Assembly (NCBI GenBank): GCA_024401335.1
Contig: JAKSLH010000019.1
Location: 1-57,257 of the forward strand
DNA from: Bacteroidales bacterium
GTDB lineage: Bacteria; Bacteroidota; Bacteroidia; Bacteroidales; Marinilabiliaceae
Length of the DNA stretch: 57,257 nt
Reading direction: 5' to 3'
Numbering within the stretch: the first letter of the stretch is position 1; each line of letters opens with the position of its first letter. Of this stretch, positions 1-57,257 are shown piece by piece. Under the pieces are notes generated by a model that saw only the letters and a list, made by a program, of their open reading frames with translations, was not told where the DNA came from and did not search any database. Position numbers and translations under genes: made by a program.

Positions 1-190
1 CCTCGATGGTAATGTCACCCTCGATGTGCTTACGAGCCGTATCAAACAGATACTCCGAAGTCTTTAAGCCATCCACCTGTTGCAGGCCGATAGCCACTTT
101 CCACGCCTCGCCACGCTCACGTTGCAGAGGTTCACCTTGTCGGATGTACTCCTCCAGACCTTGTATCGTATATTTCTGTCCTTCGTTCAT
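1..190 (-). CDS. Fic-family protein, N-terminal fragment (runs off the window)
   Basis: The first 63 codons are present, starting at the ATG at 188-190; the rest lies outside the window. The N-terminus (short charged start, then KYTIQGLEEYIRQGEP and a segment ending HIEGDITIE) matches what I remember of Bacteroidetes Fic proteins that carry an N-terminal VbhA-like antitoxin helix before the AMP-transferring Fic core. No catalytic HPFx(D/E)GNGR motif can be seen, because that part is missing. It reads in the same direction as the KAP NTPase gene and sits about 110 bases downstream of it, so it may belong to the same accessory block. The identification rests on resemblance of a short N-terminus and is moderate. 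Confidence 0.55.
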   Translation of the reverse strand, partial: MNEGQKYTIQGLEEYIRQGEPLQRERGEAWKVAIGLQQVDGLKTSEYLFDTARKHIEGDITIE

Positions 191-299
191 ATTGCGAATT
201 TAGATAGAACTATCCACGCCACTACCGCCCAATAGCGAACGGTTTGCAGCATTCAAAATTACATCTATTTCTTGTTTGGTTTAATCACTAATAATTAGC

Positions 300-3200
300 T
301 TAATCGTGCTCAGCATTCTCAATTTTTATGTTCAGCAAATCAAGTAACTCTATTTCTCCTTGCCAATGTTTTTTTACTTGGTTCTTGAAATCCACTATGA
401 GACCTGCTGCGTTAAATAATTGACGATAAAAATCCTTGTTATTCAATATGAGATTTTTGACTTCCTCATAACTTATTATTGGCTTAATAATTCTATCAAC
501 AACATCTGTTGCCCTATCTTTAAGCTGTCCATATTTCACAAGGTTGTTCTCGCAAAACTTAAACGTTTCTATGCTAATATTGCTTCGACCATTACAGAAG
601 GAGTCTCTAATTTCTGAAAATCTATGAGAAATAAGAGATGGAGATACACTTTGCGATAAATTCACATAATATTCATTTCCACTTATTGGTTTTATTCCTG
701 TAGCTAGTTGTTTATATAAAAGACCTGCATATTCAATAATACACTGAGGCCGATTCTGCATTGATTCATTATTCATTAGAGCAGCATACATTTGATGCCA
801 GTAATCGTTTTGGCGACTACGTTCTGCATCAATGAACTGCTGGCAAGTTCTTGTTGAAATTGCATCATACGCATGACGGTTAATAATTCTAGACAAATTA
901 TTAGGCAATTCTGAAGTGAATTTGTATATCTCTGCAGAAGGAATTAATGTTTGAATTTCTTTGGGTGATGAGGTGATTTGGTAATCTTCTGCCCAACTAT
1001 TCAAATTAGCGAGCAATTCAATCTCAGAAACAGAATAATGATCTCTTATTTCTGTGAATTTTGGCAGGACTTCATCTAAATCAAGTACATTTCCTAAATC
1101 GTTTTCTATCATATATTTGACGACCTTATTAGCAGAATGGTCATTCCATCGTAAATTTTTGACTATTAAATCTCCGAAGTCAATATACGAATCGATAATT
1201 TCCGATACCTGAGCTATATACAGATCTTCAACAACAACACTTCTATGCTTAGCAACAGAAATTGCTAATAAATCAATGTAGCCATCCTCTAATTTTATCT
1301 TTTCATTATTTGTCAATTCTGACAATAAACTTTGTAGGGTAGAATCATCTATAAGTTCAGGGACAACTCCACTATTAATACACCTATATATTTTGCAAAT
1401 TGGCCAAAGATTATTTAAGTCGATAGCATTACCTCTTATTGTTTCTGAAATCTTATTGTTTGTAGTGTCAAAATTGCTAAATCCGTCAGAATACAATTTA
1501 CAAACAGCATCGGCGCAATTCATTTCGTTAGGAATCTTTCCAGACACATAATCATCCACTTGTTCAGGAGCACAACATAAATTATAAGACTTATATGAAT
1601 TGATCTGAGTAGATACGGCATCAATAAAAGCATCTGGCTTAACCTCAATATTTGGATGCGGAATTTCGAACTCAACACCTTGAACTAAATCTAATGAATT
1701 GAGGCATTTAACATAAGTAGCTCCATTAAAGTTCTTAGAATTTCTCCAAGCTTTACAAAGTTTATTAACGAGATTTTGACAAGTATCTTTTGAGACATGG
1801 GTAATTGCAGTTTTGTATTCTTCTGGTAATGTTTGTTCGGTCACATCTTGTTTGAGAAGACGTTTTGCTACATCTTCCCATAATTGCTTAATATCATCAC
1901 TAACCTTATTTAGTGTACCTAAACACTTTACAAGGTTCGCATTTTTAGCTGAATCTGTGACTATGACCACCTCTTTTAATATTGAATCGAAATTAGGATC
2001 CTCATTTGCGTAGAGATTAATATCATATCCATCAACAGAATCTATACAACGAGTAATATACTCTGTAAGAGGAATTTGTTTCGCTATCTCCTTATTTATA
2101 CCATAAGTTAATGCTGCTATCTCACTTTTATATTCTTCAGTATTTTCTATAACAGATTTTTCTAGTTTGAGATATCCACAAGATAGTATTTGTTCTATTG
2201 GATTCTTAAGTATTTCATCCTTGTGTATGACAAATATTGCCATATTGACTAAGCTAATCTGTTCATTCCATACATAGAACAATGACACCAAATTGTTAAT
2301 AAATATAATAATATCTCTAACATTTGGCTCGGTGCGGTTGAGTCGATAGATTCGATTAATCAAATCTTCATATTTGCATCCTTCGCCAAATGCTTCAACA
2401 AATAGTTTTGAGAAAATTCCCTTGTAATCTGTAATAACAGGCTTTGGTACAGAGAACGTGACAGGGAATGTTTTATTAATAAAGTATCTAGTCAATGATA
2501 ACTTATCATCACCATCACCAAAGGCACATGACAGATGGCTCTCATCGTATGGAATTATAACCCAAACATTATCAAATCCTGTTTCTGCAAAGAAAGTATG
2601 TATTGACGACCATAACTGCTTAACTTTGTCAGCTGGTAATCTATCCATGTTGTCGAAAACGACAACTAACTTGTTACATACCTTTGAGTTAAGATTGTCT
2701 GAGACATCTTTCATCCAATTCTTAAACTCAACAACAGATGGTTCATCCTCGCTTATAAGCTCAAATTGAGTTTCCTTATTAACCTTATCGTTGTAGATTG
2801 CTAACAGATAACTTAAATTGCGATAGTTTTCGTTTCTACAAGCCGCTATGCCCCATACAATAAAAGTTGAAATGATTGGTAGCAAAGCAATAATTAAAGA
2901 ATACCATCCACATGGTTCAGCCAGTAATAGAGCGATAAGAGAAGAAATACTTGTAAGAATAGTTGTAACAGCTCCAGCTATCATTCCGTTACTAATGCGA
3001 GGATACGACTCAGAAGTTGTTTCAGTTTTACGAGCGAGTAGCAACTTGAGCTTTTCTTCCCAAGATACAGTTTTTGTTTTCCCTCCCTTAATTGTCATTT
3101 CAGTTTCCCCAATTAACACTTTCTTGTTAACGAGGTTTGAAGTTAATTGCTCTAGCAAAGAACGCCTCTGAAGATCTTCTTGATTTCCCCAGGCATCATA

Positions 3201-3449
3201 TTCAAAAAAATAATAATTATGAGGATGATTTTTTATTAAATCATTCTCTACCATTCTAACGACATTAGACTTTCCTGAACCCCAGGTGCCTTCAATTCCG
3301 ATTATTCTTGGTAAAGACTCTATCGAATTAGGATTATCATTGCGAAGAATGTGTTGAACAATAGCTTTGGATAATGAGCTCTGCGAGCCACCATCAAATT
3401 TGTCTTTGCCTTTTGGTTTATCTGAAATATATCTTGGAGTTTGAATCAT
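300..3449 (-). CDS. KAP-family P-loop NTPase with two membrane segments
   Basis: The 1049-residue protein has a Walker A motif EGTWGSGKS (about residues 53-61), a DAW motif near residue 85, two hydrophobic segments (about 155-177 and 183-204) and a Walker B strand LVVVFDNMDR (261-270). Membrane segments inserted between Walker A and Walker B are the hallmark of KAP NTPases, which are membrane-anchored STAND-like ATPases often found with anti-phage genes. The roughly 650 residues after the ATPase core are helical-looking and I recognise no domain in them. The gene lies 7 bases downstream of the nuclease-like gene and is clearly in its operon. It is AT-rich compared with the core genes further right, which suggests transfer. 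A sensor or effector role in defence is inferred; the ATPase fold is well supported. Confidence 0.85.
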   Translation of the reverse strand: MIQTPRYISDKPKGKDKFDGGSQSSLSKAIVQHILRNDNPNSIESLPRIIGIEGTWGSGKSNVVRMVENDLIKNHPHNYYFFEYDAWGNQEDLQRRSLLEQLTSNLVNKKVLIGETEMTIKGGKTKTVSWEEKLKLLLARKTETTSESYPRISNGMIAGAVTTILTSISSLIALLLAEPCGWYSLIIALLPIISTFIVWGIAACRNENYRNLSYLLAIYNDKVNKETQFELISEDEPSVVEFKNWMKDVSDNLNSKVCNKLVVVFDNMDRLPADKVKQLWSSIHTFFAETGFDNVWVIIPYDESHLSCAFGDGDDKLSLTRYFINKTFPVTFSVPKPVITDYKGIFSKLFVEAFGEGCKYEDLINRIYRLNRTEPNVRDIIIFINNLVSLFYVWNEQISLVNMAIFVIHKDEILKNPIEQILSCGYLKLEKSVIENTEEYKSEIAALTYGINKEIAKQIPLTEYITRCIDSVDGYDINLYANEDPNFDSILKEVVIVTDSAKNANLVKCLGTLNKVSDDIKQLWEDVAKRLLKQDVTEQTLPEEYKTAITHVSKDTCQNLVNKLCKAWRNSKNFNGATYVKCLNSLDLVQGVEFEIPHPNIEVKPDAFIDAVSTQINSYKSYNLCCAPEQVDDYVSGKIPNEMNCADAVCKLYSDGFSNFDTTNNKISETIRGNAIDLNNLWPICKIYRCINSGVVPELIDDSTLQSLLSELTNNEKIKLEDGYIDLLAISVAKHRSVVVEDLYIAQVSEIIDSYIDFGDLIVKNLRWNDHSANKVVKYMIENDLGNVLDLDEVLPKFTEIRDHYSVSEIELLANLNSWAEDYQITSSPKEIQTLIPSAEIYKFTSELPNNLSRIINRHAYDAISTRTCQQFIDAERSRQNDYWHQMYAALMNNESMQNRPQCIIEYAGLLYKQLATGIKPISGNEYYVNLSQSVSPSLISHRFSEIRDSFCNGRSNISIETFKFCENNLVKYGQLKDRATDVVDRIIKPIISYEEVKNLILNNKDFYRQLFNAAGLIVDFKNQVKKHWQGEIELLDLLNIKIENAEHD

Positions 3450-3456
3450 ATCTTTA

Positions 3457-4521
3457 CTATTTTATCATTCCATCAGGCACTAGTCCTAAGCCGTTGATAC
3501 TTTCCATAGCACTTGTGAGTGAAGTATGTGTTGTTATCACGTCCTTATAGTTCCAAAACTTTACTTCGTCACGGATTTGTGGTAAAGAAGCAATTTCTTT
3601 CTTGATCTTCTCAATCTGGGCTTCATCCGTAACGGCAACAATACCTTGTACAGCTTTGTTCGTCTTTGCTTTCATGAGGTTGAGCACTAGGCTATCGATG
3701 CTTCCTGATGTCTGAACTTCGAATACATAGATGACTCGACCCATGTTGCCAATAGATGCTTGCCAAACAGCATCAACTTTAGCACCAGCTGCAATGGTTA
3801 CCTCTACATTTGACTCAAAGCCAAGGAACTCGCCAATCTCCATGATTTTATCACGGACATCATTGTGAACAAAGTCCTTCTGCTTTTTTGTCTCTTTCTC
3901 ATCAGGAGTTTTCTCTGCAGGTTGATCTTTTATCTCCTGCAACTCTTTCCAGAAGAAATAGTCAAGAGAAAGGAAATCTTCTACACCTTTGTGCCCGCTT
4001 TCTTTAGCAATAGAAATCAATTCTTTTCCCTCCTTTGATACTCTTACATAAGAGGCACCATCAAGGCTGTGGTAGTTAGGGACTTTGATGTCGAGAGTTT
4101 TGAACGCATTAACAGCTTTCACATTCCAAAGAATGAACTGGTCTGGATAAGTCTTACACAATAGCTCACTCATGATTGCAGGCCCCATGCCCTTAACATT
4201 CTTACGAAAATCATCCCAACGAGTCTCCAAAGCATCAGAACCATAGAGCAGATTAGCGAGTTTCTTTCGCAGATAGTCAAGCCCGTTCTCTTCTATGACC
4301 TTCAGGATATGCTTCTCTCTGTTACCCCACATGAGGATTGCCCAAAGAGGCTTCATCATTTCAACAAGGTCTGCTTCAGAAGCATTCAGGAGACGTTTCT
4401 TGCCAAATGACTGTATAGCTTCACAGAGTTCGCGACGTTCTTTGCGTTCTTCATCGAACTCTGCGCCAGTAAATCCTTTTTCGTACTTCTCAAGGTACTT
4501 TATGTATTCTGTTTTATTCAT
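3457..4521 (-). CDS. Putative HhH plus PD-(D/E)XK-like nuclease, partner of the KAP NTPase
   Basis: The 354-residue protein has three parts. Residues 1-100 are helical. Residues about 105-140 contain KGMGPAIMSELL followed by NVKAVNAF, which resembles a helix-hairpin-helix DNA-binding unit. After a charged linker (200-218), residues 220-330 read as a PD-(D/E)XK-type core: an acidic strand near E240, KVDAVW with D250, then VIYVFEVQ with E268 and Q270, and a following helix with K284. E-x-Q in place of E-x-K occurs in some nucleases of this fold. No close family name comes to mind. It is the third of four tightly spaced leftward ORFs and ends 7 bases before the KAP gene. DNA cleavage is inferred from motif shape only; a DNA-end or modified-base sensor is the alternative. 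Confidence 0.6.
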   Translation of the reverse strand: MNKTEYIKYLEKYEKGFTGAEFDEERKERRELCEAIQSFGKKRLLNASEADLVEMMKPLWAILMWGNREKHILKVIEENGLDYLRKKLANLLYGSDALETRWDDFRKNVKGMGPAIMSELLCKTYPDQFILWNVKAVNAFKTLDIKVPNYHSLDGASYVRVSKEGKELISIAKESGHKGVEDFLSLDYFFWKELQEIKDQPAEKTPDEKETKKQKDFVHNDVRDKIMEIGEFLGFESNVEVTIAAGAKVDAVWQASIGNMGRVIYVFEVQTSGSIDSLVLNLMKAKTNKAVQGIVAVTDEAQIEKIKKEIASLPQIRDEVKFWNYKDVITTHTSLTSAMESINGLGLVPDGMIK

Positions 4522-4525
4522 TATT

Positions 4526-4627
4526 CTAATTCCTTTGAACTATAACATTAAGACGAGTAGGATAATGGCATTTTGAGCATTCATTCTCTCCTACCGCTCT
4601 ATAGGATGTCTTTAGTTCTTTTGCCAT
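4526..4627 (-). CDS. 33-residue ORF with a CxxC pair, first or second gene of the KAP operon
   Basis: An ATG at 4625-4627 opens 33 codons that end 4 bases before the start of the nuclease-like gene. The peptide begins MAKELKTSYRAVGENE and has a CSKCHYPTR segment, a zinc-knuckle-like half site. Its tight spacing on both sides (2 bases after the preceding ORF, 4 before the next) argues for translation by coupling. It could be a real small protein, a leader peptide, or the 5' remnant of a longer gene. I do not recognise it. Confidence 0.4.
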   Translation of the reverse strand: MAKELKTSYRAVGENECSKCHYPTRLNVIVQRN

Positions 4628-4629
4628 AA

Positions 4630-4791
4630 TTATATTCTGTCACCGAAAGGGAGATTCTTTATAAAGTTTTCCATAAAGCCCCAATCAGGAATAAATCCCT
4701 GTTCTGAGTAGCTGTAGGTGTCATCAATTACTGGTGCGTTATTTTCGTATCTTTTTATTGAAAACCAATTATAATATAACCTGTAATTCAA
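4630..4791 (-). CDS. Possible 53-residue ORF with TTG start at the head of the KAP operon
   Basis: A frame open from a TAA just upstream gives 53 residues if translation starts at the TTG at 4789-4791; there is no ATG before an internal Met. The sequence is protein-like (SIKRYENNAPVIDDTY and later GFIPDWGFMENF). It ends 2 bases before the ATG of the next small ORF. It may be a real gene with a rare start, or the C-terminus of a gene that lost its 5' part, since an ATG in another frame lies just upstream. Function unknown. Confidence 0.3.
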   Translation of the reverse strand: MNYRLYYNWFSIKRYENNAPVIDDTYSYSEQGFIPDWGFMENFIKNLPFGDRI

Positions 4792-4871
4792 TTAGTTACA
4801 AACATTTACATCAAGTCGGTAACATAATTTACAAAGATTTGGTAGCTTGAGATTGACCTTTAAGCGTGGTA

Positions 4872-4904
4872 CAAATATAAGAAAAAACACCTCTTTTTCG
4901 CAAA
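4872..4904 (-). promoter_or_regulatory. Bacteroidetes-type promoter for the KAP/nuclease operon
   Basis: On the minus strand TTTG (plus 4901-4904) is followed after 21 bases by TATATTTG (plus 4872-4879). This fits the sigma-ABfr consensus TTTG-N19-21-TAnnTTTG. Transcription would start near 4865 and run left into the four-ORF unit. Confidence 0.6.
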
Positions 4905-5232
4905 GAATAGGAGGTATAATTTATTCAGAGTCTAAATAATTTTAGAGGCTATTTTAGCTGTTTTCTTCTCAAGAACCACTATGTCCATACACCAACTCCG
5001 CCCGTTCTGACCATTTTTGATTGTATCTACGTTCCCCATTAGGGTACATGATAGTCTGAAGTGAAGCGCCGACCCCGCATTGTAACAAGCACTTTTTGTT
5101 TCATTTTTGGCAAGGAAAAGGGGGGATTTCGGGGAAATACAAAGCTGAATATCCTTTTAAGAAAAGGTTGTCTGTGAGGGATTTTGTCGAAATGGCATGA
5201 TTATTGATAATTTTTTTACAAAATTTTTCCTT
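4905..5232. other. Gap between the divergent KAP operon and the LRR gene
   Basis: No convincing gene is seen. A 35-codon minus-strand ORF (4932-5039) is open but has no recognisable motif and no promoter of its own. A G-rich patch lies near 5110-5135. The stretch probably marks the junction between the AT-rich accessory block and the more typical chromosome to the right. Confidence 0.4.
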
Positions 5233-6357
5233 ATGAGAACAGCTATAATCTTGATAGGTCTCTTATCATTCTCAGCCCTCACGTCTACTCTGCGTGCTCA
5301 GGTGGCAATCGACGAAATACATTTCCCCGATCCGTTGTTCCGCAAATATGTCACTGAACATTTCAACCACGACACCATCCCTGATACGCTCAGCGTGGCC
5401 GAACTGAATAATATAAAAAACATATATGTTCAGGGCGATTCGATAAACTCACTTCAGGGCATTGAGTATTTCTATAATCTCAAGTACATCGGTTGCAGCA
5501 ACAACAACCTGCAACACATAGATCTTTCGCACAATGCCGAACTGCAACGTATCGACTGCTGCTACAATAACCTTACTTCCCTCGACCTTAGTCACAACTA
5601 CAACATTCAGTCGGTGTCATGCACCAACAATATGCTGACATCCATTCTCTTGCCAGATTCTTACTATCTTGAACAACTGGAATGTGACAACAATAGTCTC
5701 CGCAGCCTAAATCTGACAAGGGCAACGCATCTGAGGGAGTTGTCGTGCACCGACAATATGTTGACTTCGCTCATTCTGCCCACCCAATCTCCACTGAAGA
5801 TCATACGTTGCCATCACAACCGTCTGACTTGTCTCGACTTGAGTGATTCGCCTCGCATCTTTGACGTCCAGTGCAACAACAATTTGCTCACACAGCTCGA
5901 CCTCGCCGACAAGCAACGTCTCAAGTATTTAAGGTGTGACAGCAACTACATCGACACTCTCTACATAGCCAATACTCCTGTGCTAGCCTATCTGTCATGT
6001 AGCTACAATAGACTCGCTTTGTTGGATGTGTCACAGTGTCCGGCACTTGTCCATGTCGAATGTAGCAACAATTACCTCCATGCTTTGTCTCTAAAAAGTA
6101 ATGATTGCCTTGACATTTTGGACTGTAGCAACAATATGATATCAGAACTTCGTTACAAACGCAAGATCCATATTATCAATGCCGACAACAACAACCTCGA
6201 CAGGCGGTCACGTGTCAGGCTGTGGCGCACTAACAGTCTCCGTCCGCGATTGGCCGCCGTCGGACAAGTCTCTGCTGGTGTAGGCATCGTTGCAACGGCT
6301 CCCATATCTTTACCAATAATAGTTATTCGTGCATTAAGGCACATGTGGAACTATTAG
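5233..6357 (+). CDS. Secreted leucine-rich-repeat protein of the cysteine-ladder type
   Basis: The protein is 374 residues. I chose the ATG at 5233 over the in-frame ATG at 5197 because it begins directly with a signal peptide (MRTAIILIGLLSF, cleavage after LRAQ). After an N-terminal cap (IDEIHFPDPLFRKYVTEHF) come about 11 repeats of 21 residues of the form L-x-x-L-x-C-x-x-N-x-L-x-x-L-x-L, with Cys in the same place in each (for example LEQLECDNNSL), plus one degenerate repeat. This is the arrangement known from Listeria internalin J. The last 40 residues are basic, then hydrophobic. It shares its N-terminal cap with the LRR protein at 46640-48148 and is clearly a paralogue. Ligand binding at the surface is the usual role; the ligand is unknown. 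Confidence 0.8.
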   Translation: MRTAIILIGLLSFSALTSTLRAQVAIDEIHFPDPLFRKYVTEHFNHDTIPDTLSVAELNNIKNIYVQGDSINSLQGIEYFYNLKYIGCSNNNLQHIDLSHNAELQRIDCCYNNLTSLDLSHNYNIQSVSCTNNMLTSILLPDSYYLEQLECDNNSLRSLNLTRATHLRELSCTDNMLTSLILPTQSPLKIIRCHHNRLTCLDLSDSPRIFDVQCNNNLLTQLDLADKQRLKYLRCDSNYIDTLYIANTPVLAYLSCSYNRLALLDVSQCPALVHVECSNNYLHALSLKSNDCLDILDCSNNMISELRYKRKIHIINADNNNLDRRSRVRLWRTNSLRPRLAAVGQVSAGVGIVATAPISLPIIVIRALRHMWNY

Positions 6358-6485
6358 TCACTACAACAAATAAAAGCCGGCAACCGTTGAACTGTCATCA
6401 GGGTGTCAGAGATTTCTTCTACGATGGTTGGGGTGGTTTGCTCGGACAGTAGGGCGAGCATGAGGGCGGTGTTGGTTGGGTTCAT
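6354..6485 (-). CDS. Possible 43-residue ORF overlapping the LRR stop
   Basis: An ATG at 6483-6485 opens 43 codons that end 4 bases inside the LRR gene on the opposite strand. The peptide starts MNPTNTALMLALLSEQTTPT, continues IVEEISDTLMTVQRLP and ends with a CC pair. Amino-acid composition is protein-like but I know no family. No clear promoter was seen. The rest of the gap to 6707 holds nothing I recognise. Confidence 0.3.
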   Translation of the reverse strand: MNPTNTALMLALLSEQTTPTIVEEISDTLMTVQRLPAFICCSD

Positions 6486-6707
6486 GGTGATAATGATATT
6501 AGGGAAATGCTGATGTGGGTTGCGCATCAGCGTTTCTTGTTATTTTCTGGACTCCAATAATTTAATAATCTAAGTCAACCTATTCTAGGGAAGTACACAT
6601 CAAACATTTGACTATAGAGGGTGCTAATAAGGCCCATTCTTCCCCCACCCATAGTATTGCCTTATTCAGAAATAATAACGAAATTTGCATCAACAATTAT
6701 CTCTACT

Positions 6708-7556
6708 ATGTCAGAAATAACATCTCTTGAACGCGGCATGCAGCGACGTACTGAATTGCTGCTCGGCCATGATAACCTTGCACGAATACAAGAAGCTAAA
6801 GTGCTGATCTTTGGTCTTGGTGGCGTGGGTTCGTGGTGTGCCGAGGCGCTGGTAAGAAGTGGAATAAGACATATAACAATGGTCGATTCCGACCGTGTCT
6901 GCGCAACCAACTGCAACCGTCAGCTCATGGCAACGAGCAAGACTATTGGCCAAGTGAAGATTGAGGCCTTGAAAGAACGACTGCTAGAGATTAATCCTAA
7001 CGCCGATATTGACGCCCAGCAACGTATATACGATGCCACAACTGCCGATTCATTTAAGATGGAGGAGTACGACTTTGTCATTGATGCGATTGACTCTCTT
7101 TCAGAAAAATCTCATCTGATACTTAAGGCTACGAGTCTGCCTAAGAACGTGACTTTTATATCGTCAATGGGCGCGGCTTTGAGAACTGACCCGTTCTTGG
7201 TTCGTAAAGCCGAATTCTGGGATGTAAAGGGTGATCCGTTGGCAAGGGCCATAAGGAAGAAATTCAAGCATAACAAGACATTCCCTGCGCGTAAATTCTA
7301 TTGCGTATATAGCGAAGAGCAGCCTATGGAGAACATAGGGGAAAACTTTGCTTGCGGACTAGAGAATTGCATCTGCAAGAAAAAGAAGTTGACATCTAAG
7401 GCCCCAAGCGACATCACAGCAGAGGATCAGCGACTGGCAGAGCACGACTGGACTGCATCTAAGGCACAGGTGAATGGGTCGATGTGTCACATCACGGCGA
7501 TCTTCGGCATGTCAATAGCGGGAATTGTAATAAACAAACTGATAGGAAAACAATAA
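6708..7556 (+). CDS. tcdA: tRNA threonylcarbamoyladenosine dehydratase (TcdA/CsdL)
   Basis: ThiF/HesA/MoeB E1-like protein of 282 residues. It has the nucleotide-binding motif VLIFGLGGVGSWCAEALVRSG (about 32-52), the D-x-D/N segment VDSDRVCATNCNRQ, and the tail NGSMCHITAIFGMSIAG, all typical of TcdA, which cyclises t6A to ct6A at position 37 of ANN-decoding tRNAs using ATP. The start at 6708 (MSEITSLERGMQRRTELLLG) fits the family length; the longer in-frame ATG at 6621 would add 29 poorly conserved residues. It stands alone upstream of the M16 peptidase gene. Confidence 0.9.
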   Translation: MSEITSLERGMQRRTELLLGHDNLARIQEAKVLIFGLGGVGSWCAEALVRSGIRHITMVDSDRVCATNCNRQLMATSKTIGQVKIEALKERLLEINPNADIDAQQRIYDATTADSFKMEEYDFVIDAIDSLSEKSHLILKATSLPKNVTFISSMGAALRTDPFLVRKAEFWDVKGDPLARAIRKKFKHNKTFPARKFYCVYSEEQPMENIGENFACGLENCICKKKKLTSKAPSDITAEDQRLAEHDWTASKAQVNGSMCHITAIFGMSIAGIVINKLIGKQ

Positions 7557-7728
7557 AACAAATATATAAGATGAATGGTTGCAGAACTCATCAACAACGG
7601 GCAGACGCATAACGGTGAATTCATCGAGCTCTATCCTATCGTAGATGAATAAAACATCAATTCCATTAGAGGAGTGCGCCCCCAATGGCATATAAAAAAA
7701 ACACACGACCTTCCAATCTATAGAAAAC

Positions 7729-10650
7729 ATGAATTGCATTAAGTACGTTTCTACCCTATCGTTGGCACTATGCCTTACATCATGCTACGATCATGTTCGC
7801 TGTTATTACGACCAAAACTCCTACGAGTCGTCTATCAATGATAGTGAGCAGGGATCTATGACACCAATATCGCTGTCTGGCACATATTCCCAAGCTCCTC
7901 TACAAGAGATACCCATATCGGCAGATCTCTCTTATGGTGTTCTCGACAATGGATTAACATATTACGTACACAAGATAAACGAACATGCCGAAACGCACTA
8001 CGATGGCCTTGTTGACATCTCGCTAGTTGTCAAGGCCGGTTCTCTCGTTGAAGAAGACAACAAACAGGGACTTGCTCACTTTGTAGAACATGTTGTCTTT
8101 GACGGGTCTAAGAATTATCCAGGTTATTCGGCCACCGAGAAGATGCGCCGCGCAGGTGTCGCTTTCGGCAATGACATGAATGGACATACTTATTTAAACG
8201 CTACTGTCTATGAACTATATCGTGTTCCCATCTCAGACAACTCACACATCATTGACACTTGTCTTCATATCATCCGCGACTGGGCTTCAGAATGTACATT
8301 GGCCGACAGTTCGGTTGAGAGAGAACGTTCTATAGTTCTCGAGGAACTTCGCGCTGTAGAAGCAGGATCATACATCAATCGCAGTCGCAACATCTGGGCT
8401 GGCACACGCTATGCAGATAGAATGCCATGGGGCACTTTCGAGTCTGTCTCCAAAATCACTGGCGACGATATACGCCGTTTCTACAAGAAGTGGTACCAAC
8501 CACAGAACATGGCTCTTGTCATTTATGGCGACATAGACACAAACCGAGTGATTGACTTGATAAAGTCAGAATTCTCTTCACTAGAACGTGGAGACACAGA
8601 AATACCGAGCTTTGCCTTCAATATGGAGAATCACAAGCAGCCACGCGCATTCGTGATAAACGACAATACTATGTCATCGGCCGACTTGCTTTTCACATTC
8701 TCAATAAGCGATGACAATCTATGCCTCAAGCGAAACACCCTTGCGTGGTACGTTGACACACAATCAAGGTCACGACTTACAGAGCTGATATATAAACGAC
8801 TTGAACGTATTCGCAATGAATATTCTCTCTTCAACATCATCAAGGAACAATATGACAATAACGTAAGAGAAGACTATCCTTTTACTATTCATCTCACCGC
8901 TAACCCACAGGACTGGCCGTTGGTTGTCGAGCTCGTTTCACGCGAACTGGAGAAGATGCGTAAATACGGTTTCACCCAGAAGGAGGCTCGCGACTGCCAA
9001 TTTCCTCTCGAATCTAACGACAGCCTTTCTGACTCCATTAATTTTCCTCCGACCGACGAATACAATATTCCAACAGTGTTTGGCAGCAGCTTCATTGTCA
9101 ATCACTTCGTCATGGGCGATTACTATATTGACGGCTCAACACAAAATGCACTACTAAACCATTGCAATCGCATCACGGCCAGCTATGCACAAGCTCATCT
9201 ACAACATATCACAACCGACGACCGACTAACCATCTCTGTCACTCTACCCGACGATTCCACCCAAGCGTCAAGCCAAGATATCCTCAACGCCTATAATCGT
9301 GGCCGCAACGGAGATATCGAAAGCGAGAAATATCTATATGCTGAGGGTGCCAACTATAAGAAGATTGCTCACGAACTCGTGGTTGACAAGCCATTAGCAT
9401 CTGTTGTCGAGCACGACCATGACTCATTCCGCAACGTCACAACACTGAAATTAAGCAATGGAGTAGAGGCTACTATATATTATGACTCGGTTATGGATTT
9501 CGTCGTTGAAGGTGTCAGATATGGAACTATGACAAACTACACTGACCTTGAGGCTAAGAAAATCAAGATGCTCCCTAATATAGTCCAAGACCCATTTCTA
9601 GGCTACAATGGTGGCTACGACGAATACTCTACAGTCAACTTTGAAGACGAATATGACACATACAAGAGCCGTAGCTATAATATATGCGCCGAGGATCTTC
9701 TGAAGATGGCGGTATTTCGCCTTATGAATACCGAAATCGACTCTGCACGTTTCGTAAATTACAAGAGACAGCTACGTAGCCAACAACCGATATCTAAATC
9801 GTATGCGGCTCATGTTGAAGAATTATGGTACAACACCATCTATTCCGATGAGTATGCTGCTCGTACGGCTCAACTGACACCTGATGAGATTGACAACATT
9901 ACCCTTGACGAGATGAGGAAGCTTTCTAATGATTACAGGTCAAGCTTCAATGGCATGCACTTTGCCATCAGATCAAGCTATGATGTTGATTATACCGATT
10001 CCCTCGTCATCAGATATCTTGGAATGTTGCCATCAAAGTCTCAGCCTATCGCCCCACGCGACATACCAGCAATGCATTTCCGCGACTCTTCATCAAGAGC
10101 TTGCTACACATATAAGAGCGATTTGCCTTCGGCTAAAATTGTTTTAGGATATGCGCAATCTAAGAATTACGAGTATACTACTGAGCAACATGTGACGATG
10201 GACGCACTAGGCCACATCATGAACGTACTTCTCTTCAACAATATTCGTCTGACCATGGGCAATATCTACTCCTTCAATGTATTCTATGACCACAAGTTCA
10301 TGTCGGGTGACAAACTATTCTTCTCTGTATTTACCACTTGCGCCCCTTCTGCAACCGACAAAATACTGACCTCGATAGACAATGTCATAAATGACATGGC
10401 CTATGGACAGTCAATAACCCAAGAACTTGTTGACGATTATATCAGCAATCGAATGAAAAACTACTACGAATACCCTCGTGATTGGGAAAAGGTTGACTAC
10501 CTTACCCAAACCTACCAACATAATGGCAAGGCTGTTCACTCGTCCAACAAGAAAGCCATCAAGAGACTCACACCCGACAAGATTCGTAATTTCCTCAGAC
10601 TTATGCTCACCGAAGGACATAAGCAGGAACTCATAATAAAAGGAGAATAG
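7729..10650 (+). CDS. M16-family zinc metallopeptidase lipoprotein (PqqL-like)
   Basis: 973 residues with a lipobox (LTSC, Cys19), so probably anchored in an envelope membrane. The inverted zinc motif HFVEH is at residues 117-121, with the third ligand in SIVLEEL (E205 or E206). A middle M16C-type domain and a second, inactive M16 half follow, giving the usual single-chain layout of the PqqL/insulysin group. These enzymes degrade peptides in a closed chamber. Compared with many Bacteroidetes homologues the length is normal. There is no obvious operon partner; it follows tcdA by about 170 bases. Confidence 0.88.
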   Translation: MNCIKYVSTLSLALCLTSCYDHVRCYYDQNSYESSINDSEQGSMTPISLSGTYSQAPLQEIPISADLSYGVLDNGLTYYVHKINEHAETHYDGLVDISLVVKAGSLVEEDNKQGLAHFVEHVVFDGSKNYPGYSATEKMRRAGVAFGNDMNGHTYLNATVYELYRVPISDNSHIIDTCLHIIRDWASECTLADSSVERERSIVLEELRAVEAGSYINRSRNIWAGTRYADRMPWGTFESVSKITGDDIRRFYKKWYQPQNMALVIYGDIDTNRVIDLIKSEFSSLERGDTEIPSFAFNMENHKQPRAFVINDNTMSSADLLFTFSISDDNLCLKRNTLAWYVDTQSRSRLTELIYKRLERIRNEYSLFNIIKEQYDNNVREDYPFTIHLTANPQDWPLVVELVSRELEKMRKYGFTQKEARDCQFPLESNDSLSDSINFPPTDEYNIPTVFGSSFIVNHFVMGDYYIDGSTQNALLNHCNRITASYAQAHLQHITTDDRLTISVTLPDDSTQASSQDILNAYNRGRNGDIESEKYLYAEGANYKKIAHELVVDKPLASVVEHDHDSFRNVTTLKLSNGVEATIYYDSVMDFVVEGVRYGTMTNYTDLEAKKIKMLPNIVQDPFLGYNGGYDEYSTVNFEDEYDTYKSRSYNICAEDLLKMAVFRLMNTEIDSARFVNYKRQLRSQQPISKSYAAHVEELWYNTIYSDEYAARTAQLTPDEIDNITLDEMRKLSNDYRSSFNGMHFAIRSSYDVDYTDSLVIRYLGMLPSKSQPIAPRDIPAMHFRDSSSRACYTYKSDLPSAKIVLGYAQSKNYEYTTEQHVTMDALGHIMNVLLFNNIRLTMGNIYSFNVFYDHKFMSGDKLFFSVFTTCAPSATDKILTSIDNVINDMAYGQSITQELVDDYISNRMKNYYEYPRDWEKVDYLTQTYQHNGKAVHSSNKKAIKRLTPDKIRNFLRLMLTEGHKQELIIKGE

Positions 10651-10687
10651 CTATTCTCTATTTACAGGACTTCTCCTTGTGAGCGGC

Positions 10688-10774
10688 TCAAACGACCTTT
10701 TTCTGCAAAAAGAGCAGTTCAGCGAGATCGTCGGCAGTAGCAAGCTCGATGGTATAAGTTATATTGTGTTTCAT
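10688..10774 (-). pseudogene. GNAT acetyltransferase N-terminal remnant
   Basis: A 28-codon frame from the ATG at 10772-10774 reads like the first strand and helix of a GNAT protein (TYTIELATADDLAELLFLQKK) and then hits TGA. It begins 8 bases downstream of the intact GNAT gene on the same strand. The rest of the domain is gone, cut off at the convergent M16 gene. I infer a second, tandem acetyltransferase that was largely deleted. Confidence 0.45.
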
Positions 10775-10782
10775 AGTTTTCT

Positions 10783-11301
10783 TCAGATTAATTCTAGTTT
10801 ATATATCTTCACCATATCCTTGTCACCTCCAAGCAACTGGCTACATCTATTGACGAGACCTGTGTCAACAAAGCCACATTTCTGCATTACCCTACCCGAT
10901 GCCGGATTACCAATAAAATGATCGGCCCATATATTGTCATAGTGCTTGACATTGAGACAGTAGTCTATCATAAGGTTTAGAGCCTCAGTACATATTCCCT
11001 GATTCCAATAAAGCTTTGCCACCCAATAGCCTACTTCGCAATCGTTGTCACCAATCGCTATGTTGCTGGTTGTCTTGATGAAATAACCCATGGCACCAAT
11101 AGGTTCACCAGTCTCCTTGAGAACGATAGCCCACGTCTCGGGATTATTAAAGACTGTGCGAATAATATGAAGACTCTCCTCAACGCTCTTGTGAGGAGGC
11201 CATCCGGCACGTGGACCCACATCAGGGTCAGAAGCATATCTGAATAGAGCCGGAGCATCTTCTTCACGCCATCGACGAAGAAGTATTCGTTCTGTCTGCA
11301 T
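10783..11301 (-). CDS. GNAT-family N-acetyltransferase (RimJ/RimL-like)
   Basis: 172 residues starting MQTERILLRRWREEDAPALF, the typical first strand and helix of the RimJ/RimL group that acetylates protein N-termini or small amines with acetyl-CoA. Motif C/D (WAIVLKETGEPIGAMGY) and a variant acetyl-CoA loop (LYWNQGICTEALNLMIDYC, about residues 100-118) are visible, as is the conserved IWADHFIGNPASGRVMQKCGF. The gene is 20 bases downstream of the truncated DUF5131 gene, apparently in one leftward unit with the acyltransferase. The substrate cannot be told. Confidence 0.85.
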   Translation of the reverse strand: MQTERILLRRWREEDAPALFRYASDPDVGPRAGWPPHKSVEESLHIIRTVFNNPETWAIVLKETGEPIGAMGYFIKTTSNIAIGDNDCEVGYWVAKLYWNQGICTEALNLMIDYCLNVKHYDNIWADHFIGNPASGRVMQKCGFVDTGLVNRCSQLLGGDKDMVKIYKLELI

Positions 11302-11321
11302 CTATTTAGTTATTTTATACA

Positions 11322-11558
11322 TTAGTCGTGGTAGTCATCTGGCTTCCACTCAAACTTTATTGTCTGCGGAACGAAGAACCGTCCTATTTTATAATCAATC
11401 AGTCCGAAATTGGCGGTCTTGCGGCAAAGGCTACTCGATGTCTCGCTACCATACATCTCATCCTGGCAATATACATAGCAATACTTACATCCTTGACTGA
11501 TTTTAGTACAGCCATGCCAAGGATTCCAATCTGCATATATCTCCCACGACTCCGCCAT
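11322..11558 (-). pseudogene. Truncated DUF5131-family gene (78 codons)
   Basis: The N-terminal part WNPWHGCTKISQGCKYCYVY, with three cysteines, is characteristic of DUF5131 (phage Gp37/Gp68-like) proteins, which are normally over 200 residues. Here the frame closes after 78 residues and the last 20 (VPQTIKFEWKPDDYHD) do not look like the family. It starts 7 bases after the acyltransferase stop and reads in the same direction, so the cluster has kept its layout. It is most simply a deletion remnant; a working mini-protein is possible but not supported. Confidence 0.6.
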
Positions 11559-11565
11559 ATATCTC

Positions 11566-12588
11566 CTATAACACTTTCTTTACTCCAGGTATGAGTCTCA
11601 ACACCCAAGTGAGAAGGTATGAAAGAACTGTAGAGACAACACCTATAAACATGAACTTGCCGAAGGCTCCCATCCACACTCCGTCGAAGGTAAACTGAAT
11701 GCCCAGCATCAGAAGCAGATGCACTACATAGGCGCCATAGGAATGGGCGGCACACCACTGCAAGAAGGTTGAAGTAGTGTTGAGATAACGCCTGAATAGC
11801 CACATGAGTCCGAAACTCAAAAAGACACATAGCAAAGACTCATATATGCCATACCACTTCCATACGAAGTCGGTCCACCATCCGCTATCCATCACATATA
11901 TGCCAATAGCCAGCATGACGCCAACAGTCAACGACAACGCACCTACTTTATCGGTCAACTTTTGCAACCAGTCGAATCGTCGTGCCAGCAAACCTATCAC
12001 AAACATCATCACATATTGAAGATAATGAGCAGGCTCCAATGGCAAAGGAATAATGCCTAATGGCCATATCCAATGGTCTTGAGGACTGACCTGACGAATG
12101 AAATAACTGCCCACACCCATCACGAGTCCCACTATAGCCATGCCTATTATTGTCGGTTTCGAATCACATTCACCCGTAATAGGTTTGCAGAAACATCGTA
12201 TCAGAGCATAGACCAGACAAAATACTAGCAAACTCTCGACAAACCACATGTGAGCGAATTCTAGTGTGCCACTTATAACCGAAATGATGCCGCCCATGAC
12301 AAGGAACGGTATACTGAGCCTTATAAGTTTCTTCTTGACAAAGGTCCTTCCTCCCTGCTTGTCATAACTCGTTGGCACAAAATAGCCCGATATAAGGAAA
12401 TACAGCCCCATAAAGAACGCTGCATTTACCGAGAAGAAATGCCATATCCAAGGCATGAACTCTTCAGCATTAGTAGGCTTATACATCCATCCACCACCAT
12501 ATCCATACGCCTGTCCGGCATGATGGAATATCACCAGAACGGTAAGGAACACCTTGAGGTTGTCCAAATAGAAGCTTCTGTTATTCAT
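11566..12588 (-). CDS. Acyltransferase 3 family membrane protein
   Basis: 340 residues with about ten hydrophobic segments. The N-terminus NNRSFYLDNLKVFLTVLVIFHHAGQ contains the conserved Asp and His pair (D9, H22/H23) of acyltransferase-3 enzymes, which move acetyl or other acyl groups across the membrane onto glycans. AFFMGLYFLISGYFVP is the conserved second-helix motif. It leads a leftward group with the DUF5131 remnant and a GNAT. The acceptor is unknown; cell-surface polysaccharide is the usual one. Confidence 0.85.
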   Translation of the reverse strand: MNNRSFYLDNLKVFLTVLVIFHHAGQAYGYGGGWMYKPTNAEEFMPWIWHFFSVNAAFFMGLYFLISGYFVPTSYDKQGGRTFVKKKLIRLSIPFLVMGGIISVISGTLEFAHMWFVESLLVFCLVYALIRCFCKPITGECDSKPTIIGMAIVGLVMGVGSYFIRQVSPQDHWIWPLGIIPLPLEPAHYLQYVMMFVIGLLARRFDWLQKLTDKVGALSLTVGVMLAIGIYVMDSGWWTDFVWKWYGIYESLLCVFLSFGLMWLFRRYLNTTSTFLQWCAAHSYGAYVVHLLLMLGIQFTFDGVWMGAFGKFMFIGVVSTVLSYLLTWVLRLIPGVKKVL

Positions 12589-12822
12589 ATAATTAGTTTT
12601 TGGTTATCAAATCTTTAACCCACGAAAGGATAATAGGAGCATCGTCGGAAGAAAAACATCTTAGTTTCATAACTCATAACAATCAATTCGATTATAAAGA
12701 TACCACATAAAAAAAATACAAAAGACTGTTTTTCCTAAATAAGTAGAAAAACGATCAATATTGTCCAAAAACAAGACATAAAATTGTCCTAAAATGACAT
12801 TTGGTACCATAAACAGCGCCTT

Positions 12823-12871
12823 TTTTGAACAAATGAAAAACATTATGAACAAAAGTAAAAACTTTATGAAC
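12823..12871 (+). repeat. Helically phased direct repeats upstream of the GH3 gene
   Basis: AAAAACATTATGAAC (12836-12850) and AAAAACTTTATGAAC (12857-12871) are 15-base copies with one mismatch, 21 bases apart. A partial third copy, TTTTTTGAAC, ends at 12830, about 20 bases earlier. Spacing of two DNA turns, some 35 bases ahead of a promoter box, suggests a binding site for a transcription regulator. Confidence 0.45.
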
Positions 12872-12903
12872 ATACACGAAACGTCAAAAATGCCTCCACC
12901 ATC

Positions 12904-12911
12904 TAATTTTG
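12904..12911 (+). promoter_or_regulatory. TAnnTTTG box for the GH3 gene
   Basis: TAATTTTG lies 30 bases before the GH3 ATG. No good TTTG is seen at the -33 spacing, which fits a promoter that needs an activator bound at the repeats just upstream. Confidence 0.45.
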
Positions 12912-12940
12912 CAACCGTTAGAACAATCAAATTTCGTCAA

Positions 12941-15292
12941 ATGAAAAATACAATCAAAGCATTGGGATTAGCAGGTATGATGATGGCAACATCATTGGCT
13001 TATGCACAACCACAATTGAACAAGGAGAATATCGACGAGGTAATAAAGGCCATGACTACCGAAGAAAAGGTTGACATGATCATTGGTTGCGGAATGTCGA
13101 TGAGCGGAACAGACAAGTTCCCTGGTACTGCTGGTCGCACACGCGACATCCCACGTCTGGGCATTAAATCCATATATATGGCCGACGGTCCTCATGGTGT
13201 CAGAATGGCTATCAACCGTGAATGGGACAGCAACTTCTACTATTGCACAGAATTTCCTTCGAGCATGACAGTTGCAGCTTCTTTCGACCCTGCTCTTGCG
13301 TTTGAAGTAGGCAAAGCTATCGGTCAGGAAGTTAAGGACTACGGACTCGACGTTATATTGGCACCTGGTGTCAACCTCTTCCGTAATGCGTTGTGCGGAC
13401 GTAACCACGAATACTATTGCGAAGATCCTGTTCTTGCAGGAAAACTTGCGGCATCATATATTAATGGTGTACAGAGCGAAGGTTCTGGCGCATGTATCAA
13501 ACACTTTGCTGTCAATGGTCAGGAGACAAACCGTAACAATATGGACAGCCGTGTCAACCAACGTCCACTGCGTGAGCTCTATCTCAAGAATTTCGAGATT
13601 GCTATTAAGGAATCACAGCCATGGAGCGTGATGACTGCTTATAATAAAGCTAACGGCAAATACACTTGCGAAGACTATGATCTTACAGAAACTATCCTTC
13701 GTGACGAATGGGGATTCAAGGGCATGGTGATGAGCGACTGGAATGCTGGTAAGGACGCTGTAGCCTCTATGAAGGCTGGCAACGACATGCTTCAGCCTGG
13801 TCAGCCTCGTCAGCGTCAGGCTATCCTCGACGCTATTGCCGATGGCTCTTTGAGCATTGACATCATCGACCGCAACGTGCATCGCATTCTTGAATTTGTT
13901 GTAAAGGGACATAGCTTCAACGGCTACGAATACCCTAACGAAACAGATCTCAAGGCACACGCTAAGATTGTTCGCACAAGAGGTGCAGAAGGTATGGTAC
14001 TTCTTAAGAATAACGACAATATACTTCCACTTGCTGTCAAGAATGTTGCGCTCTACGGTTGTACTTCGTATGACATCGTTTCGGGTGGCATGGGCTTCGG
14101 CGGCACAGGCAAGGGCTACTATTGCGTGTCTCTTGTTGAAGGTATGCGCAACGCTGGCTACACTCTCGACCAGTCGCTTATCGACCTCTACAAGAAGCAT
14201 ATCGCTGCAGAAGACAAGCGTCTCTACCCTAACGGACTGCCTCCATTCTCGCTCACTGCACTCAAGAGAGCAGAGGAGCCTGTACACGAAGCGGCCGACC
14301 TTGCAAAGCAGGTTGAAGCTAATGAAGTGGCTATCATCACACTCGCAAGAACAAGCGGCGAAGGCGCTGACCGTCGCATTGAGGACTTCAACCTCCGCGA
14401 CTCTGAACGTGCCCTCATCAAGCAGATCAGCGAAGCATATCACTCAGCAGGCAAGAAAGTTGTCGTATTGCTCAACATCTGCGGAGCTATGGAAACTGCA
14501 TCGTGGAAAGATATGGTTGACGGCATTGTCTGCACATTCCAGCCTGGCGAGCAGGTCGGCAACAGCATAGCAGATGTCATCTCGGGTAAAGTTAACCCAT
14601 CAGGTAAACTTCCTATGACATTCCAGATGGCATACGGCGATGCACCAGCCGACAAGAACTTCCCATTCGACTATGAGTTTAAGATGCCTGACTTCGCAAT
14701 GGGCACTGGCATGAATATCCAGAAGAAGAAGGTTGAAGAGAAGCCAAAGGAACTTGTTCGCAATGTTGATTACACTCTCCTCGAAGAGGGCATATATATC
14801 GGTTACAGATATTTCGACACTTTCAAGAAAGAGGTGAGCTTCCCATTCGGATTCGGTCTCTCTTATACTACATTCAACTACGAACTTGTTTCATCTGCTA
14901 TCAACGGTGACAAGTGCGAGATGAAGGTTAAGGTCACCAACACTGGCAAGGTCGCTGGTCGTGAGAGTGTTCAGCTCTACGTACACGCTCCTAAGGGTAA
15001 GCTCGACAAGCCTTCTAAGGAACTTAAGGCTTTTGCTAAGACTGCTCTCATAGAGCCTGGTCAGAGCGAAGTTGTAACCCTCACATGGAACACAATGGAC
15101 ATGGCTTCATTCAACGAGAAGCTCTCTGCATGGCAGCTCGACAAGGGCGAATATGAGTTCCTCGCTGCATCGTCATCGGTCGATGTCAAGTGCGTAGCAA
15201 AGCAGAAGGTTGCTAAACAGCAGATAGAGAAGGTACACAACGCTATGGCTCCACAACAGCCTGTAGCAACTCATCCAATGGTAAAAAGATAA
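12941..15292 (+). CDS. Secreted glycoside hydrolase family 3 beta-glucosidase
   Basis: 783 residues from the ATG at 12941, which begins a signal peptide (MKNTIKALGLAGMMMATSLA, cleavage after AYAQ). The GH3 N-terminal barrel shows IYMADGPHGVRM, the KHFAVNGQE loop and the catalytic nucleophile Asp in GMVMSDWNAG. The second alpha/beta domain contains AEGMVLLKNNDNILPL, and an Fn3-like C-terminal domain follows (GRESVQLYVHAPKGKLDKP). These enzymes release glucose or xylose from the non-reducing end of beta-glucosides in the periplasm. The esterase gene follows after 6 bases, so the two are one operon. The frame seen 49 codons further upstream is not used. Confidence 0.92.
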   Translation: MKNTIKALGLAGMMMATSLAYAQPQLNKENIDEVIKAMTTEEKVDMIIGCGMSMSGTDKFPGTAGRTRDIPRLGIKSIYMADGPHGVRMAINREWDSNFYYCTEFPSSMTVAASFDPALAFEVGKAIGQEVKDYGLDVILAPGVNLFRNALCGRNHEYYCEDPVLAGKLAASYINGVQSEGSGACIKHFAVNGQETNRNNMDSRVNQRPLRELYLKNFEIAIKESQPWSVMTAYNKANGKYTCEDYDLTETILRDEWGFKGMVMSDWNAGKDAVASMKAGNDMLQPGQPRQRQAILDAIADGSLSIDIIDRNVHRILEFVVKGHSFNGYEYPNETDLKAHAKIVRTRGAEGMVLLKNNDNILPLAVKNVALYGCTSYDIVSGGMGFGGTGKGYYCVSLVEGMRNAGYTLDQSLIDLYKKHIAAEDKRLYPNGLPPFSLTALKRAEEPVHEAADLAKQVEANEVAIITLARTSGEGADRRIEDFNLRDSERALIKQISEAYHSAGKKVVVLLNICGAMETASWKDMVDGIVCTFQPGEQVGNSIADVISGKVNPSGKLPMTFQMAYGDAPADKNFPFDYEFKMPDFAMGTGMNIQKKKVEEKPKELVRNVDYTLLEEGIYIGYRYFDTFKKEVSFPFGFGLSYTTFNYELVSSAINGDKCEMKVKVTNTGKVAGRESVQLYVHAPKGKLDKPSKELKAFAKTALIEPGQSEVVTLTWNTMDMASFNEKLSAWQLDKGEYEFLAASSSVDVKCVAKQKVAKQQIEKVHNAMAPQQPVATHPMVKR

Positions 15293-15298
15293 TATATC

Positions 15299-16417
15299 AT
15301 GAAAAAAATAATCAACATCATATCAGCCATGACACTCTGCTGTTTCTCAGTTGAGGCATCAGCACAATGGCAACACACACCAACTCCTAACGACACACTT
15401 AAGTCGGTTCAGCGACTCAACGACGGTTCTGTTCTCTTCAGCATCTATGCTCCAAACGCCAAAGATGTGCGTGTAGCGGGCGACTGTGTACCTTGGGTAC
15501 CAGGTGCAGTAGAGACCAACACACTGCCAAATGGAGTGTGGACAATGAAAGTAGCAGGAGTAGCCGATGGTGCTTACAGATATCACTTCGTCGTTGATGG
15601 CATCAACGTATATGACCCTAAGGCAGATGACGCCTCAGAGACATCGGCAATAGCTACGTTAACAACAACAGGCAACGAGTTCTTTGCCCTTAAAGACGTG
15701 CCACACGGTGCAATTAGCGAACGTATATACTTCAGCTCAACGCTTAACACATATCGTCGCATGCATGTATGGACACCAGCTGGATATGAGAAGTCATCTA
15801 AGGCTCTCCCTGTGCTCTATCTCATTCATGGCGGTGGCGACACAGACAACTCATGGCCTGGCGTAGGTTGTGCTGGTCTTATTCTTGACAACCTGATGGC
15901 AGAGGGCAAGATAGAGCCAATGGTTGTTGTTATGCCAAACGGCACAATAGCTACCAAAGACATGATGGGTGAGGTGCCACTCTTTGCTTCAGACATGGTA
16001 AAGAGCATCATCCCATTCATCGAAGCCAACTACAACGTGCTTACCGACAAAGACCACCGTGCAATGGCTGGCTTGTCGATGGGAGGAATGGAGACAATGG
16101 AGACTTGCTTCAACAACGTGGATTTGTTCTCTTACGTATGGGTATTAAGCAGCAGCCTTGCCCCTGGCACAGACCCACATGCAGAGGCTGATCGCCTCGG
16201 ACTCAAGGCTAAAGCAGAACAGATTAACAAGTCTTTCAAGCAGCTCGTTTTCACACAGGGCGGCAAGGAGGACATTGCCTACAACAACTGCAAGAATACT
16301 CTCAAGGTTCTTGATGAAATAGGTATTAAATATGAATTTTCTGAGGCTCCTGGTGGACATACTTGGTTCACATGGAGAAACAACCTTTACGAGTTGGCTC
16401 CTCGACTATTCAGATAA
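15299..16417 (+). CDS. CE1-like esterase with N-terminal E-set (CBM48-like) domain
   Basis: 372 residues with a signal peptide ending at EASAQ. Residues 35-125 form an immunoglobulin-like E-set domain (VLFSIYAPNAKDVRVAGD, YRYHFVVDGI). Residues 140-372 are an alpha/beta hydrolase of the esterase D/feruloyl-esterase type: oxyanion IHGGG (176-180), nucleophile Ser260 in AGLSMGG, acid around E324/D325, and His354 in PGGHTW. Such proteins remove feruloyl or acetyl groups from xylan-type polysaccharides. It shares an operon with the GH3 gene, 6 bases apart, so the pair probably works on one decorated beta-glycan. Confidence 0.87.
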   Translation: MKKIINIISAMTLCCFSVEASAQWQHTPTPNDTLKSVQRLNDGSVLFSIYAPNAKDVRVAGDCVPWVPGAVETNTLPNGVWTMKVAGVADGAYRYHFVVDGINVYDPKADDASETSAIATLTTTGNEFFALKDVPHGAISERIYFSSTLNTYRRMHVWTPAGYEKSSKALPVLYLIHGGGDTDNSWPGVGCAGLILDNLMAEGKIEPMVVVMPNGTIATKDMMGEVPLFASDMVKSIIPFIEANYNVLTDKDHRAMAGLSMGGMETMETCFNNVDLFSYVWVLSSSLAPGTDPHAEADRLGLKAKAEQINKSFKQLVFTQGGKEDIAYNNCKNTLKVLDEIGIKYEFSEAPGGHTWFTWRNNLYELAPRLFR

Positions 16418-16476
16418 GATATAAAAGCCCAATGAAAAGATTGATGAATAAATAATGCGTCTTTAGACATGAAAAT

Positions 16477-16517
16477 CGCCGTATAGATGTGATATCTGTA
16501 CGGCGTTTCTTTTTTTA
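16477..16517 (+). terminator. Intrinsic terminator after the GH3-esterase operon
   Basis: Arms CGCCGTATAGAT (16477-16488) and ATCTGTACGGCG (16494-16505) pair with one mismatch, followed by a run of T. It also sits at the 3' end of the convergent gene and could serve both. Confidence 0.85.
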
Positions 16518-16526
16518 TCTGATTAA

Positions 16527-18440
16527 TTACATATTATCCTTTACCCATGTCACCCATGTGTCGATGTTGTCTGTAAGTGTATCTGGATAGGCTATGTCTA
16601 TCATCACATCGGGAGCAATTCCTATGCCGTCTATCATATTGACCCCATTGACAAGACGATTGCTAACGGTAACGGGAATATGAAGAGCGTTGGGACCATG
16701 GGGTAACTTAGCGATACGAATATTAGAGATATCTATACACCCAAGAGTATTGTCTTTACCATAGAGACGTATATCTGGCGCTGTAGCGCGAAGATCCAAG
16801 ATAAGCTGCTCACTGGAACTGGCAACAGTTTTGTCAATGATGATTGCAGTCTGTTTTGGTCGTGCAGGATCAACCTCTCTTGTGACTATCTCATCATCAT
16901 CAATCAAGACATAGGCAGAAGTGTCTGACTCACATTTGTTCTTTATCTGCTCCCAATAATCACCATCACCGGTCAAAGCATGAGTGCGCTCCAGGTTGTC
17001 TTTTGTGTTACGCATGAGCATACCATCAATTTTACCTGGCTGCAAATAGAGCAGCTCAAACAACGGACTGTATTGATAATCATTTCCACCGCTATTTCCA
17101 CGAAGGTCAACGATAAGACGACTACAACCCGAACGACGATATTCATCAACAGCATCTTTCACCCATTGGCAGTAAACATCGTCACCCATCCATGTAGGGA
17201 AACGCAGAAGCCATGTGTCATCATCAACACGAGAAGAGAGCTTTGAAGGAGCATAAAGAGACATCAACGAATTATAATCTGTTCTTGTCAAAGGAAAACG
17301 GTCAGAGAACTGACGGAATGTGCAACTGAGGTGATAATCTTTAAACCAACAGCATATGTCACTGATAATGACCTGAGGGCTATAACCACCCGTAGCGACA
17401 CTATCACGAAGCTGAGTCTTGACATTATTCCATTCAGAACGATTACCATCGGTAACTTTATACGGGAATCCGGCATAATTCTCCTCTATATTCCTGATAG
17501 CGAAATCATAGTCATCTAATGCATTCTGCTTTATCAACGAGGCATATTCTCTGATCTTGCCATTGACAAGCTCTGGCTTTTCCATGTGTATAAAATGACC
17601 GCAAGTGGTTAGTTCGGTATAATCGACCTGAGGGTACAAGGCCTCCATCTTCTGGCGGTTGTCAGGTTCTAGTCCACTATTCTGAGTACAAATAACAGCT
17701 ACATCGAGAGGCAGAGCAAACTGTGGCCAGCACATACGGTTAATGAGATTATGCATTGTGCTTGATGCTACATATTCTGGAGTTGAAGGCATAGTAGACA
17801 TTGCATATTCTTTTATCTCATCAGGGGTATCCGGACCAGCCAAAGAACCAATGAAGCCACATATAACATCATGACATTGATCGCCATCAAACGAAGACCC
17901 AAACTCTTGAACAGCAGCCTCGTATTCAGCAGTTGCGCCTTCATAGAAGCAATAAACACCATCGATATCTATCATACCAGAGATGTGAGGAGTTGCCAAT
18001 AATATCAAGCGACACACTGGTGTACCAAGACTATGACCAACCATGATAGCAGGACCGACATTAAGATGATTGAGAACCTGATCGACAGCATGAGCAAAGA
18101 AGCCAAGAGTATATTCAATATGAGGCTTACTGCTGAGGCCATAGCCTGGAAGGTCGATAAAGACGAGGCGCATATTATCGTCGCGCAAGCCCTCAAACTG
18201 TTTGTCCCATGTGTTGACATCACAGCCGAAACCATGGACAAAGCAGATGGTCTGCTTAGGCACATCAGGTTCATTATTGTCCCACACCTTGTAATGTATA
18301 GAGACCGAATCAGCTATAGTGATGAACTGCGAAGGAAGATCGCTTATATGTTGCGGTGCAGGTGATGAGCACGCATTGCATGATAAAGAGACTATCGCTG
18401 CCACAACAAAACCCAGATATAAGATAGAAAATCGTTTCAT
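16527..18440 (-). CDS. Lipoprotein fusing an alpha/beta hydrolase to an S41-type protease domain
   Basis: 637 residues with a lipobox (SLSC, Cys21). The first half (45-305) is a complete alpha/beta hydrolase: oxyanion FVHGFG (67-72), nucleophile Ser137 in VGHSLGT, and His282 in GHFIHMEKPE. The second half (about 310-620) resembles tail-specific S41 peptidases: SRLIVDLRGNSGGND (440-454) and a putative nucleophile in TVASSSEQLI (Ser541-543), with a closing GIGIAPDVMI segment. No PDZ domain is evident. One chain with two serine hydrolases is unusual. The gene is monocistronic, convergent with the esterase gene on its left and divergent from the carboxylesterase on its right. The substrates are unknown. 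Both halves keep their key residues, so both may be active. Confidence 0.82.
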   Translation of the reverse strand: MKRFSILYLGFVVAAIVSLSCNACSSPAPQHISDLPSQFITIADSVSIHYKVWDNNEPDVPKQTICFVHGFGCDVNTWDKQFEGLRDDNMRLVFIDLPGYGLSSKPHIEYTLGFFAHAVDQVLNHLNVGPAIMVGHSLGTPVCRLILLATPHISGMIDIDGVYCFYEGATAEYEAAVQEFGSSFDGDQCHDVICGFIGSLAGPDTPDEIKEYAMSTMPSTPEYVASSTMHNLINRMCWPQFALPLDVAVICTQNSGLEPDNRQKMEALYPQVDYTELTTCGHFIHMEKPELVNGKIREYASLIKQNALDDYDFAIRNIEENYAGFPYKVTDGNRSEWNNVKTQLRDSVATGGYSPQVIISDICCWFKDYHLSCTFRQFSDRFPLTRTDYNSLMSLYAPSKLSSRVDDDTWLLRFPTWMGDDVYCQWVKDAVDEYRRSGCSRLIVDLRGNSGGNDYQYSPLFELLYLQPGKIDGMLMRNTKDNLERTHALTGDGDYWEQIKNKCESDTSAYVLIDDDEIVTREVDPARPKQTAIIIDKTVASSSEQLILDLRATAPDIRLYGKDNTLGCIDISNIRIAKLPHGPNALHIPVTVSNRLVNGVNMIDGIGIAPDVMIDIAYPDTLTDNIDTWVTWVKDNM

Positions 18441-18667
18441 GACGCTTTATATTTGTTTCACAAGCCAAAGATAAACCTAGCTAAGGTCCTTATCACGATA
18501 AGCAATAGAAACAACATATTTCGAAGTGCATAATGTCCATTTTTTTGACAATAAGAACGCATAGCCAAGTGAGAATGTAAATCACCATAGCGAGCGTATT
18601 GACGTAATATATCGGAAAATGAGGGTGATAATGTCTTAAAAAACAGACATGGAGAAAGAAAAATATA

Positions 18668-18675
18668 TAATTTTG
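18668..18675 (+). promoter_or_regulatory. TAnnTTTG box for the carboxylesterase gene
   Basis: TAATTTTG lies 25 bases before the ATG at 18700. The -33 element is not convincing. Confidence 0.4.
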
Positions 18676-18699
18676 GCGCTATTAAAACATCAATAAGAC

Positions 18700-20178
18700 A
18701 TGAAAACAATCGTTTCCCTTGCACTTAGCATAGTACTGCTAGCATCATGTGCAACACAAAAGAGTGACTACCCTATCCTCAGCATCGAGGGCGGACAAAT
18801 ACAAGGTGTCGGCACCGACATCGAAGGAGTGACAGCCTACAAAGGCATTCCTTTTGCAGCACCACCGACAGGCGAAAACCGATGGCGAGCTCCACAGCCT
18901 GTCATTCCATGGCAAGGCATCAAAGTATGTGACCAGTTTGGTCATCCTGCCTTCCAGGGCGCACATTATGACGGTGGATATACTACAGAATGGGGCTATG
19001 GCGAAGAGAAGGCTTATAGCGAAGACTGTCTCTACCTCAACGTATGGACTAAGGCATCTGCCCAGCCAGAAAAGAAACTTCCTGTAGCAGTATGGGTATT
19101 CGGAGGTGGACTACGTGAAGGCTGGGGCTCTGAACCAGAATTCGACGGACAGGAATGGGCAAACAAAGATGTTGTCATCGTCACATTCAACTATCGTGTA
19201 GGTCCTTTCGGTTTCTTTGCACATCCAGAGCTATCAGCAGAAGATCCAGACCATGCAACAGGTAACTGGGGTACACTAGACCAGATTGAGGCACTCAAGT
19301 GGGTAAAGAAAAACATATCACAGTTTGGCGGCGACCCAGAGAACGTCATGCTCTTCGGTCAGAGCGCAGGCGCACGCAGCACCAAATTCCTGTGCTCTTC
19401 ACCATTGACCAAGGGCTTGTTCAATAAGGCGGTCATCATGAGTGGCAGCGGTCTTGCCAAGCCACAGCCAGAGGGAACAGAGATTGCCGGTATGCCTAAG
19501 GGATTCCCTTCATCAAAACAGCTATCTCTCAAAGAGGCCGAAGAGTCAATCAAGGCCATGACAGATTGGGCAAACCTCAAGACTGCATCCGACCTACGTG
19601 CGGCATCAACAGAGGAGATATATGCTTTAGGGGCGATATACACAAAGGTGACAGGTAACCGCACATGCCTCAACGCTGGTCCTATCACTCCATTTGTCGA
19701 TGGTTATGTACTCGACAAGCCTTTCGACGACGCATGCATTGAAGGAACAATAGCAGATGTCCCATATATGATAGGATTCACTCAGAACGACCCACCTTTC
19801 ATGGCGTCACAGATAGTAGATTTCTGCCTCGACCGTGAAGAGAAAGGCAACAAGGCGTGGGCATATCAGTTTGCACGTCCTTTACCAGACGACGGCAGTC
19901 ATCCACAAGACTATCTCAAGGGCGCTTTCCACTCTTCCGACCTTTGGTTCGTATTCAAATCACTCAAGCATTGTTGGCGTCCATGGACAAAAGGCGACTG
20001 GGATCTGTCAGAAAAGATGCTCACTGCATGGACCAATTTCGCGAAATATGGCGATCCTAATGGAGCTAATGGTGGCGACTGGAAACCATACACAAAAGAC
20101 GATTGTCAGTTTATGATTTTCAAGCTCAACGAGAACGACGAAGAGCACTCTGAACTTGGTGAGCCTTTAAAACCATAA
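18700..20178 (+). CDS. Type B carboxylesterase lipoprotein
   Basis: 492 residues with a lipobox (LASC, Cys17). The family signatures are present: YKGIPFAAPPTGENRWRAPQ, SEDCLYLNVW, the oxyanion strand VWVFGGG, nucleophile Ser222 in LFGQSAGA, and the C-terminal GAFHSSDLWFVF with the catalytic His. Para-nitrobenzyl-esterase-like enzymes hydrolyse esters, and in Bacteroidetes they often accompany polysaccharide-degrading genes. The natural substrate cannot be named. It is followed after 134 bases by the chorismate mutase gene; no terminator was found between them. Confidence 0.88.
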   Translation: MKTIVSLALSIVLLASCATQKSDYPILSIEGGQIQGVGTDIEGVTAYKGIPFAAPPTGENRWRAPQPVIPWQGIKVCDQFGHPAFQGAHYDGGYTTEWGYGEEKAYSEDCLYLNVWTKASAQPEKKLPVAVWVFGGGLREGWGSEPEFDGQEWANKDVVIVTFNYRVGPFGFFAHPELSAEDPDHATGNWGTLDQIEALKWVKKNISQFGGDPENVMLFGQSAGARSTKFLCSSPLTKGLFNKAVIMSGSGLAKPQPEGTEIAGMPKGFPSSKQLSLKEAEESIKAMTDWANLKTASDLRAASTEEIYALGAIYTKVTGNRTCLNAGPITPFVDGYVLDKPFDDACIEGTIADVPYMIGFTQNDPPFMASQIVDFCLDREEKGNKAWAYQFARPLPDDGSHPQDYLKGAFHSSDLWFVFKSLKHCWRPWTKGDWDLSEKMLTAWTNFAKYGDPNGANGGDWKPYTKDDCQFMIFKLNENDEEHSELGEPLKP

Positions 20179-20312
20179 TGTCTATCCACTCCTCAACAAC
20201 ACTCAAACTTGACAACAAAAACACAAAAAACACCAGTTTTATTTGAAGATAACAACAATTATATATAATTTTACACATAATTGATAAACATTATACACAT
20301 ATAATCGTACCA

Positions 20313-20618
20313 ATGAACATCACTAACAAAAAGCCATCGGAATGTGTAAATATCACCGATGTCAGGAATGAAATAGATAATATTGACAATGCTATCATCA
20401 AACTTCTTGGCGAACGCTTTGAGTATGTGAAGGAGGTTGTAAAGTATAAGGAGAAGACATCCGATGGAGTTGAGGCAACAGATCGCAAGAACGCCGTTCT
20501 GAAGGCTCGTCGAGAATTGGCAGAGCAGAACGGTCTCAATCCAGATGTGATAGAGGACATCTATGCAAAGCTCATCGCTTACTTCATCGAGGAAGAGAAA
20601 AAAATAATGAACATATAA
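20313..20618 (+). CDS. Chorismate mutase type II (AroQ/PchB-like) small protein
   Basis: 101 residues forming an all-helical AroQ domain: VRNEIDNIDNAIIKLLGERFEYVKEVVKYK is the classic first helix with the active-site Arg and Lys, followed by DRKNAVLKARRELAEQNGLNP and the third helix VIEDIYAKLIAYFIEEE. Free-standing domains of this kind act as chorismate mutases, or as isochorismate-pyruvate lyases in the PchB branch. The short length and pairing with an aldolase 22 bases downstream, not with pheA or tyrA, make a role in general Phe/Tyr synthesis uncertain. Confidence 0.8.
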   Translation: MNITNKKPSECVNITDVRNEIDNIDNAIIKLLGERFEYVKEVVKYKEKTSDGVEATDRKNAVLKARRELAEQNGLNPDVIEDIYAKLIAYFIEEEKKIMNI

Positions 20619-20640
20619 AAATACAACATCAACTTTATCT

Positions 20641-21588
20641 ATGTTTAGAAAAGAGATCAAGGTGCTCGACTGCACCGTCCGCGATGGCGGATTGATGAAC
20701 AAATGGCAGTTCAGCAAGGACTTCGTGAAAGGCGTTTACAAATCATGCGTCGAAGCCGGAGTTGACTATATGGAGATTGGCTACATAAGTAGCAGCGACC
20801 AGTTCCCACGCCCTGAATACGGACCATGGAAATTCTGCGCAGAAGACGAGATTCGCGAGATAGTTGGCGACAACAATACCAATACTAAGCTCTCTGTTAT
20901 GGCCGACATAGGTCGTATCAAACCTGACGATATCCGTCCTAAGTCAGAAAGCGTTATCGACATGTTCCGTGTAGCATGCTACGACTATCAGATTGACAAG
21001 GCTATCGAACTCGCTCACCACGTTATGGACAAGGGTTATGAAGCTACTATCAACCTCATGGCTGTTTCTAAGGTTTCTGACCGCGCTCTTGACGAAGTGC
21101 TCAGCGACGTTGCAAAGTCACGTGTAGGAACATTCTACCTTGTTGACAGCTTCGGTAGCCTCTATTCTGAGGACATCCATAGCCTCGTAAACAAGTACAT
21201 CAACGCTCTTCCTGGCAAGACAATCGGTTTCCATGGCCACAACAACCAGCAGCTCGCATTCGCCAACACTATTGAGTGTATCCGTTGCGGTGCTAACATG
21301 CTCGACGCTACAATGCTCGGCATTGGTCGTGGTGCAGGCAACTGCCCTATGGAGCTTCTCATTTCATTCTTGAAGAACCCTAAGTACAAACTCAAGCCAG
21401 TTCTTCAGGTTATCCAGGATCATGTAAAGCCTCTCCAGAAGGATATCGACTGGGGTTATTTCATGCCATATATGATCACTGGTTCGCAAAACGACCACCC
21501 ACGCTCTGCTATGGCTTGGATGGAAAGCGACAAGAAGGACGACTACGTAGCTTACTACGAGTCGGTCATCAAGGGCAAGGAAGTATAG
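20641..21588 (+). CDS. DRE-TIM (HMGL-like) aldolase/lyase domain protein
   Basis: 315 residues. The barrel opens with VLDCTVRDGGL (about 8-18), the metal- and base-carrying D-x-T-x-R-D-G signature of the DRE-TIM metallolyases, and has the metal motif GFHGHNN and the glycine-rich GIGRGAGNCPMELL. This superfamily includes HMG-CoA lyase, 4-hydroxy-2-oxovalerate aldolase and isopropylmalate synthase. It lacks the extra domains of the synthases, so an aldolase or lyase reaction is the better guess. It is translated 22 bases after the chorismate mutase gene and probably acts on a related 2-oxo acid. No exact reaction can be assigned. Confidence 0.82.
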   Translation: MFRKEIKVLDCTVRDGGLMNKWQFSKDFVKGVYKSCVEAGVDYMEIGYISSSDQFPRPEYGPWKFCAEDEIREIVGDNNTNTKLSVMADIGRIKPDDIRPKSESVIDMFRVACYDYQIDKAIELAHHVMDKGYEATINLMAVSKVSDRALDEVLSDVAKSRVGTFYLVDSFGSLYSEDIHSLVNKYINALPGKTIGFHGHNNQQLAFANTIECIRCGANMLDATMLGIGRGAGNCPMELLISFLKNPKYKLKPVLQVIQDHVKPLQKDIDWGYFMPYMITGSQNDHPRSAMAWMESDKKDDYVAYYESVIKGKEV

Positions 21589-21617
21589 CCTAGCTAAATA
21601 CTAGCGACACATAAAGG

Positions 21618-21668
21618 AAGACACAATCTTCGCTATAACTGACGAGGGTTGTGTCTTTCTCTTTTTTA
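21618..21668 (+). terminator. Intrinsic terminator after the aldolase gene
   Basis: Arms AAGACACAA (21618-21626) and TTGTGTCTT (21649-21657) with a T-rich tail. Confidence 0.75.
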
Positions 21669-21693
21669 TAACACACAACAAAACTATTTTGAA

Positions 21694-22983
21694 ATGCAAC
21701 AACTGACAGCTATCTGTTCTGCTGTCATGCTCACCGCATGCACCGTAACCAACATGGCCGATAAAGGCATCTCTATCGAGCCTTCCGAAAACGGCTTTAC
21801 ACTCCTCATCGATGGCCAGCCAACCTATGTCAAGGGCGTAGGTGGTACATTCCGTCTCAATGACGCCAATGAAAACGGCGCCAACGCCTTCCGCACATGG
21901 GGCGGTAGTGTGGAAAGCATCTCTCGCGACATCGAAAAGGCATCAGACAACAACATGTATATCATGCAGGGCATTGGCATGACAAAAGACTCGCTAAGAT
22001 ACTTCGACCAGGACTATCGCAACGAATGTATAGCCAACGCACGTCTCCTTGCCGAGACATTCAAGGACGACGACCACATCTTGGCATGGGGTATCGGCAA
22101 CGAGATAAATCTCGGCAATGCCAACATCAAGCAGGCCTGGACTCTCGTCGAAGAGATGGCTCAAACCATAAAGAGCATCGACAAACGCCATCTAGTCTCA
22201 ACTGTCATCTCACATAGCGCTGAGGCATTGGATTCCGTAGGCAAATACTGCCCTACTCTCGACTTTGTAGGCATCAACTCCTATGGCGACATCGTATCGC
22301 TCGACAAGATGGTCAGCCAATCGGCTTTCAAGGGGCCATTTATGGTCACCGAATGGGGACCAACAGGCTGGTGGGAATGTGAGACGACAGAATGGAACGC
22401 CAGCATTGAGCAGACATCAGAAGAGAAACGTATAGTGTACGAAGAACGTTACAACAAATTTATACTAGCCAACCCACGCTGTCTCGGCTCATTCGTATTC
22501 CTATGGGGACAGAAAGAGGAACGCACGCCAACATGGTTCAGCATGTTCTCCGAGAGCAATGTTGACGGACTACCACTCAATGGCGAGAAGACGCCTATGG
22601 TTGAAGCTATGCAACGTGTATGGACGGGACAGGAACTCAAGCAGACAGCACCTATCGTCATGGAACACATGACAATCAACGACATGAAGGCTCAGAGCAA
22701 CATACGTCTTAAGGCAGGTCAGGAGATCAGAGCCAATGTCAATGTCCGCGACAACGAAAATGACAAGTTGACCTTCGTATGGGAGATATTGGAAGAGGCC
22801 ACAAAACTAGGCTTCGGAGGTTCTCACGAGCCACGTCCCGACCGCGTAGGTGACGTACTCACCTCCGACGAGCCATCACTTACCATCAAAGCCCCACAGA
22901 GCGGCAACTATCGCCTCTACGTCTACATCCTCGACAACACCGGCTTCGTATCAACCGACAACATACCTTTCCAGGTTAAGTAA
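21694..22983 (+). CDS. Clan GH-A glycosidase-like lipoprotein
   Basis: 429 residues from the ATG at 21694; the earlier in-frame ATG at 21649 falls inside the terminator. A lipobox (LTAC, Cys16) follows. The barrel resembles GH2/GH5 TIM-barrel enzymes: FRTWGG, the acid/base Glu137 in WGIGNEINL and the putative nucleophile Glu220 in MVTEWGPTGWW. The C-terminal 110 residues look like a beta-sandwich (LRLKAG..., YRLYVYILDNTGF). The exact family is not certain; Gas-type glucanosyltransferases and GH2-like barrels share this layout. The gene is flanked by terminators and so is probably transcribed alone. Confidence 0.72.
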   Translation: MQQLTAICSAVMLTACTVTNMADKGISIEPSENGFTLLIDGQPTYVKGVGGTFRLNDANENGANAFRTWGGSVESISRDIEKASDNNMYIMQGIGMTKDSLRYFDQDYRNECIANARLLAETFKDDDHILAWGIGNEINLGNANIKQAWTLVEEMAQTIKSIDKRHLVSTVISHSAEALDSVGKYCPTLDFVGINSYGDIVSLDKMVSQSAFKGPFMVTEWGPTGWWECETTEWNASIEQTSEEKRIVYEERYNKFILANPRCLGSFVFLWGQKEERTPTWFSMFSESNVDGLPLNGEKTPMVEAMQRVWTGQELKQTAPIVMEHMTINDMKAQSNIRLKAGQEIRANVNVRDNENDKLTFVWEILEEATKLGFGGSHEPRPDRVGDVLTSDEPSLTIKAPQSGNYRLYVYILDNTGFVSTDNIPFQVK

Positions 22984-23006
22984 CAAGCTACAAACACTAC
23001 AAAAAA

Positions 23007-23040
23007 AACGCAGTCTTCAACTGAAGATTGCGTTTTTTGT
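23007..23040 (+). terminator. Intrinsic terminator after the GH-A gene
   Basis: Arms AACGCAGTCTTCA and TGAAGATTGCGTT (one G-T pair) followed by TTTTTG. Confidence 0.85.
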
Positions 23041-23257
23041 TGATATCTAAGCCAGCCTATTTTGATAAACCCAATATATTATTATTCACGCGAGTTATAC
23101 ACGCATTCTTCAGCAATCTCCTATATATGGGCACAAAACGAACCTTTCCACCAAGTCATCTTTACATCGTCAAAGTATTTTTTGACTATAATTACATATT
23201 CCATTCGGATTGGCACACTATTTGTTTGGGTATGGGCAGAACCAAAATAATAACATC

Positions 23258-25318
23258 ATGAATTCTACAGAAGAATTTGAGCAATTGAGCCAACGTGTGA
23301 AACACCTCGAAAGCAAAGTCAATACTCTCGAGTCACAAATAGAGGCTCTAAACGGCATTGCAAACGAGCGATGCATAAAAACCGAGCAGGCACAACATGT
23401 TGCCGCTACTTCAAACTCTCCTTCGGCAACCAACATTCCTCCCGTATGTAGCTCTACCACCGAAGTCAAATCTACTACCGAATTTGTCGCTACAAACGTG
23501 GCACCTAAGCCTCGTCGCGCTACCGACAACGACGTCGAAAGCAAGATAGGCAAGAACATCATGAGCATACTCGCTTCTATCCTCGTGTTCTGCAGCCTCG
23601 TACTCTTTGGCAGCATGATCCACAGTGTTCTCACTCCAGTCATCAAGACCGTCCTCATGCTCACAGCCTCTGTCGCTGTAGCTGCTTTCGGACTCTTCAA
23701 GATGAGAAAAGAGAGCAAATACAAGACACTCTTTACCGCACTCGCCGGTTGCGGAGTCGGTGCGTTCTACATATCTTGCGTCGTGTCGTATTTCACACTC
23801 CACACATTCAACGACATAGCCCTCATGGCTACTATTGTACTATGGATAGCAGCCCTCATCGCTCTATGCAAATGGTATTCTTCTAAGATCTTCACCTGCA
23901 TATGCTTTGCCGGCATCATCGTGGCGACGATTCTCTCGTTCTACAAGTGGGAAGACAACACGATAATAGCCCTCGCTATATACATGGTCAGCACTACAGC
24001 CCTCTATATCGCCAACCACTCGCGCAACTACACAAACGACTGGTGGATGTTCATACAGCTTCCTATCGTAGCTACAGTGCTCTCGTTCGGCTCTTACGTC
24101 GCTGCACCTATCATGTTCATCCTCCCTGCCGTACTCATCTTCCAGGCTTTCTTCTACTCTTTCAGAGATAACGAAAGAAACCTCATGATGTTCTCTACTG
24201 TGGCGTATCTTATCACCCTCAAGATCGCATCCAACTGCGCCGAGACACTCACGATGAGTATCTTCCTCATCATCGCATGCATTGCTGTATGCTATCTCTT
24301 CTACCGCCGTTTCTATGCCGAGAGAAAGATCATATTCAACACTGCATTGATTACAACTACGTTACTCCTGTCTATCTCACAAATCGACATCGAGGCCTAT
24401 GACAATATATGCGCTGTGCTCTACCCTATCTTGGCAATCATTGTTGGCTGCATACTTCGCGATACCATCATACGCACAGGAGCATACATCCTTCTCTTGA
24501 TACAAGCAACCAATAATTCCGAATACCTACATATATCCGACTATAGCTTCGCATTTGTAGCTATCGCACTCATTCCATGGGTCATTAAAAACTACCATAT
24601 CATAGACAAAGTGGCCATCTTCGCATTCCTCATCATTCAGACTATCGTATTGGCTGCCAAGGGACCTGTCGATGCTGCTACAACCTTCTCCATCGTCGGT
24701 ATCATATCCATCATCTTCAACCTCCCTTGCATGCGTCGCGACCCTGTCACCGGCAAGGGCGAAGAGTTCTCGACAATAGCTAGTCGCGTTCTTAACGGTA
24801 TGATGATACTTATCGGCATAAACGTCGTTCTCCACTGTGATTCAGCAATGCTGTTTATGAACAACACCATCGCTTCCAACGAAGTCGCTATAGCTATCGC
24901 ATCGTGCATACTCCTCGGCATGGCTTGTGTCAACATACGCTCGCTCATGAACATCAACAGTCAAAAAGACATACTAGGCCTCTTCAACTGCTTCAAGTTG
25001 ACACTCGTTGTTGGAGTGATACTCTTTCACTTCATTGACGCTAGCTACGTCATCTCCATCGTAGGTCTTCTCCTTGCCATCGCGTTCATCATCATAGGTT
25101 TCCGCCAGCAATACAAGTCATTCCGACTCTATGGTCTCATCCTCTCGATGACATGCGTGGTCAAGCTAGTTCTCGCCGATGTCCAATACGACTCATCTGT
25201 CATGCGACCTGTTGGATTCCTCATCGCAGGTGGTCTCTGCTACCTCATTAGCTATATTTACTCAAGAATTGAGAAAAATAGCAAGGATGAAAACACCAAA
25301 GTCTTGTCAGATAAATAA
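23258..25318 (+). CDS. DUF2339-like polytopic membrane protein
   Basis: 686 residues. I chose the ATG at 23258 because it starts directly with an N-terminal coiled coil (EEFEQLSQRVKHLESKVNTL), as in the family; the upstream in-frame ATG would add unrelated residues. After a low-complexity linker rich in Thr and Ser (about 50-100), more than 18 hydrophobic segments follow, including IGKNIMSILASILVFCSLVLFG, the family's first membrane segment. DUF2339 proteins have no settled function; a role in the cell envelope is commonly supposed. It precedes the sialate O-acetylesterase gene by 39 bases and may share its transcript. Confidence 0.78.
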   Translation: MNSTEEFEQLSQRVKHLESKVNTLESQIEALNGIANERCIKTEQAQHVAATSNSPSATNIPPVCSSTTEVKSTTEFVATNVAPKPRRATDNDVESKIGKNIMSILASILVFCSLVLFGSMIHSVLTPVIKTVLMLTASVAVAAFGLFKMRKESKYKTLFTALAGCGVGAFYISCVVSYFTLHTFNDIALMATIVLWIAALIALCKWYSSKIFTCICFAGIIVATILSFYKWEDNTIIALAIYMVSTTALYIANHSRNYTNDWWMFIQLPIVATVLSFGSYVAAPIMFILPAVLIFQAFFYSFRDNERNLMMFSTVAYLITLKIASNCAETLTMSIFLIIACIAVCYLFYRRFYAERKIIFNTALITTTLLLSISQIDIEAYDNICAVLYPILAIIVGCILRDTIIRTGAYILLLIQATNNSEYLHISDYSFAFVAIALIPWVIKNYHIIDKVAIFAFLIIQTIVLAAKGPVDAATTFSIVGIISIIFNLPCMRRDPVTGKGEEFSTIASRVLNGMMILIGINVVLHCDSAMLFMNNTIASNEVAIAIASCILLGMACVNIRSLMNINSQKDILGLFNCFKLTLVVGVILFHFIDASYVISIVGLLLAIAFIIIGFRQQYKSFRLYGLILSMTCVVKLVLADVQYDSSVMRPVGFLIAGGLCYLISYIYSRIEKNSKDENTKVLSDK

Positions 25319-25357
25319 ACATCCATTATCTTTGGGGAAATACACAATCAATCGGAC

Positions 25358-27337
25358 ATGAAAACAAAAACACTCGTGCTTCTCGCCCTCGCATCTATTG
25401 CGTGCCACGCGGAAGTCAAGCTCCCTCGATTCATCAGCAGCGGCATGGTGCTCCAACGCAACGACGAAGCTCGCATCTGGGGTAGCGCCGACCCTTCGGA
25501 GGCGGTCACAGTAACCTTCTTCAACAAGAAATACAAGACAACCGCTGACAGTCAAGGCAAATGGATGGTCAAGATACCTACTACCAACAAGAAGATGGTA
25601 GGCGGTCCATACGAGATGAAGATCAATGACAAGGTACTTACAGATATCTATGTAGGCGACGTATGGCTCTGCTCAGGCCAGTCGAACATGGACCTACACA
25701 CGGCCCGCCTTGTCGACCTTTATAAGCAGGAATTTGACACAGATAGCAACGAGGCTATACATCTTGTTCAGTTCGCTCGCAACCCTACCGTTTCCGACCC
25801 TTGCGACGATGTCGATGGTCACGGCGGTTTCTATCCATGGGAATCGATGAAGCCTGCCAATGTAGGCCACTGGTCGGGCCTGTCATACTTCTTCGCAAAG
25901 GAGATGTACGCAAAGACTCACGTTCCACAGGGCATCATCAATGCTAGCATGGGCGGTTCAGACATCGTGGCATGGAACAATGTTGCACTTCTCGACAGTT
26001 TGGCGCCTCGTCACACCGCTCAGCTCCGTCACCTCAAGACTCCGGGCTACCTCGAGCGCAACGCACAGTTAAGCAAGGTCATCAGTTCTACATACTATAA
26101 GTTACTCGACGAGCAGGACCCAGGTCTCAACGAGAAATGGATGGACCCTGCTACCGACGACTCAAGCTGGGAGACAGTCAACCAGTACGACACCAACATA
26201 GGCGACGAGAACGGACGCACTTGGAAAGGTACCCTCTGGTTCCGCAAGACATTTGATGTTCCTGCCGACATGTGCAACCGCGAAGCGCTTCTCCGTCTTG
26301 GCTGCCTCATCGATGCCGACGTATGCTTCATCAATGGCGAAAAGGTAGGCGAGGTAACCTACCAATACCCACCTCGCAAATATGTACTCCGTAGCGGTCT
26401 CCTTAAGCCAGGTAAAAACGTGCTCTGCATTCGTCTCCGCACCGATGGCTCACGTGAGAAGTTTGTCAAAGACAAGGCCTACAAGATCATCGTTCCTGAC
26501 GACGAGACCATTCACGGCAACGACCTCATAGCAGTCACCAGTAGCAGCAAGGAGATAAACCTCGAAGGCGACTACAAGATGAAACGAGGTGTCCTCATGC
26601 CTCCTATGCCTGGCGTAGAAGGCGTAAACAACGGTTGTGCAGCCGCCCTCTACAACAACATGATATACCCTATCCTCAACTACCGCATCGCAGGTATGAT
26701 ATGGTTCCAGGGTGAGACCAACGCCGGCCGACCAGAGGAATATGGAGTACTTCTCCCTGCTATGATACGTGACTGGCGCAAGAGCTTCGGCGAAGTACCT
26801 GCCATAATATGCACACTAGCCAACTTCATGGACAACCACGAAGACAACCCTAACTACGACGGCGGATGGGCCAAGCTACGCGATGCACAGCGTAAGACAG
26901 TCAACCAGCTCGACAATGCAGGTCTTGTAGTCAACCTCGACCTCGGCGAATGGAACGACATACATCCTCTCAAGAAGAAAGATGTAGCTCACCGTTGCGC
27001 ACTTCAGGCACAAAAGCTATATCTCAAGAGCATCACTGCCACACAGGCCGACGGGCCAGCTTACCAATCAGTTGAATACAAAGACGGCAAAGCCATCATA
27101 ACATTCAAGCCAGGCACCGACAGCCTCAAGGCAGACGACAACCTCAAGGGCTTCGTCATTGCTGGCGCCGACCGCAAGTTCTACAAGGCCAATGCCAAGA
27201 CCGAAGACAACAAAGTCATCGTCAGCTCTCCTGACGTAGCCAACCCAACCATCGTGCGTTATGCATGGGATGACGACCCAACGATATCACTCTATGGCAC
27301 TAACGGGCTACCAGCATGTTCGTTTACAACAGAATAA
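25358..27337 (+). CDS. Secreted sialate O-acetylesterase (SGNH type)
   Basis: 659 residues with a signal peptide (MKTKTLVLLALASIACHA). SGNH blocks are clear: catalytic Ser109 in LCSGQSNMD, Gly/Asn blocks in INASMGGSDIVAWN and GMIWFQGETNAGRPEEY, and the Asp-His pair in EWNDIHPLKKKDVAHR. A beta-sandwich like the GH2 sugar-binding domain is inserted at about 245-360 (GTLWFRKTF, LLRLGCLIDADVCFINGEKVG), the usual layout of Bacteroidetes homologues. These enzymes strip O-acetyl groups from sialic acids or other glycans and act with other glycan-degrading enzymes. Translation may be coupled to the DUF2339 gene upstream. Confidence 0.9.
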   Translation: MKTKTLVLLALASIACHAEVKLPRFISSGMVLQRNDEARIWGSADPSEAVTVTFFNKKYKTTADSQGKWMVKIPTTNKKMVGGPYEMKINDKVLTDIYVGDVWLCSGQSNMDLHTARLVDLYKQEFDTDSNEAIHLVQFARNPTVSDPCDDVDGHGGFYPWESMKPANVGHWSGLSYFFAKEMYAKTHVPQGIINASMGGSDIVAWNNVALLDSLAPRHTAQLRHLKTPGYLERNAQLSKVISSTYYKLLDEQDPGLNEKWMDPATDDSSWETVNQYDTNIGDENGRTWKGTLWFRKTFDVPADMCNREALLRLGCLIDADVCFINGEKVGEVTYQYPPRKYVLRSGLLKPGKNVLCIRLRTDGSREKFVKDKAYKIIVPDDETIHGNDLIAVTSSSKEINLEGDYKMKRGVLMPPMPGVEGVNNGCAAALYNNMIYPILNYRIAGMIWFQGETNAGRPEEYGVLLPAMIRDWRKSFGEVPAIICTLANFMDNHEDNPNYDGGWAKLRDAQRKTVNQLDNAGLVVNLDLGEWNDIHPLKKKDVAHRCALQAQKLYLKSITATQADGPAYQSVEYKDGKAIITFKPGTDSLKADDNLKGFVIAGADRKFYKANAKTEDNKVIVSSPDVANPTIVRYAWDDDPTISLYGTNGLPACSFTTE

Positions 27338-27359
27338 AAAGCAAGTAAGTTATAAAGAA

Positions 27360-27400
27360 AAATGGATGGGAATCTTCTACAGATCCCATCCATTTTTTTA
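27360..27400 (+). terminator. Intrinsic terminator after the acetylesterase gene
   Basis: Perfect arms AAATGGATGGGA (27360-27371) and TCCCATCCATTT (27384-27395) with a T run. The convergent gene ends 20 bases further, so it may act both ways. Confidence 0.88.
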
Positions 27401-27420
27401 TTATCGATTCAAATCAGAAA

Positions 27421-28140
27421 CTAATATATAAAATCCTTTGCACCCTTCTTGAGTATTCTCTTTTCACTCAGACGATATACAGAATTGTAGCTAGCTGCAT
27501 AGAACATCACATCAACGTTATCGACCTTAAGATCGTCCGATTTCAAGCTATAAGTAAACTGCATGCCATCTTTAGAAGAAGCAGGATTATAGACTACAGG
27601 TGAGAAATCGATAGAGTGAAGACTTGGAGTCTCGCCATCAGCATAAGGGATAAAAGCGAAGCCAATCTCATAAGCATTAGCCACAGGGAACACTTCAGCA
27701 ATAATCTTGTTATCCTTATAATAAAGAGACTTAAGCGTAATTACACCTATTGTATCAGACTTAGAATCGTAGGAAAATCTAGTAAGTGATTTCCACTCAT
27801 CATCTTCAGACTTGACATCCATACAATGGATACCGTTGATGCCCATCACCGATGATAGATGCTGATTACCAGTTGTACGGTAAAGATATTCACTCACTCT
27901 CTCTATCTCGATAGGAGTCACATCTTCATCAGGAACAAGTTCAAAACTCTTGAACGTCCATTTGTCAGGTGTGTTTGGTGTAAAATAGAAATATGGAGTA
28001 AATGTAGACTTGGCACCACTACCCTCCTGAAGCATAAAGCCAAACATGTCAACACCTTGTTTTTCTTCGGTCTTCTCGTCATCGTCACACGCAACAAAGG
28101 AAGCAGCGACAAACAACATACTAATAAGCACTTTTCTCAT
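27421..28140 (-). CDS. Lipoprotein of unknown function
   Basis: 239 residues from the ATG at 28138-28140 (MRKVLISMLFVAASFVAC); the ATG four codons upstream would lengthen the signal n-region. The lipobox FVAC is followed by an acidic DDDEKTEE stretch, common in surface-exported Bacteroidetes lipoproteins. The rest is rich in beta-strand pattern (YLYRTTGNQH, FTYSLKSDDLKVDNVDVMFY) with no motif I know. It stands alone between the convergent acetylesterase gene and the divergent oad operon. Confidence 0.6.
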   Translation of the reverse strand: MRKVLISMLFVAASFVACDDDEKTEEKQGVDMFGFMLQEGSGAKSTFTPYFYFTPNTPDKWTFKSFELVPDEDVTPIEIERVSEYLYRTTGNQHLSSVMGINGIHCMDVKSEDDEWKSLTRFSYDSKSDTIGVITLKSLYYKDNKIIAEVFPVANAYEIGFAFIPYADGETPSLHSIDFSPVVYNPASSKDGMQFTYSLKSDDLKVDNVDVMFYAASYNSVYRLSEKRILKKGAKDFIY

Positions 28141-28346
28141 ATTAAAATACATTTTATTCTCCGCAAAAATACACTAAAAATCAAGAATATACAAACACGA
28201 TAACAAATGACATTCGATAGAAGCCAGCGATAGCAAATGTTCATTTTTTAATTGAATATACACGATTGTATAAACTTCAACATTTTTCATGATATATATC
28301 CTTATAAAAATACATTCATACACATACATTGTATTTAAAATTATTC

Positions 28347-28391
28347 TATCTTTGCTGATAAGCAAATTATGTGTGAAAAGTACGTTTTCAC
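28347..28391 (+). promoter_or_regulatory. Promoter box and leader hairpin of the oad operon
   Basis: TATCTTTG (28347-28354) is a good TAnnTTTG box without a clear -33 partner. The leader contains a perfect hairpin, GTGAAAA (28373-28379) and TTTTCAC (28385-28391), about 35 bases before the oadG ATG. No T run follows, so it is not a terminator. Confidence 0.4.
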
Positions 28392-28424
28392 TTACAGATT
28401 ATCAAATAATGTAACATATAAGAT

Positions 28425-28685
28425 ATGGAAGGTAATTTATTAGAAGGACTGAAGTTAATGGTAATAGGCATGGCGACAGTGTTTGTCATTCTCTTGGTTA
28501 TCATATACTTCGGCAAAGCGTTGATCAGTTTTGTCAACAAGTTCTGTCCAGAGGAGGAGAAGCCTGTTGCTAAACCTCAGTCATCGGCAGCCGTTATTGA
28601 TCCACAGGTAGCCCAGGCTATTGCAATGGCAGTAAACAACCTCACAGGTGGCAAGGGCAAAGTAGAAAAGATAGAGAAACTCTAG
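28425..28685 (+). CDS. oadG: Oxaloacetate decarboxylase gamma subunit (OadG family)
   Basis: 86 residues with a single N-terminal membrane helix (LMVIGMATVFVILLVIIYFG) and a cytoplasmic tail, as in OadG, the small subunit that holds alpha and beta together in the sodium-pumping decarboxylase. It starts the oadG-oadA-oadB operon, 42 bases ahead of the alpha gene. The tail (PQVAQAIAMAVNNLTGG) is a common Bacteroidetes version and lacks the His-rich zinc site of enterobacterial OadG. Confidence 0.85.
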   Translation: MEGNLLEGLKLMVIGMATVFVILLVIIYFGKALISFVNKFCPEEEKPVAKPQSSAAVIDPQVAQAIAMAVNNLTGGKGKVEKIEKL

Positions 28686-28727
28686 ATTGAAAAACAAGAA
28701 TAAACATCAAGATAAATAATTTGAAAC

Positions 28728-30563
28728 ATGGCAAGAGAGATTAAATTCAGCCTCGTTTTCCGAGATATGTGGCAGAGTGCTGGCAAGTATCAGCCTCGTG
28801 TAGACCAGTTAGTAAAGGTAGCTCCAGCAATCATCAAGATGGGATGCTTCGACCGAGTTGAGACCAACGGTGGTGGCTTCGAGCAGGTAAACCTCCTTTA
28901 CGGTGAAAATCCAAACAACGCTGTACGTCAGTGGACAAAGCCTTTCCATGAGGCTGGTATACAGACACACATGCTCGACCGTGCATTGAACGGTCTCCGT
29001 ATGAGCCCTTGCTCTAAGGATCTCCGCAAGCTCTTTTATAGGGTAAAGCATGCTCAGGGAACTGATATCACACGTATCTTCTGCGGACTTAATGACCCAC
29101 GCAACGTAATTCCTTCTATACAGTATGCTAAAGAGGCAGGCATGATTGCTCAGGCTTCTCTCTGTATCACATATTCACCAATCCACACAGTAGAATACTA
29201 CGTTAACCTCGCTAAGCAGTTTATCGAGGCAGGTGCTGACGAGATTTGCTTGAAGGATATGGCCGGTATCGGTCGTCCTGTTTCTCTCGGCAAGATCGTT
29301 GAGGGCATCAAGGCAATCAAGAAGGACATCGTTATCCAGTATCACTCACACGCAGGACCTGGCTTCAACATGGCTTCTATTCTCGAAGTAGCTAACGCAG
29401 GCTGTGACATCATTGATACAGGTATGGCACCACTCTCTTGGGGTACTGGTCACGCCGACATCATCGCCGTACAGGAGATGTTGAAGGACGCAGGCTTCAA
29501 GGTTAAGGAAATCAACATGGAGGCTTACATGGAGGTTCGTACTATGGTACAGGAAATGTGCGACGACTTCCTCGGCTATTATATTCCAAAACTCAACCAC
29601 TTGAACAACTCGCTTCTCGTTAAGCCAGGTCTCCCAGGTGGTATGATGGGTTCACTCATGACCGACCTCGAGGACAACCTCAAGAGCCTCAACAAGTGGA
29701 AGGTAAAGAACAACCAGCCAGAGCTCACAACAGACCAGATCTTGGTTAAGCTCTTCGACGAAGTAGCATACGTATGGCCAAAGGTTGGTTACCCATGCCT
29801 CGTAACACCTTTCTCACAGTACGTCAAGAACCTCGCGCTCATGAACGTAATGCAGATGGAGAAGGGCAAGGAACGTTGGAGCATGATCGCAGACAACATC
29901 TGGGATATGATCCTCGGCAAGAGTGGTCAGCTCCCTGGACCAGTAGCTCCAGAGCTTGTTGCTATGGCTAAGGAGCAGGGCCGTGAATTCGAGACAAACG
30001 ATCCACAGAGCTACTATCCAGACAACCTCGACGAGTTCCGCGCAAAGATGCAGGAAAAGGGTTGGGAGCTTGGTCAGGACGACGAAGAGCTCTTCGAATA
30101 TGCAATGCACCCACAGCAGTATGAGGCCTACAAGAGCGGCAAGGCTAAGGCTGACTTCGAGGAAGACCTTGCTAAGCGTAAGGCTGAGGCTAACAAGGGT
30201 GGCGACATGAAGTTCCCTCAGACAGTAACAGTTGAAGTTAACGGTCAGAAGTATGCCGTAACTATCGGTGCTAACGATGGTGCAGCAGCTCCTGCTGCCG
30301 GTGCTGCTGCAGCTCCTGCCGCAGCTGGCGAAGGTGATCCATTGCTCGCTCCTATCGAAGGTAAGTTCTACCTCGTTAAGGCTTCTGGTGAGGCTGCAGT
30401 TAAAGTAGGCGACGCTGTTAAGAAGGGCCAGACAGTTTGCTATATCGAAGCTATGAAGACATTCAATGCTATCGCAGCAGAGAAGGACGGTGTAGTAACT
30501 GAGATATGCTACAAGAGTGGTGACTCTATCAGCGAGGATGACGTACTTATGAAGATTAAATAA
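28728..30563 (+). CDS. oadA: Carboxyltransferase/biotin subunit of the sodium-pumping decarboxylase (OadA-type)
   Basis: 611 residues. A carboxyltransferase TIM barrel (about 1-300) starts with KFSLVFRDMWQSAGKYQP, where the usual LRDxHQS is replaced by FRDMWQS, and contains the metal-site segment IQYHSHAGPG. The conserved PycB-type helical domain follows, then an Ala/Pro linker (about 525-540) and a biotinyl domain with Lys577 in EAMKTF. It transfers the carboxyl group from the substrate to biotin for decarboxylation by the beta subunit. Oxaloacetate is the likely substrate; methylmalonyl-CoA is less likely because the barrel is of PycB type. Confidence 0.88.
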   Translation: MAREIKFSLVFRDMWQSAGKYQPRVDQLVKVAPAIIKMGCFDRVETNGGGFEQVNLLYGENPNNAVRQWTKPFHEAGIQTHMLDRALNGLRMSPCSKDLRKLFYRVKHAQGTDITRIFCGLNDPRNVIPSIQYAKEAGMIAQASLCITYSPIHTVEYYVNLAKQFIEAGADEICLKDMAGIGRPVSLGKIVEGIKAIKKDIVIQYHSHAGPGFNMASILEVANAGCDIIDTGMAPLSWGTGHADIIAVQEMLKDAGFKVKEINMEAYMEVRTMVQEMCDDFLGYYIPKLNHLNNSLLVKPGLPGGMMGSLMTDLEDNLKSLNKWKVKNNQPELTTDQILVKLFDEVAYVWPKVGYPCLVTPFSQYVKNLALMNVMQMEKGKERWSMIADNIWDMILGKSGQLPGPVAPELVAMAKEQGREFETNDPQSYYPDNLDEFRAKMQEKGWELGQDDEELFEYAMHPQQYEAYKSGKAKADFEEDLAKRKAEANKGGDMKFPQTVTVEVNGQKYAVTIGANDGAAAPAAGAAAAPAAAGEGDPLLAPIEGKFYLVKASGEAAVKVGDAVKKGQTVCYIEAMKTFNAIAAEKDGVVTEICYKSGDSISEDDVLMKIK

Positions 30564-30572
30564 TAGGCCGTT

Positions 30573-31808
30573 ATGCAAGAGATATTTGAAACCATATACT
30601 ACAAGATGACCGCCATAAGCGCGATCGTCGATCATCCTGAGTTCCTCATTATGTACGCCTTGGCGTTCGTATTGCTCTACTTAGGCATCAAGAAGGGTTA
30701 TGAGCCATTGCTCCTTATCCCTATCGCATTCGGTGTTCTTATCGCCAACTTCCCTGGTGGCGGCATGGGTGTCATCTCTCCAGATGGCGCAGGCATGGTA
30801 CCAGTCAATGGCGTAATGAAGAATGTGTATGAGATGTCACTTCCTGAGATCGCACACGACCTCGGCATCATGAACTTCCTTTACTATGCATTGATCAAGA
30901 CAGGTCTTCTTCCTCCTATCATCTTCATGGGTGTAGGTGCGTTGACAGACTTCGGTCCAATGCTCCGTAACTTGAAGCTCGCCATCTTCGGTGCTGGTGC
31001 TCAGTTTGGTATCTTCGCTGTATTGCTCGTTGCTTGCAACTTCTTCACTATGCAGGAGGCTGCTTCACTCGCAATCATCGGTGGTGCAGATGGTCCTACA
31101 GCCATCTTCACAACAATCAAGCTTGCTCCTCACATGCTCGGTCCTATTGCTATCGCAGCATACTCTTACATGGCCCTCGTGCCAGTAATCGTACCTTTGG
31201 TTGTTAAGCTCCTCTGCTCAGAGAAGGAACTTAAGATCAACATGAAGGAGCAGGACAAGCTCTATCCTAACAAGACAGAGATCAAGAACATGCAGACCTT
31301 GAAGATCATCTTCCCTATCGCAGTTACTACTATCGTAGCAATCATCGTTCCAAGTGCAGTATCACTTGTCGGTATGCTCATGTTCGGTAACTTGATCAAG
31401 GAAGTTGGTTCAAGCACATCACGTATCTTCGATGCCGCTTCAAATACAATCATGAACGCAGCGACTATCTTCCTTGGCCTCTCGGTAGGCGCAACAATGA
31501 CAGTTGACGCATTCTTGAACTGGACAACAATCGGTATCGTAACAGGTGGTTTCTTCGCATTCGGCTTGTCAATCGCTGGTGGCATCATGCTCGCCAAGGT
31601 TTACAACCTCTTCTCAAAGAAGAAGATCAATCCACTTATCGGTGCAACAGGTCTTTCTGCTGTTCCAATGGCATCACGTGTTGCCAACGAGATTGCGCTC
31701 AAGTATGACCCACGCAACCACGTACTCAACTACTGTATGTCATCTAACGTATCAGGCGTTATCGGTTCAGCCGTAGCAGCTGGTATCCTGATTTCGTTCT
31801 TGGGTTAA
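30573..31808 (+). CDS. oadB: Sodium ion-translocating decarboxylase beta subunit
   Basis: 411 residues, very hydrophobic, with the family core AIIGGADGPTAIFTT (GADGPT carries the key Asp) and the second conserved block LIGATGLSAVPMASRVAN. This subunit decarboxylates carboxybiotin and exports sodium across the inner membrane. It follows the alpha gene after 9 bases and ends at a strong terminator, completing a G-A-B operon that turns oxaloacetate decarboxylation into a sodium gradient. Confidence 0.92.
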   Translation: MQEIFETIYYKMTAISAIVDHPEFLIMYALAFVLLYLGIKKGYEPLLLIPIAFGVLIANFPGGGMGVISPDGAGMVPVNGVMKNVYEMSLPEIAHDLGIMNFLYYALIKTGLLPPIIFMGVGALTDFGPMLRNLKLAIFGAGAQFGIFAVLLVACNFFTMQEAASLAIIGGADGPTAIFTTIKLAPHMLGPIAIAAYSYMALVPVIVPLVVKLLCSEKELKINMKEQDKLYPNKTEIKNMQTLKIIFPIAVTTIVAIIVPSAVSLVGMLMFGNLIKEVGSSTSRIFDAASNTIMNAATIFLGLSVGATMTVDAFLNWTTIGIVTGGFFAFGLSIAGGIMLAKVYNLFSKKKINPLIGATGLSAVPMASRVANEIALKYDPRNHVLNYCMSSNVSGVIGSAVAAGILISFLG

Positions 31809-31831
31809 TAAAGAGAGATAATTAACAACAT

Positions 31832-31867
31832 ATCCGCAGGTAGGGAGGCCTATCTGCGGATTTTTTA
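31832..31867 (+). terminator. Intrinsic terminator of the oad operon
   Basis: Arms ATCCGCAG (31832-31839) and CTGCGGAT (31854-31861), with a further TAGG/CCTA pair inside, followed by TTTTTT. Confidence 0.9.
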
Positions 31868-32000
31868 TTTACTTGAGGATTTACTTATCAGCAAACAAGC
31901 CCAATATATAACACATTAATAACAAATAAATTACGAACATCTAACAAACAAATAGACTTACCGATGAGCAACCAAAACTCCCTATTAGTTGTCAAGGTTT

Positions 32001-32008
32001 TAAATTTG
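32001..32008 (+). promoter_or_regulatory. TAnnTTTG box for the secreted beta-rich protein gene
   Basis: TAAATTTG, 48 bases before the ATG at 32056; no good -33 element. Confidence 0.4.
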
Positions 32009-32055
32009 TTGCAGCTTTGCATCAACAAAACGACAAACCTTAAAACTATCAATAC

Positions 32056-32919
32056 ATGAAAAAAGTATTTACAATTTTTGCTGCACTCATTAGTGCGCTC
32101 TCATCATTTGCACAGACATACCAGCTTGTTGGTGGATGCACAAACAACTGGAACACAAGTGACGCAGTACAGTTTGAAGACATCGATGGCGTATTAACAG
32201 CTGTTGTTCCAAACTTCTATGGTGAATTCAAGATTATACAAGATCGCGGATGGGCAAACCAGTGGGCCACCAACCGCACAACCAACGCCAAACTAACAAT
32301 AGGCACTCCATATACATTGAGTGGCAAGGAAGGCAGCAGTGAGCCAGCTAATATGTCATGCGATTTCGGTTCACCATTTGTAACATATAAAGACGCCGTT
32401 TTCACGCTTCAAATCAGTGGCAGTGACATGATTTTGACATTCGTATCAGGAACGAAAGTCATTGGAGCAGGTGAATGGTATCTTGCTGGTGAGTACAACG
32501 GATGGGGATTAAATGAATCATCACGATTCAGTGCAGTTAGCGACATAGCAAACACATACACCATCAGCCTTCCTCAGATATCGGGCAACTTCAAAGTAGT
32601 CTATGGCATATGGGATGTACAGTTCGGTTCAGCCAAAGATGCAAACGAGACATGGAGCATAAACACCAAAACAAACATCGTTTCACCATGCGACGATCTT
32701 CTAGCAAGTGGAGATGCTACATATACAGACGTAACAGTCACTATCGTTGTTGATTACGACAACTACACCATCAACCTGCTCGTTGCCAATGGCACATATA
32801 CACCAATAAGCCATATCACAACAACAGACAACAATGTCACCAAATACATCAAGGACGGCAAGTTGTTCATAAACAAGAACGGCGTTATATACAACGCAGC
32901 TGGACAGAAAGTTAAGTAG
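32056..32919 (+). CDS. Secreted glycan-binding-like protein with a short sorting-type tail
   Basis: 287 residues with a signal peptide (MKKVFTIFAALISALSSFA). Two similar beta-sandwich segments can be seen, around 22-130 (TYQLVGGCTNNWNTSD) and 138-240 (EWYLAGEYNGWGLNESS), with the NxW/NGW pattern known from SusE/SusF-type starch-binding modules. The last 25 residues (KYIKDGKLFINKNGVIYNAA, ending GQKVK) look like the short C-terminal tails of Prevotella secreted proteins, reminiscent of type IX secretion signals. It is not next to any SusC/D pair. It is flanked by its own promoter box and terminator. Binding of a glucan is a guess, strengthened slightly by the GH128-like gene next door. Confidence 0.6.
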   Translation: MKKVFTIFAALISALSSFAQTYQLVGGCTNNWNTSDAVQFEDIDGVLTAVVPNFYGEFKIIQDRGWANQWATNRTTNAKLTIGTPYTLSGKEGSSEPANMSCDFGSPFVTYKDAVFTLQISGSDMILTFVSGTKVIGAGEWYLAGEYNGWGLNESSRFSAVSDIANTYTISLPQISGNFKVVYGIWDVQFGSAKDANETWSINTKTNIVSPCDDLLASGDATYTDVTVTIVVDYDNYTINLLVANGTYTPISHITTTDNNVTKYIKDGKLFINKNGVIYNAAGQKVK

Positions 32920-32945
32920 TTATTTTGTTTTCATAAGTGGAGTCG

Positions 32946-32985
32946 ATGGCTGTTTGTTGATTATGCAAACGGCCATTGATTTTTT
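32946..32985 (+). terminator. Intrinsic terminator after the secreted protein gene
   Basis: Arms ATGGCTGTTTG (32946-32956) and CAAACGGCCAT (32966-32976), one mismatch, then a T run. Confidence 0.8.
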
Positions 32986-33006
32986 GACAACAAATCACTA
33001 TATTTG
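32976..33006 (+). promoter_or_regulatory. Promoter of the GH128-like gene
   Basis: TTG (32976-32978), 20 bases, then TATATTTG (32999-33006). The -33 element overlaps the preceding terminator arm. The ATG follows 30 bases after the box. Confidence 0.5.
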
Positions 33007-33036
33007 TTTTTGTATACACAAACAAAACAGACTATC

Positions 33037-34464
33037 ATGAAGAGACTTCTTTGGGCGATAAGCCTATGTATCATGTCTTTAGCAGCCTGTAGCAAAGACG
33101 ACCCTACCCCATCAGACAAACCTTCTGACAAGACAGAAGAGACACAGCCAGCAAAGCCAACAAGAGCAGAACTTGTTGACCTGACAGGTTACAACAACAA
33201 CAACACAAAACGAGGCATATGCTACAACAGCCTTAACGAGACCGTTGTTGAGCTCATGACCAAGGGCAATGTAAGATGGGCATACAACTGGAAGAATGTA
33301 TCGGACTATTCGTACGTAGGTCATGACCAGAGCCTCAAATACATGCCAATGGTATGGGGCCCCTTTACCAGCACAACAGACATAGAGAGAGGTCTCAAGA
33401 AAAGCGAAGGAGCCGAAATACTTCTCGGTTTCAATGAGCCAATGATGACCTATAGTGATGGAGGCTGTCAGATATCACCAAAGAAAGCCGCTGAGTTATG
33501 GCCTCAAGTAGAAGAACTCGCAGAGACCTACAATCTAAAGATAGCATCGCCAGCATTGACATACGGCTATCAGTCAATCGAGGGTAAAGTGTATGGAACA
33601 CCAGAGTCGTGGATGGATGCGTTCATCAAGGAATATAAAACGATGAACGGCAAAGAGCCACGATATGACTACCTTGCCTTACACAGCTATATGAACTGGT
33701 CGGAAGCCGTTATTGGGTATGTAGATAAATATGCCAAGATGTATAACAGGAAAGTCTTGTTGACCGAATTTTGCGCATGGGGTCATAACTCAGATGAATG
33801 GGATGACATAGCGAAACTAGAGAAGGAGAAATACAAAAACTTCAGCTTCCAGCAGATGACCATGACTCAAAAGATAGAGGCGATGGATCAGGATGACAAT
33901 ATAGCAGCCTATGCCTGGTTCATGGCCGATGGCAACAGCGACAAGGAGCCATGGAACGCCCTCTTTGAAAACGAAAAGCTGACACGCCTGGGCAACATAT
34001 ACAGCTATCTCTCAGACCACAATACAGAGAAATACTACAAGCCAGGCTGTTTCATACCAGCAATACAGTATGTGACAAGTTCAAACTACAACGGCAATGC
34101 GGCAAAGAAATATGACACATACCTGCTCTTTGCCAATAATACAGACAGCGAATTCTCGAAAGTCATACCGGTAGAAGTGCGCAACATGACAGAAGGCCGA
34201 TTCATGGACTACCAGATTGATGTACCAGAAGACGGAAGATATAAGGTAACACTGCGTTACCGTGCCGATGATGCTATAACGATCAAACTGTCAACCGACA
34301 ACGGCGCAACGAAAAGCAGAGGCCTAAGCACAACGTACAGTGAATGGAGAGATCAGGAAATAAGCATTCAGCTAAAAGCCGGAAAGCAGACATTGACCAT
34401 AGCCGCATCAGGGACAGCCAACGACGTCCGTCTATGCTGCTGGATGTTTGAGAAAGAGAATTAA
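33037..34464 (+). CDS. GH128-like endo-beta-1,3-glucanase lipoprotein
   Basis: 475 residues from the ATG at 33037; the earlier in-frame ATG overlaps the promoter. The lipobox LAAC (Cys18) is followed by an acidic, Pro-rich linker to about residue 42. The catalytic domain (about 48-330) matches the Asl1-like/GH128 core: KRGICYNS, acid/base Glu134 in LLGFNEPMM, LALHSYMN, and nucleophile Glu244 in KVLLTEFCAWG. The C-terminal 130 residues form a CBM6/35-type beta-sandwich (YKVTLRYRADDAITIKLSTD). GH128 enzymes cut beta-1,3-glucans such as laminarin or fungal glucan. The gene has its own promoter and a strong bidirectional terminator. Confidence 0.8.
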   Translation: MKRLLWAISLCIMSLAACSKDDPTPSDKPSDKTEETQPAKPTRAELVDLTGYNNNNTKRGICYNSLNETVVELMTKGNVRWAYNWKNVSDYSYVGHDQSLKYMPMVWGPFTSTTDIERGLKKSEGAEILLGFNEPMMTYSDGGCQISPKKAAELWPQVEELAETYNLKIASPALTYGYQSIEGKVYGTPESWMDAFIKEYKTMNGKEPRYDYLALHSYMNWSEAVIGYVDKYAKMYNRKVLLTEFCAWGHNSDEWDDIAKLEKEKYKNFSFQQMTMTQKIEAMDQDDNIAAYAWFMADGNSDKEPWNALFENEKLTRLGNIYSYLSDHNTEKYYKPGCFIPAIQYVTSSNYNGNAAKKYDTYLLFANNTDSEFSKVIPVEVRNMTEGRFMDYQIDVPEDGRYKVTLRYRADDAITIKLSTDNGATKSRGLSTTYSEWRDQEISIQLKAGKQTLTIAASGTANDVRLCCWMFEKEN

Positions 34465-34482
34465 ACAACACATCAATAAACG

Positions 34483-34518
34483 ACAAAAGAGGACACGAAA
34501 AAACGTGTCCTCTTTTGT
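34483..34518. terminator. Bidirectional terminator
   Basis: Perfect 15-base arms ACAAAAGAGGACACG (34483-34497) and its complement (34504-34518) with A and T tracts on the two sides. It ends both the glucanase and the convergent antiporter gene. Confidence 0.92.
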
Positions 34519-34544
34519 ATTATATACAAGAATCAATATCTCTT

Positions 34545-35492
34545 CTAACCAACAGTAGTCAATACAGTTCTTGCTATATACGCAACATAGATGAGAACAA
34601 ACACAGCGCCCTCCCAACGTTCAAGAAGATGTTTAGTGCGCAAGAACAGCCACAACAAAAGACCGAGAGCAACCATCAGAACATAGTCGAACAAGAAACC
34701 CTCGTCGGAATTATTTATCTCACATATCGTAGCAGACAAGCCGATAACGCTTAATATGTTGAAAGTCACGCTACCAATGACATTACCGATAGCCATATCA
34801 GTCTCACCCTTACGCGCAGCCATTATAGAGGCAAACAGTTCAGGAAGGCTTGTTCCAACGGCTATAACAGTAAGACCAATAACACGTTCTGACACACCCA
34901 ATGAGCGCGCAATACCTTGTGCGCCCTCGATCAACCAATCAGCGCCAAAGACAAGAGCAGCAAAAGAGCCAGCAACCATAATCAAGGCCTTCCACAACGG
35001 CATTATCGGTTCAGAATCATCATCCTCCACGGCCCCTTTACTCTGCTTACGTGAATTGACAACCTGCCAGCTCACGAAGATGATAAGCATGATGACACCC
35101 AACAGGCCAGCCAAGCGTGAGATTGTTCCCGTCATAGCCACAGCGACAAAGAGCAATGAAGCGACGACCATGAAAGGCATATCAATTCGCAACGTCTGAC
35201 GCGAAGCCGGACATGCAGCGATAAGTGCAGTGACGCCTAATATAAGAGCGATATTAGCGATATTAGAACCGACGACATTACCTATAGAGATACCAGGAGA
35301 TCCGGCTAGAGCAGCCTGCACACTCACTAGAAGTTCAGGAGCCGACGTACCAAAACCAACAATAGTAAGACCGATGACCATAGAGCTCAAACGAGCGCGG
35401 CGAGCAATAGCAACAGCTCCGTCGACAAGATAATCTCCACCTTTAACCAGGAGAGCGAAGCCAAGAAGAACAAGTCCTATATTTATTAGCAT
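34545..35492 (-). CDS. Calcium/sodium antiporter (YrbG family)
   Basis: 315 residues with about ten membrane helices and the two inverted alpha repeats of the cation/Ca exchangers: GLTIVGFGTSAPELLVS (about 42-58) with GNVVGSNIANI, and GLTVIAVGTSLPELFAS with GNVIGSVTFNI. The acidic residues in the two (S/T)xPE motifs bind the ions. It sits in the inner membrane and exports calcium against sodium. It is monocistronic, divergent from cysE. Confidence 0.92.
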   Translation of the reverse strand: MLINIGLVLLGFALLVKGGDYLVDGAVAIARRARLSSMVIGLTIVGFGTSAPELLVSVQAALAGSPGISIGNVVGSNIANIALILGVTALIAACPASRQTLRIDMPFMVVASLLFVAVAMTGTISRLAGLLGVIMLIIFVSWQVVNSRKQSKGAVEDDDSEPIMPLWKALIMVAGSFAALVFGADWLIEGAQGIARSLGVSERVIGLTVIAVGTSLPELFASIMAARKGETDMAIGNVIGSVTFNILSVIGLSATICEINNSDEGFLFDYVLMVALGLLLWLFLRTKHLLERWEGAVFVLIYVAYIARTVLTTVG

Positions 35493-35615
35493 GATTCAAT
35501 TGTTTTATACCACAAAGGTAAACTTATTAATATATATGTTATTATTCCATAGCATAAAATGACATGTTTTTGAATAAGATTAAGTAAATTGCATCGGATT
35601 TTGAAACGCAGAAGA

Positions 35616-36461
35616 ATGAATAGCAACGAGATACTGCTTAAGAATGTAAAGATATTGTCGGAGCTCAGCGATATCGACAGACAGAACATGGAGCATCAGA
35701 CCGAACTACCTTCTGTCAATGCCTTAAAGCGCATTGTAGAATTGGCTAAGCAGGTATTCTTCCCTGGGTTCTTTGACGCAAGCCAGTCGAACGAGAACTC
35801 GCGCTACTACCATGTTGGAGCCAACATGGACGAGATCTTCAATCTGCTAAAGTCACAAGTCAAATCAGAATCGATAGCACTCGAGTTCATCAATCGCATG
35901 CCAGAAATAAAGCGTATGCTATATACAGATATTGATGCCATGCTGCATTCAGACCCAGCTGTCAAGTCGCAGGCAGAGATCATATTATGCTACCCTTTTG
36001 TGCAGGCGATGCTTCATTATAGAATTGCACACGAGCTGCTAGTGTTAGGCGTACAGACATTACCACGAATAATAACCGAGATGGCACATTCGCTTACAGG
36101 CATTGACATACATCCAGGAGCCAAGATAGGCGAATACTTCTGCATAGACCATGGCACAGGCGTGGTAATTGGCGAGACATGCATCATAGGCAATCACGTC
36201 ATGCTATACCAGGGCGTAACATTGGGTGCCAAGAGCTTCACCTTCGACGAAAACGGCACGCCACTCAACACGCCACGCCACCCTATCCTTGAAGACAACG
36301 TAACCGTATATTCCAACTCATCAGTGTTAGGACGCATAACCATAGGTCACGACACCATCATCGGAGGCAACGTATGGCTGACAAACAGCGTAGCGCCATA
36401 CTCCAAGATAATGCAGTCGAAAGCGGTAGCGGCAACATTTACAGATGGAGCCGGAATATAA
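35616..36461 (+). CDS. cysE: Serine O-acetyltransferase (EpsC/CysE type)
   Basis: 281 residues from the ATG at 35616; the longer frame adds nine basic residues. The helical N-terminal half (to about 150) is followed by a left-handed beta-helix with GIDIHPGAKIGEYFCIDHG, TGVVIGETCIIGNHVMLYQGVTLG and PRHPILEDNVTVYSNSSVLG, the hexapeptide pattern and catalytic His/Asp of serine acetyltransferases. It makes O-acetylserine for cysteine synthesis. The longer N-terminal region is typical of the EpsC group. It is convergent with the feo operon across a shared terminator. Confidence 0.93.
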   Translation: MNSNEILLKNVKILSELSDIDRQNMEHQTELPSVNALKRIVELAKQVFFPGFFDASQSNENSRYYHVGANMDEIFNLLKSQVKSESIALEFINRMPEIKRMLYTDIDAMLHSDPAVKSQAEIILCYPFVQAMLHYRIAHELLVLGVQTLPRIITEMAHSLTGIDIHPGAKIGEYFCIDHGTGVVIGETCIIGNHVMLYQGVTLGAKSFTFDENGTPLNTPRHPILEDNVTVYSNSSVLGRITIGHDTIIGGNVWLTNSVAPYSKIMQSKAVAATFTDGAGI

Positions 36462-36517
36462 AGGGAGTGGGATGTATTTGACGTAAAGGGAAATAAGTTT
36501 GAACACCATAATGAAAA

Positions 36518-36545
36518 AAGGCGAGCTATAATAGTTCGCCTTTAT
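36518..36545. terminator. Terminator between cysE and the feo operon
   Basis: Arms AAGGCGAGCTAT (36518-36529) and ATAGTTCGCCTT (36531-36542), one mismatch, with A and T tracts on the two sides; it probably works in both directions. Confidence 0.82.
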
Positions 36546-36549
36546 TGTT

Positions 36550-36705
36550 TTATTGCTTATGAGGACATTCACTGCAATCGTGGCAATGGCATCCGGAACT
36601 GTCAGCGCAAGACCCACATCCAGTCCCCTTATTACGCAGAGAGCGCAAAGCCAGGAAAGCGCATACAGCCAAGACGGCAATCACTATAATTGTTGCGATA
36701 TTCAT
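36550..36705 (-). CDS. FeoB-associated Cys-rich membrane protein
   Basis: 51 residues; the ATG is at 36703-36705. One N-terminal membrane helix (NIATIIVIAVLAVCAFLAL) is followed by a basic patch and a cysteine-rich tail (GCGSCADSSGCHCHDCSECP, seven cysteines). Small proteins of this form regularly follow feoB and are thought to help ferrous iron transport, as FeoC does elsewhere. Only 3 bases separate it from the feoB stop, so it is the last gene of the feo operon. Confidence 0.85.
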   Translation of the reverse strand: MNIATIIVIAVLAVCAFLALRSLRNKGTGCGSCADSSGCHCHDCSECPHKQ

Positions 36706-36708
36706 ACC

Positions 36709-39051
36709 TTACAAAAAGAAATCAATGATACGTTTCACCACAAAGGCAGCCAGCCATGCTACACCGCATTGAAGGACAACGGTAAAACATGCATATTTCT
36801 TGCCCAACTCACGATTGATAGCCGCAATGGCAGCCACACAAGGAGTATATAACAAACAGAAGACAAGCAAAGCCGCAGCAGCGGAAGTAGAGAGCATCGT
36901 TGTAATGTCGACAGATGAATAGAGCTGTTCAAGAGTAGAACGGACGCTCTCCTTAGCCATAAAGCCAGTCGCAAGAGCTGTCGTAATACGCCAGTCGCCG
37001 CATCCCAGAGGAGCAAAAACAGGAGCCAGGCAACCAGCGATGACAGCCAGAATTGAAGAGTCCTCTTCAGCCAAAGCGAAACGGAAGTCGAAATGCTGAA
37101 GGAACCAGATAACCATAGAGGCCACAAAGATAACCGTAAAAGCCTTCTGGAGGAAGTCACGAGCCTTATCCCAAAGCAGATGAGCGACATTCTTGACACC
37201 CGGCATACGATAAACAGGCAACTCCATAACGAAAGGCATAGCCTCACCCTTATAAAGAGTACGCTTAGCCACAAGAGCCACCATAACACCCACAACAATA
37301 CCAAGCAGATAGAGACCAATCATCACAAGCCAGGAGTATTGAGGGAAGAAATAATCGATGAAGAAAGCATAAATAGGCAGTTTAGCCGTACACGACATAA
37401 ATGGAGTAAGCATGATCGTCAACTTACGGTCGCGTGCGGAAGGCAAAGTACGGCTAGCCATCACACTTGGGACAGAGCATCCGAAGCCGATAAGCATAGG
37501 GACAATAGAACGTCCGGAAAGACCTATCTTGCGCAACAGCTTATCGGACACGAAAGCGATACGTGCCATATAGCCAGAATCTTCAAGCATAGAGAGGAAG
37601 AAGAAAAGCACGACAATGATAGGGAGGAAACTCAACACACTACCGACACCAGCAAACACACCGTCGATGACAAGCGACGTAACAGTCTCGCTGACTTCAA
37701 GCCTCTCAAAGAGATATTGCGTAGCTTCAGTTACATAACCAATACCTTGGTCCATAAGATCCTGAAGCCATGCACCGATACATTCAAAAGTAAGATAGAA
37801 CACCGCCGCGATGATAAGCAAGAACGCCGGCATAGCAGTATATCGACCGGTCAGAATCTTATCGATAGCCACAGAACGTCGATGCTCCTTACTCTCACGA
37901 GGTTTCACCACAGTCTTGCTACAAAGGCGACGAATGAAATCGAAACGCATATCAGCGATAGCGGCAGAGTGGTCCATACCTCGCTCAGACTCAAGCTGCA
38001 TCACGATATGTTCGAGCATCTCCTTCTCATTGTCATCAAGACCGAGAGACTTAAGCACCAGTTCGTCACCTTCGACAAGCTTTGACGCCGCAAAACGGAT
38101 AGGGATACCAGCTTTGACAGCATGGTCTTCGACAAGATGCATGATAGCATGCAACGAGCGATGGACAGCTCCCCCATGATCGGCAGGGTCACAGAAATCC
38201 TGACGCTGAGGCTTCTCCTGATAACGAGCAATATGAATAGCATGACGCACAAGTTCATCAACGCCCTGGTTATGCATAGCAGAAATAGGGATAACAGGGA
38301 TGCCAAGCATCTGCTCCATATCGTTCACGCGAATTGTACCTCCATTATTCTCGACCTCGTCCATCATGTTAAGTGCAAGCACCATAGGGATATCCAGTTC
38401 AAGGAGCTGCATTGTGAGATACAGGTTGCGCTCAATATTCGTTGCATCAACGATATTGATGATAGCCTTAGGTTTTTCGTTGAGAATGAAATTACGCGAG
38501 ACAATCTCTTCAGAAGTATAAGGAGAAAGGCTGTAAACGCCAGGGAGGTCAACAACCTCAGTAAACTGGAAACCCTTTATAGAGCCAGATTTACGATCGA
38601 CAGTAACGCCTGGGAAATTGCCCACATGCTGATTAGAGCCCGTCAACTGATTGAAGAGCGTCGTCTTGCCACAGTTCTGATTACCTGCAAGCGCAAAAGT
38701 AAGATTAGTCTCCTTAGGAAGCGGATGTTCCGTTGACGGATCGTGGAAACGGTAGCCCTCCTCACCATAGCCAGGGTGGTCAGAGTCATGGACAGGCGTC
38801 TCAACAGGTTGAATCATGTCGGCTTCAGTCGTTGCACGCACCTCGATCTGCTTAGCATCAGCAAGTCGAAGAGTCAGTTCATAGCCGTGAACACGCAATT
38901 CTATCGGGTCGCCCATTGGAGCATACTTCACAACCGTAACAATAGCCTCAGGCACAAGTCCCATATCGAGGAAATGCTGTCGTAGAGCCCCCGAGCCACC
39001 AACATGAGTAATAATACCCGATTGTCCTATCTTTATATCATTTAAAGTCAT
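36709..39051 (-). CDS. feoB: Fused FeoA-FeoB ferrous iron transporter
   Basis: 780 residues. Residues 1-75 are a FeoA SH3-like domain (MTLNDIKIGQSGIITHVGG, LRQHFLDMGLVPEAIV). The G domain follows with G1 GNQNCGKTTLFNQLTG (about 123-138), G2 GVTVDRKSG, G3 VVDLPGVYSL and G4 ALNMMDEVE. The membrane half carries the two inverted Gate repeats (FGCSVPSVMASRTLP, SCTAKLPIYAFF). It imports Fe(II) across the inner membrane. The FeoA fusion is common in Bacteroidetes. A Cys-rich small protein is co-transcribed behind it. Confidence 0.95.
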   Translation of the reverse strand: MTLNDIKIGQSGIITHVGGSGALRQHFLDMGLVPEAIVTVVKYAPMGDPIELRVHGYELTLRLADAKQIEVRATTEADMIQPVETPVHDSDHPGYGEEGYRFHDPSTEHPLPKETNLTFALAGNQNCGKTTLFNQLTGSNQHVGNFPGVTVDRKSGSIKGFQFTEVVDLPGVYSLSPYTSEEIVSRNFILNEKPKAIINIVDATNIERNLYLTMQLLELDIPMVLALNMMDEVENNGGTIRVNDMEQMLGIPVIPISAMHNQGVDELVRHAIHIARYQEKPQRQDFCDPADHGGAVHRSLHAIMHLVEDHAVKAGIPIRFAASKLVEGDELVLKSLGLDDNEKEMLEHIVMQLESERGMDHSAAIADMRFDFIRRLCSKTVVKPRESKEHRRSVAIDKILTGRYTAMPAFLLIIAAVFYLTFECIGAWLQDLMDQGIGYVTEATQYLFERLEVSETVTSLVIDGVFAGVGSVLSFLPIIVVLFFFLSMLEDSGYMARIAFVSDKLLRKIGLSGRSIVPMLIGFGCSVPSVMASRTLPSARDRKLTIMLTPFMSCTAKLPIYAFFIDYFFPQYSWLVMIGLYLLGIVVGVMVALVAKRTLYKGEAMPFVMELPVYRMPGVKNVAHLLWDKARDFLQKAFTVIFVASMVIWFLQHFDFRFALAEEDSSILAVIAGCLAPVFAPLGCGDWRITTALATGFMAKESVRSTLEQLYSSVDITTMLSTSAAAALLVFCLLYTPCVAAIAAINRELGKKYACFTVVLQCGVAWLAAFVVKRIIDFFL

Positions 39052-39088
39052 CTCACAAAATATCTGTTGCCGACAAAAATCTACAATG

Positions 39089-39096
39089 CAAAGGTA
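39089..39096 (-). promoter_or_regulatory. TAnnTTTG box for the feo operon
   Basis: On the minus strand TACCTTTG lies 38 bases ahead of the feoB ATG. TTG at plus 39111-39113 is a weak -33 candidate with short spacing. Confidence 0.4.
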
Positions 39097-39339
39097 AGAA
39101 TCATATTTTGCAACCTAATATCATTTTCGAAAAAAGCGATTGAACAATAATATATAGTCAATCAAAAAAGCAATGCAAAGGAAGCATTAAAACAGACGAC
39201 AAGCAATAATCAAAATTAGGTATTATAAAAAAACGCGATTGAAAGCACGGGAAGATAGTCACGATAGCGAATTGTTATTTAACTGCGCTAACTCACAACG
39301 ATTTCTTAACATCTTCAAGCAAAACTTTTTACACATTTC

Positions 39340-39370
39340 TTTGTTGGTTAAGAAAAAACAGCTAATTTTG
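39340..39370 (+). promoter_or_regulatory. Strong Bacteroidetes promoter of the S6-S18-L9 operon
   Basis: TTTG (39340-39343), 19 bases, then TAATTTTG (39363-39370) match the consensus exactly. Transcription should start near 39377, 30 bases before rpsF. The rest of the gap 39052-39339 between the divergent feo and ribosomal operons is AT-rich and shows no gene. Confidence 0.75.
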
Positions 39371-39406
39371 CACCCGATTTATAACCATCAAAATTTAATT
39401 ATTTAT

Positions 39407-39760
39407 ATGTTAAATCAGTACGAAACCGTTTTCATTTTAACTCCCGTTTTATCTGATGCTCAGATGAAGGAAGCGGTACAGAAGTTCAAGGATCTCATCC
39501 TTGAAAACGGAGGAGAAATCGTAAACGAAGAGAATTGGGGTTTGCGTAAGCTTGCTTACCCAATCCAGAAGAAGACTACAGGCTTCTACAACCTGTTTGA
39601 GTTCAAGGCTGAACCATCTTTCATTGAGAAGTTCGAGACAGCTTATCGTCGTGACGAGCGAGTACTTCGTTTCTTGACATTCAAGATGGAGAAGTATGCT
39701 GTAGCTTACAGCGAGACTAGAAGAAATGCAGTTAAAAAAGAAGAAGTAAAGGAGAACTAA
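39407..39760 (+). CDS. rpsF: Ribosomal protein bS6
   Basis: 117 residues from the ATG at 39407 ([17 protein letters not shown]), the canonical S6 start; the frame open further upstream overlaps the promoter. Conserved blocks include [21 protein letters not shown] and [14 protein letters not shown]. It binds S18 on the 30S platform. First gene of the rpsF-rpsR-rplI operon, 3 bases before rpsR. Confidence 0.97.
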
Positions 39761-39763
39761 GAC

Positions 39764-40033
39764 ATGGCACAGACTCCATCAGAAATTCGTTATCTCACAC
39801 CTCCTACAGTTGAGATCAAGAAGAAGAAGTATTGCCGTTTCAAGAAGAGCGGTATTAAGTATGTAGACTACAAGAACCCTGAGTTCCTCAAGAAGTTCTT
39901 GAACGAGCAGGGCAAGATTTTGCCACGTCGAATCACTGGAACTTCTTTGAAGTATCAGCGCAAGGTCGCAAAGGCTGTTAAGCGTGCGCGTCATTTGGCA
40001 TTGCTGCCATACGTAACTGATTTGTTGAAATAA
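39764..40033 (+). CDS. rpsR: Ribosomal protein bS18
   Basis: 89 residues ending in the typical [20 protein letters not shown] and [10 protein letters not shown] block. The N-terminus ([20 protein letters not shown]) has the extension seen in Bacteroidetes. [17 protein letters not shown] keeps a single Cys of the family's metal-like motif. It pairs with S6 on the small subunit. Confidence 0.97.
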
Positions 40034-40051
40034 TAAAGAGGAGGATACGCA

Positions 40052-40498
40052 ATGGAAGTAATACTTAAGACTGATGTGGCTAAGTTGGGCCACAAGGATG
40101 ACATCATCACAGTAAAGCCTGGTTACGCACGTAACTACCTCATTCCTAACGGAATTGCAGCCGTAGCAACAGAATCAGCTCGTAAGGTTCTTGCAGAAAA
40201 CTTGAAGCAGCGTGCACACAAGCTCGCTAAGATCAAGCAGGATGCAGAAGAGCTCGCAGCTAAGATGGAAGGCTTGAAGCTTACTATCGGTGCTAAGGCT
40301 TCATCTACTGGCAAAATCTTCGGTTCAGTTAACACAATTCAGATTGCTGAGGCTCTCAAGGCACAGGGATTTGATATCGACCGCAAGATCATCCTCATCA
40401 AGGACGAGGCTATCAAGGATCTCGGCCAGTACACAGCTACTATCAAGCTTCACCGCGAAGTTAAGGTTGAAATCGAATTCAACGTTGTAGCTGAATAA
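40052..40498 (+). CDS. rplI: Ribosomal protein bL9
   Basis: 148 residues: N-terminal RNA-binding domain MEVILKTDVAKLGHKDDIIT with VKPGYARNYLIPNGIA, a long central helix, and a C-terminal domain ending EVKVEIEFNVVAE. It binds domain V of 23S rRNA. An AGAGGAGG-like stretch ahead of the ATG is one of the few Shine-Dalgarno-like sites in the window. Last gene of the operon. Confidence 0.97.
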   Translation: MEVILKTDVAKLGHKDDIITVKPGYARNYLIPNGIAAVATESARKVLAENLKQRAHKLAKIKQDAEELAAKMEGLKLTIGAKASSTGKIFGSVNTIQIAEALKAQGFDIDRKIILIKDEAIKDLGQYTATIKLHREVKVEIEFNVVAE

Positions 40499-40537
40499 TT
40501 TTATTATAAACACAGGATACTTTTTTCACACACATAT

Positions 40538-40580
40538 ACAGAGCTCTGACGTGACGTCGGGGCTCTGTTTTTTTATTTTT
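40538..40580 (+). terminator. Intrinsic terminator of the S6-S18-L9 operon
   Basis: Outer arms ACAGAGC and GCTCTGT enclose GACGT/ACGTC; a T run follows from 40568. Confidence 0.85.
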
Positions 40581-40614
40581 TTCACTATTTAGTAGCATAT
40601 TCTGACAAAAGTAT

Positions 40615-40622
40615 TATCTTTG
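40615..40622 (+). promoter_or_regulatory. TAnnTTTG box for purT
   Basis: TATCTTTG, 38 bases ahead of the purT ATG; -33 element unclear. Confidence 0.45.
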
Positions 40623-40660
40623 TTGAAACATAAGGCAAATCATAAAGACACTAACCAATC

Positions 40661-41830
40661 ATGGTAAAAAAGATTCTTCTTCTCGGATCTGGCGAGCTTG
40701 GCAAGGAATTCGTCATTGCAGCTAAGCGTCTTGGCCAGACAGTCATTGCAGTTGATAGTTATGAAGGTGCTCCAGCACAACAGGTAGCAGATGCGCACGA
40801 GGTGATAAACATGCTCGATGGCGCAGAACTCGACAGAATTGTTGCTAAACACAAGCCAGACATCATTGTACCTGAAATCGAAGCCATAAGAACAGAGCGC
40901 TTCTATGACTACGAGAAGCAAGGCATACAGGTGGTTCCATCTGCGAAGGCAGCGAACTACACCATGAACCGCCGTGCAATACGTGATCTTGCAGCTAAAG
41001 AGCTAGGTTTGCGTACTGCGAAATACCTTTATGCATCATCGCTCGAGGAGATGCGTGCAGCAGTAAAGGAGATAGGCATTCCATGTGTTGTAAAGCCTCT
41101 CATGTCGTCGAGCGGCAAGGGACAATCATACATCAAAAAAGAAGAAGACATCGACAAAGCGTGGGCTTTTGCAGAGAAGGGACGTGGAGATGCTCACGAA
41201 GTCATTGTAGAAGCATTCGTTCCATTTGTCAGTGAGATAACACTCCTTACTGTAACTCAGAAGAATGGCCCTACCCTCTTCTGTAGTCCGATAAGCCACC
41301 ATCAGGAGCGCGGAGACTACCAGGAAAGCTGGCAGCCAGCAGCCATACCACAGAAATTTGTAGAAGAGGCTCAGAAGATGGCAGCCAAGGTAACAGAAGC
41401 GCTTGGCGGCGCAGGCATCTTCGGTGTAGAATTCTTCATTTGCGAAGACGGCGTAGTGTTCTCAGAGCTATCACCTCGTCCACATGACACAGGAATGGTT
41501 ACGCTTGCCAACACACAGAATCTCAACGAATTTGAACTCCATGCACATGCTGTTCTTGGATTGCCAATACCAGAAATAGAATTCATTCGTCCAGGTGCGA
41601 GTGCAGTCATTTTATCAAAGGGCGAATTTTCATCACCAGACTATACAGGCGTAGAGAATGTACTTTGCGAAAAGAATTGTGATGTAAGGATATTCGGAAA
41701 GCCTAATGCACGTGTCAACCGCAGAATGGGCGTTGTCGTAGCATGGGACAAGATGGGTACTGATCCTGCAGACATCAAGGCTCGTGCACGAGAATTGGCA
41801 GACAGAATTAGCGTGATAGAGAAGAAATAA
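40661..41830 (+). CDS. purT: Formate-dependent phosphoribosylglycinamide formyltransferase
   Basis: 389 residues, an ATP-grasp enzyme of purine synthesis that makes formyl-GAR from GAR, formate and [24 protein letters not shown] at the N-terminus, [15 protein letters not shown] in the ATP-binding domain, [14 protein letters not shown] and [16 protein letters not shown] are hallmark PurT blocks. It needs free formate, so it matches a fermentative gut lifestyle. The DUF349 gene follows after 20 bases and may be on the same transcript. Confidence 0.96.
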
Positions 41831-41850
41831 ACACTCATATTTTGATTAAT

Positions 41851-43428
41851 ATGGAGAATATAGAAGAGAAGGCAGAAGCAATAGTTGAAGTTGCTTCTGA
41901 AGCTACAAATGAAACTGCAGAGGCAGCGGAGAGTAAGACAGACGTTGAAAACAAAGATTCGGAGGCTAAGACAGAAGAGACTGCCGACAACCTATCTGAA
42001 GCAGAACACAAAGAGAACCTCAAGAAGAAGAAAGCGATTATCGCCCAGATGGTAGAACTCATGAAGGGCGACGACTACGGCAAATTCAGCCAGCAGTTCC
42101 GCGATTTAATGACACAGTGGAAAGAGACTGGCAACGTAGCAGAAAGCGATGCACATGATATAAACAGTCAGTATAAGCAAGTTACTGACAAATTCTTTGA
42201 AATATCGCGTTTAAATCGCGAGATGCGTGAATTAGACCACAAACGCAACTATGAAGCAAAGATCAAGTTGTGCGAGCAGGCCGAAGAACTTGCTAATTCA
42301 CCATCAGCAACCAAAAGCTTCAATCAGATACAGGCACTCCATGCACAGTGGAAACAGATTGGTGGTGTATCTCAAGTAGTTCGCGAAGAGCTTTGGAACA
42401 GATTCAAAGCGGCGACAACTGTTGTCAACGAACGATTCCACAAATATGTAGATGAGAGCAAGGACCGTGAGAAAGCCAACTACGAAGCCAAACTTGGTCT
42501 TATTGCTGAAGTTGAAGCGATACTCAAGGAAGACCTTTCGACAGGCAAAGCCATAGATGCTGCAGCAAAGAAAGTAAATGAACTTCAAGAGAAGTGGCGC
42601 ACAATAGGCATTGTACCGAAAGCAGTAAACAATGAAGTATATGCTAACTTCCGCAAGGTTTGTGACGAGATATACAACAAGAGACGTGCTTTCTACAAGA
42701 ATCAGACCTCTATACTCAAGGCCAACCTTGAGCAGAAGAACAAGCTCATTGAGCAGGCAGAGGCTCTGAAAGACAGCACAAACTGGAAAGAGACATTCGA
42801 CAAGCTCGTTGCTATACAGAAGAAGTGGAAGACCATTGGTCCTGTACCACACAAGGTCAGCGATGAAGTATGGAAGAAATTCAAGAGCACATGCGACTAT
42901 TTCTTTGAACAGCGCGACAAGGCCATGGGCACTGAGGATGCTGCACGCGAGAAGAATCATGAGCTAAAGAGCGCAATACTGGAAGAGCTCAAAGCAGCAA
43001 CACTTCCAACAGAGTCGGAAGACCTGTTCAAGACAGTCCAGGAATTCCAGCAGAGATGGAATCAGGTCGGTCCTCTTCCAAGCAAGAAGCGAGAGATACA
43101 TCAAGAGTTCATGGACCTTGTAAACAAGCTCTATGACAAGTGTGCATCGGATGACGCTTCGAAGAATCTTCAGCGTTTCAAGGCCAAGATGGAGCTCTTG
43201 AAGGACAGCGCAGACGGTCAGTCGAAGATCAACACAGAGCGCAACCGACTCATACAGAAGATCAAGCAACTTGAGTCAGAGGTCACAACACTCGAAAACA
43301 ATATCGGTTTCTTCTCTAAGTCGAAGAACTCAGACGCCTTGAAGAACGATTTTGAAAACAAGATTAAGACTGCCAAGAGAAACATCGATCAGGCGAACGA
43401 AAAGCTTGACATAATCGACGCTCTCTAA
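41851..43428 (+). CDS. DUF349-repeat protein
   Basis: 525 residues from the ATG at 41851 (MENIEEKAEAI). An acidic, Ala/Glu-rich N-terminus (to about 55) precedes about five alpha-helical DUF349 repeats, each with a W-K-x-I-G-x-V-P-type turn: QWKETGNV, QWKQIGGVSQ, KWRTIGIVPKA, KWKTIGPVPHK and RWNQVGPLPSKK. The C-terminus is a coiled coil (IKQLESEVTTLENNIGFF). Function is not established for the family; RNA or ribosome association has been suggested for relatives. A terminator follows. Confidence 0.9.
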   Translation: MENIEEKAEAIVEVASEATNETAEAAESKTDVENKDSEAKTEETADNLSEAEHKENLKKKKAIIAQMVELMKGDDYGKFSQQFRDLMTQWKETGNVAESDAHDINSQYKQVTDKFFEISRLNREMRELDHKRNYEAKIKLCEQAEELANSPSATKSFNQIQALHAQWKQIGGVSQVVREELWNRFKAATTVVNERFHKYVDESKDREKANYEAKLGLIAEVEAILKEDLSTGKAIDAAAKKVNELQEKWRTIGIVPKAVNNEVYANFRKVCDEIYNKRRAFYKNQTSILKANLEQKNKLIEQAEALKDSTNWKETFDKLVAIQKKWKTIGPVPHKVSDEVWKKFKSTCDYFFEQRDKAMGTEDAAREKNHELKSAILEELKAATLPTESEDLFKTVQEFQQRWNQVGPLPSKKREIHQEFMDLVNKLYDKCASDDASKNLQRFKAKMELLKDSADGQSKINTERNRLIQKIKQLESEVTTLENNIGFFSKSKNSDALKNDFENKIKTAKRNIDQANEKLDIIDAL

Positions 43429-43440
43429 ACAATACATTAT

Positions 43441-43478
43441 AATGCCGATATCACAAGATGATATCGGCATTTCTTCTA
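43441..43478 (+). terminator. Intrinsic terminator of the purT-DUF349 unit
   Basis: Perfect arms AATGCCGATATC (43441-43452) and GATATCGGCATT (43460-43471), then a T-rich tail. Confidence 0.87.
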
Positions 43479-43519
43479 CTTTGCATTTTAAATAAATCTA
43501 TGAAATACTTGTTTAGGAT

Positions 43520-43648
43520 TTACTTCCGCCAAATGCGGGAGAAATTCCATTGATCAACGTTCTTTGACTTGAAAAAGGAGTATTGATAAAGGACATACCA
43601 CATGCGCCAGGGCAGAAAGAACAAGACATTGAAGAGTACTTTAAACAT
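43520..43648 (-). CDS. Possible 42-residue small protein
   Basis: An ATG at 43646-43648 opens 42 codons rich in Phe, Trp and Tyr (MFKVLFNVLFFLPWRMWYVL, then a basic end KNVDQWNFSRIWRK). The hydrophobic first half could insert in a membrane. Composition is unlike a random shadow frame and no gene lies opposite. No clear promoter or known family. It reads away from the small gene at 43725, so the two would be divergent. Confidence 0.35.
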   Translation of the reverse strand: MFKVLFNVLFFLPWRMWYVLYQYSFFKSKNVDQWNFSRIWRK

Positions 43649-43689
43649 GTAATTTAACACTAAAGTTAACAATCAAACAAAATATTGTT

Positions 43690-43697
43690 TATATTTG
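43690..43697 (+). promoter_or_regulatory. TAnnTTTG box for the small gene at 43725
   Basis: TATATTTG, 27 bases ahead of the ATG; no convincing -33 element. Confidence 0.45.
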
Positions 43698-43724
43698 TGC
43701 AAACACAACATAAACAATTAAACT

Positions 43725-43958
43725 ATGAGCGAATTGGATGTATGGTGGTCAAGCTTAAAGATCACAGAGAAAGAACGTATAGCAACAAAGGCCGTCAGAA
43801 ATGATGGAAAGGTTGATGCTGTTGTTGTATATCCAGAATGTACACGTTGGTGGATATCAATACCAGAGGAGCGCAAGCAAGCTATACACGCCCATTGTAC
43901 AGATGTGCACGGTCTTCTTCTTCCAGAATGGAAAGAGGGCAAATGTCTGAGTTACTAA
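43725..43958 (+). CDS. Small protein of unknown function (77 residues)
   Basis: The gene has a promoter box 27 bases ahead and a terminator 22 bases behind, so it is very likely real. The protein starts MSELDVWWSSLKITEKERIA and contains the pattern VYPECTRWWISIPEERKQAI and CTDVHGLLLPEWKEG, with two Trp pairs and three cysteines. No signal peptide or membrane segment. I do not recognise the family; it looks like a conserved cytoplasmic protein. Confidence 0.7.
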   Translation: MSELDVWWSSLKITEKERIATKAVRNDGKVDAVVVYPECTRWWISIPEERKQAIHAHCTDVHGLLLPEWKEGKCLSY

Positions 43959-43979
43959 TCGATTTAAGGGATAAAAAGA

Positions 43980-44016
43980 AAGGCCACTAGCTATAAAAGC
44001 AGTGGCCTTAATTGTT
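43980..44016. terminator. Terminator between the small gene and rny
   Basis: Arms AAGGCCACT (43980-43988) and AGTGGCCTT (44001-44009), then TAATTGTTTTG. It also lies at the 3' end of the leftward rny gene. Confidence 0.82.
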
Positions 44017-44032
44017 TTGTAGAGTAAACAGA

Positions 44033-45568
44033 TTACTTAGCGTAGCTTACAGCACGTGTCTCACGGATAACTGTAATCTTAACCTGACCAGGATAAGTCA
44101 TCTCAGTCTGGATCTTACGTGCAAGATCAGCAGAGATTGTCTCAGCCTCCTTATCAGAAATCTTTTCGCTACCGACTATCACGCGGAGTTCACGACCAGC
44201 CTGGATAGCGTAGGTCTTGATAACACCTGGATAGGACATTGCCATATTCTCGAGGTCATTGAGACGCTTAATATAAGCCTCGATGATTTCACGACGTGCA
44301 CCTGGGCGAGCGCCGGAAATAGCATCACAAACCTGAACGATAGGAGCGATAAGAGTTGACATTTCGACCTCGTCGTGGTGAGCACCGATAGCGTTGCAAA
44401 TCTCGGGCTTCTCCTTATATTTCTCAGCGAGTTTCATACCAAGTATTGCGTGTGGCAATTCTGGATCCTCATCAGACACCTTACCGATATCGTGGAGAAG
44501 GCCAGCGCGCTTAGCTTTCTTAGTGTTAAGACCGAGTTCAGAAGCCATAACAGCACAGAGATTAGCAGTTTCACGAGCATGCTGAAGAAGGTTCTGACCA
44601 TAAGAAGAACGGTACTTCATCTTACCGATGAGCTTAATAAGTTCAGGGTTAAGTCCATGAATACCAAGGTCGATTGTTGTACGCTTACCAGTCTCGACAA
44701 CCTCTTCCTCAACCTGCTTACGAACCTTATTAACCACTTCCTCGATACGAGCTGGGTGGATACGGCCGTCGGTCACGAGCTGATGGAGAGCGAGACGAGC
44801 GATTTCGCGGCGCATAGGGTCGAATGCAGAGAGGACGATAGCCTCTGGAGTATCATCGACGATGATTTCGACACCTGTTGCAGCCTCAAGAGCGCGAATA
44901 TTACGACCTTCACGACCGATAACGCGGCCCTTGATCTCATCATTATCGATATGGAAAATCGTAACAGAGTTCTCGATAGCAGTTTCTGTAGCTACACGCT
45001 GAATAGTCTGAAGAACGATCTTCTTAGCCTCCTTATTGGCATTGATCTTAGCCTCGTCCATGATGTCGTTTATGTAAGACATAGCGTCGGTACGAGCCTC
45101 AGCCTTCATGCTTTCGATGAGAGTCTCCTTAGCCTCCTGGCCGCTCATGCCAGAGATAGCTTCGAGCTTTTCGATTTGCTGCTTATGGATCTTATCAATC
45201 TCTTCGTTCTTACGATCAACAACTTCCTGCTGAACGGAAAGTTTCTGCTGAACAGCTTCAAGTTCCTTCTGACGACGCTGAACATTCTCCATCTGACGAC
45301 CGAGGTCAGACTCCTTCTGTCTGATCTTATTTTCAGCTGCTGCAACCTTAGAATTACGTGCATTAACCTCCTTTTCGTGTTCAGCCTTGAGTTGGAGGAA
45401 TCGTTCCTTAGCCTGAAGCATCTTATCTTTCTTGATCACTTCAGCCTCATTTTCAGCTTCTTTGATTATCTGGGCGCTTTTGCTCTTCAAGGCTGTGTTC
45501 ATGAGGATCCAGGTTAGGAGACCTCCGGCCACAAGACCTATAGCACCACCAATTAAGATTTCTATCAT
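44033..45568 (-). CDS. rny: Ribonuclease Y
   Basis: 511 residues: N-terminal membrane anchor ([20 protein letters not shown]), a long coiled coil to about 200, a KH domain with GxxG in [17 protein letters not shown], and an HD domain with LLHDIGKV and [14 protein letters not shown]. This is the membrane-bound endoribonuclease that starts mRNA decay. It lies 98 bases downstream of zapA in the same direction; that gap shows only short inverted repeats. Confidence 0.96.
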
Positions 45569-45666
45569 TTCCTATTTCCAGTTACTAAATTAATATATAA
45601 AACCAGCACACACCAGCTGGATATCTACAAATTAACTAGAGCAATTGGCTAGTGGGAAACACAAAC

Positions 45667-45960
45667 TTATTCAGAGAGGATAACGTCAAGTTCATCATTA
45701 AGGCGTTCTATCTGCGACACCAATGGACTTTCACTTTTATCGCGCTTCCCTAGCTGTGCATCGGAAGCGAACTCGACGGCTATTAAAGACAATATATCAG
45801 TCAAATCCTTGCGGGGCATACGGCTTTTGAATATTTCAGCCCTCTGGCTGACACTCTTGGCAGCTGCACGAACTACCTCTTCCTGTTCAGGAAGAACGGT
45901 AAACTGGAACTTACGTCCACAAACCTCTATAGTTATCGGCAAACGATCACCGCTGGTCAT
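45667..45960 (-). CDS. zapA: Cell division protein ZapA
   Basis: 97 residues: an N-terminal beta domain (PITIEVCGRKFQFTVLPEQEE), then helices (VVRAAAKSVSQRAEIFKSR, DILSLIAVEFASDAQLGK) and a coiled-coil end (IERLNDELDVIL). ZapA tetramers cross-link FtsZ protofilaments at midcell. It follows the coiled-coil gene after 18 bases; the same neighbourhood with rny is common in Bacteroidales. Confidence 0.88.
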   Translation of the reverse strand: MTSGDRLPITIEVCGRKFQFTVLPEQEEVVRAAAKSVSQRAEIFKSRMPRKDLTDILSLIAVEFASDAQLGKRDKSESPLVSQIERLNDELDVILSE

Positions 45961-45978
45961 ACTGTTTTCTATCTCTCA

Positions 45979-46269
45979 CTAATTAAGCAGTGCTAAGCAC
46001 TTGTCAATTTCTCGCACAAGCTGATCAATGCGACGTTTAGCATCTGTATTATCTTTTCCCCTTGTGCTGACCGCCATAGAGAGACGATAGATTTCAAAAC
46101 GTGCCTTTAGATCAGAATAATCAGTAGCCACTTGCCTATTTTCTTCTTGAAGACGCTGATTTTCAGCCTCAAGATCGGCAACCTTCTGCTTCAGGCTCTT
46201 ATATCGAGTTGCAAGTTCAGCAACCTTGCCTGAAACCTCTTGTGCTAATTCTACTGAATTCTTTTTCAC
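45979..46269 (-). CDS. Small coiled-coil protein upstream of zapA (ZapB-like)
   Basis: 96 residues, nearly all heptad pattern: VAELATRYKSLKQKVADLEA, then ENQRLQEENRQVATDYSDLK and a basic patch, ending in RIDQLVREIDKCLALL. Position and shape suggest a division-linked partner of ZapA, comparable with ZapB, but this is inferred from the neighbourhood. It is the first gene of the zapA-rny unit. Confidence 0.75.
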   Translation of the reverse strand: MKKNSVELAQEVSGKVAELATRYKSLKQKVADLEAENQRLQEENRQVATDYSDLKARFEIYRLSMAVSTRGKDNTDAKRRIDQLVREIDKCLALLN

Positions 46270-46289
46270 CTAAACCAACTTATGCTTTA

Positions 46290-46297
46290 CAAAGTTA
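46290..46297 (-). promoter_or_regulatory. TAnnTTTG box of the zapA-rny unit
   Basis: On the minus strand TAACTTTG lies 21 bases ahead of the ATG at 46269. The -33 region has TTTCG, a weak match, at the right spacing. Confidence 0.45.
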
Positions 46298-46639
46298 ACT
46301 TTATTTTTTAAGAATACGAAACACTTTGCCCACATTTTTTATCACCAATACCGTCTATCAGCATTTAAACCAACTTTTTACCTACAAATGCAGTCATAAA
46401 TGAGCTTATGAATCGCACATTATATAGATGAACATAACATCAATATCGAACAATATAAACAGTGTAAAAGTGCCGATTAAACAGTCACAAAATCAAGATA
46501 TAAGCATTATAACGAAACAAAAACGGCACAATAAGTGTATAAAAAACAAGAAAGGCTAAAAATCAAGGCCCATTAGTAACCTGCATCAATCTATTATTAC
46601 CGGATTATGCATTATGACTCACATTCGATAGACAAGGTT
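46298..46639. other. AT-rich divergent gap upstream of the second LRR gene
   Basis: About 340 bases between divergent genes. I see no gene, hairpin terminator or clear TAnnTTTG box for the rightward LRR gene. Short runs of A and a few imperfect repeats are the only structure. Confidence 0.5.
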
Positions 46640-48148
46640 ATGAAAAGATTTGTATTTATATTATCATTCTTGGCATGCTTCATAAACAGCCGTGCCGACA
46701 TCAAGATAGACGAAGTAAACTTCCCTGACGAGACGTTCAGGAAATACATTGCCAAAAGCTTCGACAGGAACAAGAACGGCATGCTCTCGAAGGACGAGAC
46801 AGACAAGGTAAAGAAGATCGTCCTCAAGAAGAAAGGTGTGACCTCGATGAAGGGCATAGAATACTTCCCTGCCCTAAAGACACTAGACTGCCGAAACAAC
46901 AAGTTGACCCAGCTTGACGTTACACAGAACATCAATCTGACACAGTTATATTGCAGTGAAAACGAGTTGACAGAGCTTGACCTCAGCCAGAACACAGCGT
47001 TGACACAGCTTGACTGCAACTACAACCAGATTATGGAGCTAGACATGAGCAACAACCTTGAGTTGAAAAAGCTAGACTGCAACAACAACCTTCTCTTCAA
47101 GCTCAACTTGACAAGAAACACAGCCTTAAAGGAGCTCGACTGCTACGAGAATTCGCTATCGGAGCTAGACATAACTCAAAACGTAGCGCTCACTAAGCTT
47201 TATTGCCGCAACAACCAGCTCAAGTCGCTCGATGTGTCACAAAACAAGCAGCTCACAAAGTTGTTCTGCTATTTCAACCAGATAGCATCATTGGATTTGA
47301 GTCAGAATGTTGCGCTCACAGAATTATGGTGCAACTTCAACAAGCTCAAGGCGCTTGACGTAAGCAACAACACAGGATTGACACAGATCTATTGCAGCTG
47401 GAATCAGATAGAGAGTCTGGACGTAACCAAGAACCTCGCCTTGCAGACACTTGACTGCTGCCGCAATCAGATCACAGAACTTGACGTTACACAGAACAAG
47501 TCGCTTGTAGAGCTTGAGTGTTCAAGCAACAAGCTCAGCGCACTTGATGTCACACAGAACAAGTCGCTCAAGGAGCTGTCGTGCAGCAACAATCCGCTTA
47601 CGATATTGAACGTAACGAAAAACCTAGTGCTCAATAAGCTAGAGTGTTCGAACAACATGCTCTCGGAACTCAACATCGAACAGAACAGCATGCTAGTCAA
47701 GCTGTCTTGCCACAACAACCAACTAAAGGAGCTCAACGTGAGCAACAACACATCGCTCAAGGAGATTGACTGCTATGACAACAAGATTGACCATCTTGAC
47801 TTGACAAAGAACATAGCGCTAGAGCGACTTGAATGTCAGAAAAACATGCTTACAAGACTTGACTTGAGCAAGAACACAAGACTAGCCAAATTGTTCTGCT
47901 ATGACAACAGTCTCACAATGCTCAAATATCCGAACTGCGAGAAAGACTCGAAGGACATGGGTGAAGTAGCCAAAGCCGGCTTCAGCATCAAAGACATCGA
48001 GCATGACAAGATAACATGTGTAAGCGGAGGCCAGTTTAAGGACGGCAAGTTCGTACCAGAGAACGCATCGACAACAAAGATGGAGTATTACTATGCGACC
48101 GGTTATGGCACGAGAAAGGTTACTCTTAACTTCAAGGTTAAAGGATAA
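46640..48148 (+). CDS. Secreted cysteine-ladder LRR protein with an EF-hand-like loop
   Basis: 502 residues from the ATG at 46640, which starts a signal peptide (MKRFVFILSFLACFINSRA); the ATG at 46607 would put 11 extra residues before it. The cap IDEVNFPDETFRKYIAKSF is close to that of the protein at 5233. It is followed by DRNKNGMLSKDE (about residues 43-54), which has the D-x-N-x-N-G spacing of a calcium-binding EF-hand or dockerin loop. Then come 17 very regular 21-residue repeats such as LTQLYCSENELTELDLSQN, each with Cys at the same position. The last 80 residues (VSGGQFKDGKFVP, YYYATGYGTRKVTLNF) form a beta-rich end. Its regularity suggests recent repeat expansion. Surface ligand binding is likely; the partner is unknown. 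Confidence 0.85.
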   Translation: MKRFVFILSFLACFINSRADIKIDEVNFPDETFRKYIAKSFDRNKNGMLSKDETDKVKKIVLKKKGVTSMKGIEYFPALKTLDCRNNKLTQLDVTQNINLTQLYCSENELTELDLSQNTALTQLDCNYNQIMELDMSNNLELKKLDCNNNLLFKLNLTRNTALKELDCYENSLSELDITQNVALTKLYCRNNQLKSLDVSQNKQLTKLFCYFNQIASLDLSQNVALTELWCNFNKLKALDVSNNTGLTQIYCSWNQIESLDVTKNLALQTLDCCRNQITELDVTQNKSLVELECSSNKLSALDVTQNKSLKELSCSNNPLTILNVTKNLVLNKLECSNNMLSELNIEQNSMLVKLSCHNNQLKELNVSNNTSLKEIDCYDNKIDHLDLTKNIALERLECQKNMLTRLDLSKNTRLAKLFCYDNSLTMLKYPNCEKDSKDMGEVAKAGFSIKDIEHDKITCVSGGQFKDGKFVPENASTTKMEYYYATGYGTRKVTLNFKVKG

Positions 48149-48172
48149 TATGTAATAGACAACAACAATATG

Positions 48173-48215
48173 AACGCCAGCCTCAGAACAACAGGGGGCT
48201 GGCGTTTATCTTTTG
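48173..48215 (+). terminator. Intrinsic terminator after the second LRR gene
   Basis: Arms AACGCCAGCC (48173-48182) and GGCTGGCGTT (48197-48206), then a T-rich tail; it may also serve the convergent VanZ-like gene. Confidence 0.85.
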
Positions 48216-48228
48216 TTGTAATAGCTAT

Positions 48229-48624
48229 CTAAAGCGTATTATTTTTCTTGACAACATGTCGGACTACAGGCAAAGCGGCAGCACACCCCAACAATGCGCC
48301 GACAGAATTAGCCATGAAATCAAGCCAATCACCTGAACGGATGCCAAAGGTAAGATATGCCTGAGCCAACTCAACCAACCCTCCCATAACAACAGGAAGG
48401 AGCAGTCCACCAATCAGCAGTCTAGGCCAAACGACAGTTTTATTACGGCGAGCATATTCAAACATTATCACAAAAACGAGAGCACCGTACATAAAGAGAT
48501 GAGCCCATTTGTCGATAAGAGTAACATCATCGAGAGGTGTCTCTGGAACAGGGATCATGCACAGAACCCATATTGCCAACACGATAAGACAGCTAAGAGG
48601 CTGTTGTTTTACATATCTGATCAT
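48229..48624 (-). CDS. VanZ-like membrane protein
   Basis: 131 residues from the ATG at 48622-48624 (MIRYVKQQPLSCLIVLAIWV); a longer frame adds 15 residues that do not fit. Four membrane segments, with the family features DKWAHLFMYGALVF and the ELAQAYLTFGIRSGDWLDFMANSVGA region (G-R-x-x-D/E-x-x-D). VanZ relatives raise teicoplanin resistance in enterococci, but in Bacteroidetes the role is unknown. Monocistronic. Confidence 0.85.
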   Translation of the reverse strand: MIRYVKQQPLSCLIVLAIWVLCMIPVPETPLDDVTLIDKWAHLFMYGALVFVIMFEYARRNKTVVWPRLLIGGLLLPVVMGGLVELAQAYLTFGIRSGDWLDFMANSVGALLGCAAALPVVRHVVKKNNTL

Positions 48625-48761
48625 ACGAGTCGATTTTTTCTCCAAAAATAATAAATATTCAGCAGACAATTCTTTACATCAAGCGAAAAACAAGGAACAG
48701 GATTGGACAGTCAACGAAAAGGATCCTTTTACTTACAAAAAGTAAATTCGACATGGCATTC

Positions 48762-48827
48762 TTATCCTCTCGTTATCCTCTCGTTATCCTCTCGTTATCC
48801 TCTCGCTATCCTCTCGCTATCCCAGCG
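48762..48827 (+). repeat. 11-bp tandem repeat, TTATCCTCTCG
   Basis: Four exact copies of TTATCCTCTCG (48762-48805), one CTATCCTCTCG (48806-48816) and a decayed copy (48817-48827) sit in the gap between the divergent VanZ-like and SUI1-family genes. Strand asymmetry is strong: pyrimidine-rich on the plus strand. The other parts of the 48625-48968 gap hold no supported gene; the open frames over the repeat are by-products of its 11-base period. Confidence 0.85.
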
Positions 48828-48941
48828 CCACCCTATCGGGAAGCGATTGAAAGCCAAGGATGCGCGAAGAAGTTACGGATTGTAAGATGCATAACCACCG
48901 AAACAGATTACAATATCATTAGTTATTATTGGGATAATTTA

Positions 48942-48949
48942 TAAATTTG
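48942..48949 (+). promoter_or_regulatory. TAnnTTTG box for the SUI1-rarA operon
   Basis: TAAATTTG lies 20 bases ahead of the ATG at 48969. Confidence 0.45.
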
Positions 48950-48968
48950 CGGAAAACATTCAAGCGAG

Positions 48969-49316
48969 ATGAATTTCGAGAACTGGAAACATAGAGAAGG
49001 CGTTGTCTATTCGACGGCGAGTGACTTTGAATATAGCAATGGTGAAGAAGAGGTGGTAGAAGACATACCGCCTCAGCAGCAGAACCTCAAGGTGCAGCTA
49101 GACAAGAAGCAGCGTGCGGGTAAGGCTGTGACCCTTGTCACAGGATTTATTGGCACAGAAGAGACACTCAAAGCCCTTGGCAAGAAACTGAAAACCGCAT
49201 GCGGTGTCGGAGGGTCGGTAAAAGACGGCGAGATACTAATACAAGGTGATTTCAGAGAGAAAGTCATGGCCATGCTCATAAAAGATGGCTACAAAGTGAA
49301 ACGCGTAGGAGGATAG
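48969..49316 (+). CDS. SUI1/eIF1-family translation factor (YciH-like)
   Basis: 115 residues: a variable acidic N-terminus and the SUI1 domain [44 protein letters not shown] (residues about 52-96), ending GYKVKRVGG. Bacterial relatives bind the 30S subunit and affect start-codon choice. One base separates its stop from the rarA ATG, so translation is coupled. Confidence 0.9.
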
Positions 49317-49317
49317 C

Positions 49318-50595
49318 ATGGAGCCACTAGCAGAAAGGATGAGGCCCAAAAGCCTCGATGAATATGCCGGCCAGAGGCATCTGGTAGGTGAAGGCGCTAT
49401 CTTGAGAAGGATGATAGACAGCGGCAACATGTCGTCGATTATCCTATGGGGCCCTCCAGGTGTAGGGAAGACTACACTCGCGAAAATAATCTCAAACCAA
49501 CTCCAGCGACCATTCTACACACTTTCTGCCATCAGTTCAGGAGTCAAGGAAGTGCGTGAAGTCATAGACAAAGCCAAAGGCAGTCGCTTCTTCAACACCC
49601 AGTCGGCCATCCTTTTCATCGATGAGATACACCGCTTCAGCAAGTCACAACAGGACAGTCTGTTAGCAGCCGTAGAGGAAGGCATTGTGACACTCATTGG
49701 AGCCACGACGGAGAACCCATCATTCGAAGTCATTTCACCGTTGCTCTCACGTTGTCAGGTCTATGTCTTGAAATCGCTTGAGCATGAAGACCTCATGACT
49801 CTAGTAAACAGAGTGATAACGACAGATGATGAGTTCAAGAAACTCAACATAAAGGTCACAGAAGAGGCAGCGCTAGTAAGATATTCAGGAGGTGACGCAC
49901 GCAAGTTGCTAAACATCATAGAGCTAGTGGTCAACTCGCAAAGAGACCAGGAAGAGATAATCATTGATGACAAGCACGTAGTGGACAACCTGCAGCAGAG
50001 TCCGGCGATGTATGACAAGCAAGGAGAGATGCACTACGACATCGTATCGGCCTTCATCAAGTCGATCAGAGGTTCAGACCCAGACGCAGCAGTCTATTGG
50101 TTAGCACGTATGATAGAGGGAGGTGAAGACCCTAAATTCATAGCAAGAAGACTTGTCATTTCAGCATCGGAAGACATAGGGCTAGCCAACCCTAACGCCT
50201 TGCTGATAGCCAACCAGGCTTTTGATGCGGTGAACAAGATCGGCTGGCCAGAAGGACGTATTCCACTCGCGGAAGCAGCCATATATCTTGCGACATCTCC
50301 TAAGAGCAATTCAGCATATAAAGCTATAAATGAAGCTATTGCCTTTGTAAAAGAGACGGGGAACCTACCTGTACCACTACATTTGCGCAATGCACCTACG
50401 CAACTGATGGAGAAACTCAACTACGGACGCGAATACAAGTATGCGCATGACTACCCTGGTCATTTCGTAGTTCAGCAATATCTTCCAGATGCCATTGCCA
50501 ACAAACGCTTTTACCATGCGCAAGAGAATGCGGCCGAACAACGTTCGGATGAGCTGCAGAAGGCGAGATGGGGAGAGAGGGGGAATTACAATTGA
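49318..50595 (+). CDS. rarA: Replication-associated recombination protein A (RarA/MgsA)
   Basis: 425 residues, AAA+ ATPase with Walker A GPPGVGKTTLA (45-55), Walker B AILFIDEIHRFSKSQQD, sensor ATTENPSFEV, and the C-terminal tetramerisation region (YWLARMIEGGEDPKFIARRL, ASEDIGLANP). It acts at stalled forks together with SSB. The last residues (WGERGNYN) are slightly variable. Operon with the SUI1-family gene. Confidence 0.95.
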   Translation: MEPLAERMRPKSLDEYAGQRHLVGEGAILRRMIDSGNMSSIILWGPPGVGKTTLAKIISNQLQRPFYTLSAISSGVKEVREVIDKAKGSRFFNTQSAILFIDEIHRFSKSQQDSLLAAVEEGIVTLIGATTENPSFEVISPLLSRCQVYVLKSLEHEDLMTLVNRVITTDDEFKKLNIKVTEEAALVRYSGGDARKLLNIIELVVNSQRDQEEIIIDDKHVVDNLQQSPAMYDKQGEMHYDIVSAFIKSIRGSDPDAAVYWLARMIEGGEDPKFIARRLVISASEDIGLANPNALLIANQAFDAVNKIGWPEGRIPLAEAAIYLATSPKSNSAYKAINEAIAFVKETGNLPVPLHLRNAPTQLMEKLNYGREYKYAHDYPGHFVVQQYLPDAIANKRFYHAQENAAEQRSDELQKARWGERGNYN

Positions 50596-50604
50596 CAATT
50601 ATGA

Positions 50605-50624
50605 GCGGAGCTCATCAGCTGCGC
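50605..50624 (+). other. Small hairpin between rarA and kdsA
   Basis: GCGGAGCT (50605-50612) and AGCTGCGC (50617-50624) pair with one mismatch around CATC, without a T run, next to AATTGACAATT. It is not a terminator; it could be a dispersed intergenic element. Confidence 0.35.
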
Positions 50625-50660
50625 GGCCACAATTAAGAAATATAATTTAAACAATATAAT

Positions 50661-51488
50661 ATGAACAATATAGTAAGTACAATACCACAGATAAAGAATA
50701 CGGATAGCGGGAACTTTTTTGTTTTTGCGGGGCCATGTGTCATTGAGGGAGAAGAGATGGCGCTTCGCATTGCGGAACATCTCACGAAGGTGACAGACCG
50801 TCTCAAGATACCATTTGTATTCAAAGGTTCATACCGCAAGGCAAACCGCTCACGTATCGACTCGTTCAGTGGCATAGGAGACGAGAAAGCGCTCAAGATA
50901 CTCAAGAAAGTAAGCGACACATTCGGTGTACCAACAGTGACAGACTTCCACTGCGCCGAAGAGGCAGCCATGGCAGCAGAATATGTAGATGTGCTTCAGG
51001 TTCCAGCATTCCTCTGTCGTCAGACCGACATACTCGTAGCAGCGGCGAAGACCGGGAAGGTAGTCAACATCAAGAAGGGCCAGTTCCTTGCTCCAGAAGC
51101 CATGGAACATGCAGTAAAGAAAGTGAAAGACTCAGGCAATGACAAAGTGATAATAACCGACCGCGGCACCATGTTCGGCTACTACGACCTCATTGTCGAT
51201 TACAGAGGCATACCAGTGATGCAGCAGCAAGCGCCTGTAGTGCTCGACATAACCCATTCGCTTCAGCAGCCAAACCAGGCGTCGGGAGTAACAGGAGGCA
51301 AGCCAGCCCTTATTGAGACCGTTGCACGAGCAGGTGTTTCAGTAGGCGTTGACGGACTATTCCTCGAGACACACTTCGACCCAAGAAACGCAAAGTCGGA
51401 TGGTGCGAACATGTTGGACCTCACACTCTTCGAAGGACTAATGGAACGCCTGACAGCTATAAAGCAGACAATCAACAACTTTAAATAG
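50661..51488 (+). CDS. kdsA: 3-deoxy-8-phosphooctulonate synthase (KDO-8-P synthase)
   Basis: 275 residues with the DAHP/KDO8P synthase barrel: FFVFAGPCVIEGEEMALRIA, FKGSYRKANRSRIDSFSG, VPTVTDFHCAEEA, LCRQTDILVAAAKTGKVVNI, ITDRGTMFGYYDL and FLETHFDPRNAKSDG. It condenses PEP with arabinose-5-phosphate to make KDO for lipid A/LPS core, so the organism is Gram-negative. The TlpA-like gene follows after 8 bases. Confidence 0.97.
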   Translation: MNNIVSTIPQIKNTDSGNFFVFAGPCVIEGEEMALRIAEHLTKVTDRLKIPFVFKGSYRKANRSRIDSFSGIGDEKALKILKKVSDTFGVPTVTDFHCAEEAAMAAEYVDVLQVPAFLCRQTDILVAAAKTGKVVNIKKGQFLAPEAMEHAVKKVKDSGNDKVIITDRGTMFGYYDLIVDYRGIPVMQQQAPVVLDITHSLQQPNQASGVTGGKPALIETVARAGVSVGVDGLFLETHFDPRNAKSDGANMLDLTLFEGLMERLTAIKQTINNFK

Positions 51489-51496
51489 ACAACAGA

Positions 51497-52615
51497 ATGA
51501 TGAAGAGAAACCTTATCTATGTACTAGCAGCTATAGCGATGGCCAGCTGTCAGGACAAGCGCTTCAGCGTAAGCTGCACTATGCCTGAAGACGCCAACGT
51601 GGCAGACAGCACATGGTGCTACATCTGCTCGTATGAAAGTGGCACACGCGACAAAGCCTATACCGACTCAGCCCAAATGATTGGAGGCAAAGTGACAATC
51701 GAGGGAGAGATAGACGGCAGTGTATTGCGACGTTTTGAAGTAGGCTATAAGACACGCAACTATGCGAATTTCATCCTAGAAGCCGGTGATATCACAATTG
51801 ACATCGAGAAACGCACAAGCAAGGGCACCATACTCAATGACAAACTTGCAGATTTCCTAGCATGGGCAGAAGACACCGATGGGAAAGCGATGGCAGAATA
51901 TGAGAAGATACAGAAAGATGCATCGTTGAGCAGTGACGACAAGCAAGAGCAATCAGACCTTCTCTGGAGTGACTACAGCCGCACAACAATCGAATACGCC
52001 CACAACATAGTTGCAGAGAACAAAGGCAATGGCTTAGGACAGTATATATTTTGGCAAGGCATAGCATACAATGAATTCATAACACCAGAAAGATATAAGC
52101 AAGAGCTAAAGAGTGCAGGAGAGTTCATAGCAAACTACAAACCAGTAACCGCCATAACCAAACGTTTTGAAGCCCTTGAGCAGACACAGCCAGGAGCAGA
52201 CTATGTTGATTTCACCATTGAGCACGGCAATATAGACAACACATCGGTCAAACTATCAGACTATGTAGGCAAAGGCAAGATCATCCTTGTTGACATGTGG
52301 GCAAGCTGGTGCGGACCATGTCGCAGAGCAATGCCATACATCCGCAATGTATATGAGAAATATGCAGGTGACAAGTTTGATGTAGTAAGCATAGCCGTAT
52401 GGGATGAACGTCAGAGCAGCATTGAGGCGATACCACAACTTGGCATGACATGGAATCAGATAGTAGAAGCCGAAAGCATACCTACAGAGCTTTATGGAGT
52501 CAATGGCATACCACATCTCATGCTCATAGGAGCCGACGGGAAGATATTAGCCCGTGGACTCAGCGAGACAGCGCTCGAATTATGGGTAAGCAGTGAGATA
52601 AAAAAATTGGAATAA
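51497..52615 (+). CDS. TlpA-like thioredoxin-fold lipoprotein with DUF4369-like N-domain
   Basis: 372 residues with a lipobox-like MASC near residue 18, so exported and membrane-bound. Residues 22-130 resemble the DUF4369 beta domain (GGKVTIEGEIDGSVLRRFEV), then a helical linker. The thioredoxin domain starts near 235, with the redox motif WASWCGPCRRAMPYI and a cis-Pro in NGIPHLML. This is the common Bacteroidetes disulfide-handling lipoprotein; it may act in periplasmic oxidative folding or redox stress. A start three bases later is equally possible. It probably shares a transcript with kdsA. Confidence 0.88.
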   Translation: MMKRNLIYVLAAIAMASCQDKRFSVSCTMPEDANVADSTWCYICSYESGTRDKAYTDSAQMIGGKVTIEGEIDGSVLRRFEVGYKTRNYANFILEAGDITIDIEKRTSKGTILNDKLADFLAWAEDTDGKAMAEYEKIQKDASLSSDDKQEQSDLLWSDYSRTTIEYAHNIVAENKGNGLGQYIFWQGIAYNEFITPERYKQELKSAGEFIANYKPVTAITKRFEALEQTQPGADYVDFTIEHGNIDNTSVKLSDYVGKGKIILVDMWASWCGPCRRAMPYIRNVYEKYAGDKFDVVSIAVWDERQSSIEAIPQLGMTWNQIVEAESIPTELYGVNGIPHLMLIGADGKILARGLSETALELWVSSEIKKLE

Positions 52616-52709
52616 TAGGAAACATGCCATACATTTTTCCGTATTAGAATATACAGGCATTACAATGTGAATAAACAATGACATTTTCGTTCATTTTACA
52701 ACAGAAATG

Positions 52710-52741
52710 TTTGTTTATAAAGGAAACATTAATTATGTTTG
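52710..52741 (+). promoter_or_regulatory. Promoter of the DUF4332 gene
   Basis: TTTG (52710-52713), 20 bases, then TATGTTTG (52734-52741), a full consensus match 41 bases ahead of the ATG. Confidence 0.65.
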
Positions 52742-52782
52742 TAATACTAATTAAGGAAAATATAAACTAATTCACAATCACT

Positions 52783-53190
52783 ATGGCATACAAAGTAGAA
52801 CAGATTGAGGGCATCGGCGAAGTATACGCAGAGAAGCTCAAGGCAGCAGGCATCAAGACAACAGACGATCTTCTCGCGCAGTGTTCAAAACCATCAGGTC
52901 GCAAGAAAGTAGAAGAGGCGACAGGAATAAGCCACAAGCTCATTTTGAAATGGACAAATCATGCAGACCTGATGCGGATCAATGGAGTAGCAGGTCAGTT
53001 TGCAGAATTGCTTGAAGCAGCAGGTGTAGATACAATCAAGGAGTTCCGTCATCGTGTAGCAGCCAATCTTCACAAGAAGATGGTAGAGATCAACGAGCAG
53101 AAGAACCTCACAAACCGTGTACCAGCTGTTTCTGAAGTTCAGAAGATGATTGACCAGGCTAAAACAATGGAGCCAACCGTTGAGTATTAA
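52783..53190 (+). CDS. DUF4332 helix-hairpin-helix protein
   Basis: 135 residues with two tandem HhH-like units: KVEQIEGIGEVYAEKLKAAG (3-22) and HADLMRINGVAGQFAELLEAAGV (about 60-82), each followed by a helix. This fits DUF4332, thought to bind DNA or RNA without sequence preference. No catalytic residues. It has its own promoter and terminator. Confidence 0.88.
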   Translation: MAYKVEQIEGIGEVYAEKLKAAGIKTTDDLLAQCSKPSGRKKVEEATGISHKLILKWTNHADLMRINGVAGQFAELLEAAGVDTIKEFRHRVAANLHKKMVEINEQKNLTNRVPAVSEVQKMIDQAKTMEPTVEY

Positions 53191-53211
53191 ATCTGTAAAC
53201 GACTAAAATAG

Positions 53212-53250
53212 ACCGCAGTACGAGAAATTGTACTGCGGTTTTTGTTTTTG
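53212..53250 (+). terminator. Intrinsic terminator after the DUF4332 gene
   Basis: Perfect arms ACCGCAGTAC (53212-53221) and GTACTGCGGT (53230-53239), then TTTTGTTTTT. Confidence 0.92.
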
Positions 53251-53270
53251 GTTAAAAGTGGTTAAGGTGA

Positions 53271-53300
53271 TTTGCTATTGTAGAAATGTATTTATATTTG
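53271..53300 (+). promoter_or_regulatory. Promoter of trkH
   Basis: TTTG (53271-53274), 18 bases, then TATATTTG (53293-53300); the ATG follows 31 bases after the box. Confidence 0.65.
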
Positions 53301-53331
53301 CAACAGACAAAGACCTTAAAAACAACAGACA

Positions 53332-54783
53332 ATGACCGCTAATCATGGGCTCACATTTTACATTGTAGGCTTTCTTCTAATTGTAGAGAGCATATTCATG
53401 CTGATGCCTGGATTCATGTCACTACGATATGGTGAAGATGATTACATCTATTTTTTCTTCTCTTCAGGAATAACACTTTTAACAGGTGCCGCATGTGCAT
53501 ACTTTTTCCGCAATCACCCAAAAGAAGTCACCAAGCGCGACAGTTTCATCATAGTCACCTGTGTATGGTTATCATTTACTTTATTCGGGCTTCTACCATT
53601 TTGGACATCAGGAGAACTCACATTAGTAGATGCTATATTTGAAACAACGTCAGGATTCACCACGACAGGTTCGACAATGTTATTTGACATAGAGTCGGCA
53701 ACACACGGAATCTTGTTTTGGCGTAGTGTATTGCAATGGCTAGGAGGCATGGGAATCATTGCGTTGTCACTCGTGCTAGTACCAGCTCTTGGCATGAGCA
53801 GCATGCAGACCTTTACGGCGGAGTCGTCGGTAACCCGTTCAGACAAAATCCATCCTAAGGTGACAGAGATGGCCAAGTATATGTGGTACATATACATCAT
53901 TATGACATTTGTGCTCATAGTGCTATATATAATCGGAGGCATGTCGGTATTTGACGCATCGTGCCACGCTTTATCAACGGTATCGACAGGTGGCTTTTCG
54001 ACAAAGACCGACAGCATAGGAGCATTTAATTCGGCATACATAGAGTATGTAACAATCATATTCATGTATCTAGGCGGCATCAACTATGCATTGTATTATA
54101 GCATACTCGTCGGCAAAGGAAACCGATTGCTGCATGACGACGAGATGAAGTCATATTCAATTGTAGCCGTCCTCTCAACAATACTCGTCATCGTCATATT
54201 ACTGATCGCTGGTAACTATACGAGCATAGAGACAGCAATAAGACATGCGCTGTTCCAAGTCATTTCAGTCATGACAGGTTCAGGCTTCACAACATGCGAC
54301 TACATGACATGGCCGGTGCAGACAACGACAATCATAGCCTTGCTCATGTTTGGTGGAGGATGTACAGGATCTACGACAGGAGGCATCAAATTCATGCGAC
54401 TTATAATCATGTCGCGCAATGTCAAGAACGAGCTGAAGAGAACGATGCATCCAACAGCGGTAGTTCCTGTTAAATACAACGGCAAGTCACTCATGCCAGC
54501 AGACGCGTCGAACGTACTAACATTCATAGCATTCTATGTACTGATACTCATAATAGGAATGATAATCATATCGCTTACTGGATGCGGTCTTGAGGACTCA
54601 TTTGGTCTGGCAGTCAACAGTATAGGTAATGTCGGCATAAGCTTCGGCAATTATGGTCCAAGCGGACAAATATGCGAATTGAGTTCGATAGCCAAGATCA
54701 CCATGTCAGTGCTGATGCTCATAGGACGTCTTGAGATATTTACAGTCATATTGCTTTTCACCCCATCGTTCTGGAAGAGATAA
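53332..54783 (+). CDS. trkH: TrkH-family potassium uptake channel
   Basis: 483 residues, about ten membrane helices. The four selectivity-filter loops can be seen: TTSGFTTTGST, STVSTGGFSTK, MTGSGFTTCDY and SIGNVGISFGNYG. It moves potassium through the inner membrane and needs a cytoplasmic TrkA partner for gating; no trkA lies next to it here, so TrkA must be encoded elsewhere. It has its own promoter. yjjG follows after 36 bases. Confidence 0.94.
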   Translation: MTANHGLTFYIVGFLLIVESIFMLMPGFMSLRYGEDDYIYFFFSSGITLLTGAACAYFFRNHPKEVTKRDSFIIVTCVWLSFTLFGLLPFWTSGELTLVDAIFETTSGFTTTGSTMLFDIESATHGILFWRSVLQWLGGMGIIALSLVLVPALGMSSMQTFTAESSVTRSDKIHPKVTEMAKYMWYIYIIMTFVLIVLYIIGGMSVFDASCHALSTVSTGGFSTKTDSIGAFNSAYIEYVTIIFMYLGGINYALYYSILVGKGNRLLHDDEMKSYSIVAVLSTILVIVILLIAGNYTSIETAIRHALFQVISVMTGSGFTTCDYMTWPVQTTTIIALLMFGGGCTGSTTGGIKFMRLIIMSRNVKNELKRTMHPTAVVPVKYNGKSLMPADASNVLTFIAFYVLILIIGMIIISLTGCGLEDSFGLAVNSIGNVGISFGNYGPSGQICELSSIAKITMSVLMLIGRLEIFTVILLFTPSFWKR

Positions 54784-54819
54784 AGCAACGACATAAAAAA
54801 CTCCGTAACACATACATCC

Positions 54820-55545
54820 ATGATACGAAACTACACCGATCTCTTTATAGACTTTGATGACACCATCTATGACACACATGGCAATGCCGAGATAGCCATA
54901 GAAGAGATATTTGAGCACTTCAACTGGAAGAGATATTTCAAGAGTGTAGAAGAGTTTGCCACACCCTATTGGTCGACGAATCACGAGTTATGGGATCAGT
55001 ATGCCAAAGGCGAAATAGAGAGAGACTATCTCATTGTCGAGCGATTCAGACGTCCGTTGTCGTTAGGAACGACAGAGAACGGGGAGCATTTTGCCCCAAC
55101 AGAGGAATATTGTCTAGAAGTAAGTGACTATTTCCTTGCGAGATGCGCGTGCAAGCCAGGTGTGGTAGACAATGCGCATGAGGTGATGAAGTATCTTAAA
55201 GACAGAGGTTATCGCATGCACATCTGCAGCAACGGCTTTCACGAAGTGCAGTATAAGAAACTAACAGCGTCGAAGCTACTCGACTATTTCGACACCATCA
55301 TCTTGAGTGAAGACGCAGGAGCCAACAAGCCATCGGAGGCCTTCTTCAAGTATGCATTAGCAAAGACAGGAGCCAAGAAAGAGAGTACTCTCATGATAGG
55401 CGACAACCTGTCGACAGATATATCAGGAGCCAAGAACGCCGGCATAGACACAATGTATTTCAATAGGAAAGGAGTTTCACAGCCGACGTCAGAAGGAGTA
55501 GATTATGAGATATTCTCGCTGAGGGATATAGAGGGGATATTGTAA
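54820..55545 (+). CDS. yjjG: YjjG-type HAD nucleotidase
   Basis: 241 residues of the HAD fold: motif I DLFIDFDDTIYDT (7-19, nucleophile and acid Asp), a helical cap (NHELWDQYAKGEIERDYL), motif II ICSNGFHEV, and motifs III/IV KPSEAFF with MIGDNLSTDISGAKNAG. YjjG enzymes remove phosphate from noncanonical pyrimidine nucleotides such as 5-fluoro-dUMP or dUMP. Probably co-transcribed with trkH. Confidence 0.9.
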   Translation: MIRNYTDLFIDFDDTIYDTHGNAEIAIEEIFEHFNWKRYFKSVEEFATPYWSTNHELWDQYAKGEIERDYLIVERFRRPLSLGTTENGEHFAPTEEYCLEVSDYFLARCACKPGVVDNAHEVMKYLKDRGYRMHICSNGFHEVQYKKLTASKLLDYFDTIILSEDAGANKPSEAFFKYALAKTGAKKESTLMIGDNLSTDISGAKNAGIDTMYFNRKGVSQPTSEGVDYEIFSLRDIEGIL

Positions 55546-55700
55546 GTTATTTGGATGGTCTCTTTGATGGTGTTGTCCACAACTATGCTGTCAGCCTGTG
55601 CTTGTACATAGGCTGTGGTATCTACCTGCGCAAAGGTTGTGGCTTGCGCAAGGAGGAATAGGAGCAATAGGTGGAGAAAGCAGCGCATAGCCTTTTTCAA
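55503..55700 (-). CDS. Short secreted peptide or 3'-truncated gene (65 codons)
   Basis: A signal peptide (MKKAMRCFLHLLLLFLLAQA, cleavage after TFAQ) is followed by about 25 residues that look genuine (VDTTAYVQAQADSIVVDNTI). The last 15 codons run antisense into yjjG. Its start overlaps the stop of the upstream membrane-protein gene by 4 bases (55697-55700), so translation is coupled. I think it is a real gene truncated where the accessory block meets the core chromosome. Confidence 0.5.
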   Translation of the reverse strand: MKKAMRCFLHLLLLFLLAQATTFAQVDTTAYVQAQADSIVVDNTIKETIQITYNIPSISLSENIS

Positions 55701-56203
55701 TCCCTATCCTTTTCTTTATAATACTTGTTATTTTTCAAAGCATCGCGCATCTCTTTCTCCGATGGATATTTGTCCTTCTTCCTACGGAATATGTTTTTAA
55801 TGCTTCGCCATAGAGATATTTTATCATAATCACGTCTAGTGTCCCAAATTGATAATTTTCCTTCGTATATAAGATTATTACGTCTTTCTATGCAACGTAG
55901 CTTTTGTATTATCCACCAAAGGATATACACATACATCAATACTGAAAGTATAGTAAATATAATATAACCCTGTTTGCCCCAATTTGAAACAATATACTTT
56001 TCTAAAGAAACAAGACTCCTTCTTTTGCTAGTTCCGGTTGATTGTTGACTCATTATTTTATCCACAAGTTCATCCTCGGGTGTTTGATACGCATCGAATG
56101 TATACCAAATCAAAAATGCCATAATGAAGCAAACAATTATAATATCTCCATATTTATCCCAGATTTGCTGTAATCGATTTTTTATTATATCAATCTTTCT
56201 CAT
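55697..56203 (-). CDS. Two-helix membrane protein of unknown function
   Basis: 168 residues. Two membrane segments (IIIVCFIMAFLIWYTFDAY, about 22-40, and YIIFTILSVLMYVYILWWII, about 80-99) are followed by a basic cytoplasmic-looking tail (FRRKKDKYPSEKEMRDALKN, then a Lys/Asp-rich end). I recognise no family. The gene overlaps its neighbours on both sides and belongs to the leftward, AT-rich array at the right edge. Given the toxin-like frame further upstream, an immunity role at the membrane is possible but speculative. Confidence 0.65.
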   Translation of the reverse strand: MRKIDIIKNRLQQIWDKYGDIIIVCFIMAFLIWYTFDAYQTPEDELVDKIMSQQSTGTSKRRSLVSLEKYIVSNWGKQGYIIFTILSVLMYVYILWWIIQKLRCIERRNNLIYEGKLSIWDTRRDYDKISLWRSIKNIFRRKKDKYPSEKEMRDALKNNKYYKEKDRD

Positions 56204-56339
56204 CTGTAATCACTATATCTTTCAACGTTTCTTTTAAAATTGATTCCATGTAATCGTACACATTTTCACTGACTGAAGACTTTATTCTGCTCCCCGTTCG
56301 GCGTAGGCTCAAGCTTTGCAAAATAGCAAATAATATTGT
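56190..56339 (-). pseudogene. Remnant frame overlapping the two-helix membrane protein start
   Basis: An open frame after TAA at 56340-56342 ends with SENVYDYMESILKETLKDIV and stops 14 bases inside the next gene. Only the last 19 codons have an ATG. It looks like the 3' end of a lost gene, joined to foreign DNA near 56270-56345. Confidence 0.3.
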
Positions 56340-56405
56340 TTATACATAAAGTAATTTTTGCTTAACCAACTCACTTGTCACCACTTTCATTACCAGTTAG
56401 CATTT

Positions 56406-56487
56406 TCACTTTAAGTTTTCAATCTCTAACACATAAATATCTTATCCTTGATAACTTTAATTTTATATTGCTCGCCATGATATAGCT
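56406..56487 (-). pseudogene. C-terminal debris of a small gene
   Basis: Frame YHGEQYKIKVIKDKIFM continues, after a one-base shift, as IYVLEIENLK and a stop. The two halves join well only if a frameshift is corrected. No start is present. Confidence 0.3.
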
Positions 56488-56489
56488 CC

Positions 56490-56651
56490 TTAAAACTTTA
56501 TCTCATAGCCATATTTATCTTTAGTTTCATTGCGGATATAACTAACCGTATAATCGTTTTTTAATTTCGAATCTGCTTTTTCGTTTAGCATACGTTCAAG
56601 CATTGGTACGTCAATCTTTACTAGGTAATAATCATCATTTTGGTGCGAAAC
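56490..56651 (-). pseudogene. Downstream part of the immunity-like gene after an in-frame TAG
   Basis: Immediately after the TAG that ends the 101-residue ORF, the same frame continues for 53 codons (DDYYLVKIDVPMLERML, NDYTVSYIRNETKDKYGYEI) and ends in TAA. The composition is clearly protein-like and there is no ATG at its head. It probably is the C-terminal third of one 155-residue protein split by a nonsense change. Confidence 0.5.
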
Positions 56652-56957
56652 CTATGCTTCGATATACATCATTATTAACCAAACGTTTTCTTTGATACTA
56701 ACATCAATACGCGATAAGGCCTCGTTGATTTGGTCATTGGATATAAGACCCTCGGAAAGGAATACTTGCAAGTAAAAATAAACCATTCCTGGACTCGTTT
56801 TTATTGGTTCTTGATATGCCAATCCATAAATATCTCCAACTAAAAATGGTAACAAATCATTTTTGATTGCTGATCTCAGTCCATTCGTTCTCACTTCCAT
56901 TTGAATCCTTTTGGATATTTCATGTGGCGTGGATTTTTTAAGAATTACTGGTTTCAT
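56652..56957 (-). CDS. Probable immunity-type protein (101 residues, likely shortened)
   Basis: The ATG overlaps the stop of the toxin-like frame by 4 bases (ATGA, 56954-56957), the usual layout for an immunity gene behind its toxin. The protein is helical: HEISKRIQMEVRTNGLRSAI, then VYFYLQVFLSEGLISNDQIN, EALSRIDVSIKENVWLIMMY. No signal peptide or membrane segment, so it would act in the cytoplasm. No known immunity family is recognised. The frame continues past the TAG for another 53 codons, so the intact protein was probably longer. Confidence 0.55.
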   Translation of the reverse strand: MKPVILKKSTPHEISKRIQMEVRTNGLRSAIKNDLLPFLVGDIYGLAYQEPIKTSPGMVYFYLQVFLSEGLISNDQINEALSRIDVSIKENVWLIMMYIEA

Positions 56958-57257
56958 TTTACTATTATTTGAATTTGGATATTATTAATTTTTGACCATG
57001 GAACAGCGTCTATTACTGCCTCTAGTTGCCCATTTGATGTTTTACCGCCTGGTAGCCATAAATCGTTTGCTGTAGATTCAATTCCTTTGGGCATACGAAG
57101 TTCTTGTATTTGGGAGTATCCAAGATCTATGCGAATGAGTTTGTCTCCTTTGTCACCTTCTGGAACAGACCTTTTTGCCTTGCCTCAAACACAATAGTAT
57201 ACGCATGTTTACTAAGCATTTTTCTTTCGACATCACTCTCTGCCGTCAGAATACTGA
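56954..57257 (-). pseudogene. C-terminal end of a polymorphic-toxin-like gene, frameshifted, runs off the window
   Basis: From the window edge the frame reads SILTAESDVERKMLSKHAYT and IVFEARQK, then leaves the coding track. A -1 shifted frame takes over as RSVPEGDKGDKLIRIDLGYS and continues through NDLWLPGGKTSNGQLEAVID to a stop at 56954. Adding one A to the A run (plus-strand T run 57172-57176) joins both into one smooth protein. The W-x-P-G-G-x-T-S segment near the end resembles C-terminal toxin modules of Rhs/contact-type effectors as I remember them. A small immunity-like gene follows with a 4-base overlap. Toxin identity is inferred. Confidence 0.5.

Follow-up and report, generated by a model that had tools for sequence, protein, structure and literature searches.

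Restriction-modification remains, a KAP NTPase gene and a candidate reader-nuclease form a probable mosaic locus in a Bacteroidales bacterium

Do four tightly spaced genes at the end of a Bacteroidales contig constitute one antiphage system, or are they parts of different origin? The window (the whole stretch of DNA analysed, 57,257 nucleotides) contains, between positions 4791 and 300, four minus-strand open reading frames (ORFs) of 53, 33, 354 and 1,049 aa, separated by 2, 4 and 7 bases. The initial annotation had reported this layout, which the sequence bears out, and had interpreted the four ORFs as a single unit in which a membrane-tethered KAP NTPase senses infection and the 354-aa protein serves as its nuclease effector. 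Comparison with related loci points instead to a mosaic defence locus, with a probability of roughly 0.6, in which the 354-aa protein is a stand-alone candidate nuclease that would sense modifications or lesions and the KAP gene is independent of it, both lying amid the remains of a restriction-modification (R-M) system.

Results

The first ORF (53 aa, 4791-4630, minus strand, TTG start) is the remnant of a larger gene. Its residues 16-53 align at 47% to residues 800-837 of an 837-aa N-6 DNA methylase from the plasmid collection (E 2e-4); because the matched segment is the exact C-terminus of that protein, we regard the ORF as the C-terminal stump left by truncation of an R-M methylase/specificity gene. 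The 33-aa ORF that follows (4627-4526, minus strand) had no tblastn match in plasmids or phages, and its only counterpart is a diverged 30-aa ORF in the closest related locus, L010 (7890-7982). What we took to be a similarity to the start of a radical-SAM gene was not adopted, as the same plasmid and phage searches gave nothing for it. The supposed four-ORF unit appears to be a mosaic. Bacteroidota promoters follow the pattern TTG-N19-22-TAnnTTTG, and a possible promoter of this type precedes the four ORFs at 4903-4872 on the minus strand. The earlier report of one consensus promoter holds in that this is the sole minus-strand match within the first 6 kb; the pattern nevertheless occurs nine times across the window, both strands counted, and the match is therefore weak evidence. 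Scanned for sigma-70 promoters, the first 6 kb gave 15 sites versus 20.0 expected from shuffles.

The longest ORF (1,049 aa, 3449-300, minus strand) encodes a KAP P-loop NTPase, as first annotated, matching Pfam PF07693 with an E value of 4.6e-17 and 62.6 bits against a gathering cut-off of 20. In KAP NTPases, Walker A and Walker B are separated by inserted membrane segments, and the same order is found here: Walker A (GTWGSGKS, residues 54-61, 3267..3290), a hydrophobic stretch (residues 155-205, 2835..2987) and Walker B (VVVFDN, residues 262-267, 2649..2666), all on the minus strand. The membrane segments are predicted from hydropathy alone, with 19-residue means above 1.6 and a maximum of 2.44. 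The reading frame has no internal stops, and the gene has a G+C content of 33.7% versus 43.9% for the window. In PADLOC searches the protein shares its P-loop region with QatA (8.4e-13) and PifA (1.5e-11); however, the best matched stretches fall within residues 8-124, and its neighbours are a Fic-family gene and the 354-aa gene. Identification as QatA of QatABCD was rejected (31.5 bits against a cut-off of 600 for the NCBIfam equivalog), as was identification as PifA proper, which scored 41.6 bits in total over two stretches, the better of them pairing residues 8-124 with model positions 6-108 of 720.

The window's 354-aa protein (4521-3457, minus strand) has no significant match in Pfam, NCBIfam or PADLOC and is a member of an unnamed family. 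It combines an HhH-GPD-like N-terminal domain with a PD-(D/E)XK-like C-terminal domain. We assign the latter (about residues 217-340, 3502..3873) with moderate confidence from its secondary-structure order, VIA-align matches and a profile match. The VIA-align rows span residues 210-343, and 16 of 50 carry the name of a restriction enzyme or nuclease domain: EcoT38I, PaqCI, FokI, MspJI and BamHI appear twice each, and BglII, AspBHI, BsaWI, OkrAI, Shedu and VRR_NUC once. A family profile matched four proteins of ~420 aa (probability 96.1, E 3.6e-9; L075, another hit of about this size, has internal stops and was dropped from the counts). One of these relatives was scanned, and it fits a type II REase family of PADLOC (E 1.7e-6). 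The D...ExQ motif noted initially is present as D250 through E268-V-Q270 (3712..3774), putative catalytic residues on the basis of invariance and alignment to relatives: D250 and E268 are conserved in 8/8 sequences and pair with the D and E of IDVLW...FEVEK in the ~420-aa proteins. The lysine of the (D/E)XK motif is absent, its position being held by Q in 5/7 and H in 2/7 sequences, and by Q again in the phage copy L037; active PD-(D/E)XK enzymes with other residues at this position are known. PDB sequence searches with the C-terminal domain alone and with the ~420-aa relatives returned nothing under E 0.1. A single-sequence AlphaFold model had a mean pLDDT of 38.9. In a fold search against viral models a single match fell below E 0.001 (an XRE-type protein, rmsd 21.5), followed by RPB5-like and mixed matches.

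The N-terminal domain (about residues 1-205, 3907..4521, minus strand) looks like an AGOG-like HhH domain in which both catalytic residues are replaced. Over ~100 aligned residues it shares with AGOG/OGG-like HhH-GPD glycosylases (PF21790; PDB 9o00-9o03) an HhH hairpin and a GPD-like segment; the hairpin (residues ~109-123) confirms the HhH-like motif of the initial annotation, with moderate evidence for the domain around it. The stretch from the hairpin through N133 occupies 4123..4197. In our alignment (A4, which omits L030, L031 and L037) Ala115 stands in the column of the glycosylase catalytic Lys and an invariant Asn, N133, in that of the catalytic Asp. The AGOG catalytic residues are taken from PMC9638937, which reports no detectable activity for Pae-AGOG D172N or D172Q. 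Matches to PF21790 were obtained for three relatives (L008, E 6.5e-6; L007, 1.6e-4; L037, 7.1e-4), all below the curated cut-off of 27 bits, the best score being 26.4 for the full-length L008 protein and that of the window protein 11.7. The AGOG structure 9o01 was matched in PDB searches at E 0.026 and 0.012, values bettered by unrelated-looking chains (9yp0, E 0.016; 2ckz and 5fj8, E 0.003-0.004) that we take as chance, so that the PDB-level evidence is weak on its own. McrB-like and PtuA-like proteins begin with the same domain, at E values per genome of 1.3e-15 to 4.2e-5. A PLD-domain protein (L022/L031, E 3.9e-6) was excluded as a further carrier.

The closest relative of the 354-aa gene, in L010 (97% protein and 95% DNA identity), lies inside a type IIG R-M operon, preceded by the S gene and followed by a ResIII helicase gene and a Fic gene (PF02661, E 3.9e-12). 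The N-terminal part of the same Fic-family gene lies at 1..190 of the window (minus strand), truncated by the contig end. DNA similarity between the two loci is restricted to window positions 3457-4591 (95%) and 1-202 (90%, 203 columns for the Fic part), with no other match to the L010 locus in the rest of the window. Between the 354-aa gene and Fic, the window carries KAP and L010 the helicase, each beginning 7 bases past the 354-aa stop codon. A search of the window's incomplete assembly, run without a positive control, did not find the methylase of L010. Between the two 354-aa genes, 26 synonymous and 10 nonsynonymous codon differences give a dN/dS of 0.10, which indicates strong purifying selection, although part of the divergence may predate loss of the R-M genes.

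Nine other loci of the 354-aa family were compared: seven full length, one split and one fragment (L006, L007, L008, L009, L010, L025, L026, L037 and the fragment locus L034); L003 (252-aa frame, E 3e-5) and L004/L005 (62-74-aa frames) were dropped. KAP was absent from the examined flanks of all nine, and a 354-like gene from 13 KAP loci (at least four of which represent one element), or from 21 once the shorter, overlapping loci from these genomes are added. In the loci examined, the two genes therefore do not co-occur outside this strain, the outcome that the initial annotation had itself named as refuting its reading, and a conserved two-gene system was rejected. R-M genes of several types lie near 5/9 full-length or split loci, the window being one of the nine: type IIG methylase, S and helicase in L010, type I genes immediately following the family member in L025, adjoining type III genes in L009, an N-6 methylase at 2.5 kb in L007, and, counted with these, the stump in the window. 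A ZacC-type helicase lies about 5 kb off in L008/L035. The L006, L026 and L037 copies have no R-M neighbours. The family ranges over Bacteroidota, Clostridia, archaea and a phage, and its full-length members are patchily distributed (3/393 genomes in the order sample and 1/71 in the taxonomic family, the window's own included). Phage records searched with the 354-aa protein gave no match, and L037 was the only contig found in viral contig scans.

Discussion

We propose an R-M operon as the probable ancestral arrangement, running from methylase through specificity gene, 354-aa accessory nuclease and helicase to Fic. In the window strain only a stump of the methylase/specificity portion is left, and the helicase position is occupied, at gene boundaries, by a KAP gene unrelated to it. 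The exchange could have been guided by flanking matching sequence in the 354-aa and Fic genes, and its direction is itself conjectural. Such swapping inside an R-M locus most likely accounts for the tight spacing of the 354-aa gene and KAP, and the comparison with L010 in this way corrects an operon-based reading of close gene spacing. The 354-aa protein most likely acts alone or beside any R-M system present: the non-catalytic HhH domain would examine bases of invading DNA, flipping or probing a modified or damaged one, and the PD-(D/E)XK-like domain, judging from fold and residues, would cut close by. KAP, to judge from its family, is most likely a separate agent, an NTPase that would exclude phage at the membrane in the manner of PifA.

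Alternatively, the 354-aa protein may belong to R-M enzymes of types I, IIG and III, as a subunit or an accessory, and now be a functionless orphan next to the stump, with KAP as unrelated cargo. The frequency of R-M neighbours is in its favor; we nevertheless consider it unlikely, given the signature of purifying selection, the family members that lack R-M neighbours, and partner types that seem too varied for a single fixed interface. Less likely again is the sensor-effector pair originally proposed, a new two-gene system. The two genes are intact, share a strand, a 7-base gap and one plausible upstream promoter, and both families occur in defence-like settings; on the other hand, they co-occur in none of the loci compared, and in L010 a helicase takes the place of KAP with an identical gap. 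That the two genes have only recently become a functional pair, in this strain alone, would be compatible with these data. Among the papers listed in searches of the open-access literature, none describes the HhH-nuclease fusion or the 354-KAP gene pair in its title or the opening of its abstract. Least probable is a repair or genome-maintenance nuclease that mends self-cleavage near R-M loci without being a restriction enzyme, a role that the AGOG-like repair fold and the closeness to R-M genes would suit, but one opposed by replacement of both glycosylase catalytic positions, by the patchy distribution and by the presence of the same N-terminal domain on McrB-like and PtuA-like defence proteins.

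The candidate reader-nuclease of the mosaic locus differs from each named system with which it was compared. Unlike AGOG/OGG glycosylases, it fuses the HhH domain to a nuclease-like domain. The reader of MspJI and AspBHI is SRA-like, whereas that of the 354-aa protein is HhH-GPD-like, and the ExK lysine of those enzymes is Q/H in the 354-aa family. An McrB-like protein (L027) bears the same N-terminal domain together with MrcB_N, EVE and AAA_5 domains and lies next to McrC, as in type IV McrBC, whereas the window protein has neither an AAA+ motor nor an adjacent McrC. In Septu (PtuA/PtuB), the domain occurs on PtuA-like ATPases (3/3 of those scanned fit models of PtuA, and a match to PtuB was obtained for the one neighbour that was scanned); in the window, by contrast, the two long ORFs include no PtuA-type ATPase and no HNH match. 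Brig1 and Brig3 are glycosylases that serve phage defence (PMC11078745; PMC13160076). Both are catalytic, and in modelling Brig1 most resembles uracil DNA glycosylases; the 354-aa domain is HhH-like and apparently non-catalytic.

The reader domain of this unnamed family is found again on defence proteins of the McrB-like and PtuA-like kinds. It is tempting to speculate, tentatively, that a catalytically dead AGOG-like domain is a general and so far undescribed base-sensing reader of prokaryotic immunity, heading at least three effectors (a PD-(D/E)XK nuclease, McrBC motors and the PtuA/PtuB ATPase-HNH pair), with the 354-aa protein as a minimal reader-plus-cutter chain able to accompany any type of R-M system. 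If the domain does sense modified or damaged bases, recognition in several systems would be explained together, and the 354-aa protein would be a testable single-chain enzyme. As a minor observation, single family members also give weak matches to other Pfam models, Not3 and RRN3 among them.

The KAP Gene and the 354-aa Gene

As the initial annotation had described, four ORFs occupy the minus strand between 4791 and 300, separated by 2, 4, and 7 bases. They encode proteins of 53 aa (4791-4630), 33 aa (4627-4526), 354 aa (4521-3457), and 1049 aa (3449-300). A single promoter had also been claimed; one promoter-like site upstream of the ORFs fits the Bacteroidota pattern, but this pattern occurs nine times in the window. 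Both the KAP gene (33.7% G+C) and the stretch holding the two small ORFs (33.8%) are AT-rich; the 354-aa gene stands at 41.7% and the overall value is 43.9%. Divergent from the locus lies a gene (5197-6357, plus strand) for a 386-aa protein that by eye looks like a secreted leucine-rich-repeat protein.

Assignment of the 1049-aa protein as a KAP NTPase holds (PF07693, 62.6 bits; cut-off 20); a hydrophobic stretch (residues 155-205) separates Walker A, at residue 54, from Walker B, at residue 262. Relatives at E ≤ 0.001 occur in 21 of 393 genomes of the order sample, the window's own included; of the 20 others, 10 match over much of the protein and 10 over short stretches only. The family sample yields the window's own genome alone (1/71), and among 72,556 plasmid records there are 13 matches, two of which reach a coverage of at least 80%. 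In one relative (L062; G230 C16), the KAP gene is interrupted by several stop codons and split between two frames. At another Bacteroidales locus (L061), a short protein (5430-5780) upstream of the KAP gene is 38% identical over 71 residues to the N-terminal part of the Fic protein of L010, the locus holding the closest relative of the 354-aa gene.

The KAP sensor and nuclease effector had been proposed to act as one unit. We compared the 354-family loci of Monoglobus (L006), Methanothermobacter (L007), Halomarina (L008), Natronosalvus (L009), L010, two Bacteroidales (L025 and L026), a phage contig (L037), and a fragment (L034); none of the nine gave a KAP match by tblastn with three KAP query proteins, nor did any in an earlier search with two. 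Conversely, none of the 13 KAP loci read (L011, L012, L013, L041, L042, and L058-L065) carries a 354-like gene. The 13 are not independent of one another, as L011, L012, L058, and L065 represent one and the same element (99.99-100% over matched stretches), as probably do L041 and L042. Some flanks are short (~1.5 kb in L041 and L042; contigs of 4.4 kb in L064 and 6.8 kb in L063). Repeating the comparison on 21 KAP loci, of which eight are shorter segments from these sites, gave the same outcome. Full-length 354-family matches, counting the window's own, number 1/296 in the phylum (single-protein query), 3/393 in the order, 1/395 in the class, and 1/71 in the family samples, which overlap. The initial annotation is partly confirmed as observation and partly right as interpretation: both of its domain calls are good leads, and in the loci compared the pairing with KAP is not a conserved system.

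Comparison with a Close Relative

Six exact peptides were used to seed a scan of the genome_contigs collection, an approach that reveals close relatives only; it returned one relative, L010 (97% identical), in a MAG named Candidatus Scybalocola fimicaballi. There, the 354-aa gene lies between an S gene, itself preceded by a methylase (PADLOC type IIG, 1212 bits), and a ResIII helicase, which Fic follows. At the DNA level, only 3457-4591 (95%) and 1-202 (90%, the start of Fic) of the window match; between the 354-aa gene and Fic, L010 has the helicase and the window has KAP, both beginning 7 bases past the 354-aa stop. The L010 arrangement shows the likely origin of the window's 354-aa gene. 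KAP was not found in the L010 genome in a search run without a positive control. The window corresponds to contig C11 (1-57257) in a 2.7-Mb assembly that is 84.6% complete; the L010 methylase found no match there (again without a positive control), and of the L010 helicase-Fic segment nothing but the Fic start matched, absences that are not proof because the assembly is incomplete. Between the two 354-aa genes, 26 codons differ synonymously and 10 non-synonymously (dN/dS 0.10), so a functional protein has been maintained through most of their divergence. By eye, a gene (2732-4540) upstream of the L010 R-M operon recurs past Fic as a shortened, nearly identical copy (13269-13904), and the entire R-M-Fic segment may thus lie between direct repeats.

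The 53-aa ORF matches, through its residues 16-53, the last stretch (residues 800-837, 47%) of an 837-aa N-6 DNA methylase encoded on a Ligilactobacillus plasmid, the two sharing their C-terminal end; a second, weak match (E 0.1) is to a restriction S subunit. Because of these two matches, we take this ORF to be a stump. No match to the 33-aa ORF turned up among plasmids or phages; L010 holds a diverged 30-aa counterpart upstream of its 354-aa homologue.

The N-Terminal Domain

The window's 354-aa protein has no significant match in Pfam, NCBIfam, or PADLOC. The OGG-like family PF21790 matches the N-domain in five of seven family members at E ≤ 1. Values for full-length proteins are 6.5e-6 (L008), 1.6e-4 (L007), 7.1e-4 (L037), 0.044 (L006), and 0.21 (window), the L026 protein giving no match and no member scanned passing the cut-off. 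N-domains cut out alone match in 5 of 12 cases (best 2.4e-6). A phage protein family without a name, phrog_32193 (194 positions), matches this domain (3907-4521 in the window) in each of the seven members scanned (best 2.4e-7; window 2.2e-4); phages may carry the putative reader domain alone.

The 8-oxoguanine glycosylase/AP lyase PDB 9o01 aligned to profile positions 84-191 (E 0.026). Against a wider N-domain set, 9o00-9o03 gave E 0.012-0.18, where an unrelated polymerase subunit scored better (E 0.003). Three PDB variants of the glycosylase differ at two sites (GLGMKEAS/GLGMSEAS and AIIDRH/AIINRH), of which we take the K/D form to be wild type. Ala115 of the 354-aa protein falls in the Lys column. 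Asn133 aligns directly with the Asn of the Asn variant; HMMER aligns the two Asp variants with a gap at this point, so pairing of their Asp with Asn133 depends on the variants being a single chain. According to PMC9638937, catalysis by Pae-AGOG requires K140 and D172, and D172N has no detectable activity. E119, N133, and L143 (window numbering) are invariant in all 12 aligned N-domains, two of which are the near-identical window and L010 copies.

Relatives of the Domain and Genomic Context

The same N-domain begins a McrB-like protein (L027, 6910-9786; E 1.3e-15) that also contains MrcB_N, EVE, and AAA_5 and adjoins McrC, as well as five AAA ATPases (E 3e-9 to 4.2e-5): L028 755-2758, L029 4865-6727, L030 908-2782, L032 3163-4941, and L033 4067-6124. 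All three ATPases scanned for PtuA match it (L028, L029, and L032), and L033 matches AAA_21; the gene after the L032 ATPase, the sole next gene scanned, matches PtuB, and the others look HNH-like by eye. PF21790 did not match the isolated N-domains of the McrB-like (L027) and PtuA-like (L029) proteins. The interest of the locus lies in the 354-aa family and in this putative reader domain common to McrB-like and PtuA-like proteins. Of 395 class genomes, 11 encode proteins of ~420 aa (L070-L081) with the same HhH-plus-nuclease layout; the four read fall in no clear Pfam family and carry a D...FEVEK motif.

In L025, REase_I, MTase_I, and S-like genes lie directly downstream of the 354-family gene; in L009, a type III methylase (9e-168) and REase (8e-172) are convergent and adjacent; and in L007, an N-6 methylase-like gene lies 2.5 kb away. 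L008/L035 have a ZacC helicase (E 0) at ~5 kb and no R-M gene seen, and none was seen within the flanks examined in L006 and L026. The most economical reading is that the 354-aa protein would be a stand-alone reader-plus-cutter directed against modified or damaged foreign DNA and travelling with R-M loci of several types. R-M systems swap parts with modification-dependent enzymes, and McrB relatives have various reader domains, as PMC12707154 describes. The L009 homologue is annotated as two adjacent ORFs (5980-6474 and 6481-7044) that divide the protein, representing either gene breakage or a version made of two proteins. A full-length relative in the viral contig L037 (7275-8423) adjoins a gene that by eye looks like a large terminase, and is possibly a phage-borne competition gene.
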